This document shows, piece after piece, positions 1-64,000 of a stretch of DNA of 64,000 bases (position 1 is its first letter; each line of letters opens with the position of its first letter). Under the pieces are notes generated by a model, which was not told the origin of the DNA, did not search any database, and saw only the letters and a program-made list of their open reading frames with translations. Position numbers and translations under genes: made by a program. The stretch covers positions 124,001 to 188,000 of the forward strand of contig CAMPDV010000196.1 in the NCBI GenBank assembly GCA_946699065.1, in the 5' to 3' direction. This stretch comes from Loxodes magnus (lineage: Eukaryota > Ciliophora > Karyorelictea > Loxodida > Loxodidae).

Positions 1-450
1 TTATTAAATTAAGTAGAAGATAGCAAATCTAATTAGCTTTTATTTAGTAAACTTAGCTTCTGTATAGTTATTGCCTTAATACAATAGTAGCTATACTAAT
101 TATTGCTCTTATTTGCTTAAAAAGATGCCAATTAGTGCTAGTTTATCTAGTTTTACTGATGGTGCTACTTACTAAACCTGCATGGTTTCTTTAGTAATTG
201 CATTATTGCTTTTATTAAGCGTTTGATACTATTAATTAAAGCGTTTTTACACTTTCTGGCTTTAAGATCTATTTAAGAGACATAAAGTAAGCTATTCATA
301 TATAATGCCTATCAATCTCTATGGCTTTTAAATAACTAGACTAGCTACTATATGCAAAGCATTAAGATAAAAGGTGAAATATAAGAGTATCATAATATTA
401 GCTGAAAGGATAGAAATAATTAAAGGAATAAATTAAATAAAGAAAGAGAA
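1..450. other. AT-rich leader region, no gene recognised
   Basis: No reading frame here gives a recognisable protein under the TAA/TAG=Gln code. The last stretch is the 5' flank of the dehydrogenase gene that starts at 451. Confidence 0.4.
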
Positions 451-1942
451 ATGATTATTAGATAAATAAAGCGACTTGTAGTCAGTAATAGGGGAAATAA
501 CTATAAACTCCCTAGAGTTAATACTTTCTAAATTCCCTCTGCTGAACATATTTAAGTCTTCAAGAAACTACTTCCTGATCCTGGCTAAGTTATTGAAGAT
601 TAAGCAGAGCTTTAATAATACAATATTGATTATATGAAAATTAATATTGGATAGTCTAAATTGGTTCTCATGCCTAGTAAGATTAATTAAGTTTGTCAGA
701 TACTTAAATACTGTAGTGATTAAAATTTAGCTATTTGTCCTTAAGGAGGAAATACAGGACTTGTAGGAGGAAGTACTCCAGTTTATGATGAAATTATACT
801 TTCTCTTTCAAAGCTGAATAAGATAATAAGCTTTGATGATAAGCAGGGAGTTATTATTGCAGAGTCTGGATGCATTTTACAGACTTTAAATTAATTTGTT
901 GAAAAGAAAAACTTTATAATGCCTTTAGATTTAGGAGCAAAGGGATCTTGCCAAATAGGAGGAAATGTTAGTACAAACGCAGGAGGACTTCGTTTAATTA
1001 GATACGGTTCTTTGCATTCTACAGTACTTGGCATTGAGGCAGTCCTCGCTTCTGGATAAATCTTAAATTTGATGAATACATGAAGAAAAGATAATACAGG
1101 ATATGACTTAAAACAGCTATTCATTGGAGCAGAAGGAACTTTAGGAGTTGTAACTAAAGTAGCAATTTAATGTGCTGTTAAACCTTAGAGCATAAATGTA
1201 GTTTTGATTGCCTGCAGCTCATTTTAAGAAGTCCTAAAAATTTCTCAACTTGCAAAATAAAGACTATAGGAAATACTGTCAGCAGTTGAATTTTTTGACA
1301 GCTTATGCTTATCAGCAGTTCTAAAATACATTCCTCATTCAGTTAATCCTTTCAATAGTAAAGAGCTATATAACTTTTATTGCTTAATTGAAACTTCAGG
1401 AGGTAATAAATAGCATGATGAGTAGAAAATAACTTCATTTTTAGAAGAGTGTATGTAACTAGAAGGAATTCATGATGGTGTTATGGCTTAGAGCGAAAAA
1501 CAGATAAATTAGATTTGGAATTTGAGAGAAAAAATAAATCCAGCTTCGTTTAAGCTTCCTTAAATGGTAATTTATAATGCAGCAACAACTTAAATATGAT
1601 TTGAGTCTTCCTGTAGAATCAATGTATGAAATGATCTAGTACTGAAGAAAAAAGCTTCCTTAAGAAGTTACTGTATTAGGCTATGGGCATATAGGAGATG
1701 GAAATCTACATATGAATATTATTTCGCCGAAACAAGACCTTCAAGAAATTGTCGAACCGGAAGTATTTGAATTGACTCAAAAATTTAGTGGTAGTGTATC
1801 AGCTGAACATGGAATAGGATTGTAAAAGGTTACCAAACTAGGATATAGTAAGAGCGAGCAAGCAATAGAAATGATGAGAAAAATAAAGCATTTATTTGAT
1901 CCCCATGGAATATTAAATCCTTACAAAGTGATTCCACAATGA
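451..1942 (+). CDS. D2HGDH: D-2-hydroxyglutarate dehydrogenase (FAD-linked, mitochondrial type)
   Basis: Oxidises D-2-hydroxyglutarate to 2-oxoglutarate using FAD, and in eukaryotes acts in the mitochondrial matrix. Joining 451-1566 and 1583-1942 gives 491 residues, against about 520 in animals. The FAD_binding_4 domain comes first, with the pyrophosphate-binding stretch [19 protein letters not shown] near residue 95 and [14 protein letters not shown] near 155. Further on are [21 protein letters not shown], then the C-terminal cap with [24 protein letters not shown] and SAEHGIG, ending LNPYKV like animal D2HGDH. The first residues (MIIRQIKRLV) are basic and could be a targeting peptide. A 16-nt intron at 1567-1582 is needed to keep the cap domain in frame. 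TGA codes Trp at 1081 and 1643; the stop is TGA at 1940. The ATG at 451 was chosen as the first in-frame Met before conserved sequence. Confidence 0.93.
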
Positions 1943-2779
1943 TTAACAATTAATTTGAAAGTTTTTCTAAAATAAGTAGTTAACTAAGCTTATAAATTAT
2001 AATAAACATAGAATTAGAGTTATCCTACTCCTATTTTAACTTAGATCACAGTTAGTTTTATATTCAATTATATATATTATTTAAGCTATTTTTAAATATT
2101 ATGTTAAGAAAAACTAAAGCTAATTTAATCTGAAAAAGCAATTAAGTTAATAGCTGTCAAAGATATTTTACAAGATGGTTACATTAATTAATATTAAACT
2201 ATAAATGATAGTGATCTAAACAATGAAGGGAACAATATTTTTATTGTCTAATTATACTCTTAAACCTTTGAGAGGTCCTTAGTAAATCAAAAGTTTTGAA
2301 GATAACATATCTTATACTATTCGACTTAGCAGGTTATATACCATTATAATCTTTAAGAGGCTGTTCAGATTAACTAACTCAGCGTGAGATTAACGATCTC
2401 TGAATTTAAACGCTAATAATTATTATTTTGATGTAAGAGACAAAAAAATATCTAAATCTTATTAGATCTTATAGAAGTATTTAGCTTTATTTGTTGGTAG
2501 TTTTATAAAACTTTACTTAAAAATGCACAAAATAGAAGTCTAGATATAGATTAAAAAAGTATTTTTTTATTATTTGTTAATCTTAATTGAATATTCATAT
2601 TTATATTAAAATATTAATTAAAAGGAATAAGATATTAAGTAAGGAATAGGAATTATTAGGTTTGCTTTTTATCTAAGGAATTATTTATTGTATAAGAGAT
2701 AATATTTAGAAAATCAAAGACATATAAAAATGGAAAAATTAAGCAATTATTTTTAAATACAAAACCAGTTAAATCAAGT
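1943..2779. other. Intergenic, no gene recognised
   Basis: AT-rich spacer between the dehydrogenase and the convergent gene on the minus strand. The true 3' end of that minus-strand gene may lie a little inside this stretch. Nothing else stands out. Confidence 0.35.
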
Positions 2780-4127
2780 CTGATTTTTATTTGATGAGTA
2801 AATTTTTTGAACTGTTTTGTTTTCTGTTGGGAAAAATTGGCAGGTCTTATGACACTATCATTTGCATTTGAAGTCTTGGATGTTTGCTGTTTGCTATTTG
2901 CTTTGTAACCTCTTAATTAATATTAAAGATATATAATATCTTTATCCTTTTCCTGTAAGCAGTGATCATCATATGTAATTAATGTATATTTATAAAAATA
3001 GTTTTCCTGCATCTACCAGAGTCTTATAATCATCCGGATATGTTCTCTTCAAGATCTTTGATCTTCTAAATTCTCACTAAGGCTTAGAGATATAATCAGA
3101 TAATAAAAAATCTTGTATTCTCTATTTTTTAATTATTTTTAATTAAAATAGATTTCTACTATTATTATTATCAATGAAAATTTAAATAAATTTGATTTCC
3201 TGGATTTCAGCAAATTCCTTTTTTCATTTTTTATCAAAGTTGAAATCCTCAAATATTTTTTATAGTGATTGGATTCTTTATCTTTTTTTTTAAATGTGAA
3301 TGGTACTGCTTCTTCTCTAATCTTCTTTATCTTTCTGAAATTTGTTTTTTCTTTTTGTAGACTCTTATAAATTATCGTGAGTTAAACGATTTTAATTTAT
3401 TTTCGCTCTTAAAAAATTCTTCATTCTCTTTTGTCTTTTTATCATAGATTACGTTTTAAGAACTCCTTTACCATTTAAAATTTTTCAATTAAATTATATT
3501 AGGATTAATTAAGCATTTCTCCTAGTTATATCTTTATTTTGGGAAAGTTGCTATTTTAATTTTCACTTTTATTTTAGCTATTCAATATGCATATGAATTA
3601 TCTTGTTCTTCTGAAAATTTGCATTTTTGCTCGTCCTGCCAAATGATAGTTTGTTTCAATTTATCGCATTACTATATACTGACACATTGTCCATTTAGAT
3701 TATAGAAGTAAGAAATAAAATTTCTTATAGAATTTTTCGTTTTCATGCTGACAAAAATTTTATATCTTTTTATTTTCTTTTCTAGTTGCTCTTCTAGTCT
3801 TTTATTCTTATTTTTCGATATTATTTTCCTAATTTTTTTTCTTAATTGTTTTATTTTATCTGCATAATCTAAATAAAATTTAATTTTTTAGATGATTTTC
3901 GGAAGGATCTTCAAAATAGTCACTATCCTATCGCTAATCCCTGTTTGTATTGTGGAGAGTAAGAGGTATTTGAGTTCTTCTTTAAATGTATATTTTATTC
4001 TAGTATAAAGAATTACTATTTTAAAAGATCAGGAATTATGATTTAAGGTTTCTTATAAAATATTATTAGGAGTTATAAACTAATTTTCAAGTTCTTAACT
4101 AGAATATTTAAATTTATAAACAAGCAT
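2780..4127 (-). CDS. Unrecognised protein gene, lysine-rich, at least one short intron
   Basis: Reading down from an ATG at 4127 there is a protein-like frame, with helical stretches such as EELKYLLLSTIQTGISDRIV and RLEEQLEKKIKRYKIF, then CDKLKQTIIWQDEQKCKF. The frame changes once near 3340, and a 28-nt GT...AG intron at 3335-3362 restores it. It then continues through DFLLSDYISKPQWEFRRSK and LKRTYPDDYKTL. A second change near 3000 is repaired by a possible 64-nt intron (2953-3016), long for this genome and less certain; the protein then continues with ...YQLRGYKANSKQQTSKTSN. I recognise no domain. The 3' end is approximate, because no TGA follows closely in the last frame. It sits tail-first beside kinase copy 1, on the same strand. 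Confidence 0.55.
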
Positions 4128-4717
4128 TTCAAAAGAAGCTAAAGTCAAGAAGACTTAAATTATTAGAAATGAAAAAAGTAAAAATGGAATATGCAAAAGA
4201 TGAGAAGAAAAATTATGTATTGAAAAATTATGAGATCAAGACGGTATTAAAATATCAATTTAAATAGCTTTTACTAAAACCTATCATTGAATGAAGCATT
4301 TCTTGTAATTAAAGATATCAATAAAGTTTAAAATTTAATTTATTTGGATAAAGATCTTATATTATTTTTATATCATTTATCTCTTAAAGAATTCACACTT
4401 ATAGCAAATCCTCTATTAAGACTTAGGTGTTCATTTTTTTTTAATGCTCCTAAGCGGAAATCTGAAGCCTGCTTAAAATTAACTTACTCCTAAAGATCTG
4501 TAATTCAGCATCTTTCGTAATTGAATCACAAGCTATTAGTTTTAAGTTTAATATATCTTATTAAGAGCAATTCTTTATCTACTCTATTCTGCTCCCATCT
4601 ATAGAGTTAGCTAATTGATTAACTATATTAAGTAAAAAATATCCAATTAAAATAATTTTACCTTAGATATATTTTCTTATTATAAAAATTTATTAAAAGA
4701 ATGAAAAGTTAAATTTT
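4128..4717. other. Intergenic gap upstream of the 2.8-4.1 kb gene
   Basis: Spacer between two minus-strand genes. A lysine-rich open stretch on the plus strand near 4170-4290 looks weakly protein-like but has no start, domain or supported end, so it is not called. Confidence 0.3.
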
Positions 4718-7117
4718 TCACATTTCATTTCTAACTTTACTCTAGAAATAGGTGTTTTTCTACATTTTAGATATAAGCAGCTACTGTAGTTGTTCTATCT
4801 ATCTCCATTTTTCGTTATAAGTTTTCTCTTTAGTATCGTTATTTTCTTTAACATTTTAGTTATAAATTTCGTCTTAAATTGTCTTTTGAATTTAATATAA
4901 TGAGTATATTAGTTAATCTTCTCTTTGGAAATGTTCATAAGTTGTAGCAGTTTAGTTTAATTTCAAGAGAAGCTCTATAACTTATTTATTAAAGAGCACT
5001 TCAAAATTATTGTTCAAAGAGATATTAGTATAATGATAGAATGTTGATCTGAAAAGAATTTCTTATAGTACTTTCATTTACTATTTCCAATGAGTTAATT
5101 TTTTGTTACATTCAGTAATTAAAGTCTTTAAGTCTTTTTTATTTTATTCTTAGAGTAACTTTAGATCTTATTAATTTATAATTCATATATGAGCTTTCTT
5201 TATTGCATCAAATATAGAAGAGAAAGCATTTAAGAACACTAATATAGTAAATTATAAGTTGAAAGTAAACTCTCCATCTGTCTTTTAGAGCAAACTAACT
5301 TATTCAATTATTTTCAATATACATCTATAATTCCAACTTTCTTTTTTTATTTAATCTAAAATAATCTAAATACCTTCATTTACTTTATCTGAAGCTTAGC
5401 TTTTAATTGGATTTAAGAAAGATTATCCAAGTTTCTAGATAGGAATTTTATAAGGAAGATTGAAATTTATAGTGTTAATAGGTTAATTTGGAATTTGTGT
5501 AGTTTCATTTGATTAAATAGCGTAATTAGGATTTAAATTTGGTTACTATTAAATATTACATTAGAATTAACTTTCTTAAGAAACATTATAACTATCTGGC
5601 TTATTTTTCATTAAGGTTTACTATTAAATTCTAAATTCTTGGCTACCCTAAGATGTTGGTACATTTTGCATATAATTTATATTATACTATTATTATTAAT
5701 TTTCAAACTGTCTCTATCTTGTTTGACTATCAGATTAGTTTTATGTTGATATTTAGGATTAATTTTAGTAAGTTGCTTAATCTTCAGATTAAGTTTAAAC
5801 TTGAAAGGTATTTTAGTTGATATTAGGATTATATTAAAGTTAATAGTTTTGCTAGTTGTTTAAGTTTAGGCTTTATTGTTATTGGGTAGTTATATTTGGT
5901 TGTAGTTCAAATGCTTTAACAGTCTATGTTTAATACTATTATTAAACTTATTTAATTGGCTAACTCGAATTAATAGATTTTATTTAATTACTTCTTAATG
6001 GATCAGAGTCTAGTTATTAGTTATTTTATTACTAAGGGTTACTTACTTCTTATCTTATACTAAATTATTAGTTAACTAATATTTATGTTTATTCATTTCC
6101 TTATATAGGATAGTTCTTATTTCATTAGCTTCATTAGACTTAGCAGGTTTAATATTTTTTCTATAGCTATTATATCTAGAACTATCTATTTTAAGTAGTT
6201 TTCTTTTCTGTAGTATTTAGAGGTTAGTTCTAATTTTGTTATGGTTAGCTTATAATTTCTTATTTAGTAAATTAAGATTAAATATCTTTAAAAGCTCTAA
6301 TTCCTTCCTATATTCAAGGATGCTCATATAATTCGTAAATATCACTGCGACTATTTTAGTCTACTACTAGTACTTTTTGTAAGAAATCCTTGGCTTATTA
6401 GGATATTTATAAGGATTCTCAGGGTATTGTCTAATTTTAAAACAAGTTTTTAAGTCTTGAAATAGAAATTGCATTATAAGGAAAATCACCTAAAAGCATT
6501 TCATAAACAATTACTCCAAACGACCATAAATCTGCCTTGAAGTCATATTTTTAACCAAATAAAATTTCAGGAGCAGAGTATAAAGGGGTTCCGCATTATG
6601 TAATAGCCATTTCTCCATTTATCAGCTTTCTTGATAATTTCAAATCAGCTATTTTAAGAATTAATTAATTTTAGAAGTAATGAATCATTATATTTTCAGG
6701 TTTAATATCTCTATGAAGTATAAAGTTATCTCTTAAGAACTTTAGTCCATTTAGAATTTGAGCTGAAATCAATTTAACTTGAGATTCTTAGAGTGTCTTA
6801 TTATTTATTTTCATAAAGGCTCTCAGATCCCCTCCATTACAAAGTTCCATAACAATATGAAAATCATAGGTAGTTGACAAAAAATCAAAAATTTAAACAA
6901 TGTTAATATGATAATTTAACAATACCAATTCATTTTTTTCTAAATCAGGTCCAATCTGCTATTATTAATTTAGCTTACTTTTACTTATTTACTTTATAGC
7001 TACTTTATAGTTTTTTTAATTTGAGAATTATGTTTCAGCTTAATAAACAGCTCCAATTTATCCTTAGCTTAACCTTTTTTCTAAAATATAATCCCCTATT
7101 TTCCTGACTCTTATCAT
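4718..7117 (-). CDS. ULK/ATG1-like Ser/Thr protein kinase, copy 1
   Basis: Single open frame of 2400 nt (799 residues) from an ATG at 7117 to TGA at 4718-4720, with no intron needed. The kinase domain covers about residues 5-275: GDYILEKRLSQGQIGAVY, the VAIK lysine, [22 protein letters not shown] and DLWSFG. The arrangement is that of the ULK/ATG1 group by general resemblance, not proven. A Gln/Asn-rich low-complexity linker and a conserved helical C-terminal region follow. Oddities are that the magnesium motif reads DLK where copies 2 and 3 have DLG, and that the first glycine of the P-loop is Ser. Activity may be reduced. It carries only one unit of the 213-nt repeat expanded in its paralogues. 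Its flanks match those of copy 2, so the two are direct duplicates. Confidence 0.85.
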
Positions 7118-7689
7118 TTTTTAATTTATTAATTTTAAATTATGAAAATATATAAATTATACTCTTAGCAGCAGTAGTCTAAGAAATTAACTACTTATAA
7201 CCTATAAATTTAATTTTAAATTTATGTTTCATTATAGCACTCAATGACTTAAATATATTTGCTTAATATCTCTATAAATTACCTTGGTATTTATACTTGT
7301 TCTTCTAGTTTAATACTTTTCATTTAAATGGATGCATTTTTTAATTTATTAAATAGCTAAAATAAGAAAATTTAAGTGGAAAATTAAGTTTTAAGCAAAA
7401 GTTACTGAAAATAGGAAATAGGGATCTGTATTAAATTCTATGTATCTTACTTTAATTACTAGTATGGTTAAAATCTAAGGGATAGTAGATTAATAGCCTA
7501 AACTATTAATTATTTTAGTGATTCTATGTTTATTGAATCTTAACCTTCTACTTGCAATAATGAACTTAGAAACTACTGGTTCTGCAAGAAATAGGATGAT
7601 AAATAAAAAATCTCTGATTTTTCAAGAGAAAGTAAAAGCTAAAGAAAACGAAGTAGAATATTCTTCTATGTGCTAAATAAACAAAGATT
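7118..7689. other. 5' flank of kinase copy 1
   Basis: Promoter-side sequence of copy 1. It aligns by eye with 17631-18180 upstream of copy 2 (shared stretches around 7400-7450 and 17920-17980), which shows the duplication included upstream DNA. No further gene seen. Confidence 0.4.
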
Positions 7690-8090
7690 ATTATAAAGCG
7701 CGTAGTACCTCGTTGACGCGCAGCTCTTTTAGTATTAATATTTAATATTAAAAAAGTGTTCTCAAAAGCTTGATTTCATTCTATCCGTTCAAAGAGTCAC
7801 CTCATCTTCTCCAAATAGGGAGTCTTCTTATTAAAAATTATTCTTAAATCTTGAATCAAATGCTTCAGTCTTCTTGAATAAGGTCCAAATAAGAATTAGT
7901 TATTAAGTCATTAATTAGAAGGCCCGTCAGTCAAACTTTCATACTGTTAAAGAGAAGCCTCGGGGTAAGTTAGGCATGTCTATCCACCCTTCCCCGTAGT
8001 GGAATCTAGTGCGAGATTACTCGCAATGTAGCATTCATTACACTAGATTACTTACTAATTTTTTTGATGCGGCTGACATACATTTTATAT
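7690..8090 (-). mobile_element. Short non-autonomous element (SINE-like), copy A
   Basis: About 400 bp, clearly the reverse complement of 35094-35513 along its whole length. The two copies share, for example, GTCAGTCAAACTTTCATACT on opposite strands and a run of matches around 7810-8060. Read on the minus strand, its 3' end is the hairpin also found at the LINE 3' end, followed by a degenerate TTTA-type tail at 7680-7690. It interrupts sequence that is continuous upstream of kinase copy 2 (about 18180-18260), so it was inserted after that duplication. Confidence 0.75.
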
Positions 8091-9379
8091 TATTCTTAAT
8101 AACGAAATTTTATAGTATATTATTGCAAAAGCATGGAATTAATATAAATAGTGAAAAAGCAAATGAAAAGCATTAAAGATTCATAATTGAGATTAATCAG
8201 TTTGGAGACAATAATATATAAAATGAAGACGAAGGCGAAAAAACACAGTTATCATCTGTCTAATACAGAACATATAATCTTAGGAAAATAAAATAAGTGA
8301 GAAACTTTCAGAAATTAGCTATGAAATAGTTAATTTATTATTTGTTAAGCCACTGTAATCAATTATTATTATATATATTAAAAAATGCTTAGATTCAAAA
8401 TGGGTTTTTATACCGCCTCCTCAGAGTAGGAAAGAAAACCTGAAGCACTTCCTTCGACCACGTCTTCGCTTAATAAGTCCACTTTTTTATTACGAATGGA
8501 AACCAGACTCATAACACAAGCACTCAGACTACACAGAACCAAATTTACTGATCCAACAAACATGAAATTATAAAACGTTCATCGGGAAAAGGTATTCCAT
8601 ATATCTATGATTGGACAGGTTTCAATAAAAGGAGAAATACAAAATAAGAAAGGAATTAATTGGTAACAAAAGTACACAAGCAAAGCAGTAATTTGACAAA
8701 AAAATTAACAACTTATTTAGCTAACGTCTCTGAAGATTAAATGGTAAGAGTCTACTAAAATGCCTATTTATATCTATCGTTATGGAGTTCACAGTTTATT
8801 TTAACCATTATCTGGAAAAAACTGGGTATAAGAGAAAAAGGTCATAGTCTAAGAAGAGATAAAAGTGTTTAGATATTCAATTTGGAGCGAATAAGAGAAA
8901 GTAGTTGCAAAATTTATTGTTAAATAAAAAGAATAGTATATTTAGTCTTCAACAATGAAGAAAGATACTCACAATTCGCTTAATTCAGGGAATGAACATT
9001 CTAAGGCGTTAGATTTCCTATCTGACCAAGAAACTAATTAGAATACTTTGCATTCATAACTACCTAGTATACTTCATAATAAGCAAATATTCAAACAAGA
9101 AGGAAGTAATGAAAATAATGAAGTAATATGGAAAACCTAGAGGAGAGGTTTAACATATATACCCAAACACTACAATGCTAACAGGTAGCAGTGTAGTGAG
9201 CCTAAATTTATAGGATATAGACGAAGTGAAGTGACACCAGTAGCAATAGACATGAACAGAAACTAAATGAGGATACAACGCCTAGTAAATTTTATTTACT
9301 GTCTATGCAAATTGAAAGGGCACACAGACCAATAATGCAGAAGGGTGAAAGCAGCAAAAAGGAAAAAAATACATACAAG

Positions 9380-10270
9380 AGAATTGGGGGTGCTTGAAGG
9401 AGAAGTTAAATTAACAATTAACAAACCAGAATTAAAAGCAAATCAAGCGAATAAGAGGATAATTGAAGAAGGAGAATAAATGGCTTTAGAGGAAGCAAGA
9501 GAAGAAGAGAAGGAAATAAAACGAGGAGAATAGAAAAATAATTAAAACAACTAAATAGTTAAAAAAATTTTTTTTTATGTTAAATGAATAAAATAAGAAT
9601 TATTTTTTATCAAAATGGAATTGGATATATGCAAGGCGGAGGGACAGAGAAATGCTCTAAGAGATAAATAAAATTTAAAGTAATTAACTAAATAATAAGA
9701 TATAATATAAAATAGATCTGAGAAAAGGATGGGATAAATGATAGTAAAATTGCTATATACCCTAACAAAAGAAATAAGAAACGAACAAAATAGCATAATG
9801 GAGTATGTAAAGAAAAGTGTAAATAAAGAAAAAAAATAAATAGAACAAGCTCAAGAAAAAAAAGAATAAAATGCAAATAAAAGCGAGAAGTAAGTTGCAA
9901 ACTGAAACAATCTTTAATTAGAATCTACTATGCTAAGAAATCTAAATACAAAAACGAACAATTACCCAACAATAATTAATAGGAAAATGCAAAAGAAGAG
10001 GAATGGATAGATAAGAAGAAAAATATAATTAATAAGGAGAAAAAGATAAAACAGGGAAAAAAATTCATCATGAAAAGAATATGGAAGTAGAAAACGATAG
10101 ATAAGAAGAAGGAAAGCCGGGGAAGGAAAATGAATAAAAAGAAGAAAGTGGTGAAGAGGAAGCAGAGAGGATAGGCGAAAAAAAAAGAAGAATAATAATA
10201 ATTCATAAAAATAGGGATAACAGATGTTAGGGGAGTTAGAAGGAAAAAAGAGATACTAATCAAATTCATA
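9380..10270 (+). pseudogene. LINE ORF1-like coiled-coil region
   Basis: Highly charged Lys/Glu/Arg-rich translation in the usual ORF1 position before the endonuclease. It includes the stretch GEQMALEEAREEEKEIKR near 9470-9530, which would form a coiled coil. No zinc knuckle or RRM was recognised, so the assignment rests on position and composition only. Confidence 0.4.
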
Positions 10271-10289
10271 ACTCAAAAAAGTATCCAAT

Positions 10290-10880
10290 TAATGGCAATA
10301 AAAGATATTTAGATTGGAGACTAAAAAATATATGTAATATAGCAGGATTAAAAGCTTAATTAATGTGGAGTTAAAAAAAGGGAAAGGAGTAGCATTCTAT
10401 ATTAGAAACGACATATGTAAGGATATTAGAGTAAAATAAAATGAAATGAACCAAATGATGGTTTTTGGAGGAACGAGAGTGATGGTCATTGAAATAATGT
10501 GAAAATTGGCAGTAATAAATATTTATGCACCTGTTGCAAATGGCAACGAATAATATGAGCCATTCTATAATTTAGTGAATTAATTTAAAATATAAGCAAT
10601 AGTATAAGAACTTAATGCAATGATCATAGAAATTAAAATACGAATATAGAGAAATGATTACCAAAGAAAAAAAAACTCAGTGCGAAAGAGAATGCTGCAG
10701 TTCATGGAAAAGGATAAGTTAATATGCCTAGATCCAACTGAAATAGGTACTTTTGTTCACTAAAACAATGAATATAAAATAGAATACTTTTTAATTGAAA
10801 AGATAACGAAAGAAAAGGTGATAAAAAATGATTTTATTACTCATGCGTAATACTGGACCAAAGATCCTGTATTATATAGG
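10290..10880 (+). pseudogene. LINE apurinic-type endonuclease domain (EEP family)
   Basis: The translation contains GKGVAFYIRNDICKDIR followed by VMVIEI and AVINIYAPVANG, the conserved core of LINE endonucleases (variants of GVA..vr..., NvYaP). The expected GDFN motif is degraded (about 10600-10630, reading NAMI). A later segment matches the usual TFVH/TW region (about 10745). In intact elements this domain nicks the target DNA to prime reverse transcription. Confidence 0.75.
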
Positions 10881-11539
10881 TAAAGATTGGTAAATTAGTT
10901 ATAAAATCATAAAAGATAGCAAAAATAAATTTCCTATTATTAAAGAAAAAAGAAATCTAAAATTAATTTGAAAGATTTATGCAAGAAAATGTCTAAGAAA
11001 AAGAAATTGATAGCCTAAACGGTACATAGACTTATAAATGACTAAGAAAAAGATATAAGAAGGAGTTTTTATGGTATGTGGAATAGTTAAAACATAAAAC
11101 TTTAAGATATATAAATACTCAGAAACAACAAAATAGTGTAGCAAAATTTTCAGAAAATGCAGCAAACAATTAAAATAAAATGTAAAGAACAACGAAGAAA
11201 TAAATGAAAATCAATAAACCGAGAATTATAGAGAATACCAAAAAAAAAAGACAAGAATACATTTAATCAAGAAAAAAAGATAAAAGAAACTAACCTAACT
11301 TATTTATGAACAATATAAATAAAGGAAACTTGGTAGAAATGTGAAAGAAACTAAAAAGTCTGCTTAATAGAAAAAAAAATCAATGAGTACTCTTATCAAA
11401 ATAAGATATTAAGATTTTCAGGAAAGAATGATAGTAGTTATATGAAGATGGGATAATACATTGCCAACTAAATTCTTAAACAAGAGGAAAATAGTGGTAA
11501 ACGAATACAAATTTGAGAAAACATTAACTAATTTGCGAA

Positions 11540-13250
11540 ATGAAAAAAGCAGGACCTGATGAAATATAAGTAGGAATAATTTTAGCAGGTGGTAAAAAAT
11601 TAATAGAAGTAACATGCAAAATGATAACTAATATGATTTAAGAGGGAATAATACCTTAGGAGATGAAATAAATAAATAAATTTGATATAGAGCGCGTACC
11701 ACTCTCGTTGGTGCGCAGCTCTTTAAAAAATGTTTCATATTGACAAAAATGTTTGTTACTGATAAAATTATCAGATACTGATAAACCTTGTTCAATACTG
11801 GTATAAGTTCAGAATACTCGTATCTTTAATACTTGTTGGAGGTTCAAGGACATGGAAGGGTTGCGTCTCATTGCATCAACAAAGCAGAGGACGACAATTG
11901 TCAATTATGGGTACTTAAATTCCCCACTTCTGATGAAGCTCGCAAAAATAATTTCCTTTTATTTCCAGAATTAAAAACTAAAGCAAGCCAGTGCCGAAGC
12001 TTGAATTAGCAGGTGTCTCGAGGCCAAGCCAAAGCAGAGGAAGACATAAAGTAGATTATGGGTACTTAGCTTCCCCAACCTCTGATGAAGATGTCCCTTG
12101 TTGTTCACCTTCGAACAAATATATGATAAATATAATAAAACATAATATTAATATACAAAAAAAGGAGGATAGATGAACCCGATGAACTGTAGACCAATCT
12201 CTTATTGAATCATGCTTTAAAAATTGTAGACGCATGAATTTCTAACAATTGTAATGGTATTTACTTAATGATGAAAGAGAATACTAATATGGTTTCAAAA
12301 AAGAAAAATCTTGCGCACTATTAATCTTTATTCTAAGAACAGTATAGGAATGATCAATGTGGAACAAAAAGATGTTTTGTGATATTTTTTGATATTAAAA
12401 AAGCCTATGACTTGTGTAAAGAAAAGATATATAATAAATCCTAAAAGATCTAAAAGTACTGGAATAGATAATTAAACCTCTAGTAAACTTCTACTGTGAA
12501 GAAGAAATTAAACTGAAAATTAATGAAAAAATGGCAAAATCATCCGCGACAACTAAAAGGGCTAAAATAGGGAAGCATAACGTCATCAAGATTATTTAGC
12601 TTGATAATAGAAAGATTTCTCCATAGCTTGGAAGATCAAAAGCTAGGAATTACGATTGACTATAAAAGTAAAGAGGATTGAACATAAGAAATGTATGCAG
12701 GATGTTTTTTATACACAAATGACCTACCCTTAATAAGTAAATGGGAATAATTAGAGGAAGTAATCGAAAATTTAACATAATGGACAGAAAAGTACAAAAT
12801 GAAATTGCAGATAAAACAAAATGAATGATATGAAAAGCAGCAGTAAATAGTAAGTTGAGAAAATATTGGAAATACTATCGAGGAGGGAAATTTAATGATC
12901 GAAAGAGTAACGACCTTTTAGTACCTAGGTCATATAATAGAAGAGAACATCAATTTTGAAAAGCACATGGAGAATAGACTAGAATCAGCATAAAAAATTT
13001 AAGCTTGAATACTGGGAAAATAAGCAATGAATAAGGGATTAGTATCATATAATGCAGGAATAATGAAAAAAATTTCGTAAGCTCAGTTTTCAGTTATGGG
13101 ACAGAAGTAATCCCATAATGCGAATAATTTGTAGAAAAATAAGTGATGGAGCAATTAGAAATAATATAGAGAAGACCTTTACAAACAATCATAGATGCCC
13201 CTTTTTAAGGGCAAAATTAAATGTTAGTATATGAACTGTTGTTTTTGAAA
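11540..13250 (+). pseudogene. LINE reverse transcriptase, split by a short element
   Basis: Before the insertion the translation gives KKAGPDEI, LAGGKKLIEV and MIQEGIIPQEMK, the usual start of a LINE reverse transcriptase. After it (from about 12160) come NPMNCRPIS, then motif A FFDIKKAYD (12386-12412), and a GLK-G-like segment near 12550. At 12694-12705 the catalytic YADD position reads YAGC, so both aspartates are lost. Thumb-like sequence follows (WTEKYKMKLQI, FQYLGHIIEENINF). Several frame changes separate these blocks. The order and motifs fit non-LTR elements of the endonuclease-bearing type. Confidence 0.82.
11661..12115 (-). mobile_element. Short non-autonomous element (SINE-like), copy B, nested in the LINE
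   Basis: Lies between the LINE segments QEGIIPQEMK and NPMNCRPIS, where intact LINEs have no gap. Read on the minus strand it ends in the shared hairpin (11687-11721) followed by a TTTATTTATTTATTT tail (about 11667-11682). Its body differs from copies A and C. It contains an internal repeat: about 65 bp at 11878-11945 recurs at 12020-12090 (shared GATTATGGGTACTTA-type core and CTCTGATGAAG). Coordinates of the 5' end are approximate. Confidence 0.7.
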
Positions 13251-14413
13251 TTTAAACATTACTCTGATAGAAAACGTTGAGATTAAGAGGTAGATTAATA
13301 GGTAACTAAGGAAAAACATTAGACAGATTAATGTACGACCTAAGTAAAGAAGAGAAATTTATATTTGAATAATATTGCATGGCAATAAAATTAGAATTAA
13401 AAATTGAGAGCAAAGATATATTTATAGATGATAGTAATAATAATTAAAAAGGGAAGAAAAACATTAATCATGTAATTTGAGTATATAGAGTATAAATAGA
13501 AGATAGAGAAAGAATGGAGTAAATATAACAACCCTACATTATAGAAAAACTTGATTTGATGAATATTTAGTAGGACCACCCTATTACCTGAGATACAATA
13601 AAAATAGAAAAGAAGAAATATGCTACATATTTAGAATAAGAACGAGATGTACTGGGAGCTAGGATTGCTTAAAAGAAAGACACTTAGTTATAGCAAGTCA
13701 ATGCTCTTTTCTAATGATTCAAGAGAAAATGAAAGGCATATCAAAGAAAAATGTTCAGAATACAAAGAAGGAAGATAAATATGTATTTGAAATCTAAGAG
13801 AATAAAAGATGATATTATAACAAGAGTAATTAAAATTGATGAGATAAAGATTATAATTTAAAAGCATTAAAAATATTTGCCAATGTTTATAATTGAAGGA
13901 AGCAATTCTTGCAGTTATAGATATCAAAAAACTCTTCTAGTTTAAAATTTAAAAATTTGATATCTAAGAGCAATTGGAGTAGAGAGATAAGGAATGGAAC
14001 TATATAATATAATTTGAAGTATGAGAAATCGAGAAATTCATTAGAACCTAAGAAGAGTAGAAAAGAACTAAAGCTGCTATGATAATAAAAGATAATTTCA
14101 AAAATATACTAGAAAAAAAGAAAAAGGATACATAGAAAAGAAAATTGAATGAAAAAAATAGGAAAAAACTATAGAGCAGGAAAAATATAAATTTTATGAG
14201 TTTTATAAAAGCTTGATTAAGAAAAAAGTTAGAAACAAAAATTGGCAATAAATCTAAGAAAAAATAAAGGAAGCTTGCAATAAAGAACTAATAAAGCGTA
14301 GACAGAAGAACAAGAGATAATGAAGTGGAAAATGATGAAGATTGTAGTTAATAAGAGAAGAGAATTTATCTGAAGGCTTACTTGAAGATATGGACATATT
14401 TTGAAATATGGAA

Positions 14414-14476
14414 AGAGCTGCGCACCAACGAAGTGCTACGCTCTCTATAATCAATTTTATTTATTTATTTATTATT
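14414..14476 (+). repeat. LINE 3' hairpin plus TTTA microsatellite tail
   Basis: The inverted halves AGAGCTGCGCAC and GTGCTACGCTCT can pair with a short loop, followed by TATAATCA and then repeated TTTA. The same module, with small changes, ends the elements at 7690, 11661 and 35513. In stringent-type LINEs such a 3' hairpin is the binding site of the reverse transcriptase. Confidence 0.75.
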
Positions 14477-14512
14477 CATAATTTATTAAAAAGAAAGATA
14501 AGTTTAAAGGTT

Positions 14513-17500
14513 TCACATTTCATTTAAAACTTTATTCTAGAAATAGGTGTTTTTCTACATTTTAGATATAAGCAGCTACTGTAGTTGTTCTATCTATCTC
14601 CATTTTTCGTTATAAGTTTTCTCTTTAGTATCGTTATTTTCTTTAACATTTTAGCTATAAATTTCGTCTTAAATTATCTTTTGAATTTAATATAATGAGT
14701 ATATTAGTTAATCTTCTCTTCGGAAATGTTCATAAGTTGTAACAATTTAGTTTAGTTTCAAGAGAAGCTCTATAACTTATTTATTAAAGAACAATTCGAA
14801 GTCTTTGTACAAAGGCTTAAAAGCATTATGCAAAACTGATGATCTGAAAAAAACTAATTATTGCTCTTTCATTAATTTTTTCCAAAGAGTTAAATTTGAG
14901 TAACATTAGATAATTCATCTATTTAATTCTTGTTTGCTTTTCTCTTAGAGTAGCATTAAATTTTATTAACTAGTAATTCATATATGTGTTTTCTTTATTA
15001 CTTCAAAAATAGAAGAGAAAGCCCTTTAGTACACTAATAAAGAAAATTATAAGTTGATTGTAAAATTTCTATCTATCTTTTAGAGCAAACTACCTTATTC
15101 AGCTATTTTCGATACACTTTTATAACTCCAAGTTTAATTCTTTATTTAATCTAAAATAATCTAAATATCTTTATTTACTTTTTCTTGAATTTAGTACTAA
15201 ACTGGGTCTGAACGAGAAAATACGATTTTCTAGATAGATCTTCCTTAAGGAATATTGTAATTTAGAGTGTTAGATGGTTAGCTTTGATTTTATATAGTTG
15301 TATTTGATTAAATAGCGTAATTAGGATTTAAGTTTTGCTGCTATTAAATATTCCATTAGGTTTACCTTTCTTAAGAAAACTTAGGATTAGTTGGCGGAAT
15401 GTTAAATTAGACTTATTATTAAGTTTTAATTTCATAATTAGCTTAAGATGTTGGTACATTTTGCATATAATTTATATTATACTATTATTATTAATTTTCA
15501 AACTGTCTCTATCTTGATTGACTATCAGATTAGTTTTACGCTTTTACTTAAATTTAATTTTAGTAAATTGCTTAGTCTTTAATTTAAGTTTAAACTTGAA
15601 AGGTATTTTAGTTGATATTAGGATTATATTAAAGTTAATAGTTTTGCTAGTTGTTTTAATTTAGGTTAAATTGTTATTGGGCAGTTATATTTGGTTGTAA
15701 TTCACATGATTTAATAGGCTATGCTTAATATTATTATTAAACTTATTTAATTGATTAATCTTAATTAAGAGGTTATATCTATTATGTGCTTATTTACTGA
15801 TTCTATACTTGAAAGGTATTTTAGTTGATATTAGGATTATATTAAAGTTAATGGTACTAATTTTTTAAGGGCTTTATTGTTATTGGATAGTTATATTTGG
15901 TTGTAGTTAAAATGCTTTAATAGGCTATGTTTAATATTATTATTAAACTTATTTAATTGATTACTCATAATTAAGAGGTTATATTTATTATGTGCTTATT
16001 TACTGATTCTATACTTGAAAGGTATTTTAGTTGATATTAGGATTATATTAAAATTAATGGTTTTACTAATTGTTTAAGTTTAGGCTTTATTGTTATTGGA
16101 TAGTTATATTTGGTTGTAGTTAAAATGCTTTAATAGGCTATGTTTAATGTTATTATTAAACTTATTTAATTGATTACTCTTAATTAAGAGGTTATATTTA
16201 TTATGTGCTTATTTACTGATTCTATACTTGAAAAAGTTGATATTAGAATTATATTAAAATTAATAGTTTTGCTAGTTATTTAAGTTTAGTCTTTACTGTT
16301 ATTGGGTAGTATTATTCTATTCTTAATTCTAATTGAGCGCTGGTTATTTGTTTAAAGTTAAAATTAGGAAGTTTAAACTAATTTTCTTATTAGGCTTGTA
16401 ATTATTTTAAGTTTAGAATCTGACAGTTTTAATTTTACTTTAATAGTTATTGGCTTAATTTTATATGTTAGTTAGCTGGATTCTGAATAGGTTATGTTTA
16501 ATACTGCTATTATTAAACTAATTTAATTGGCTAACTTGAACTAAGAGCTCTTGTTTAATTACTTTTAATGGATCAGGTCTAGTTATTAGTTATTTAATTA
16601 CTAAGGATTAGTTACTTCTTATCTTATATTAAATTATTAGTTTATTTACTATTACATTTGCTTATTTCCTTATATAGGGTTACTCTAATCTCCATATTAA
16701 TTCTAGAACTATCTATTAAGAGGTATTTAGAGGCTAGTTCTAATTTTGTTATGGTTAGCTTATAATTTCTTATTTATGAAATTAAGATTAAATATCTCTG
16801 AAAGCTCTAATTCCTTCCTATATTCAAGGATGCTCATATAATTCGTAAATATCACTGCGACTATTTTAGTCTACTACTAGTACTTTTTGTAAGAAATCCT
16901 TGGCTTATTAGGATAGTTATAATGCTTCTCAGGGTATTATCTAATTTTAAAACATCCTTTTAAGACTTGGTATCGAAGTTGCGTTATAAGGAAGAATACC
17001 TAAAAGCATTTCGTAAACAATTATTCCAAATGACCATAAATCTGCCTTAAAATCATATTTTTAACCAAATAAAATTTCAGGAGCAGAGTATAAAAGATTT
17101 CCACACATTGTAGAAGCCATTTCTCCATTTGCCAGCTTTCTTGATAATCCTAAGTCAGCTATTTTAAGAATTAATTAATTTTAGAAGTAATGAATCATTA
17201 TATTTTCAGGTTTAATATCTCTATGAAGTATAAAGTTATCTCTTAAGAACTTTAGTCCATTTAGAATTTGAGCTGAAATCAATTTAACTTGAGATTCTTA
17301 GAATGTGTTATTATTTTTTTTCATAAAGGCTCTCAGATCCCCTCCATTACAAAATTCCATTACAATGTAAAAATTATTACTAGTTACTAAAACATCAAAA
17401 AGCTAAATAATGTTAATGTGATAATTTAACTTTATCAAGTTATCTTTTTCTAAATTTAATCTAATCTGCTATTATTGATTTATCCTACTTTTACTTATTT

Positions 17501-17630
17501 ACTTTATAGCTACTCTACATTAATCTTATAAAGTTTTATCGAATATTCAAGCTGAATAAACAGACCCGAATTATCCTGAACCTATAACTTTGTCAAGCGT
17601 ATAATCACCTACTTTTTTCTATTGAGCCAT
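14513..17630 (-). pseudogene. ULK/ATG1-like protein kinase, copy 2 (decaying)
   Basis: The kinase domain starts at an ATG at 17630 and is readable to about 16800: [42 protein letters not shown] and DLWSFG, then HPWIQ at the end of the domain. The activation-segment [10 protein letters not shown] of the other copies is [10 protein letters not shown] here, losing the P+1-loop Thr-Pro. The Gln/Asn-rich tail holds four units of the 213-nt repeat. Two units each lack 7 nt (near 15855 and 16235), so the total of 3118 nt is not a multiple of three and the conserved C-terminal helix falls out of frame. It may still make a truncated kinase. The original stop (TGA, 14513-14515) is preserved. Confidence 0.8.
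15590..16310 (-). repeat. 213-bp coding minisatellite in kinase copy 2 (four units)
   Basis: The marker GATATTAGGA or its variant recurs at 15614, 15827, 16033 and 16239, giving spacings of 213, 206 and 206. Copy 3 has three units at exact 213 spacing and copy 1 has one. Confidence 0.8.
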
Positions 17631-17950
17631 TTTAAGCTATTAAATTTAAATTATAAAAAGTGAAAATAGAGGAAATAAATAGTAGTAAATTAATAAATTA
17701 ACTTATAAACTAGAAATTTAATTTTAAACTACTGTTTTATTACTTAAACTCAATATCTCTATTCATTACTAAGTCTTTAGAAGTTAGCTTCTTATTTATA
17801 ATTATTCTTATATTTTCATACTTTTTTCATTTAATGCTGCTATTGTAAACTATTTAGCTAGCTTATTTTAAGAAAATTCTTAAGCTAAAAATTTATGTTT
17901 TAAGCAGAAGTTCCTTATACTAGGAAATAAGGGATTGTATTAAGATGCTA

Positions 17951-19632
17951 TAATATCTTGCTTGATTACTTGTAAAATTATACTTAAAAAGAAAGTAAAT
18001 AAATTATTTAATTCTCATTTTCTTTTAGTGATCCTACGAAGCATTGAAACTTAAAATTCCAACTTGCAGTAAAGAGCAAAAGAGAATTAGAATGTTCTGG
18101 CTCTGCAGAAAAATGGGATACTTAAAAGAAACTGGAGATTTTCAAGAGAAAGTAAAAGGTAGATAAAATAAAATAAGTTAGTATGCTATGAGAATAATAA
18201 TACAATTCTGATATAAACTATTATAAAATAATTTTAGAGCGCTAATTTATATAAATAATGAAAGACGCAATAAACACTATTTCATATATCAGATTAATTT
18301 GATTCGAGAGAACTAATATATGAAGATGAAAAAAACAGAAACTAACAAGTATCTTAAGATAAGAAAATTAATTTCAGAAAAAAAGTAAAGAGAAACTATA
18401 GAAATAAGCTTTAAAGTTTTACTTTATTGATGTGGGAAGCCACTTTAATAAATTACATTATTATTATAAAAGAAGCAATTTATTCTACTTATTTATTTAG
18501 ATTTAGCAATGCATTTAATTTAGAAAAAGTAGAAATCATTAATTTAAGAGGTTTGATATGATAGTGAAGAAGTATATAAATGATTAACTTACTAAAATAA
18601 CTAATTTAATATATATTAGAGATAAAAAGGTAAATAACTAAATAATAATTAGATAAATATATAAAAATAAAGAAAACTAAGATATTTATATCGTTTAGAT
18701 TTAAATCACTAAGATAGAATGATGTAATAAGTAATAGGCAATTTTAATATTTCAGCTACAAGAGCAAAATTATCTAATTCTATTTATTATTAAGTAAATT
18801 GATAAAAAAATCAGAGAATTCAAGTTCTCAATTTCATTATCAAAATTTGATTTAATTCAATTGCTTAATAAATAAACAAAAATGTATATAAGTATCATAA
18901 CTGCGAATAGGAATGTATCAAGAGGAATATAAATGTCTGATTACAAAGATAAATCTAGTTCATATGTCAGCTCACTTTATTATTATAATTTAAATGAGAG
19001 AAATTTCTATAGATAAAGAATAAAAATAAAAGGGTGGTCAATTAATTATGAAATTTATAAAGTATGCTTAAAAAATAAAAAAGATGCTTATTTTGAAACT
19101 ATCAGTGAGGAAAGACTGCTAATTAGATGAAAAATAGAATTTCTCTGAATTCTTTTTACAAAAGTAGCTAAAAGATTATAATATTACATAAAGGAGAAGG
19201 TATCAACATTAAGAAGTTATAAAAATCTTTAATAAAAAGATTTTTCCCTTCATTAAAACCTTTAAATCCGTAAATATAACGAAGGTTATACCACTGGTAG
19301 AATACATTTCTAAAAATAAGCTTTTAAGAATATGATCTTTAAAATGGTAAATAAATACCTTGAATGGTTCAAAGATATTATTATAATAGTAGTTTAAAAA
19401 AAATTAAAGTTTTAAAAAGGAACATAAACAAAAGTAACTTAAAGAAGAATTTGACATAATAAAATTTTAGATTAAAGAATCTTAAAAAAAAAGATTATTT
19501 TTTAAGCTATATCAAATACTAAAATATTGTGATATTTAAAGATTGATAAAAAATGAAAATTGAAATATAATTAATGGAAAGATAGCATAAATTAAATAAA
19601 TGTAATTAGTAAAGTTTGACTACATGGATAAA
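17951..19632. other. Intergenic; possible LINE endonuclease relic at about 18740-19010
   Basis: 17951-18480 matches the region upstream of kinase copy 1 (8100-8400) in places. Between about 18740 and 19010 the plus strand gives a GNFNISATRAK segment (compare GDFN of EEP nucleases) and, in another frame, LVHMSAHFIIII (compare the SDH-containing last strand). This could be an old LINE fragment, but no reverse transcriptase motif was found. Confidence 0.3.
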
Positions 19633-20882
19633 TCAAAAAATAAAGCAGCCTCCTACCTAGTTATTATTTTTCTTAGCTTAATTTTCTTCAGGAATGCTTT
19701 TCTACTGTTCTTCTTTTGAAAATTCTACAAAAAAATCGGCATAAACTGGTTTATGATCTGAATCTTTTGTCTTGAATATAGATCCATATTCTTCAAGTTC
19801 AATTTAATTATTGTTACATTTGTACAATATTCTATCAGGTCAGGCAGGTATTCTTGCTTCCTTTCCTTTTACATCATATTCTGATGAATTTTCAAGATAT
19901 TTAAAAGTAGGTAAAAAGTTAATAGGCCCTTCTTCAAAACCAGGTGGAATTTTTTTGTTAACAGCTTCTTATATAAGCTGATCTCTTTCCAATAAGCTTT
20001 TAATTTTCCTTTAGGATATCATTTATAATACCTCTTGTAAAGTTCCGTCAATTCTATAGTTCAAATCTCCACTTAAAAAGACGCAATCTTATTTATCGCA
20101 TGCATAGGTACCCATTAATTCTTAATGAATCCTTCAGAAATCTTTCGTTCTTTTAACTGATTCATTTTAGCCATGAGGTAAATGGCAGGATATAAAGAGA
20201 AAAGATGTTTCATGAAATGTAAATGAGATCCCGACTCCACCTTTCCTACCGAAAATTCCAGTTGCTAATTAGCCAGTTCTTACATCTGCATAGATAGCTT
20301 ACTTTTAACTTCATCTCAGATACTCCTATGAACAAAAATAGCTAGATGTATAGCATTTAGAGTAGCACTTTCTTTAAGAAAATATTGCTTATTATATTTA
20401 TTAAGTGTTCGTCAGATTTTTAGTTCTCATTCTTCTTTATTTTCATAAAAAACAGATTGAAGTATACTTCTTAAGCATTCTTAAGTAGCGATAGCATAAA
20501 TATGATATTTTTCCTATAAATTAAGTATTTCAGAAATATCTTCAGGACAGTCGTTTCCATGCATATTTCAAGAGACACATTTTATTCGTAGTTTTGATTG
20601 CTTATAATGATTTAAAAGGACATTTGGTACTCTTGTTGAACGTCTTCTTATAGATGGAGATTTTGCTCGACCTTCAAACGAAGTAGACCTTGGCTTTTTT
20701 TATGTTTGGTATTACATATTCTGCTATTATTCATTTATGCACTCCTCTATATCAATTTTACATTCTTCATCAGACTCACAAAAATCAAACTTATTCTAAG
20801 CTCTAGGAGTTTTAACAGGAGAGGGTGCTTACAAAGGATGAATTATTTTAGTTTTAGGTCTATTTTATTTATTTAGCATCAT
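19633..20882 (-). CDS. Inositol polyphosphate 5-phosphatase
   Basis: Removes the 5-phosphate from inositol phosphates or phosphoinositides such as PI(4,5)P2. Two tandem ATGs open at 20882, and one 17-nt intron (20286-20302) restores frame exactly where the family motif begins. The result is 410 residues. A Ser/Arg-rich N-terminus of about 95 residues is followed by the catalytic domain: VSWNMHGND (about 97), TQEC (about 132), FGRKGGVGISF (about 203), CHLPHG (about 225), SGDLNYRIDG (about 268), RIPAWPDRIL (about 340) and SDHKPV (about 367). All catalytic blocks are present. The usual Cys of PAWCDRIL is Pro. No SAC, SH2 or membrane segment was seen. Six in-frame TGA codons encode Trp, including the Trp of PAW. 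The stop is TGA at 19633-19635. Confidence 0.92.
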
Positions 20883-21971
20883 TTTTATAAAAGAACAAGT
20901 TAAAGCAGAATTTTTTTATATTAACTAGCTTTTTTAGAAAACACTAAAAGAAATTTCTTTATAAATTAGTAGTTTATTATAAGCTTTGCTATGATAGCAG
21001 TTTATATTCTAATTTTAACTATAGTTTAGTATTTATTACCTTATTTATTCTGTTATTTCATCCTTATTTTTTATTTTTTGGCTCTTCTTTCTTTTTGCAA
21101 ATGTATTATCAATTATCTTCTTTTTGAGTCAATTTCTTTATGATGATGTCTTAAATAAATGAGTATAATAAGCTTCTTTAATAGTACTACTAAGAAAATA
21201 AATGTCTTAGCTGATTAAATTTGGATTAATTGAAATTAGAAAACTAGTTTTTATCTAGCTTATATAGTTAAACTCATTGACTCTTAATAACTTAAAGTTT
21301 TACAAGGATATAAGTATACTTAATCTCATTAACAATCAAAATGACGAATTATTATTATTATTTTTGTCTACTTTATCATTATACATATTTTCCCTTCATC
21401 TTATACTAAGCTATTTTCGAAAATAAAGCAACTAATTAAGATTGTATATTACTATTTAAGAGGAAAACTATTTAGTATATTGTTAATAAACTATAATCTG
21501 ATTGTCTTTCTTTTTATAAACTAAAAAAATTACATTAGAATACATTCTTATTGCATGTCTTTTACTTTAATTAATTTAGAAATTATTTAAAGCTTAAAAA
21601 TTAATATTTAATACTTTCATTTTTATATTTGGATTTATTGCTTTTGCATATGCTTATCTACACTTTTATACTTATAATTAAGCTTTACTTTCTTAAAGTT
21701 CGTCTTTTGAGTTTAATGCATTTATATTAAGAGACTTTAGGCTATGAACTAGACTCTTTTAAAAACTAAATCTCAGTCTTAAACAATAGAGTGATAATTT
21801 CTTATATCCTATAGTTTAAACTTATTACATCTGTATTCATTCTATATAGTAATTGTTTATCCTTAGTGGTTTTTAGAAGAATGCTTATAGAAGCTAGCAA
21901 TCAAGATACTTAGTTAGGTAAATTAGAATTAGCTTTGATTTTAAATAGTTACTGAAATAGAGTATTTAACA
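20883..21971. other. Intergenic between phosphatase promoter side and tRNA
   Basis: AT-rich, with no convincing frame on either strand. It must hold the upstream region of the phosphatase, but no motif stands out. Confidence 0.35.
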
Positions 21972-22044
21972 GCTCTTGTAGCTTAGTGGTTAAAGCGCTG
22001 GTCTTATGAGCCAGAGATCGTGAGTTCGACCCTCACCAAGAGCA
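21972..22044 (+). tRNA. tRNA-Ile (anticodon UAU)
   Basis: A complete 73-nt cloverleaf. The acceptor stem is GCTCTTG/CAAGAGC with discriminator A. The D-arm lies in TAGCTTAGTGGTTAAAGC. The anticodon stem is CTGGT/GCCAG around loop CTTATGA, placing TAT at 34-36. The variable loop is AGATC, and the T-arm GTGAG-TTCGACC-CTCAC contains the B box. It closely resembles yeast tRNA-Ile(UAU) in outline. Position 37 is G, whereas tRNAs reading codons that begin with A usually have A37. There is no intron and no encoded CCA. Confidence 0.93.
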
Positions 22045-22050
22045 TTTTTT
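22045..22050 (+). terminator. RNA polymerase III terminator of the tRNA
   Basis: Run of six T immediately after the discriminator base. Confidence 0.8.
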
Positions 22051-24943
22051 AATTATCTTATTCAAAAACTATATTCATTAAGCAAATTATACTTAATACT
22101 TCTTATTTTCTATGATTCATAAAAGTTAAAATTAAGTCTTAAATCATAATTAAGAATAGAAATCAAAGTTCTAAGTAAGTCAAAAAAATAAATTACTTTA
22201 TATGCTTAATTTCTAAAAACTAAATAAGGATAGAGAGATAAGGAAATTTAATTTAAACAAAGGAGATTAATATTACAATGTGCTGGCTAATAGGTATATC
22301 TAATTGTGGATAACTGCTTAAGATTTTAAAAAGAAAAATCATTATTTCAAATAAAAAGTGTGATGAATACAGTAAAACAACTTAACTTTAAATAAAAATG
22401 CTTATAAATAATAACCCTCTATCAATTTTAAAGCAATAAGTCGGAAAACGAATACCTTATAACATAATATGATAATAACTATTATAAAGTGTGACTTAAA
22501 ATAAAATATTTTATATATCGTTAATAAAAGCAAATATTTAAATTATCCAAATTAAGGATTTCATTGAAAGCAATTTTTATCATGCTAAAATAAAAATTTT
22601 CAAAAGTATACTTCGATTTTCAATTGATGAATCCTTAAAGGTTTAAAAAAAGAATTTTTTAAGTACGATCTTAGTTGAATCAATATGAATATAACTAAAA
22701 TTAATTAATTTTATAAAATAAGAAAATCACAATTGATTAATGAAAATAAGATTTATTATTCAATTAAATTTACTTTAATAACAATAACTAATAAAGCTAT
22801 TCCAAATAGATTTAATTGGATGCTTATATTAATAGCTCTGTTTAAAATTCTATAATTTATATAGATTATCATTAAGAAACTCTAATTTTCTTATAGAATC
22901 TTATGCAATATCTAAAATTTTAAATAGCTTCATTTCGATTTTAGCAATTTTGCAAGAGATCTTAAAGTTTAGACTTCTAATTTTCAGTAGGAACTTAAAT
23001 TTTATATAAGCTAAAATAAATTTATTATCTACTAGTCTTATAACTTATTAAAATAACAATGAGTTAGTTATTTTATCCAACTAAAAAAGACTTTTATATT
23101 ATAGATAGGTCTTAGATTTAGTTAGTATACTTATTAGATAATATGTTTAAATCAAAAGTATAAGAGCATAATTCTAAAAAGATTATTATAACTATTTACT
23201 TCTTCTTATTATTCAATTCACTGTTAATTATTTTGCTACAATGAGATAACAATTTTCTATCTTTATTTTAGATTTTCTTATATCCCCCTTTTTATTTATC
23301 AATAATAGTCTCATAACAGTTAATTTAAATCTAGTATCTTTTTTAATTTCTATGAATGTATAGTAATCTTTATTGATTGATATTTCATAGATATTTTAAG
23401 TTTATTTCGTTATATAAAACAACAATAAGATAACTATAAATATTCTCTTTATAGCTTCGTTTTCCTCCACGAACCAATAAATAAACATTTCTAAATTTTT
23501 TAAATTTGCTAGCTTTCCTATTAAATAGAATACTTACAAACCCCTAATAATTTTAATTAATTAAAGACTTTAAATCAAATGCAAAATTTAAATCACATTT
23601 TGATAGTTTGATAATGAAAAGTTAACTAATAGATTAATAAAATACTAAAGGATCTACTTTAACTTTCCCTTTTTATGAAATTATTTAATCAAGCTTTAAA
23701 ATTTTGATTTTATAGTATCTTAGATATTTAAAAAGCAAGGAGTATGAATAAACTTATCCATTAAAGATTTTTATTTCCTGCTTTATCTAATTTTAATATA
23801 TTGATAATTGAAAAGGGCTAACTATCTCTCTAGCTATAATTTGATGCTTCAAAAGGAATCAAAATTAGCTAATATGTGTTTTTAAAGATTTGTAATGCAG
23901 TTAAACTAAAATCTAGCATTCCTTTATAAAGATTTATTATAATAGTAATACAGTTAATAATATCCTTTCAAATAAAAAAGATATCTCTTAGCTTTATTTT
24001 CACACTATATTGCCTCAAATCATGTATAAAAAAGGAAAGGATTTTAGATTAAGTTAATAGAAAGTAAAAGTAGATCTGAAGTATAATAAAAGAATCTATT
24101 TAGCTGTTCATATTTGAATAATAAGAAGTAAGTTACTAGTAGTTAATATAATGAATTAAATTCCTAAGCTATATAATAAGCATGCTTAGATTAATTATAT
24201 CTATATTAAGCAGTAAACATTACTCACATGCTAGAGTTCTATTGTTACTAATACATGGTTTTTATATTTACTTACTAGAGTGAAAAACATAACTTGCTAT
24301 TATTGGAGAACTTACCTTATTATTAAATTTAGGAATAAAAGTAAAAGAGTCAAAAGAAATTTTAATATGAAACTTATCTAATAAAATGCTATAAATATCT
24401 ATGAAAACCCATCATTAATTATAGATAATAAATTTAAAATTGTTAATTTCAAGACTGGAAGCACTTTTCTTAGTTAAAAACTGAAAAAATAGTAGTCTTT
24501 CTAGTAAAAAAGAAACATAAGCAAAATCTAAAAAGTATTTATAAGTATTCAAAAAAGTGCTAATCTATAAAATAAAGAAAATGCTTTATAATTTTAATTT
24601 TTATTGTAAAGCAAATGAATAAACTTAAAACCCTTAAAAATCTATAGAAGTTAATAAATTGAAAGAAGGAATATAAAGAGAGATCTATAAAGAAAATATT
24701 TTACTTTAAAATATAATTTACACTTAAACAAAAAATAAGCTATACTTACACTTTGATTTAACTAAGTTAAGTATATTAAATAAGCTAAAAAATAGAGAAA
24801 AGATAACTAACTAATTAAAGTAGAATTAGTTGCTTTAACTAGAATAATAAGAAGCAAAGCTAGTTATTGACTAGCGCCTTTATAAAGCTAAAGCTGCATA
24901 TTAAATTATATTATCTTAAATTTTTAGTTTCTTGCATATTAAA
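22051..24943. other. Long AT-rich intergenic region
   Basis: About 2.9 kb in which I see no frame with protein-like composition, no RNA gene and no mobile-element motif. Confidence 0.35.
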
Positions 24944-26728
24944 ATGGTAGAATAGGAAATTCCTTTACTACTAGTAGAACCTAGAGAAAATATTAGAGAT
25001 AATGATTATGATGCTTTACTTCAAACTCTTGTGGCTATGGGATTTGAACTTGGCCAAGCTCAAAGGTTTTTATAAGTTAACCCTTAGTCGATTTAGAACA
25101 AAAATTTCGAATAGAAAATTGAGATTATTATTAATGAACTAATATAAGATAATAATGGACTATATTCCCACTACTTTGTTCCTATGTAAGCAGGATGAGG
25201 AAGCATTAAGCAGAGGCTATTAAAGAAAAACGCAACTCCAGACCAGCTATGCTTCATATGCGAAGATTTAGATTATCTACATAAAAACATAGAAAGCCAA
25301 AATAAGATCCAAAGAATAAGTTCTAGATTTTAATAGCAAGAATTAACTGATGAATTGCCTCTCCTTGAGCTTCAATAAAGTAGAAGTTTAAGCTTATAAA
25401 AATAAATTTCTATTCTAAATGTAGATAATTAACGTAAAACTCAATAAATTATCCTACCTAAGTTATAAAAACTAATTTCTGCACGTGAGTAACTAGAAGA
25501 ATAAAAAATAGAGATAATAAGTTAAAATAAAGAGGATGTTTTTGATTAAAATGGAAAACTGCTAAAAAATCCTTTCAAGTAATAGCAAGAAGATTAACAG
25601 TGCTATGTTTGCTTTTTAGAAACCAAAAATTAAACCAACTGTAATCATCCTATTTGTTTAAATTGTTTGTATAACCATTGCAAAACAAAAATAAATGATG
25701 GAAAAGCAGTCGATTTGAAATGCCCTGTATATTTATGTGAAAGAGAAATAGAATCTCACTAAGTAGAATATTTGCTAAATAAATATGAAAAAGACTTATT
25801 AGTAAAGTATAAAAAGTTTTTGCTATAGAATTAGATAGATTTAAACCCTAATATGAAATGATGTCCCTATGCTAACTGTAATGGCTATGTGAATAAATTA
25901 GACTTTCATAAAGGAAAATATAGATTTCCTTGTGTGGTATGTCCTCAATGCTAAAAATAATTCTGCTTTGATTGTTAAATTCCTTATCATGAAGGTAAAT
26001 CATGTAAACAGTCTTTATAGAAGCAATTTATGTAATATAAGAAGAGTAAAAATGTAAAATAATGTCCTAAGTGTAGATCAGACATAGAGAAGAATGATGG
26101 TTGTAATCATATGACTTGCATAAAATGTGAACACTAATTTTGCTGACTATGTTTGTAGAATTATACTTTTGATCATTTTTAAAGACCTTGATATGAGGGA
26201 GGATGTTAATAGTATGGTAATTTTAAATGGCACTGTTTAAGAAGTTTATCTTGCTGTTTTAGATGTTTTGGAGCAAAATGTTGTAAAATATTTTGTTTAA
26301 TTTTGAAGATAATCGGAATAATAATACTGGCTCCTCTATGCTTAGTATTGGCGATTGTATTTGGCCCAGCTGTAATTATTAATATAGATTTTTGTTGTAT
26401 CAAATTTTGGAAGTGGAAATGGATGCATATGGTTTTTCTAATAAGCTATTTTATTTTTAGTGGTAGTAATTCTAACTCCTTTCTTTTATGCTTTCATTAT
26501 AGTATTTGGTCCAGCAGTAATTTTTTATTTTAGACATGATTTACTTACTAATTTTGCCAAAAAAGTTACTATGACTGTGGTTTGAGTACTTTTTGTGGTG
26601 GTGTTTGCCTTTTTATAGCAATTTTGATAGTTACTCCATTAGTATATGCAGCAATCTTAATAGGTTTAGTATTCGGACTCTTAATAGGTTGCTGCGTTTT
26701 GACTATAAAATTTTGTAGAGGATAGTGA
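24944..26728 (+). CDS. RBR-type (RING-IBR-RING) E3 ubiquitin ligase, membrane-anchored
   Basis: Transfers ubiquitin through a catalytic Cys in the second RING. Unspliced, the frame from ATG 24944 to TGA 26726-26728 gives 594 residues. An N-terminal UBA-like helix bundle (about 22-50, with LVAMGFELGQAQRFL) is followed by a Gln-rich linker. RING1 is CYVCLLETKN...CNHPICLNCLYNHC...CPVYLC (about 217-265). The IBR contains MKWCPYANCNGYV and CPQCQKQFCFDC. RING2 is QCPKCRSDIEKNDGCNHMTC with HQFCWLC. The C-terminus is hydrophobic with IIILAPLCLVLAIVFGPAVI and ILIVTPLVYAAILIGLVFG. Between them (about 26455-26570) another frame gives the similar VVVILTPFFYAFIIVFGPAV, so one or two short introns may be removed; I could not place them. 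TGA encodes Trp in MKWCPY, FCWLC and RPWYEGG. Confidence 0.88.
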
Positions 26729-26824
26729 GCTATAAATATTTACACTTACTTTACTAATACATTTTTACTATTTTTTATTAACTTTTAGATTTTATCCTTT
26801 ATTAGCATAATTTATTCTATTCAT

Positions 26825-29642
26825 ATCAAACTAGTTTAACTAATTTTATAAATAGAATACTTTATTTTATTTACTTACTTGGTAAATTCCTTAATGCTAG
26901 CTAAAGCGAAGGTTATAATATTAATTTATTTAATATTAGTACTTCATCAAAAGCTTTAAATGCTGATCCTTTGGAATAATTTAAATTTTCTATGTTTTTC
27001 TTTAATTTATCATATAGATTGACTAATTAACAAAATTTCTGAATTAAGAGTTATGAGGATCTTAAAAAGAACGGAGTCTTTAAAAATGATTTTAGATCAT
27101 CAGAATAAATTAAAATTTAACGAATTTTTGAGTTCTTGTCCCGATATTATTTGTTAACTTTTACAAAGGACATTTTATTCTTTCATCATTCTAAACAAAA
27201 ATTTTAAATTTATGATTAAGATTTCTTCTCATTTCTAGAAATAGAAATCATTTGATGTAAAAATCTTTGTGTTATGCTTTTTACTACTAAGTTCGTTTCA
27301 TTTTCTTTCTATTAGAAATGAATCTATATCTAATATTTTAACCAACTGATTATTAAAAAATTGTTTCTAGCTTTTTTCTAACTAATAAGCTATCTATTTT
27401 CCGTTTTTAGTATTAAATTTTAGATATAATCGCCTATTTGTAAATTCTAGCGACAAAATTATTAAGAAACTAATTTTTTGTTCTAAAAGTTCCTAAAACT
27501 ATTAATTTACCTTTTAATAAATGTAGTTACTTTATCTTTCTACTTCTAGATAGTTTTTTAATTTTTTCCTTGTTGTAAATAAAATATAACTCATATGAGG
27601 TTAATTTTACTATTTTTAGAAAAACTTTCTTAACTTCAATACCAATTTTTACTTCTAACTTCAAACAAATATTATTAACTTTTTTGCTTTAAATAAAGGA
27701 AAAAAAAAGATATTAATGTGAATTTTTTGGTACTTAATTCAAATATTAAGGGAATTATTTTACTGCTTAGACCAAATTTTTATAATTGAGACTAATTAAT
27801 CGATAATCAAAATATTTAGCTTAAATCTTATTTAAAATAAAAAGAAATAAATGCAAATATTTCTGAAATTATGTTTTTATTATTTCTATATAAAGCATTT
27901 TTAATATTATTAAATATCCTTAATTATAAGCTTTTTTATCTAAATCATCTAAAAGGAATGGATTATCTAATACGTTTATTTTAAATATGTACTAAGATTT
28001 TTTTACTTCATCTCTATTGGTGTTTTTTACCTTGCATAGTTTTTTTCACGGTTTCTTCAATAAAATATTGTTAGATGATCTATCATTTAAAATAAGATTG
28101 TGCTTATTATTAGGCTTCAAAACTTCTCAATAACAATTATTTTTAATAACTTAATTTAATCTTTCAAATAAATTGTAAATTTGGACTATCAATTACATAC
28201 AAAAAAGATATGTATTTTAGACTAATTAACTTCTTCGCTTTTATACTAAGCGATTAAAAGATATGAGCTAGTAAAATAAATTAAATAGCATACAAATAAT
28301 GAATTATTGTTCATTTTCTCTATAGTGATTTCTCTGAAAACTAGATACTCGAGCTTCTTCCTTTCTTTTTTTTACACTCACTTTTTATGTATAGTTTTTG
28401 AGTTCTACTAAACTTTTACTTCTAATACCGTCCTTTACTATCAATTAAATCCTTATAATCTTAATATTCTGAGTTTTATTTACGTTAATGCTGAATGTAG
28501 CTACCTGAATCATTCTACTGCAAGCTCTTATTCTTTTTAAAGCTTGTTTAATTTCCTCGATTCGAATTTTATGCAGATTTAATCAGAATAGAGTTCTCTA
28601 TTAAATCTTCAAGTCTTTTTATTTTATCCATACTCTTTTATAGTTGATTTTGTATTTTATTGAAATATCCACCATAAGCATCCTAATCAACTTCAATTTA
28701 TGGTTATTAAAATTGATTAAATTATTGTTCTTGGTTCTGAATGTTTTAAATATATTTTGCATCTTACTATTTACTTTTATTCTCCTCTTCTTCTTTAATC
28801 CTTTAATTGCTTACTCACTAATTTTTTTCAAAGTTTATTGTCTTTTAAGGTGAAGTAATTTACTCATTTAGCTAGAAATCTTGCAAACCAAAATTGTTCT
28901 GATTTAGAACTTGGTTATGAAAAGAGTTCTGCAAGGAAGAGAATTGGTTATGTTCTTTTTGATTTTTTTGCATTTAATCAGTTTATAGTTAGGACTGTAG
29001 ATTTTTATCCATAAGGCTAGAAGTTTACAGAAGAAAGTTACTATTATTGCTTAAACATCCATTTAACTTGTTTTATATCTTCTAATTCTCAAATTTGAGA
29101 ATATTTATCTATATTTCGTTTGTTTGTAGCTAATCCTTGAGAGTTGCATTCTGCTGTTATAAGTTTTCAACTTGATCCTTTAGTTACTAAATCTGTATAT
29201 TTTTGTTTTGAACTGTCTTTTAAAGCTATTTGATTATATCAAAAAAATCATCTATCTTGCTTGAAATTTCTTGATTTTAAAGCATTTTTATCACTATATT
29301 CAATTTAAATATAATAGCTAGAGGCTTAAGCATTAAATTTGAAATAAGTTTCATAAAATGAAAGCAAGAAATATCTAGTTTCAAAGCTTCTTTTGTTAAT
29401 GGTCTTTTAATTACCCTATAGTTACTAATTGCAATATTTATTTATTAGTATCTTAAATAGCAAGTTAACTTTTATAATTCTAGCTATCTAAAGCTTTACA
29501 TTTCAATTTATGTTTATGTTATGTGTATGATCTCCTAAATAATTGTCTTTCGTTTACTTTTTCAAATTTATTTTAAGGAATGTAAGTATTTTCTTTAGTT
29601 TAGGTATTATGATTTTAACTTGTTGATAACTAAGATTTGCAT
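26825..29642 (-). CDS. Large coiled-coil protein, unrecognised family
   Basis: One frame runs from an ATG at 29642 to about 28300 (some 440 codons), with a clear coiled coil near 29100-29230 (QIQQLKDQVENLQQQNATLK and following). A Gln/Asn/Ser-rich segment follows (FNQFQQPQIEVDQDAYGGYF, then MDKIKRLEDLIENSIL). TGA at 28815-28817 lies in frame and appears to be read as Trp, because the same frame stays protein-like after it. Below about 28300 the best frame changes, to EVLKPNNKHNLILNDRSS and NPFLLDDLDKKAYNQGYL and finally KSFLKTPFFLRSSQLLIQKF. At least two short introns are therefore likely, unplaced. The last frame ends at TGA 26825-26827, 97 bp from the convergent RBR gene. No known domain was recognised. 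Confidence 0.6.
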
Positions 29643-31231
29643 TTATAGATGGGATTTATTTAATAATTATAATGCTTTAGTTAACTATTTGTCTTATATT
29701 TATTAGCAAGTTACCTGAAATTTATTTATATATAGATATTGTAAAATTAAGTTTATATTTAGCAAATTATGATAGATGCTTATCAGTTAAATTTGAATTC
29801 TCAATTTGTTTATTTAACGATTCCTTTGATTGAAAGTTAAATAATAAAATTAAAAAAATAGACTCATACAGTTGACTTGTTTATAAGTACTACAGAATTA
29901 TATATCCAAACAATCTACTTTTACTACTGAGATTTAATAAAATCTTCATAATATCAATTTATATACCAAGCAATACTAAGAATTTATGACTCATTTGATT
30001 ATAAAGTGTCTTATATTTTCTGAATCTAATAAGTATTTAGTATATAAGAGATTTCTCTCTTATTGATATCTCATATTTTTACTTATAAGAAGTCAATTAC
30101 TTGTTAAGGTTTTTGATTATCATGTCTATTATTTTTAGCTATCAGTTTCTACTTTCCATTAAGTTTGAACTAGTCAATCCATCCTAAATAGAGAAATAAA
30201 ATACTTATTTAAGAGATAGGAAGTTTGATATCTTTTAGTTATATAAAGATAATTTAAACTTGCTAAAGTTTGGTTAATTAACATTTAAATTATACTATGA
30301 TTCAGCGAATTTTAGCTAACGTTTGATTATAATTATATACACTACAAAGCTAGTTTTCATTTCATTATCTCAACAGTCAATTCTCTTATTCCTGCTTTTT
30401 ATTTACTCCAAGCTAGAAAAATTAACTTTTTAATGAGACATTTTACTATAAACTCTCCTTTTTGTCTATAAAGCTTTAATTACTTACTTCTTTAGTTTTT
30501 AGGAAATGAAAAGAAAAAATTCTAAAAATAAAGTTCTAAAGTATTATTATATTAGCTTTAGTTAGCTAAGCATACAATTGTTTTAATTTAAAAGCTTTGA
30601 TTGATCAAAGAATTGTTAACTTACTTTTGATTATTATCAAATTGTGCTAAATTCACTTTGAAAAGAAATTATGATAGCCAGTCTAAAGTTTAATTAGAGA
30701 CTTTTTATTTAGAAAGAACTAGCTTTACCATAGAATTATTAAGAATAATTAAATTAAATTGCTTCTTTTAAAAGTGAAACTGCTAAATCACACCTTCTGA
30801 GAAGATTATTCTGAAAGTGAATAATTCTTGATCATAGTGAGATGTTTTATACTAACTTGGTGGAATTAATGCTTTTGTTTACTAAGAAAATGAAAATTAA
30901 TGCTTTATTTCATATTCCAAATTTAAGTTCCCTTTCTCAAAAAATGCTAATATTGGATTCTCTTAACATTTCTATTAAGCTTCTAGAGATAAATGATATG
31001 CTTATCTGGTAATTTTCAATTATATCTATATCTTTTATTAATTAAGCTCTTCTTTAGACTATGCTAAGAATTTAAACTTAATTAGTTATTCCTGATTTAA
31101 AAGATCTAAGCTAAAACTATAAGAAGTACTTAAATAAGATTAAAGTGAATTATATTTAGAATAGAGTTTGCTAAATACTTTAAAGATAAGCCTTTCTATT
31201 ACAAACCTATTTTATATATTCCTTTATATTA
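29643..31231. other. Intergenic between coiled-coil gene and inverted repeat
   Basis: AT-rich, with no convincing frame. It ends where similarity to the left repeat arm begins, near 31232. Confidence 0.35.
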
Positions 31232-31537
31232 GATCCCTTATTTCCTAGTATAAGGAACTTCTGCTTAAAACATAAATTTTTAGCTTAAGAATTTTCTTAA
31301 AATAAGCTAGCTAAATAGTTTAAAATAGCAGCATTAAATGAAAAAAGTATGAAAATATAAGAATAATTATAAATAAGAAGCTAACTTCTAAAGACTTAGT
31401 AATGAATAGAGATATTGAGTTTAAGTAATAAAACAGTAGTTTAAAATTAAATTTCTAGTTTATAAGTTAATTTATTAATTTACTACTATTTATTTCCTCT
31501 ATTTTCACTTTTTATAATTTAAATTTAATAGCTTAAA

Positions 31538-34500
31538 ATGGCTCAATAGAAAAAAGTAGGTGATTATACGCTTGACAAAGTTATAGGTTCAGGATAATTC
31601 GGGTCTGTTTATTCAGCTTGATCATTCAATAAAACTTGATAAGTTTAATGTAGAGTAGCTATAAAGTAAATAAGTAAAAGTAGGATAAATCAATAATAGC
31701 AGATTAGATTAGATTTAGAAAAAGATAACTTGATAAAGTTAAATTAGCACATTAACATTATTTAGCTTTTTGATGTTTTAGTAACTAGTAATAATTTTTA
31801 CATTGTAATGGAATTTTGTAATGGAGGGGATCTGAGAGCTTTTATGAAAAAAAATAATAACACATTCTAAGAATCTCAAGTTAAATTGATTTCAGCTCAA
31901 ATTCTAAATGGACTAAAGTTCTTAAGAGATAACTTTATACTTCATAGAGATATTAAACCTGAAAATATAATGATTCATAACTTCTAAAATTAATTAATTC
32001 TTAAAATAGCTGACTTAGGATTATCAAGAAAGCTGGCGAATGGAGAAATGGCTTCTACAATGTGTGGAACTCCTTTATACTCTGCTCCTGAAATTTTATT
32101 TGGTTAAAAATATGATTTTAAGGCAGATTTATGGTCATTTGGAATAATTGTTTACGAAATGCTTTTAGGTATTCTTCCTTATAACGCAACTTCGATACCA
32201 AGTCTTAAAAGGATGTTTTAAAATTAGATAATACCCTGAGAAGCATTATAACTATCCTAATAAGCCAAGGATTTCTTACAAAAGGTACTAGTAGTAGACT
32301 AAAATAGTCGCAGTGATATTTACGAATTATATGAGCATCCTTGAATATAGGAAGGAATTAGAGCTTTCAGAGATATTTAATCTTAATTTCCTAAAAAAGA
32401 AATTATAAACTAACCATAACAAAATTAGAACTAGCCTCTAAATACTACAGAAAACAACTCTTAAAATAGATAGTTCTAGAATTAATAGCTATAGAACCAA
32501 TATTAAAGCTGCTAAGTCTAGAATTAATATGGAGATTAGAGTAACCCTATATAAGGAAATAAGCAAATGTAATAGTAAATAAACTAATAATTTAATATAA
32601 GATAAGAAGTAACTAATCCTTAGTAATTAAATAAATAAAACTATAACTCTAATCCATTAAGAAGTAATTAAACAAGAGCTCTTAGTTCAAGTTAGCCAAT
32701 TAAATTAGTTTAATAATAGCAGTATTAAACATAACCTATTCAGAATCCAGCTAATTAATAGGATATAACTAACATATAAAATTAAGCCTGAATACAGAAC
32801 TATTAAAGTAATAATTAAAACTGTCAGATTCCAATAACTAACTAAAATAATTAATAATTACAAGCCTAATAAGAAAATTAGTTTAAACTTCCTAATAATT
32901 TAACTTAACCAATAAACAAATAACCAGCGCTCAATTAGAATTAAGAATAGAATAATACTATCCAATAACAGTAAAGACTAAACTTAAATAACTAGCAAAA
33001 CTATTAACTTTAATATAATTCTAATATCAACTAAAATACCTTTAAAGTATAGAATCAGTAAATAAGCACATAATAGATATAACCTCTTAATTAAGAGTAA
33101 TCAATTAAATAAGCTTAATAATAATATTAAACATAGCCTATTAAAGCATTTTAACTACAACCAAATATAACTATCCAATAACAATAAAGCCTAAACTTAA
33201 ACAATTAGTAAAACTATTAACTTTAATATAATTCTAATATCAACTAAAATACCTTTAAAGTATAGAATCAGTAAATAAGCACATAATAAATATAACCTCT
33301 TAATTATGAGTAATCAATTAAATAAGTTTAATAATAACATTAAACATAGCCTATTAAAGCATTTTAACTACAACCAAATATAACTACCCAATAACAATAA
33401 AGCCTAAACTTAAACAATTAGTAAAACCATTAATTTTAATATAATCCTAATATCAACTTTAATACCTTTCAAGTTTAAACTTAAATTAAAGACTAAGCAA
33501 TTTACTAAAATTAAATTTAAGTAAAAGCGTAAAACTAATCTGATAGTCAATCAAGATAGAGACAGTTTGAAAATTAATAATAATAGTATAATATAAATTA
33601 TATGCAAAATGTACCAACATCTTAAGCTAATTATGAAATTAAAACTTAATAATAAGTCTAATTTAACATTCCGCCAACTAATCCTAAGTTTTCTTAAGAA
33701 AGGTAAACCTAATGGAATATTTAATAGCAGCAAAACTTAAATCCTAATTACGCTATTTAATCAAATACAACTATATAAAATCAAAGCTAACCATCTAACA
33801 CTCTAAATTACAATATTCCTTAAGGAAGATCTATCTAGAAAATCGTATTTTCTCGTTCAGACCCAGTTTAGTACTAAATTCAAGAAAAAGTAAATAAAGA
33901 TATTTAGATTATTTTAGATTAAATAAAGAATTAAACTTGGAGTTATAAAAGTGTATTGAAAATAGCTGAATAAGGTAGTTTGCTCTAAAAGATAGATAGA
34001 AATTTTACAATCAACTTATAGTTTTCTTTATTAATGTACTAAAGGGCTTTCTCTTCTATTTTAGAAGTAATAAAGAAAACACATATATGAATTAATAGTT
34101 AATAAAATTTAATACTACTTTAAGAGAAAAGCAAATAAGAATTAAATAGATGAATTATCTAATGTAACTCAAATTTAACTCTTTGGAAAAAATTAATGAA
34201 AGAGCAATAATTAGTTTTTTTCAGATCATCAGTTTTGCATAATGCTTTTAAGCCTTTGTACAAAGACTTCGAATTGTTCTTTAATAAATAAGTTATAGAG
34301 CTTCTCTTGAAACTAAACTAAATTGTTACAACTTATGAACATTTCCGAAGAGAAGATTAACTAATATACTAATTATATTAAATTCAAAAGATAATTTAAG
34401 ACGAAATTTATAGCTAAAATGTTAAAGTAAATAACGATACTAAAGAGAAAACTTATAACGAAAAATGGAGATAGATAGAACAACTACAGTAGCTGCTTAT

Positions 34501-34555
34501 ATCTAAAATGTAGAAAAACACCTATTTTTAGAATAAAGTTAGAAATGAAATGTGA
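31538..34555 (+). CDS. ULK/ATG1-like Ser/Thr protein kinase, copy 3 (intact)
   Basis: Uninterrupted frame of 3018 nt (1005 residues), ATG 31538 to TGA 34553-34555. The kinase domain covers about residues 8-275: [25 protein letters not shown] (Lys near 43), [10 protein letters not shown] (near 137), DLGLSRK (near 158), [28 protein letters not shown] and HPWIQ. The overall pattern resembles ATG1/ULK kinases, which act in autophagy and, in the ULK3/Fused branch, in cilia; which branch this belongs to is not shown. About 500 residues of Gln/Asn-rich low complexity follow, including three 71-residue repeat units. The C-terminal helical domain of about 220 residues is also kept in copy 1. Trp is coded by both TGG and TGA. 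Of the three copies this is the one with all kinase motifs and an open frame. Confidence 0.88.
32955..33480 (+). repeat. 213-bp coding minisatellite in kinase copy 3 (three units)
   Basis: The marker AATATCAACT recurs at 33023, 33236 and 33449, exactly 213 nt (71 codons) apart. The first two units are nearly identical and the third is diverged. The units encode Gln/Asn-rich sequence. Confidence 0.85.
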
Positions 34556-34560
34556 AACCT

Positions 34561-35093
34561 TTAAACTTATCTTTCTTTGTAATACATTACTTTAATAGAA
34601 ATAATTTAATTAAATATAATTAAGTGAGCTAGTTTAAATTTATAAATGTGAGTAAATAGAGTAAATAAATAATCGCTCTAAATAAATTAAACAAACAGCT
34701 TTATTATCCTAATTAGTTTAACCCATAAAAATACTCTAGAATTTCTTAAGTTCCAAACTCTTTTAATAAGCTTTAGAAAAGCTAATCTTAATTTAAATTT
34801 AGTAGATATAAATTTAGTATTATATTTTAAAACTTCATTAACTATTAACTCTCTTCCTTTATTAATAAAGCTTTCTACTAACATAAAGGAAGCTAAGTAG
34901 GAATAGTAGGTAGTTAAGTGAAATAAAATTGCTAGAATCATCTTTTGCTAAGCTTTAAATTTCCTTTTTTTGCTTAATTTTGAATAAGTTATAGTCAATC
35001 ATGCTCATTCTAGTCCTATATCTTATAATACCGCTTATCACCCATCCTCTTTTACGGCTTATCAGATCTGTAAGTTATTATTTATTATTTATA
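34561..35093. other. Intergenic between kinase copy 3 and short element C
   Basis: AT-rich. The minus strand has an 84-codon stretch free of any stop in the standard code (34687-34941). It lacks the TAA/TAG glutamine codons typical of genes here and shows no domain, so it is not called. Confidence 0.35.
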
Positions 35094-35513
35094 AAATGGA
35101 TGTCAGCCACGTCAGCCAAACTAGTAGGAAATCTGGTGCAGTGTATACTGCATTGCGAGTAATCTCACACTAGATGCCACCACGGAAGGGTGGATAAGCT
35201 CCTTTGAGACATACCTAACTTACCCCAAGGGTTCTCTCTAGCAGTATGAAAGTTTGACTGACGGACCTTCTAATTACCGACTTAATAACTGTCTCTTATT
35301 TGGATCTTATTCAAGAAGATTGAAGCATTTGACTCAAGATTTTAGAATAATTTTTAATAAGAAGATTCCCCATTTGGAGAAGCTGACATGACTCATCGGA
35401 CCTCAAGAATTTTAACAAGAAACATGAGAACATTTTCCTTAATATTAAATATTAATATTGGAAGAGCTCCGCGCCAATGAGGTGCTACACGCTCTATAAT
35501 CATTTTTATTTAT
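35094..35513 (+). mobile_element. Short non-autonomous element (SINE-like), copy C
   Basis: About 420 bp, more GC-rich than its surroundings, matching copy A (7690-8090) end to end in reverse complement. It starts near GATGTCAGCCACGTCAGCC and ends with the hairpin GAGCTCCGCGCC/GGTGCTACACGCTC (35464-35494), then TATAATCA and a short TTTA tail. No open frame and no clear pol III boxes were recognised, so the family assignment rests on size, repeated occurrence and the tail shared with the LINE. Confidence 0.75.
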
Positions 35514-35959
35514 TATAAGCGTGCTTTAAATAAATAAAATACTTTTATACTTCTCATTTATAAAAAAGCTAAATTTCCATAGATATAAAACTAAAGATTA
35601 TTTATAAGCTATTTTAGCAAATGTAATAGCATTTGCAATAGTACTAACTATTGGGTAATTTCTACTGATTATTTTAAGACTTAGCTTTTAATTACTTAGT
35701 CATAGGTTTACATATTAAACAGCTTATTTTAATTTCTTATATTACTTTTCCTTTATTTATCTGGAAATTCAAAATTAATATAAATAGGAGCTTTAGTTAA
35801 ATCTTTAATTTAGCTTTATAATACTTAAAGAAATATCCTTTGGAATTACAAGTAATTTTAGAGTATTATGAAATAAAGTTTCTTATTGCATAATGAAGAC
35901 AATCTTTAAGATCATTGCAGTGTATTAATATAATAGATTAAGTAATAAATTTTGGATTA

Positions 35960-37210
35960 TCATAGAACACTTCTATTTGGATCATTCAATAACTTGTTAT
36001 TTATTTAACTGTAGGTAAGCTATTAAACCTGTAGCTTAGGAGCTGCTAAGTTCTTTATTTTCTGATTTAAAATGGCAAGAGAAACGTCTGCGCTATTTTA
36101 ATCTGCTTTGAGCCTACTGCTAATTAAATACTTTCTTGCTTATGCAATTTTTACACAGGATGGTACATATTACTCCTTTTAAGGCTCTTGAATCTGTAGA
36201 TTTTATTATATCAAGGTCTGCTTTTAGTCACTTTGATTTTGGCTATTCTTTTTCAAATTATCTAATACTTTTGCTGAGTTCCTTTTATAATAAAACCTTT
36301 AAGCTACTAAAGGCTTTAATTTACCATTTTCAAAATTAGGCTCTTTAATTGCGTTATTTCTTTAGGCTAGTTTCTGTATAATTGAATCTTCGTCTATATT
36401 TTGGAGATATAAAGGCTTCTACTCATTGAAAAATAGTCTCTCTTATCTTTTGCCTGCTGTCTATGGATGCTAGAACTTTTACTTTTTAATCCTAAATAGT
36501 TTCTTAGGAGTTGAATTAGCACTGAAAAATTTTCTAATTTAAGGCTATATTAAATGCTTTTTCTTAGTTTACTTTGGTTTATTTTCAATACAAAAAGAGT
36601 TTTAGTCACCAAAAGATGAAGTCTTTTATAATACATCTTCGCTCTCTTATGCGAATGAATTATTCACTGAGTTGTTTTGAGATTTGTATTTCTAATGTAC
36701 AGCAAGTTCTTCTTGCTTTTTGTTTAAAGTTTACTTAAACTTCTTTATATTGACATTCTTCTCCTTTACATATTGCTCAAATGTTTTTAACTACTTTTTA
36801 TAAACGTGAATTCTGGGAGAAATTTTATAATTTTAATCAGTGATTAATTTTTCCTCAGTGATAGATTCAAACTCTTTATTCTTCTTTTCCATATGTTAAG
36901 CGTATTTTTTGTATTTCATCATTATTTGATTGCCCATTTACTTCTACCCCTTATCAAAAGAAGTTTCCTTACTATTTTGATTAGAAACCCTAGGTGATTA
37001 GAAACATGACTTAGACTTATCTTTAAAATCAGGAGTTTATCTCCCATTTTCTATGCTCTTATTCAACAAGCTTACATTTTTATTCTGAAAGGTACTTTTA
37101 TCAAATAGATTTCTCTTTTTCTGCATATTCTGCATTATTTCAGTTGGACTGGAAAAATTAGTAGCACATTTGAACTCAAGCTCTCCAAAAGTTAGCTATT
37201 TAGAAAACAT
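35960..37210 (-). CDS. Unrecognised basic, Ser/Lys/Gln-rich protein
   Basis: Intronless frame of 1251 nt (416 residues), ATG 37210 to TGA 35960-35962. The N-terminus is MFSKQLTFGELEFKCATNF. It is followed by a disordered Ser/Lys/Asn-rich stretch, a helical segment (KQLKTFEQYVKEKNVNIKKF), then further low complexity. There are no membrane segments, no in-frame TGA and no TGG, so the protein has no Trp. No family recognised. A cytoskeletal or ciliary role is possible from composition but is only a guess. Confidence 0.72.
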
Positions 37211-37863
37211 TTTATATTTATATTCTATTCAATAGCAATATAATAATACTGCCTTTTTATACTTCCACTATAACCTCACTCTACCACTTATCCTTTATTC
37301 AGCTTCTACACTTCCTGCTTATATCCTTATAAGCTTATCATCTTTAGCTTATTCACTTTATTACTACTACCTCTCTCACCTTAAACCTTGAAATTATTAC
37401 TTCACTCTAGAGTTAAATTAACTATCCCTCATTAGTGAGAAAAGGTTATTAATTAGATACCAGAAATTAGTACAAGAAGTTTAAATATAGAAGGTTGAAA
37501 GTGAATTTAAAAGATACAGTCTAAGGTAGAATTTAAGTAGCATTGATAGATAAAATGAAGAGATATTATTTAAAGTTCTTCCAAAAAGAAAATTTTAAGC
37601 TATAAACTACCAAGTGGAAATAGAACATGCAGGAAGAATGAGTAAAAGTGAAAGCAGGATGCAAAACATTGTACCAAGATGCTAGTTACACTTTATATAA
37701 GCAGCATTAGATAATATTTCTTGGAGAATCCTACTGCTTAAATGATTTATACACATTTAAAGAAACCAAGTCTAATCTTATTAAAATGATTCCTTTTACC
37801 TTTTTCAATTTGATTCCCTTTGGTTGGTTTATCTTAGTACCTGTTCTCTATTTCTTCCCCAAA

Positions 37864-38838
37864 ATGATTCCCTCTACCTTTATAAATTAGTAAAAAGTAG
37901 AGAAGGAATTGTAGCTTCTAATTTAAGAAAGACCTAAGTATTCCTTATAAATCTATAATTACTTTTAGGAAAAGCTGGAAGAGCTTGAATAGAAAGAATA
38001 TGAAAGCGTGCAAAAACAGTAGATACAAAAGATTTGCGAAGTTTTGCAGTAACACCCACACTATATCAAAGTAGGGTAGCTACTTCCATATAAAAAGGTC
38101 TTTTAGAATGAATTTTCATTTGAAAAAATGGATGCTGATAGACTAATAACGCTTTCAAAATTCCTATGTCTTGATATTTGGACAGGATGGAAAACTGTTA
38201 ATAAAGCATAATATCTAATAAATAAACTATTTTAGTAAATCGATATTGAAGTGAGGAAATAATGAGAAGCAAAGTTCTTACTAGCAAATATTACAAGGAA
38301 GTTTTTAATAAACTGGCAAATTAAATAGTAGCTTAAATTTATGAGGCATTGTGAGCTTAAAATTATGGAAGAAGGATTAGACAATGTTAGTGAAAAAAAT
38401 CTGATTAAGTTAAACAGAGAAAGAGGATTTCCTGATACTCTCGATTTAGATTAGATTAAGTAAAACATTAGGAACTTTTCAGAAATTTCAACATCACCTA
38501 TTGGAGGAAATACATCATATAGTCTACTAATTTTTGTAAACATTTTGAACTAAATGGAGACAAAAGATATGAAAGGACTCAAATTTAGAAAATAAGAAAA
38601 GCCTTAATCAGCCTTTATATATGAAAAAACAGTAAACTTATATGCTGAAGTTTTACATTTTAATGAAAAGTAAACAGAAGATTGAATAAGGAAAATATAA
38701 GATATTGATACACAAAAACTGGATCAAAGAGAGCAGTTTTAGATATTAAGAGCACTGGAAGGTATATTAGCAGAAAATAAAGTATAGCACTGCAAAGAAG
38801 AAGTTATTAAATTGATTAGGAAACTAGAAGAGACATGA
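37864..38838 (+). CDS. Unrecognised alpha-helical protein
   Basis: Open frame from ATG 37864 to TGA 38836-38838, 324 residues, no intron needed. It is helical and charged, with segments EKLEELEQKEYESVQKQQIQ, KMDADRLITLSKFLCLDIW and REQFQILRALEGILAENK. TGA is read as Trp at two internal sites (RKQWEA, EDWIRK). If the TGA at 38836 is also Trp, the next stop in frame is 39055-39057, but the added residues look non-coding. The gene runs in the same direction as the radial spoke gene 550 bp downstream. No family recognised. Confidence 0.68.
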
Positions 38839-39387
38839 ATAGGCATTTTAAATACAATTAATAATAATCTAAAACATACACTTAATGTCTCCTACTTTCA
38901 ATTCCTCTTATTCCATTTATCTTAGATAGGAGCTATTTCTAATAAGAGCTTAATTACTCATATAATATTGTTTCTTAATAAATAAGGATTAGTATTTAAA
39001 TAGTAAAATGTGACTAATCAATATTATTCTAATTTCCTTTAAGCGACGTACTTTTGAACTAAATTCTTTGATTTATATATTACCTAAAAGTTATAAAAGT
39101 AGCTAAGCTTCTAACTCTAATATAGTTTTGAATAAATTAACTATCTCAATATATCTTTAATTAAGCTAGCAAAACTTACTTTATTTTCCCAGGTATGAAG
39201 CATCACTTTATTAAAGGGTTCCAATATAACTAAATATAAAAGATCAGATAATACGAAGGAGTATAGAGGATGTATAAGTTAATGTAGGATAATGGCAGCA
39301 TAAAGCAAAAGTGAAGGAGACAAAGGTTTCATATTAGTGAGTTGAAATAACAATTATTTAATTAGATAATAAGTTTCATAAATATAA

Positions 39388-40770
39388 ATGGGAAGCTTAG
39401 AAAAACTTAAATAAATATTGGAATCAGTTTAAGACACTAAAACTAACAATAACCTCTACAAGCACCTTAGTTAAATTTTCTACTTCATTGCATTATAAAA
39501 TCCGAACAATCCGTTTGAAAATTTCGAGGAGATTTCAATGCAGTTGAGAACTGCTATCTAAAGTGGGTAAATACTCTAAATTCCTGAAATATAGAAAAAG
39601 TACGTAAATAAATAGGCTCTAGAAAAATGCTAAGAACTGTTTGCTAAACAGTTTGAAGAAGGGGAAGAAGGAGTTATGTAAGAAGTTCCTTCTGAGCCTG
39701 TAGGATCTATCCCTAATATTCCCGCTTAATTTGAAGTTTTTAAATGGGCAGGAGTCGATTTTGGAGAAGAAGAAAGTATGAGAATTTAGGCTAGCTTAAA
39801 ACGACTTTCTAAGGATAAAGGTGTAAAAAGTATTAAATTATGGGGGAAAATATACGGATAAACTAATGATTATTGGATTGCAGAGACTAATTTTGAAAGT
39901 GATGGATTGCCAGAAGAAAATAGACCTCCAGATTATGAAGCTCATGGATCAGGTATAAATACTAATTCTTATTTTGCTACTAATGACTTATTTGGGGAAT
40001 GGTCAGAACTCCCTGATATTACTCCTGAGTAATTGAAAATTTCTAGATAGATCAAAAAAATATTTACAGGAGATCTTCATGCCGCTGTTATTACAAACCC
40101 TAAATTTCCTGGAGAAGAATAGCATTTACTTAGATGCTAAATTGCAAGAATTTCACATAATACATAGATTCAACCCAAAGGATTATAGAAATTGAACGAA
40201 GAAAATGATTAGGAAGTTGAGGCACCAGAAGATGAGTTTGTTTGGCAAGAAGCTCAAGAATTAGCAAAACTTGAAAATTGGGTACACACAAATCCAAATG
40301 TTTTGTATTGTGGAAGAACTGTGCAACCAGAAATTGAACCTCAAGGTGAAGAAGATCCTGAAGAATTAAAAAAAGTATAAGAAGCTAAAGATCCTACATT
40401 AAGTAGACTTCTGCCAGTCACAACTGATACAAGTAAGTTATTTAAAATATTAGATCTTTAAGACGGAACAAAATGCTGGATTTCTAGATTATTAGGGTAT
40501 TAACATCGATTCCAAATTCCATAAAAAGAAGGTCCCCCAAAAATGCAATCATACGCAATTAATGTAGTAAAGTCTTTGAGATGGTAGGGTGCTACGACAG
40601 TTCATAAAGCAGGATAGGCACACTTTATTTATGTAGGATACGGATTAAAAAATGATGCAAAACTAGCATATTATCCAGTGAAACCACCTATCATTATGAG
40701 GGAGCCAGAAGATTATATAGAGAAATGGGAAGAGCCAATGGGAGTGTTAGAAGAATAGCATGAAGAATGA
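39388..40770 (+). CDS. RSP4/6: Radial spoke head protein 4/6 homologue
   Basis: Component of the radial spoke head, which contacts the central pair in motile cilia. The intronless frame gives 460 residues, ATG 39388 to TGA 40768-40770. Family hallmarks in order: FEVFKWAGVDFGEEESMRI, LWGKIYGQTNDYWIAE, NSYFATND, GDLHAAVITNPKFPG, LRCQIARISHNTQ, NWVHTNPNVLYCGRT and the C-terminal RWQGATTVHKAG with HFIYVGYGLK, close to the usual RWPGA...YVGYG of RSP4/6 proteins. All Trp are TGG; none is TGA. Length is near that of Chlamydomonas RSP4/RSP6. Confidence 0.95.
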
Positions 40771-41917
40771 GAAATTATTCTAAGATTAAATAGCTTTATA
40801 TTTATAATTTCCTTAAATCTATTAGAGTTATGTCCTTCTACTCAAATCTATATTATAAATCAAGTAATTTAAATAGATCTTTCATAGCTACTAAGTATTA
40901 TTCTAGTCTCTTTCCGAAACTTGCTTCAGTCTATTGTTACTAAGCATAATATATTTTATATCAAAATGACTAGAATTAGGTTATATTAAGAAGCTTAGAA
41001 TTTTAAATTTAGTGTATAATAAGTAAAAATATGATCTATTTCATTTAAAGGACTTAATTCATATAAATTTAGAGATTCTAAAGCTTTTCTTTATAGATTT
41101 CAATTAATTTGTATTTTATTTCTCTAAAAGCTTTTCATACATAAGCTAGCTTTTCATATGCTTAAAGTTAAAATTACCTATTTGTCTATATTATGACTGA
41201 AATTTCAAATTTCCTTTTATATTTCCATTAATTTTATTCTCTTTCTAAGGGAATGATAGCTGATTTTTATTATTAAAGGAAGCTTCTTATTTGATGAGCT
41301 TAATTTTTATGCATTTATTCTAAATGTAAAGTTGAATAAGTTCTATCTAAATTTATATTCAATTTTCATTATTATATGAGACCTAAATATTAATACACCT
41401 TTGAGTATTTTTATATTTCCTTATTTTTTCCAACATTATCAGCATATGTTAATAATTCATATCTTCTTAATCATATCAAGGAATTAAATACAAATGTAAA
41501 GCTTAAAAATTTACTTATTTTGCTTCATGCTACTTATAACTACATTCCATCATTAAAATATTTGGAACTTAAATTTTGTAAGAAAGGTAGAATCTATAAT
41601 TTCTTATAGCATAACTTGAATTATTTTAATGTAAGCCCTTTTTCATAGTATATCATTATCTACTTTAAAATGGTTAAACTCGCCATTACTTTCTACTTCA
41701 TTACATATAAAAGTCTATGACTAGGAAGGTTTTTCTCTCCTTTAATAAATAAAATTTAGTTTAAATTAATTAGCTTAACACTTTTATCACTCCTAGTTAA
41801 TCTTAACTCTATATCTTAACTTCACACTTTTCTGATTATATTCTGATTAATTTTTAGCACTTTGCTTATATTTTAGTTCTACTATTAGTACTACTTAAAG
41901 CTACTTTTTATTTGAAA
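40771..41917. other. Intergenic, no gene recognised
   Basis: AT-rich gap between the radial spoke gene and the next plus-strand gene. No frame is persuasive. Confidence 0.35.
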
Positions 41918-42631
41918 ATGGATTTAAAGATTTCATAGCTTAAGATTACTCAAGACAAATGAGGTTTGATTTTTATCTATATGATTAATAATAAAGTGTG
42001 CACTCACTATTATGACTGAAAATAGAATGCCAGAGAAAATATAAATTATGCTTTCCTTTTAAGCAGCTAAATTAATTATAAGCATTCCTCTAAAATAGCC
42101 ACACAATTTAATTTTCTTCTTTATAAAGACTAAATTGAAAGTGAAAAAGTCAGTGAAGTATAATAAATTTTGCTTAAAATATTGTCTAAAAATAGATTTT
42201 TAAATAAAGAGCTTAGAAATTGAATAATCGAATAATAGCACAAATAAACATATTCTATACTCCTTTTATAAAATAGTACTAATCTTTCAAGCTTACTAAA
42301 ACGAACTATTTCCTAAAGACCTTTTAAATCTCAAAAGGATGTAATAGATACCTTTAGAACATCAAAAGCATAACAGAATAATATTTGAAGTGCTAATTCT
42401 AATAACTTAATATTCTATTTCCAAGCTTTTATATTCCATACAGTCTTAGTTTATTACCAAATACTTTAAGTAGCTAAATTCTAAAAATACATGCAGAAAT
42501 AGTTAGCATAATGACACCAAAATATCTAGATTGATTGAATTTCCTTACTAACTGTTATTTTAAATGATTAAGTTTCCCTACATTTACATAGATTGACTAC
42601 AATGAGAAGTAGAAAGTTTAAATATTAATGA
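41918..42631 (+). CDS. Unrecognised protein of about 237 residues
   Basis: Open frame from ATG 41918 (MDLKISQLKITQDKWGLIFI) to TGA 42629-42631. It contains about six internal TGA that would be Trp, and no TGG, which lowers confidence. The composition is otherwise protein-like (LLKILSKNRFLNKELRNWII). It ends 57 bp before the dynein light chain start. No domain recognised. Confidence 0.5.
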
Positions 42632-42687
42632 AGTAGTAATATGATAAGGGCCACAGAGTAATTTAAAGTGGGATATAGATAAATAAA

Positions 42688-42996
42688 ATGGAGCAAGGAA
42701 TGAAATATAGTAAAAGCTCATAAAAATAGAGAGAATAGTATTTTGATATAAAAAATAACGATTATTCAGAGGAAATCACTACTTACATTGTTGGAGCTAT
42801 TTTTAGAGCTATTAACTAAACTAAAAAGACTGCTTAAATTGCCCAATTAATTTCTGATGATCTGAAAATGCAGAAAAAAGTCCGCTGGTTCGTATTTGTG
42901 TCTGATATTGATAGCACATGGGGAGCTTGGCTAGATAACATGCCTTATTTTCATGGTCACTTTGAAGATTATAAGGTTTTGATATTTAATGGTTGA
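42688..42996 (+). CDS. LC8-type dynein light chain (divergent)
   Basis: Small dimeric light chain of dyneins, also a general hub protein and a radial spoke component. The 102-residue frame runs from ATG 42688 to TGA 42994-42996. The segment DIKNNDYSEEITTYIVGAIF aligns with [20 protein letters not shown] of DYNLL1. It continues through the helix IAQLISDDL (IAAHIKKEF) and the beta region RWFVFVSDIDSTWGAW (TWHCIVGRNFGSYV), and ends YKVLIFNG where LC8 has QVAILLFKSG. A second in-frame Met lies at 42700. The sequence is more diverged than canonical LC8, which is usually near-invariant, so it may be an axonemal paralogue. Confidence 0.8.
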
Positions 42997-44243
42997 TTAG
43001 AAGGAATTTTAAGTTTGATTATCTTAATTAAAATTAAGGTTATTTTTTCACAGCTAACTAGCAAACTCTATCGGGACGCCTTAAATTCTAATTTTTCCTT
43101 AAACCTTAAATAAATTACTCTAAAGGTATAAAGCAAAGAGACATATCTGATAGTTTTAGGTCAAAAGTTACATAGAAATATACATTATAAAATTAAGTCT
43201 TATTTTAAAGTTCCTTACGATTTATCGAGAACATACAGTTTATTTAAATAATCATATTGAAATGCTTAATTCTAAATCATTAGGTATATCTTACTAGATA
43301 GTAAAATGGGCTGAAGCTTAGATATTTTATTATTAGTATGCTCTTTTTTTAAGAAGGATAACTAATATTTAGAAGGTTAAGCTCAAATAATCTTGCTTGC
43401 CTTGATATTAATATCTATTACTTCTGATCTATTTCTTTAAGTTTGCTTCATTGTCTTAGAGAATAACCTAAAGTTATAGTTATCTCCATGTTAACTTACA
43501 TCCATCTACTATTTTTAATGTATGGTTTTAATAGAACTTTTCCCTTTATGGCTATCTATATTTTAAGTATATTATAAGAATGTGTATTAACAAATAAGTT
43601 TATAGCTTATATAGCAGAACACAAAATAATAGGTTAAAGGATAGTAATGATTATACTAAGATTTGAAATATCATAAAGTATCAAAAGAAGTAGAGTAAAT
43701 GCTATTATTTACTACATTGAAAGAAATTAAGAAAGTCTAAAAGACTGAAGATTAATACTTTAGCAGGATTTTCGACTTGAAGGATAAACACAAAGCTAGC
43801 AATTCAGACTAAGCATCTTAATGAAAGGAGGTAAATTTTTAGTCTTGAAGAATTTACTTTTATATTATGAAACCTAAATTAAACTTATATTTGGTCTACT
43901 ATTTAGATAGTAAATAAAGAGGTATAATGATTAGTAAATAAAATCAATTATATCAGTTAAACAATTTTTAAGTCTAAGATACTCTAATCAATATAATGTT
44001 TGATTATTGGCAACTAAAAAGAGCATAATATATAATCAATGCTTATGTTTGAACTAGCTAAAAAGTGAATTTTAAGACTAGACTAAAATAAAATATTAAT
44101 AAGAACTTACAAATAGAGATATTTTTGGAGTATAATACAAGAAGTGTCAAAATTAAAGTGGATTTGATAAAGAGGATTATAGTTAGCGAAGAATAAATCT
44201 TAATTAAAATAAAATAGAAAGTTTAAATAGTTTTATTATAGAA
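42997..44243. other. Intergenic with unassigned coding-like stretches
   Basis: Between about 43500 and 43824 one plus-strand frame is protein-like (KEVEQMLLFTTLKEIKKVQ, ending at TGA 43822-43824), but I found no start. From about 43850 to 44370 two plus-strand frames overlap with plausible composition, one of which runs into the channel N-terminus. Either a small gene or an extra 5' exon of the channel may lie here. Confidence 0.35.
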
Positions 44244-47200
44244 ATGTAGCAAATCAAAGGATTTATAAAAAAGAAAGTATACGAAAATGATTAAAAGTCT
44301 TTACATGCTATTAAGGTTCGATTCTAGGAAAAGGATAAGTATTAAAATTAATAGGATTAATCTGAGTTTTAAGGTTGATTTAATGAAAGTTCTGATTTGG
44401 AGTAGATAAAGCCAACTGTTTGTGTACTGAAGCCAGAAGACTTTGAATAATTTTTGACGTAATTACCAGAAGCTGAAAAGTAAGTTAAATAAAAGGATAT
44501 TAACATGGATGATTTTATTGGATTTAAAGAAAAGGATTCATTTGAAAGATTAGATGACAAAGGGTATGAAAAGAATGTTTAGTATCTCTTATTGGCAAAA
44601 ATTTCAATTTCAAGATTTTGTAGAGATATCATAGAAAGTAACCAGTTCGAAACTTTTATTATATTAGTCATTTTTACTAACACTATTACTCTGGCTTTAG
44701 AGGATCCAGTAAGTAACGAAACTCCTGACTACTTAAAAGTGTTTGAGTTCATATTCCTATTCATTTATACTACAGAAATGGTTCTTAAAATTTTGGCTAA
44801 AGGCTTTTTGCTAAATAAAGGAGCCTATTTAAAAGAATGATGAAATATTCTTGACTTCGTCATTGTTTTTACTGCTTATTTAATTCAATTTAGTTCTTCA
44901 GGAGTCAATTTGTCTGCTTTAAGAGCTCTTAGACTTTTGAGAGTTTTGCGTCCTCTCAGATCTATTCAAGTAATTGAAGGATTAAGAGTTCTTATTAATG
45001 CTCTACTGTCAGCTCTAAACTTGCTACTTGATACTGCTATTATATTATTCTTTGTGTTTCTAATATTTGCTATTGTAGGCCTCCAAATTTTAATGGGTTC
45101 TCTTAAAGGTAGATGCTTTGAAAAAGAAACTGGAAAGCCTTGGTATCAAAATGAAAATTAAATATGTGGGAACTGAGAATGCCCTTCGAAATATTTCTGT
45201 GGGAAGGGATTAGAAAATCCGAATTGAGGCAACACAAGCTTCGACAATATATTTTATGCATTGCTTGTGGTATTTTAATGCATTACGCTAGAAGGTTGGA
45301 CTCATATCATGGTGGATGTAGAAAAAGCCTTTAATGACTTTATTATAGTCTATTTTGTCCTTTTAGTAGTCATTGGTGCTTTCTTTCTTACCAATCTAAC
45401 TCTTGCTGTTATAAAAGCGAAATTCACCGAAACAATGAACTAAAATAAGCCTTAAAAAGTAGGGATTGAGTACTTAAAAATGTTAGAGGATTTAATGTAA
45501 GAGGAAAATGAATTAGATCATCTTAAGCTATAAATGATGGAAAACGAAGCTAAAGAATAGGAAAATGAAGTAAGCGATGAGGAATCTGAGTCTTAAAGCA
45601 ACAAAGAGGAAAATTAATAAAGTGACAATTCAAATGAGGAGATTTAAAATGAATAAAAAGCTGAAACTAACTAAATAAAGAGTCAAAATACTAAGGAGAT
45701 AAACTTGATTAATACCAATCGTTATAAAATTAATCTGAATCCTATTTTAGAGGGAGAAGATGAATAAATCAATGAGAACTTTCATTTAATATCTTATAAA
45801 GATGTCGTTGGTATCAGCTAACCAATTTCATAATCTTTGATATTCAAACCTCAAATTATGGGCTAGAGACATACTTCTATAATGAATAAGTTAAACTCAA
45901 TATTCGATATCAAAAGAAGGAGATCTCTACCTTCTAGCAGCAATCTAAATGACGATCTCAACTTATCAAAGTAAAGCAATTTAGAAAGTTCCCTAAGCCA
46001 TAGGGATAATTCAGTGCTTAAATAATTAGAAAACAGTAATGAAATCTTTCAAGACACTTCTCAACTTTTGGGTACAAAAGAAACTCTAAATGAAAGCAGA
46101 AATTAGTATCACAACTAATTAGTTCCATCAAATTTATTGACCACACAATCAACTAGATATCCTAATGAGCTATTTTAGACTTAAAATAAGCAGAACATTT
46201 AACAAAATACTTCTTAATCTTAAGTGATCACTTTTCAAAACTCCCCTCAAAACTCCTAGCATAGTTCCCATACTTCTCATTCCATAAACAGTAGAAACTA
46301 AACGAGAATAAAATTTCCAGCTAAGTAGCTAGAATAAGGACATAATATAAAGTTCGTAAGGAATGAATGAATGTTTAGAAATAATAAAATGAAGGGAATA
46401 GCTGTTTATGTAAACGATAAGGATGAAGTACAACTACGTGGAAAGGAAAGACTAAACTAGCTAATTGAAAATAACGAATCATTACAAAATCTACGAAAAA
46501 TAGAGTTTGCTAAGTTGAATAAAACTAATAGTAAAAACTCTAAGCGGAAACATATAAAATATTCAATGGTTCTACCTGAAATTGATAACAAATAGGAATA
46601 AAATTAAATTGAAGACGAATCTTCTGAGATTTCATATCTCTTAGAAGAACTGAGTGATCAGAATTCGTTTTCGAATGGATCAGATTCTATTTAACAAATA
46701 AGTGAAAAACCTCCTTAAAAGATTAAAATTGAGTCACCTACCAATAAGTCTAAAGAAAAAGTAAAAGAAGATTCAGAAATTATAAGTGGAACTTTACCTT
46801 CTAAAGAACAGTCAATTAAACACGAGGATTCTTAGAGCCAATATAATAAAAGGAGATTAGGAGTAAGACTTCTCGAAACTATGGCAGGAAATAACAAAGA
46901 AAGCTCGGTCAATAGTAGGTCTTAATATGGTTTGAATGCTATAAATAAATTACTGAATATGACTCCAGGACAAAAATTTAGGTCGTTTATGTAGTCTAAG
47001 TTAGATTAACTTCAAAAGGAAAAGAAATAAGTTAGATATCTAATAAAGGATGGAATATAGGTTAGCTCTATATCTATTGAAAATTTAGCTTAAGGATAAA
47101 GTGCAGATTAAATAGATAACACTTAAGAAGAAGAATTCCAGTTTAATTTTTAATATATAAGCGAAAATAAAAAATAAGAAAGAGATAGTAAGTTTGTAAA

Positions 47201-50200
47201 GAAAAGTGTTAAGAGCTTTAGAAAATTATAGGACAACAGAAGGATAATAAAAATGAAGGATAAGTTAGCTTTATTTTATGAAATTGTTGGACTAAGAGTT
47301 AAAGAGTAAATATAGTAAATTAGATAAAACGAGAACGATGGAGAAAGTTCTCTTTCAGATGTAAGAAAGAAAATGCCTGCATATTACATAGATACAATTA
47401 TGAATGACTTGTCTTAAATCAGACTTTTACATTGATCTAGCTCTTTAATAGTATAGAGATGATAGAAGCTTAGATATTTTACGTTTTGCTTTGTTAAGTC
47501 GAATATGTTTGAGAACTTTATGTTAATTTGCATAATAATGAATACAATAGTTATGTCCATGGTATATTATAATATGAGTGAATCTTATGAAAGGAAAATT
47601 AATACTGCAAATCTGGTATTTACTTATATCTTTATTTTTGAAATGATGATTAAAATTCTGGGACTTGGATTAAAAGGATATTTGAGAGATAAAGTAAATT
47701 GGTTAGATGGCAGTGTTGTGATGTTTAGTTTGCTTGAGCTTGCTGTTTTAAGCAAGGGAGGAAGTGCTGTAACGGCTTTCAGAGCTATTAGAGTTTTTCG
47801 TATTTTCAGAACTTTGAGAGTATTGAGAGTAGCAAGACTGTTCAAATTTATCAAATATATGAGTAGAATTATTGCAGCTATTTCGAGGAGTGTAAGCTAA
47901 ATTGCTTACATTGCTCTACTACTCTTACTTTTTGTAGTTATTTTCGCTCTTTTAGGAATGCAAATGTTTGGAGGAAAATTTGATTTTCCTGAAGGTAGAC
48001 CCCGTTGGCATTTCGATTCCTTTTTCTATTCTTTCATTACTGTCTTTTAAATACTAACGTTGGAGAACTGATATAGTGTGATGTATAGTGCTATGAGAGG
48101 AACTAACCCTATTTTCAGCCTTTATTTTATAGTTTGAATTTTTGTTGGAAATTTTGTTCTTTTGAATCTTTTTCTGGCTATTATTTTGAATAGTTTTAGT
48201 TAAAATAATGAATAGGATGAAGAAGAAAGTGAAGTAATAGACGAAGAATAATAGAATGAGAATGATAAAATGAAAGGAAACTTAGCCAAATTATACGCTG
48301 AGATGCTGAAGTAAATGTAATCAAAAGACATCACTGAAAGTGAGGAAGAAAGTGAATCTGACAATGACCAAGTAAAATTAAAAAGATAAAAGACTATGAT
48401 TATGTTTCAAGGCGTCAGTTGCAAAAAAAGTCTCTATTTTCTAACGAAAAAAAATTATTTTAGAAAGTTCTGCTGGAAACTGACTAATTCAAAATATTTT
48501 GATCACTTCATACTGTTTTTGATCTTTATTTCCACGTTGAAACTAATTATAGATACATATTACATAAATTCAAATGATTCATCTTATTAAACTGCAAGTG
48601 ATTCGATTGACTTGATTTTTAATATTTTATTCTTTCTAGAAATGATTATCAAAATTATTTCTTTAGGGTTTTTTGGAGATTAGGGAACTTATTTGAACGA
48701 TGGATGGAATTAACTAGATTTTTTTATTGTGCTGTCTTCTCTTTTAGAACTTGGCTTGACTTCGATTAATCTTTCTGTTATAAAAGTGATGAGAATCTTA
48801 CGAACATTGAGACCTTTGCGTGTGCTCTCTCATAATATTGCTATGAAAATAGTTGTAACAGCACTGATTGAATCTTTAGGAGCTATGATTAATGTCGCAA
48901 TCATCGTGGCATTAGTTTGGCTTATGTTTGCTATTTTAGGAGTAAACTTATACATGGGAAAATTTTTCTACTGTACTAATGATAAATATCTATACAAAGA
49001 ACCTTGTGAAAAAGCTGGATTTTAATGGAAGGTACAAAACGCTAATTTCGACTCTATTCCAAACGCGATGATTACTTTGTTTATAATTGCTAGTTTAGAG
49101 AACTGACCTGATATAATGTACTGTTCTATTGATAGTACAGAAGTTGATAAAGGTCCAATAAAGGAAAATCAACCATTGCATGCTTTATTCTATATCTCAT
49201 TCATATTTATTGGGAGTTTTCTCTTTCTAAATATCTTCATTGGTGTACTGTTTGATAAATTTGTATCAGTGAAAACTAACGAAGAAAAGCAAAAAATTTT
49301 TCTAACTGAAGAGCAAGACAAATGGCTAGAAATGCAAAAGTTGATAATAAAATCGAAATCGAAGTTTAATGAAGTAATGCCTCCTAATAATAGGTTTCGC
49401 TTAATTCTTTATAAGCTTGTAAATTTTCAATGCTTTGAGATTTTTATTTTAGCTTGCATTGTCCTTAACATGATTTAAATGGGAATGGCTTATGAAGGAG
49501 CTTCCAAAACCTATAACGATGCTCTTGAAAACATCAATATAGTGTTTACCTTAATTTTCGCTGGAGAGTGCACTTTTAAGATTATAGGTTGAGGTTTTAA
49601 TTACTTTAAAGACTCATGGAATAGATTTGACTTCTTCGTTGTTATAAGTTCCATGATAGACTTAAGCATGGCTTTTTCAGGAGGTGGGAGTAGCGGAGGA
49701 ATGCTGAGAGTAGGACCACAACTTGCTCGAACAATTAGAGTTCTAAGAGTTTCAAGGTAATTTTATAAATTAGGTTATTCCGACTAGTCAAGTCTCTAAA
49801 AGGACTATAAACCTTAATTCAAACTTTACTTTTCTGTGTCCCATAACTTTTGAACGTAGCAAGTCTACTCTTACTTATTATATTTATCTATGCTATTTTG
49901 GGAGTTTATCTATTCAACTCAGTAACTGAAGGAGAAATTATTAACGAATGGATCAATTTTAACAACTTTGGAATGGCTGTTGTAGCCTTACTAAGGGCAG
50001 CTACAGGAGAAGAATGAAACACGATGATGTTTGACTGTTCAGATGCTTTTCAAGGAGCTTCACTAATAAGTAAAATATTTTTTACAAGCTTTGTAACGAT
50101 TTCCAGTTTTGTAATGCTGAACATGTTTATAATGGTAATTATAAACCTGTTTGAAGATGTAAGTTTATTAAGTACATTAGAACTATATCAACCCTGATAA

Positions 50201-51188
50201 TATTTTGAATGAATGGAAGGATAAAGAAAAGGAGTTTTAGAAAACCTGGTCAGAGTTTACTTAAGACACTAAGGGCATCAAACTTCATTCTAACTCACTC
50301 TTTTAATTCTTCACTAAGCTTGGAGAACCTTTTGGCTTTCCTAAAGAAATGGAGAAGAAATAAATGCTTCTTTAAATCCTCGAAATGAAGCTAGTAGTTG
50401 ATAGTGATGGGTATATATATTATAATCAGCTTCTTTTCTATACTATGAAAAAGCAAGCTTTTAAGAATCAAAAGGATGAACTAAACAGAAGGAACATTAT
50501 ACTAAGGAAAGAGGAAATAAAAACTCTTACCAAGATAAACAAAATCACTCTTAAAATCAAGAAGCACTATGAAAAGGTAAGCTTATTAACTTTAACTTTA
50601 GTTTAATGAAACCTTTGGGAAAAAAAAGAAGTAGCTAAATCCCTTTATGCTTCAACTCTGGAAGAAAAGGACTTTTTTTAATTGACTAGCTTTTACAAGA
50701 GAAAACAAGAAGAAAAGAAACGATTCAAAGTCTAAGGGAGATAATTTTTAAGAAAATGATTTTGAGTATGATGAAACTTATAGCATCGATAAAATAAATG
50801 GCTGTGAAAAATCACTTTCTAAAGTAGAAAATAAAGCAATCTGCTAGCCTGATCTAAAGAAGCCAAGTTTTACTATTAAACTAGAAAGTAAAGAAAAATA
50901 AATTGCAAGTAATATTTCAGCTAATGAAAAATAAACTTCCAAAGAAAATGATTCATATCCCTAGAAATAAAGATCTGTAATATCTAATTCTAGAATTATG
51001 ATTCCTTAATCATAGGAATAATAAGTTCCAAGCAATTAGTATTAGCAATAAGAAAAAAGTCTTCTAAAGTAAACTGAGCCTGATTCTTTTATAGAGACTA
51101 AAGGATAAAAATAAGTAGATGACTCTTTTGGAGTTGGTATTAGAAAAGAAGTAACGAAAATAGTGAATTAAACTAACTAAAAAACTGA
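44244..51188 (+). CDS. Four-domain voltage-gated Ca2+ channel alpha-1 subunit
   Basis: Plasma or ciliary membrane Ca2+ channel with four repeats of six segments. Two short introns are removed (49757-49773, 17 nt; 50159-50180, 22 nt). S4 segments are [19 protein letters not shown] (I), [20 protein letters not shown] (II), [17 protein letters not shown] (III) and [19 protein letters not shown] (IV). Pore motifs are TLEGW, TLENW, SLENW and TGEEW, an EEEE locus as in Cav channels. Repeat positions in residues are roughly I 125-395, II 1070-1325, III 1410-1675 and IV 1715-1965. The I-II linker is about 680 residues, Ser/Asn/Gln-rich. The pore Trp of II, III and IV is TGA (48069, 49104, 50015). The C-terminal tail changes frame near 50740, where a further intron is likely but unplaced. 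The stop lies somewhere between 51188 and 51265. The start could also be Met at 44505. Confidence 0.9.
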
Positions 51189-51352
51189 GTTGTTAAATTA
51201 TTTATCTTATTTCAGACATTCTAGATATATTTCTCTTCAAATATTGATGCTAATCTTAATACTGACCTACTAAGTATCTATGGAAGTATTCTAAAAATTT
51301 CTTATCTAAATATTTTATAATTTACATCATAGATCAATGATCCTATAAAACT

Positions 51353-52981
51353 ATGATCACATCTATATCTAATAAAGTTAGATAGTGGTCTGTTTTTCTA
51401 TCATTAAACCACTAAACTAGTAAATAGCACTTTTATCGCTAAGGAATTAACTATCAAGTTATCTTTGCTAAACTCAATTTTAAGCAGGATTAATTTTTAA
51501 AACAGCTAATTCTTACATTTTCAACAGTTAGGAGTTTATATTTTTCTACTAAATACCTATAGCACTATAAATTTTAAGTATAGCTTTATTTATCTAGTTA
51601 AGTTCTTATTTATTATTAAGCATCTAGCATAAAATAAGAGCTATTTAAAGCTGAATAATAAACCCTTATGTTAAATATTTAAAATATTTTCTTTTTTTTA
51701 ATTTATACAAATTATGAAAATATCTCATTACTAACTTCTTATCTTCATAGTCTTTTTATGCATAGTTTCTTAAATTTATATATTTAAGCTTCTAAAATAT
51801 TTATTAAGGATATTTTCGGATGTAAATACCTAATATATTCCAAAATTGAAAGGCACTCTATTTTGTAGTTATATAAAGTATTTATAATGGTTGTACTTTA
51901 ATCCTTCTTATGCCTTAATTAATCCTCAATCAAGACCATCTTTGCTACTAAAGAGCAAGCTATAAATTTATAAAAGAAGCGTTTCAATTACCAGTCATAT
52001 GTAGTGTTCTTTATAGATATCTCAAGGTTTGCTAAATAACTATAACCTACTAATTTTTCTATTTATATATGAATTAAGCAAGTAGTTTTAACAATTATAG
52101 TTCTAAGTACAAAAGCTTGGGGCAGCAAATATTATAATTATGTTTATTATTTAAAGTAGAAACTGTAATTAACAGAGCTTTTAGAGTTTGCTAATCTATA
52201 TGCACTCAATTCTTTATTTAAGTCATTATTCAGTTTAGATGTGATTGAGATTTATGCTTATTTGTTACTTTAAGTAGCTTTAATGATAAATCTTTATGCT
52301 CAAAGACTTAGCAAATGTTTTAGTTGCAAATAGTAAGTTAGTAAGTGTATTATACACTATATAATTATAGCTTTCTTAGCTAATAATTTCCTTAATTTAC
52401 TGTTTCTGCTTCTTTCTTAACTTATAATCTTTTATATCAAGTCTATTTCACATGTTCTAAGAGTTTAAAGCACCAAGAATAGAATTAGAAAAATAATGCT
52501 ATGATAACTCTTTAAAGCTTGGGACAAAGCATAAGGAGTTTGGGTATTTAGAGTAATCTAAGAGATAAATAATTATCGAACGCTAAAGAGCAAATAAACA
52601 CTAATATAGGTTAATTATAGAAGCTCTAGACTTACAATTAGAACTTATCTAAATTTTGAGGAGAATTAAATAAAGAAGCTATTAGGTTACATCAACTTAG
52701 CTAGCGAAAATTGAATAAGGTAGAAATCAAATAGAGAATATAAATAACAGAATTAATAAGTAGAAAGAATGAAAATTAGCAATTCAGATGAAAATAAATC
52801 TAACTAAAAGTATTTATAGCACTAGATTTGCATATTTCTCATTTACTTGCTGCAACTTCTTTTTCAAACATTATTATTTATTCCTCACCTAGAAAGGCAT
52901 CTTCTAATTTTAGATCCTTCTCTATTGAAAAATTCCCTGGTCAGTAACTAGAAGCTGCTATTTCTTGAGGCAAAATGTTGA
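51353..52981 (+). CDS. Multi-pass membrane protein, unrecognised
   Basis: A frame with almost no TGA runs from before the ATG at 51353 to TGA 52979-52981 (about 540 codons), far longer than expected by chance in a code with one stop. Hydrophobic segments include YIWIKQVVLTIIVLSTKAW, VIEIYAYLLLQVALMINLYA and HYIIIAFLANNFLNLLFLLL. A charged cytosolic tail follows (YLNFEENQIKKLLGYINLAS, then Gln/Asn-rich). The in-frame stop overlaps the 3' end of the convergent PH gene by about 140 bp, so the true end may be earlier through an unseen intron. It starts just after the channel gene on the same strand and could be a continuation of that transcript. Family unknown. Confidence 0.5.
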
Positions 52982-54305
52982 TTCTTTTATAAGCTTCTGC
53001 TACTAATTCACTGCAAAAATACCCCTAATTATTGGTCTGTTTTTCTTATGATAGTTTCTAGGTCAATTTTGACCATATTTTGGATGGATTTATGTGATAT
53101 TTCTTGCCAAGAACATCTGCTATAAATTACTCAAGTTCTTTTAAGAATTATCTTGACCTTTTCAAATGAACATGTCTAAAAGCCAGCATATTATATAGTA
53201 AATGCCAATTATTGTGCTTAAACTTAGTTCAAGATAATATACTAACTCCCTTTACATTTACATTACAAAATAAACTTACATTTACACCGGTGCTCTCTAA
53301 AAAGCTGACGGCACCACTTCTATATCTCAGAATTAGACCAACATGATCGTATTAGCTTCTTGTCAATGATCTTTGTATTTTAGCTCCAATGTTTTATCCC
53401 TGGAAAAGTATAATATCACCAGTATCAGCTTAATTTAAAAACTATGCCTCTGAAATTATATTTTTCTTTCAAAAACCTCCGTCCTATAATTGAAGAAATG
53501 TTAAGTTCTTTCTACTTCCTTATCCATGGTATATATGGATTTGTATACTCTTGATCCATTCAATAAAACTTGCATAACTTGGAGCTTTTATATTAAAAGC
53601 TTAATTAAAATCGACTGGAACTAAAGCGAAATCTGTTGGTTTTTATTACTCTTTTATTACAACTTCAACTGATATTAAATCAAAATTCAGAACTCCTTTT
53701 GGTATTTTATCAACAGGCTTAACATAGAAACTTAATTTCTTGTCCTTCAGTATGAAATATCTAGCCTTCCAATTTTTTTTATTCTTAAGTGATAAAATTT
53801 TAAGTCATCCTTCTATTTGGGGAAGGTCTAGACTACTACATACAACATTTTTGGATCTGCTTTAGCCTGCTTAATTTTGCTAAAAATCTGTTGGTATTTT
53901 CATTTGAATTTGATGCTAAGCTCTCTCAGTATAGCAAAACGTTTAAGGCTTAGTTACCTCTGCTTACTTCACAGGTGATTTTTTGCTAGTGCTTTCTTCT
54001 ACTTCATTCACTTCAAAGCTTTGAAACTTCTTAATTTCCATAGAGTTGAATTCATTTATCTTACCTCTTACTTCAGTAATAAGAGATTCTTTTAACTTAT
54101 TAGGCCTAGAAGTTGCTTCCAAGTATGTTCTTTCAGTCTTAGCAGGATTATTAATACTCCTGTTCGTTAGCGACTACTCTTCAGGCAAAGTTATGTTAAG
54201 GTGAATATCTTTAGAAGCAGAGCAGTTCTACGTATAAGGCTTTTATTTAGGTAAGTTTTCATCATCACTATCTACAATAGGCATAGTGCTCATTAATTTC
54301 TCCAT
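52839..54305 (-). CDS. PH-domain protein with C-terminal YiiX/NlpC-P60-like fold
   Basis: ATG 54305 to TGA 52839-52841, 478 residues with a 30-nt intron (53250-53279; being a multiple of three, it would also read through). After a Ser/Lys-rich N-terminus comes a PH domain (about 163-255): IEGWLKILSLKNKKNWKARY, KKLSFYVKPVDK, FIEWIKSIQIHI. The C-terminal part resembles permuted papain-fold peptidases of the YiiX/DUF830 type: GDIILFQGQNIGAKIQRSLT, then SQYDHVGLILRYRSG (catalytic-type His), FLESTGVNGVSILSW and YFCSELVAEAYKRIN (catalytic-type Cys). The PH domain would bring it to phosphoinositide membranes. Whether it is a peptidase, amidase or acyltransferase cannot be told from sequence alone. 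TGA is Trp in EGWLK, ILSW and SYWPG. Confidence 0.82.
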
Positions 54306-55331
54306 GATTGTCAAATAAAAAATTAGTTAAAAGAAATAGTTTTAAATTCATTATAATTGGCTATCTATCAATGAAACCATTGATTACTTTCTTTCATTTC
54401 TACGAAATTTAAATTTATTTAAATGAGACTTTTAGATCACTTTCCTTACTTAAAGTCTTAATAGTATCCAATTTTATTCCTTTTATCTTAACTACTTTAA
54501 GATAAAAAGTTATGCTTATATTTAAATTGCTCTTTCTATTAAACTAAACTCGTTTTAAAGGTATTGGAAATAGTGTAAGCAAAAGATAAACTATTTATAT
54601 AAGAAAGTTAAAGCATAAAAAGCTAAAACTGCTTAGTTATTAAACTTTTACTTGATTCCTTGTATTGCAAAGAGTGAAATCTAAACTATCTAATTGGGTA
54701 TAATGTTCTAATAGGGATTTTATAAGATGTAAAAATACAATAGCAGCTGTTAGGCTAAATACACTAATTTAGTTAAAAGATAGAAATTCTAAATCTGAAA
54801 ATATATAATAAAGAGTCACGAATATTTGATAACTAAGTTTAATGCTAAAAATTAAAAAAATAGAAAGCTGAGACTATTAAAAATCCATATTAAGTCTCAT
54901 AATTCTAGTTTTGGTTACTAAACTCTAAAAACTGAGCTATAAGCAATAAAAAAGAATAATAGAAGTTTGCAACTGAAAAAGTTAATTTGATATCCTAATT
55001 TATGTTTATAATGAATAACTCTTAAAGCTTTATAATCCTATGCTTCATATAAATTGGGAAGAATAGTGATAAGTTAAATTAAAAAAGTTCCTATTAGTAA
55101 AGTAATATACCATAATAATTAGGCTATTTAAGACTTAATCATTATCTAAAATTTACCATACGAATTAGAATTTTTATTCCTTAAACAATGAAAATCTACA
55201 AAGGGAGTATTTAATTAGAAAGAAATACTATCATTATTATTATATCACTTTACCTAAAACCTTTCTCATAACTAATAATAAAATACCTTTTTTGAGGTTT
55301 TTTCGTTATAAATTGTGAACATAAATCTATA
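54306..55331. other. Intergenic, no gene recognised
   Basis: AT-rich upstream region of the PH gene. No frame is convincing. Confidence 0.35.
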
Positions 55332-56264
55332 GGATGTAATGCAGCAACTAGTTCAGTTAATAAGCAGTCTTAATTAAGAACTAACTAAGTCTAAAATGAA
55401 AGCAAAATTTTTTATTTATTAAGAAATTAAAAGAGTATAAGATAACAATTTTAGAAATTAGAAGCTTAATTAAAAAAGCACAAACAAGACGTGATTAAAG
55501 CTATACACGATCAATGATAATTGAATAGTCAAACTTAATCACTAATTAAACATAAAAAATAGATAATTTATCAAGTAATAAAAAGAAGACCATTTATGTG
55601 CTGAATGTGTAAAGGATAGGATCATAAAAAAAAAATGCCAGGCAATCCTAAAATTCCAAAAAATGAAAATAAAAGTTCTGAAAAAGCTTAGCTAAGATTT
55701 ATTTTAAATATTAAGGCGATTTTATAGTAAAAAGTGATTGGTGGAGACTAATTACTCTTTTAAATAGTAATTTCTTAAAAAATAAATAAAAAGTAAATAT
55801 TTAGAAATGAATGAATCTGGACCAAATTACCAACAGCAAAGAAAGGATAATTTAACAGCCATAATTATGCTACTCAAGAATATAAAACTGGAGAAGAAAT
55901 AGACGATTTCAATAATTTTACGCTGATTTTCGAATTTTTTATAAAATAATACGTGATGAGTCTAAACATCACATTAAAAAATTCATGCTAATATATATTA
56001 TTATCTAAAATTTCAAATAATATTTGATTTCCATTGCCTTTAAAAAGTTCAGGCTTTTATTTTTAATTTGGTAAATTTCTCGAATTCTTTATAAATGAAT
56101 TGTTACCACATCCTCAAAGACTAACATTAATAATATCTTAAATTTTTCGTGAAATCTTATGTATCTAAATAAGAGTTATAGGACTTTTTGTTTTTAATGA
56201 AGATTCTTGCTTCTAAAGTAAATTGAAAAAAATTTAGAAAAAAAGCACTTCAATAGATTTGTGA
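55332..56264 (+). CDS. Possible protein gene with a CxxC motif
   Basis: One frame runs for about 310 codons to TGA 56262-56264 with four internal TGA. It begins GCNAATSSVNKQSQLRTNQV with no Met directly before it. A helical segment (QQFQKLEAQLKKHKQDVIKA) is followed by RRPFMCWMCKGQDHKKK, a CxxC that might bind zinc, and a late hydrophobic helix-rich part (FGKFLEFFINELLPHPQRL). The TGA density is no lower than chance, so this may not be a gene. The GC-N-A start would suit N-myristoylation if a Met were spliced on, which is speculation. Confidence 0.35.
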
Positions 56265-58558
56265 TTAAATTATGGAAAAATAAATACCTAAATATCACCA
56301 AAAATTATAAGTTATAAAATTTTTAAAATGAGTAAGAAAAATTGGAAAATTTGAACTTAAGTTATAGTTAATAAAAAAACAGAATGATAAAAAATAAAAA
56401 AAGTTCTTGTATAAACTCAAAAAAATTTGGATAAAAAATATATAAGAAACTTAAGTGTAAAAGACCTTAAGCAGAAGATGATATAAAACTTATTTAAATA
56501 CAATCTTATATCTATTTACTATTTAAAAATAAAATAATATTTATAAACGCAATATTTAAAAAATTTCGAAAAAATCATTTAAGTTAAAAATATTGTATGC
56601 TTAATCCTGTAATTGAACAAAATGAAACCTCTGATTATAAAAAAAATTTACTAATTCGAAAGTATTAAACAATAACAATTGTCGATATTCTTTTAGAAGA
56701 TACTTTTGAGATTCTTAAAAATTTGAAAATGAAACTATTTAAAAGACTACACTTTTTTAAGAAAAATAAACTAAATTTTTTTTAATAATATGTAAAAAAA
56801 ATAAAAAATATCTTTTATTAGATATAATAAGTTAGCCTTTATTAATGCAGACTCTAATGAAAATACAACTAAAGAAATGTATAAATGAGACATTCATAAA
56901 ATTATTACTCTAAGTTCCAATCAGCTTACACTTAACTAATTTAAATGCAGTTATAGACATTTATATGTAAACTAAAGCTACATAATAAATATGTAATAAA
57001 TGGATAAATTTATATTAATATATAAATATTTTATCAATGATATTGTTACACTTCTTTCCTTTAACTATTTTAGACACTTCTTCATTCTAGTCAGTAGTTG
57101 CTTTAGTAAAATAGCAATTCTTTCTCTCTTTAATCATTAATTTTTTGTTCTTTTTTAGTTTAGTTTTTTCATTTCGCATCTATCTCCAAATTTATTCCAA
57201 AACACTAAATTCATTTTTATCAAATTTTTCACTCTTTGTATCTTTAGAATTCAAAGCTTAATTCATTCTTTTTTCCATCTTTTCACATCTAGTTCTACAT
57301 TCTTACGTGTTGTATCTTTTGTTAGATCTCCTTTTGATTTTTGATTTTTGAATTTCTTGAATTCTAAAATTCATCCATTTCTGATTTTTTAAATTTGTCA
57401 AGTATTTATTTTCTTTATAACATAATTTAGCAGATAAGTTATAATCAGAATTTATAACAGTATTATTACTAACATTTTCTAATACTTTAAGTTTTCATCT
57501 TATAATATTTTATATAAAATAATGGTTTTTATTTTGCTTTTAGATTTTTTTTCTGTTTTGTAATTTTGAGATTATTTATACATTATTTATTTAATAACTT
57601 CACATTTCAAGCATTTTCTTTTTCTATTTTTAATTGATTGAATTTATTTGATTTCAATTGTTTTAAATTACTTTTTTTTATTTCATTTTTATTCTTTTTT
57701 TTCTGATTAATAGATCCTTTTTATCTTATATTTTTTTGGTTTTTTATAATTTTTATAATTTGGTCTTTATATTTTAATAATATGTCTTAAGGATTCTCTT
57801 TTATTTACATATTTTTTAATGTAATTTCATTAAATTTTTATTTTGCATTATAATACTTTTAACTATTTTTGCTTCTTAAACTTTTTCATATTTTATTTTA
57901 TATAAAATTAATCTATTTATTATATATTTATTTTAGCATGAAATTTCATGTTGTATAAAAAATAAAATTCGATATTTTTCCTTCAATTTAAAAGCTTTTT
58001 TGGCATAACTCTTTCTGATTTTTTATCTTTTTTTCATTTCTTTTAAATTAGCTCAAATGTTTTTTATATCACATGAAAAAATGCAAATAAGTTAAATGCA
58101 CTAAAATTATTCTATGCTTTTGGTTATAAGATCTCCCTTAGAAATCATATAATATATTCTTTTTTTCTTTTTTTTAAGAGTCTAACTTAATTTCCTCTTT
58201 TTATCTAATATATATTATTAAATTTTGTTTCGTTATTTAAATATTTGGTTTATAATACTATCTTTACTATACCAACCAGTTTATCTTTTTATTACAAAAA
58301 AAATTATTTATGCTTAAAGTTTTAAATCAGAGATAGATCATTCTTCTTGATTCTTTGAACTTTAAAATATTATATTGTTATTATGCATATTTATGCAGAA
58401 GGCAAAATAAGACAAGGAAGCATATTGCTTGTTGTTAATTAAAGAGATATTTTATTAATTTGATTATCATTGAATTTTCTTTTAAAGTGAGCGTTTTTAA
58501 TTAAACATTATTAGCGTTTTGGTAGCTGATATATCTACATCCAACTTTCATTATTATA
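56265..58558. other. Intergenic, strongly AT-rich
   Basis: Contains long T-rich tracts on the plus strand (57050-58250). Nothing recognisable. An A/K-rich minus-strand reading exists, as expected from composition, without any motif. Confidence 0.35.
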
Positions 58559-59317
58559 ATGAAGACAGTTTTGTATCACGATTTCGATAAATATAAGTAT
58601 ATTAGAAGTCACTTCTACAAACTTTACAAGGAAAAGCCGCTTATGGCTTCTATGCTACGTACTACCTGGCATGATGCAGGAACTTGGGATCCTGTAACTA
58701 GAACAGGAGGACCTAATGGAAGTATTAGATTCAAAAAGGAACTTGATCATCATAAAAATAAAGGATGTGAAGGACCTATCAAAATAATAGAAAAAATAAC
58801 AGCAGATGTACATAAAGAAATCCCTGATGTTAGTTTTTCTGATGTACTTATGATTGCGGGAAATTCTGCAGTTGAATATGCTAAAGGACCTGATTCAATG
58901 CATCTATTTAGATTTGGCAGAATTGATGCAACTTCTGACGAGTAATGTCCACCAGATGGTAGATTGCCTGATGCCAATTGGTCAGTCTAAGAAATTAGAG
59001 ATTGTTTTGGAAGAATGGGATTTGATGACAAAGAATTAGTTGTCTTATCAGGTGCCCATACACTAGGAGGAGCTCACAAAGGAAGGTACGGATTCCAAGG
59101 AGACTTCACTCCTTCCAAGCACGAATTTAATAGTGAATTTTTCTAGGTAATGCTAAAACCAAGAGATCCCGAATTATTAAGACTACCATCTGATGATAAA
59201 CTTATTGAGGTACCTGAATGGAGACAATGGGTAGAAAAGTATGCAGAGAATGAAAGTTTATTCTTTGAAGACTGGATTCAAACTTGGAATAAGCTACTAG
59301 AGCTTAGTTGGGTGTGA
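58559..59317 (+). CDS. Class I haem peroxidase (ascorbate / cytochrome c peroxidase family)
   Basis: Reduces H2O2 using a haem. The intronless frame gives 252 residues, ATG 58559 to TGA 59315-59317. The distal site is LRTTWHDAGTWD with Arg34, Trp37 and His38; GGPNGSIRF follows. The proximal site is VVLSGAHTLGGAH with His167. The conserved aspartate that hydrogen-bonds the proximal His is in FFEDW (Asp238). The position of the proximal Trp (Trp191 in yeast CcP, Trp179 in APX) is Phe183 in GFQGDFTPSKHEF. No targeting peptide is visible, so it is likely cytosolic, and about the length of cytosolic APX. The class I fold is certain; ascorbate or another small donor is more likely than cytochrome c because the radical-forming Trp is missing. 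All eight Trp are TGG. Confidence 0.93.
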
Positions 59318-60079
59318 ACTTAATTTATTAGAAATAATTTATCTTAGTCTAAATCTTCTTTAATTAGTTCTAGTTTATAAGCAACTACTAATATAAGCCA
59401 TTTCCTTCAAGAGGCTTTTCTATTTCCTTCATTCTTTATAATCTGACAGTTGAATACTTGTTCATTCATAGTTAAATATTGAGTTAAAAAGTTCCATAAG
59501 CATAACGCAAATTTACAAAATATGATCTAGTAATAATCTATGGTTATTTTGATTCTATTGAGATATCAACTAAGTAGTAAATGAATTTTACAATTTTAAG
59601 ATTTTGTATCATATCATTCAAAAATGAAGAAAAGTAATAAGAAACTTCAACCTAATCTAAGATAAATGTATAAGCCTAAACTATCAGAATTATATCATTC
59701 ATTCGGACTTAATTTTATACTTCAATTATCTAAATTTTGAGAATAAAAGAGAATGCATCTAATAACTTCATGTCAAATATTGAAATGAATTAGAAGCATC
59801 TTTATTACATAGTCTTACAAAATTACTTTTGTATATCTGCTTCAATAAACTAAAGTATGGTATTTAAATCATAAAGATAGATTAGATCAAATTATTAATA
59901 ACTATTCCTAGATAGAATTATTTATATTGTATTGTGAAATGATGTATTTTAAATCAGAAAGCATAGACTTAAAAACTTTTATGGGGTAATAATCTTAAGT
60001 TGAGATGAAAAGATATTGAGAGTATATTTTAATAAATTTACAATTTGGAAGATTAAACAATTTTTTATTGACATGTATT
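59318..60079. other. Intergenic between convergent genes
   Basis: 3' flanks of the peroxidase and the TPR-DnaJ gene, which point towards each other. Nothing recognised. Confidence 0.4.
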
Positions 60080-61637
60080 TCATTTTCTTCTCTTCTATGG
60101 TCCTCCAAATAAGAACTAAAATATGTTTGATTCTCCACTTTGACTTGAAAAACCTCCCATATTTCCAAAAGGCATTTCCTGACTTGTAAAACCGCCCATA
60201 TCCCCAAAAGGACTACCTTAGGATGAAAAGAAAGTATTTGCTCCTCCTGATCCAAATCCAGCTCCTCCGAATGGATTATTTCCTCCAAAAAATTAAGCAA
60301 AAATTTCATTTGGATCAATATGCATGCCTAAAATATATAATAAAAATACCTCCAGAGAATCCATTTTATACATCTTCTAAATCAGCTCCCATATCATATC
60401 TCTATCTTTTTTATGGATCAGAAAGTACTGAATAAGCTTCTCCAATATCTTTAAACATCTTTTCTGCATGTTTCTTCTATTCATCACCTTCGTTTGAATG
60501 CTTATCTGGATGCCATTCAATTGCCTTTCTTTTATACGCTTTTCTGATTTCATCTTCTGTTGCTTTTTAATTAACTCCTAAGATCTTATAATAATCTTTT
60601 CTTTTCTTATTCTTCTGAGCCATTCTTGCTTCATTTAAATTGTTTCTTATATCTATACTTGGATCAAGTTCATGTGCTTTTTCATAATCTTAAATTGCCT
60701 CATTTGGATCTCCATATTCAAGCTTGATCTTAATATTTCCTCTTCTTAAATATGCTTTGGCATTACTAGGATTTAATTAAATTGCACTATTGCAATCACT
60801 CAATGCCTTATTATAATTTTCTAGTCCAATATGGCAAGCTGCTCTATTATTCAAAATAAGTGAATTAAAGATTCTATGCTCTGGATCAATTTCAATAGCT
60901 TATGTATAAACTGATATTGCTTCTTTGAAGTTTTTTGCTTTAAAAAGATTGTTTCCTTGCTCTTTGATGACATCAAGTTACTTTATTTTTTTCACTATTT
61001 AGACTGACTATTAATGCCCAGGATCTTACTGGAGTGTCTCTTTGAAATAGTTAGATGCTTTCTAATGCTCATTCATATAATAATAAATTACTCCTCTCCA
61101 ATATATTAATTCAATATTATTCTAGTGATTTGAAGAAGCTTCCTGGAAATAAGATAAAGCAGCTCCACATTGACCATTTTTAATCATACATTGTACCTTT
61201 TTAAAAATGAAAGGTTAGTGAGTTGGACAATGATTTGTGAGTTTGTTTATATGAGTTAAAGCTTCAGTGTAGTTTTGTTCAATGATAGATTTTTCAAATC
61301 TTCCTACAGTATTCTGCAAGTCATCAATTAGTTAAATTTACTCTTAATTTTTTATTTTCTAAAATATAGTTTTCGCTTACTAAAACTCAGCTCTTGCTTA
61401 GTAAATTTTTCCTAATCTAAACTTAACTTTTTCATTTTTTTAATCAGCTTAAAGACATTTTAAACAGTCTTACTCCGCTTCATTATATTTATTTAGCATA
61501 AAATAGGCAGCTGATCTGTTTCCATATAAAGATGACTCTTTAGGGTATTTCCTAATTGCTTTACTATACAGCTCAACAGCAGTCTAATAGTCTGCTTGTT
61601 GATAAGCTTAGTTTCCTTTTTTCTTTAACTAGTCCAT
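60080..61637 (-). CDS. TPR-DnaJ co-chaperone (DNAJC7/TPR2-like)
   Basis: Hsp70/Hsp90 co-chaperone. ATG 61637 to TGA 60080-60082 with a 22-nt intron (60329-60350) gives 511 residues. TPR repeats fill about residues 3-340: KKGNQAYQQADYQTAVELYS, LYGNRSAAYFML, QGNNLFKAKNFKEAISVY, LNNRAACHIGLENYNKALSD, YLRRGNIKIKLEYGD. The J domain follows (about 345-415): KDYYKILGVNQKATEDEIRK, EWHPDKH with the HPD tripeptide, and AYSVLSDPQKRQRYD. The C-terminal 90 residues are Gly/Phe-rich with NPFGGAGFGSGG and three MGGF/FGNMGG-type units, like DNAJ G/F regions. The intron falls between the J domain and the G/F region. The order TPR then J then G/F matches DNAJC7. Confidence 0.93.
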
Positions 61638-62717
61638 CTAACAGTTAATTATATCTCTTAGCTGTACTCCTGATTATATAGCTAAAAGAAGCTTCTAGAA
61701 GCTTCAAGATTATTCTAAATAAGATGAATATTATAAAATTTATCAGTCATTAAATAGTAAAATACTAAGACACTTAATTTAAATACCTCCTTACTCTATA
61801 TATTTAATTACACCTTATATACCTAACTATCCACTATTTAGTATCCTTAAAGTTAGTACTAAATTAATCATTCATTACTCTTTATTTTATCTAGCTAAAC
61901 TTTATTTTAGTTACTAACGTTAAACTATCCCATTAGTACCAGTCTTAGCTATTCTATCTTTATTTTATGTTCAAATTTAGCTTAGAATAATTAACAAGAT
62001 GCTAGTTTTAGCATCTATTTTATTATATCTTACTGGATTATGCTTTTATAAATAGAAAATAGCATTTGATGTATTATCTATAGTAATAAATTAAAGCAAG
62101 TATTTAAAGGTATTTATACTAAATTAGAATCATTAAGTTCATTAAGCTTTCATTTACTCTTTAGAGAAAATACCATTTATATATATTTAAATTACCTAGC
62201 TTTTTAGTATGTTTTAGATTAGTAGATGTAAGGCTAGACTAGTTTTCCAAACTTATAGAAAAGGATTGTTAAATGAAAATTAGACTGTTCTTTATTATAA
62301 ATGCTTCACTTGCTTTAAATTTTCAATTTTATTTACTTTTTGTGTGTTTTCCTTTTTTCTTTGCTGCTAGTATCGCTATCTAATTCTTTACTTAGCATCA
62401 TTAGGCTTTTTAAGCATTTTTAGAGTTATTGCATAATTTTAATATCTAACGAGTGCAGTTTTGCATTTCATACATGAACGAGCTTGTAAAAAATTTTAAC
62501 TCTTAAACATAAAGACTACTAAGTAGCTAAATACCTTCATAATTATAGGTTATATACTCTTTTTGGTTGAAAGGTAATATTTAAAGCTAAACCATAATAC
62601 AAAAGCACAGATTTTCATTTAATGCGTGAACTTATTTAACAGTATTAAATATATTACTCTTAGGATGCCTAAGTTTTAAAGATTTAAAGTGTTATAATAA
62701 AATAGCAATAAATTAGC
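61638..62717. other. Intergenic, no gene recognised
   Basis: AT-rich gap between two minus-strand genes. It should hold the promoter of the TPR-DnaJ gene. Confidence 0.35.
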
Positions 62718-64000
62718 TCAATTTTTTCCTTTAGTAGTCTTTTTTCCTGAGGAATTAATGCCTAATTTCTATTACTTTTCCATTATAATATCTTCAATAA
62801 TGCAAAACTCAAGCTTCCAATTTAATTCCTGTTTCATGAAAGACACGAAAGATTTTATTTGTGATTTAGAGATCTTAGGATGAGTAACTTTTATCTGAAA
62901 TGAGCTAAAACTTACTGATATTTGAAAGCTCTCAAGTCAAGTATTTCTTTTATTCAGAATTTCGTTCACTAAATAGTCTTTCTGTAGTTGATACTAGGTA
63001 ATTGGACTTGTTTTCAGTGCTTATATTTTATCATTAACTTGGCTTATAATAAATTTCCTGAATTCTTTGATTAGCTTCTCATCATACTATTTTTCTTCTG
63101 TCTCGAAAGTAGAAAAATCTTAGCTATGGTCAAAAATCTTGTTGCCTCTTATTTAGGGTTTTCTTTGAAGTAAATACTCCTTTGTTGTTCTTACTTCTCT
63201 AGTCTCTTTTCAAGGTCTTCTATAACTTCTCTCAATTTTCTGCCTGTACTAGAAGCTGATTTGCTTTTAAATTGAAGGCCTCACAAAAGATTTGTTAAGA
63301 GATCTTATGCTTGTTTTAATAGGAGATAAAGAGGAAACTACATTCTTGAATTTCTTAGGTGTTTAAGGCCTGGGAATTCTAATTTAAGTATCCTTATTTT
63401 CTTTAAAATACTAGATCATGGCTTCTATATACAGTCTCACTCATTTGTTAGGTATACTCTCATTTTCTGGTCTAAAATACTTCTACAAATAAAATTCAGC
63501 ATTTTAGACTTTGTGCTTATCAAGGTGCTTGTTTTTAATAAGATAAGGAACATTCTTCATTATGTATATAACTTGGTCAATTTACTGAAAATTAAGAAGT
63601 ACATCATCTCAATTTTTAGTCTAGAAAACTATATTCTTATCTCCTGAGAGTAAGTAAAGTAAGCTCATTCCTAGATTTTAGATCGATTTCGTGACCTCCT
63701 TTTGATTTCTAAACTATTCTATAATCTTTTTCTTGCACAGATTGCTGACACACGTGTTAAGGTCAACTTTCTCCTTTTTTCTCCTGAAGCTGCAGTATTC
63801 AGATTTAGACCTTCGATGATTTTAATAAGATCTGTTAATAAGTTTATTTAAGCTTTATTAATTAGTAATACTAGATAAGTTGCTCAAATCTTCTTATGTG
63901 TTTACTATTTAAGTACTTAAATTAATCGATTGGTCATTAACGTTATATTAGGATGTAGCATCTGTTGATTTGTTCTCTTCTATTTCTCTTTAGTTTATAT
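62718..64000 (-). CDS. Partial unrecognised protein gene, 5' end beyond the window
   Basis: A frame is open from the right edge to TGA 62718-62720 (about 427 codons) with four in-frame TGA read as Trp. Sequence is protein-like throughout: Ser/Asn/Gln-rich at the edge, then helical with LLYLLSGDKNIVFQTKNWDD and LLNFQQIDQVIYIMKNVPYL, FYLQKYFRPENESIPNKWVR, a basic Pro-containing linker, and a last helical part (YDEKLIKEFRKFIISQVNDK). It ends in the lysine-rich GKKTTKGKN. The internal repeat-like helices did not match a family I know. The start lies outside the window. Confidence 0.72.

Follow-up and report, generated by a model that had tools for sequence, protein, structure and literature searches.

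Features of the locus

We analyzed a window of 64,000 nucleotides from the karyorelict ciliate Loxodes magnus (assembly GCA_946699065.1, contig CAMPDV010000196.1, positions 124,001 to 188,000). It contains a LINE on the plus strand. When the region 8100-10200 was searched, 34 of the 39 non-self best matches began at 8350-8380, 21 of them at 8362-8366. The LINE (8363..14476, about 5.7 kb without a short element, B, nested in it) was therefore taken as full length; RVT_1 and homology to loci L060 and L121 also support this annotation. It ends with a hairpin, which in the window copy folds as 5 + 4 bp (14414..14444, from pattern match and folding), followed by a TATAATCA spacer and a tail of TTTA repeats (14445..14477, from the sequence), both on the plus strand.

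Element B (11667..12124, minus strand) lies in the opposite orientation to the LINE, with its hairpin at 11689-11722 and its tail at about 11667-11680; related LINE copies without B were found (L101, L121, and L060). Two other short elements belong to one family, AC. Element A (7674..8087, minus strand) has a decayed hairpin that no longer folds like the others; the element does not occur in a diverged paralogous repeat (about 18168-18244). Element C (35092..35514, plus strand), supported by genome-wide matches to its body, includes a hairpin at 35463-35495 and a tail. A diverged repeat unit of several kb is present in three copies (4667-8365, 14479-18455 and, inverted, about 31231-34629) and contains a 206-213-nt tandem repeat (15591-16316 and 32951-33589). 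The LINE is located where the first two copies meet, and the first of them carries element A as an insertion.

The first-pass annotation of the window had proposed that the LINE and elements A, B, and C end with a common hairpin, spacer, and TTTA tail. All four endings were found, on the strands that it gave: the LINE (14412, plus), A (7729, minus), B (11724, minus), and C (35461, plus). These are exactly the window matches to a 20-nt core pattern with three or fewer mismatches, and 100 shuffles gave none. Downstream of each hairpin come a spacer resembling TATAATCA and the TTTA repeats; the version in element A is TTTGTTTATTTA. The span given for A (7690-7710) covers only part of the A hairpin, which extends over about 7695-7729.

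Genome-wide distribution of the 3' end

The assembly searched has 705,730,643 bases in 7,843 contigs. The core GAGCTGCGCNNCAACGA has 4,814 exact copies (2,449 forward and 2,365 reverse) and the reversed-pattern control has none. In a listing with one row per hairpin, TTTATTTA was located 15-35 nt downstream of 2,197 of the 2,449 forward-strand cores; at equal distance upstream it was found in 8 rows, which represent 6 distinct hairpins only. The corresponding downstream figure for the reverse strand (4,141) was not used, since one hairpin can enter it with several tail ends. A separate pattern, composed of the 3' arm, the spacer, and the tail, occurs 4,639 times and its control never, and by eye a TTTA-type tail follows every one of the 30 core matches listed first. 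The proposed position of the hairpin, at the 3' end beside the tail, was thus confirmed both in the window and genome-wide, and neither a mainly 5' location nor a lack of TTTA enrichment was seen. The core pattern under-counts family AC, because it fixes the 5' arm, in which the usual AC form differs.

Short families with different bodies

Classified by the body upstream of the hairpin, 70 sampled core copies consisted of 35 B, 12 copies of a further family, D, 9 AC, 9 LINE, and 5 with no recognized body. The sample combines the first 30 copies (B 15, D 6, AC 4, LINE 2, none 3) and 40 further copies (B 20, LINE 7, D 6, AC 5, none 2). The sample comes from the ten first contigs, as places are listed in contig order, and represents the 72 first-listed matches minus two tandem duplicates (C7:364281 and C7:398320), with other local duplicates retained. 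These two and C7:330039 (all in G000) are core matches with the same AAC variant, about 34 kb apart; they probably represent a tandem segmental duplication, and C7:330039 is a D copy. Among the five copies with no recognized body, L025 retains about 15-20 nt of the LINE ahead of the hairpin, and in L023, L026, and L125 a TTATTA sequence is located a few nucleotides from the hairpin.

Among the 100 3'-arm matches listed, 4 have a TCA spacer. The two of these that were fetched are 87% alike over 166 nt and represent a fourth short family, E; relatives of these occur in L002, L049, L057, and L052 (the last cut off by the locus end). The first-pass annotation had counted at least two SINE bodies (A/C and B); different bodies on one tail were indeed found, and their number is at least four (AC, B, D, and E).

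The short bodies are about 300-450 nt long, and first-look candidates number in the thousands. A query with the AC body only gave 39 further genome matches listed beyond C, with 94-95% identity, and the copies listed for the D body only were 90-92% identical; 40 matches were scored in each search, so that these counts are lower bounds. Among the best 20 matches fetched for each family, the TTTA tail was present in 20 of 20 for both. The hairpin was present without large deletion in 19 of the 20 AC copies (in L067, part of the 5' arm is missing) and was found in 19 of the 20 D copies (the 5' arm is lost in L097). Distinct flanks, judged by eye, number about 18 among the 20 AC copies and about 11 among the 20 D copies; as the fetched matches are the best-scoring ones, old copies are under-sampled. 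Young copies of B were also observed, 39 listed matches being 97-98% identical to one copy in a search that was used for identities only.

Strong similarity of the B, AC, and D consensuses to each other and to the LINE is confined to the last 48-75 nt, besides a 63-nt module common to B and D. Beyond the tail, nothing in the window LINE or L121 matches them better than at about E 0.02 over 19-32 nt. Locus L060 contains a whole separate AC copy behind its LINE.

The 63-nt module occurs twice in B (consensus 36-98 and 193-253) and once in D (consensus 163-221), and one compensatory pair was noticed by eye (CAGAGG/CCTCTG versus CATAGG/CCTATG). Its folds hardly beat shuffled sequences (z -0.82, -0.47, and -0.39), and we therefore make no structural claim for it. 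A hammerhead core, considered by eye on the reverse strand of the module, was rejected: it is not kept in D and has no Rfam match in 6 loci. At about 324-436 of the B consensus there is a row of ATCAGTATTGAACATTT-like units that resemble the LINE stretch just ahead of the hairpin; these were possibly amplified from a captured LINE end.

As for tRNA ancestry, ARAGORN found none in 30 loci. The Rfam search of 6 loci, all outside family E, gave only three matches, each below the gathering threshold (E 0.25-2.5), and no box B with two or fewer mismatches was found in the B, AC, or D consensus. Strings like box A with three mismatches occur three times in B, seven times in AC, and once in D, counts that come with no chance control, and all three consensuses contain internal runs of T5-T8. 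In view of these negative results and the T runs, we call the short elements SINE-like; strict SINE status is not established for them. A diverged ciliate Pol III promoter in the short elements is conceivable.

Coding capacity of the LINE

The window LINE is decayed: it has no endonuclease match, and its RVT_1 match, located at about 12301-12936, has E 6.5e-8. Locus L060 has a weak endonuclease match (PF14529, E 0.007). An intact LINE of the clade had been named as something to look for. A better copy, L121, encodes both domains in one frame under genetic code table 27: an endonuclease (PF14529, E 7.1e-12) and a reverse transcriptase (PF00078, E 7.2e-32), with a weak zf-RVT match below the cut-off (0.029) in the same frame. 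The best PDB match of L121 is human L1 ORF2p (8sxt, E 1.3e-20, residues 259-841), across the endonuclease and reverse transcriptase. The reverse transcriptase frames in the genome hold TAA, TAG, and TGA as sense codons, as predicted by table 27 (PMC11441545).

Copies of the LINE are 5'-truncated at varied points, and their 3' end and tail are constant. For example, L101 is 5'-truncated and is 98.2% identical to L121 over 2,351 nt. The search for LINE 3' ends, from which 19 ends with about 16 distinct flanks were fetched, is not an independent test of the hairpin because the query included it.

Insertion sites

Of 24 short copies, 19 have TTATTA in the 35 nt that precede their 5' end; of 552 control windows taken from these loci, 41 have it. 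TTATTA resembles the TTTA tail, and such a site fits the tail. Ahead of the window LINE is AATTATTATTATATATATT; at LINE truncation points, TTATTA was present in two of five (L004 and L033) and absent in three (L101, L005, and L013). In the paralogous repeat without element A (about 18168-18244), AATAATAATAC is found near the join. In L011, L060, and L002, elements of different families stand in head-to-tail order, each further element beginning within the TTTA tail of the one before it.

Direct repeats at the insertion ends score barely higher than controls (mean 8.9 in 24 copies versus 8.2 in 192 controls), and a score of 9 or more was obtained for 12 of the 24 copies versus 34% of the 192 controls; the short B copies L012, L018, L019, and L027, which have a different 5' end, were left out of this comparison. 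The only clear target-site duplication, in L014, is 22 nt long with one mismatch and is partly tail. Nested copies and element-free sites, inspected by eye, show TTATTA-like targets and at most a few duplicated bases.

Fold and conservation of the hairpin

The commonest LINE form of the hairpin has 12 bp arranged as 5 + 2 + 5, with a one-base and a three-base bulge, an AACGA loop, and -16.1 kcal/mol. The loop is AAUGA in AC, with a G-U pair, and AUUGA in two fetched copies of E; the hairpin is one base longer in B and in most D copies. Compared with 200 shuffled sequences each, the folds of L121 (z -3.05, 0 of 200 as good) and the window B (z -3.43, 1 of 200) are stable, those of C (z -1.89, 11 of 200) and the window LINE (z -1.72, 9 of 200) less so, and that of A is not (z -0.40, 60 of 200). 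Folding energy thus makes a hairpin structure plausible.

Covariation in the stem, another check proposed in the first-pass annotation, gave no support. In 70 unique sequences, obtained from 102 hairpins after exclusion of L097, which has no alignable hairpin, both sides of a pair had changed in only 1 of 837 cells. Pairing was observed in 766 of the 837 cells versus a mean of 766.7 after shuffling of columns, with 379 of 500 shuffles as good, and RNAalifold found no structure on the gapped alignment. Nor did conservation set the hairpin apart from the bodies, as within families it decays like the body. The AC hairpin is 94.6% identical to its own consensus (versus 94-95% for body matches to the query) and the D hairpin is 90.5% identical (versus 90-92% for the body); the value for the LINE hairpin (97.8%) is not comparable, as the query held the hairpin. 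Equal decay of hairpin and body is expected of dead copies.

Origin of the common 3' end

We consider it highly probable that one LINE and at least four short families (AC, B, D, and E) are copied by the LINE reverse transcriptase in a stringent-type system. A stringent-type LINE with short parasites should leave copies that differ in body but agree in 3' end and polarity, are 5'-truncated, and lie at sites fitting the tail, with a partner of the same 3' end that codes for the enzyme (PMC4176376). The features observed here, namely shared 3' ends, different bodies, polarity, truncation, the TTATTA site, reverse transcriptase and endonuclease domains, and thousands of copies including young ones, suggest at the sequence level that the short elements borrow the copying enzyme of the LINE. 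The LINE/SINE partnership of stringent type in the first-pass annotation therefore stands as regards one LINE lineage, different short bodies, and a common 3' end; strict SINE status and conservation of the hairpin as a structure, for which no covariation was found, are not established.

The LINE of Loxodes is of the APE type, and its minimal 3' end consists of the stop codon TGA, 10-13 nt, the hairpin, TATAATC, and (TTTA)n. In the proposed mechanism, the LINE enzyme would recognize the RNA of hairpin plus tail and nick TTATTA-like DNA. The UUUA repeats could then pair with the complementary nicked strand and prime reverse transcription there (target-primed reverse transcription). The outcome would be 5'-truncated copies, some consisting only of hairpin and tail, and the short elements would depend on the LINE.

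An alternative is that the LINE is of the relaxed type, for which the (UUUA)n tail suffices, and that the hairpin is kept by common descent or for RNA stability or 3'-end formation. The lack of stem covariation, the decay of the hairpin at the rate of the bodies, and TTATTA sites that fit pairing by the tail alone are all in line with this. However, hairpin and tail are both kept in four short families and in both LINE subfamilies seen here, and a tail-only system should also leave TTTA-tailed elements without the hairpin, a point to be read with the fact that most copies here were collected via the hairpin; we regard a relaxed-type LINE as unlikely. Still less probable is an origin of the short elements from LINEs by deletion, as opposed to capture of a LINE tail by independent sequences. 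Although B has 62 nt in common with L121, back to the stop-codon region, no similarity to the bodies of B, AC, and D was found outside the tail in L121, in L060, or along the entire window LINE.

Insertion of elements within or beside the tails of other elements (L011, L060, and L002) might also be explained if the hairpin were an insertion target, or an unrelated motif beside which elements land. However, the hairpin lies behind each body, on its strand and at a nearly constant distance, TTTATTTA is upstream at 6 distinct hairpins only, and related sites without B or A are also without the hairpin; this explanation is hardly credible. The stringent/relaxed model draws largely on vertebrates, and the probable stringent-type system places a LINE/short-element partnership with a common 3' hairpin far from these, in a ciliate.

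Relation to known systems

UnaL2 of eel has short terminal repeats, as observed here. Eel UnaL2 with its SINEs and the zebrafish ZfL2 LINEs (PMC4176376) likewise have a 3' tail common to LINE and short elements, with a stem-loop that in Loxodes is plausible on folding energy, and an ORF2 with endonuclease and reverse transcriptase. Unlike these systems, the Loxodes host is a ciliate with the table 27 code; there are several short bodies, none with a recognized tRNA or Pol III head; and the repeats are TTTA, the sites TTATTA, and the stop codon lies 10-13 nt from the hairpin.

The Paramecium germline likewise has LINEs of the APE type that carry short repeats at the 3' end, solo-ORF1 elements of which some end in (TAAA)n, and putative SINEs or non-autonomous partners (PMC5405496); in the passages considered, no common 3' hairpin, as in Loxodes, is stated. 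The main text of the L. magnus paper has neither the word "SINE" nor "hairpin", and reports that the genome is not extensively edited (PMC11441545). In a limited literature search (titles and starts of abstracts), no report of a ciliate LINE/short-element pair of this kind was found, nor any paper on a karyorelict SINE. At least four bodies on one tail, in thousands of copies, some 98% identical, constitute a natural series on the requirements of the enzyme.

A stop codon beside the hairpin

In Loxodes, UGA is a stop codon only near the 3' end of the mRNA. On the reverse strand of L121, the one copy in which the frame of the TGA was checked, the last in-frame TGA is at 4081 and the GAGC of the hairpin is at 4097, with 13 nt between them; the other TGAs in the LINE frame are read through. 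In 38 of 40 LINE 3' ends, several of them duplicates, a TGA is located 10-13 nt ahead of GAGC, and the other two pieces begin after it.

Host 3' UTRs are short, with a mean of 53 and a median of 41 bp (PMC11441545), and stop codons of ambiguous ciliate codes have been proposed to act as stops near transcript ends (PMC4967479). We tentatively raise the idea, which we think rather doubtful, that the hairpin and UUUA tail might do double duty, as a handle for the reverse transcriptase and as a stand-in for, or short spacer to, the poly(A)-bound end that makes UGA a stop. If so, the short elements would parasitize a signal that the LINE also needs for its translation. The LINE could serve as a test case for context-dependent stop codons. 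The distance between the TGA and the hairpin differs between the LINE subfamilies: it is 13 nt in L121 and 10 nt in the other subfamily.
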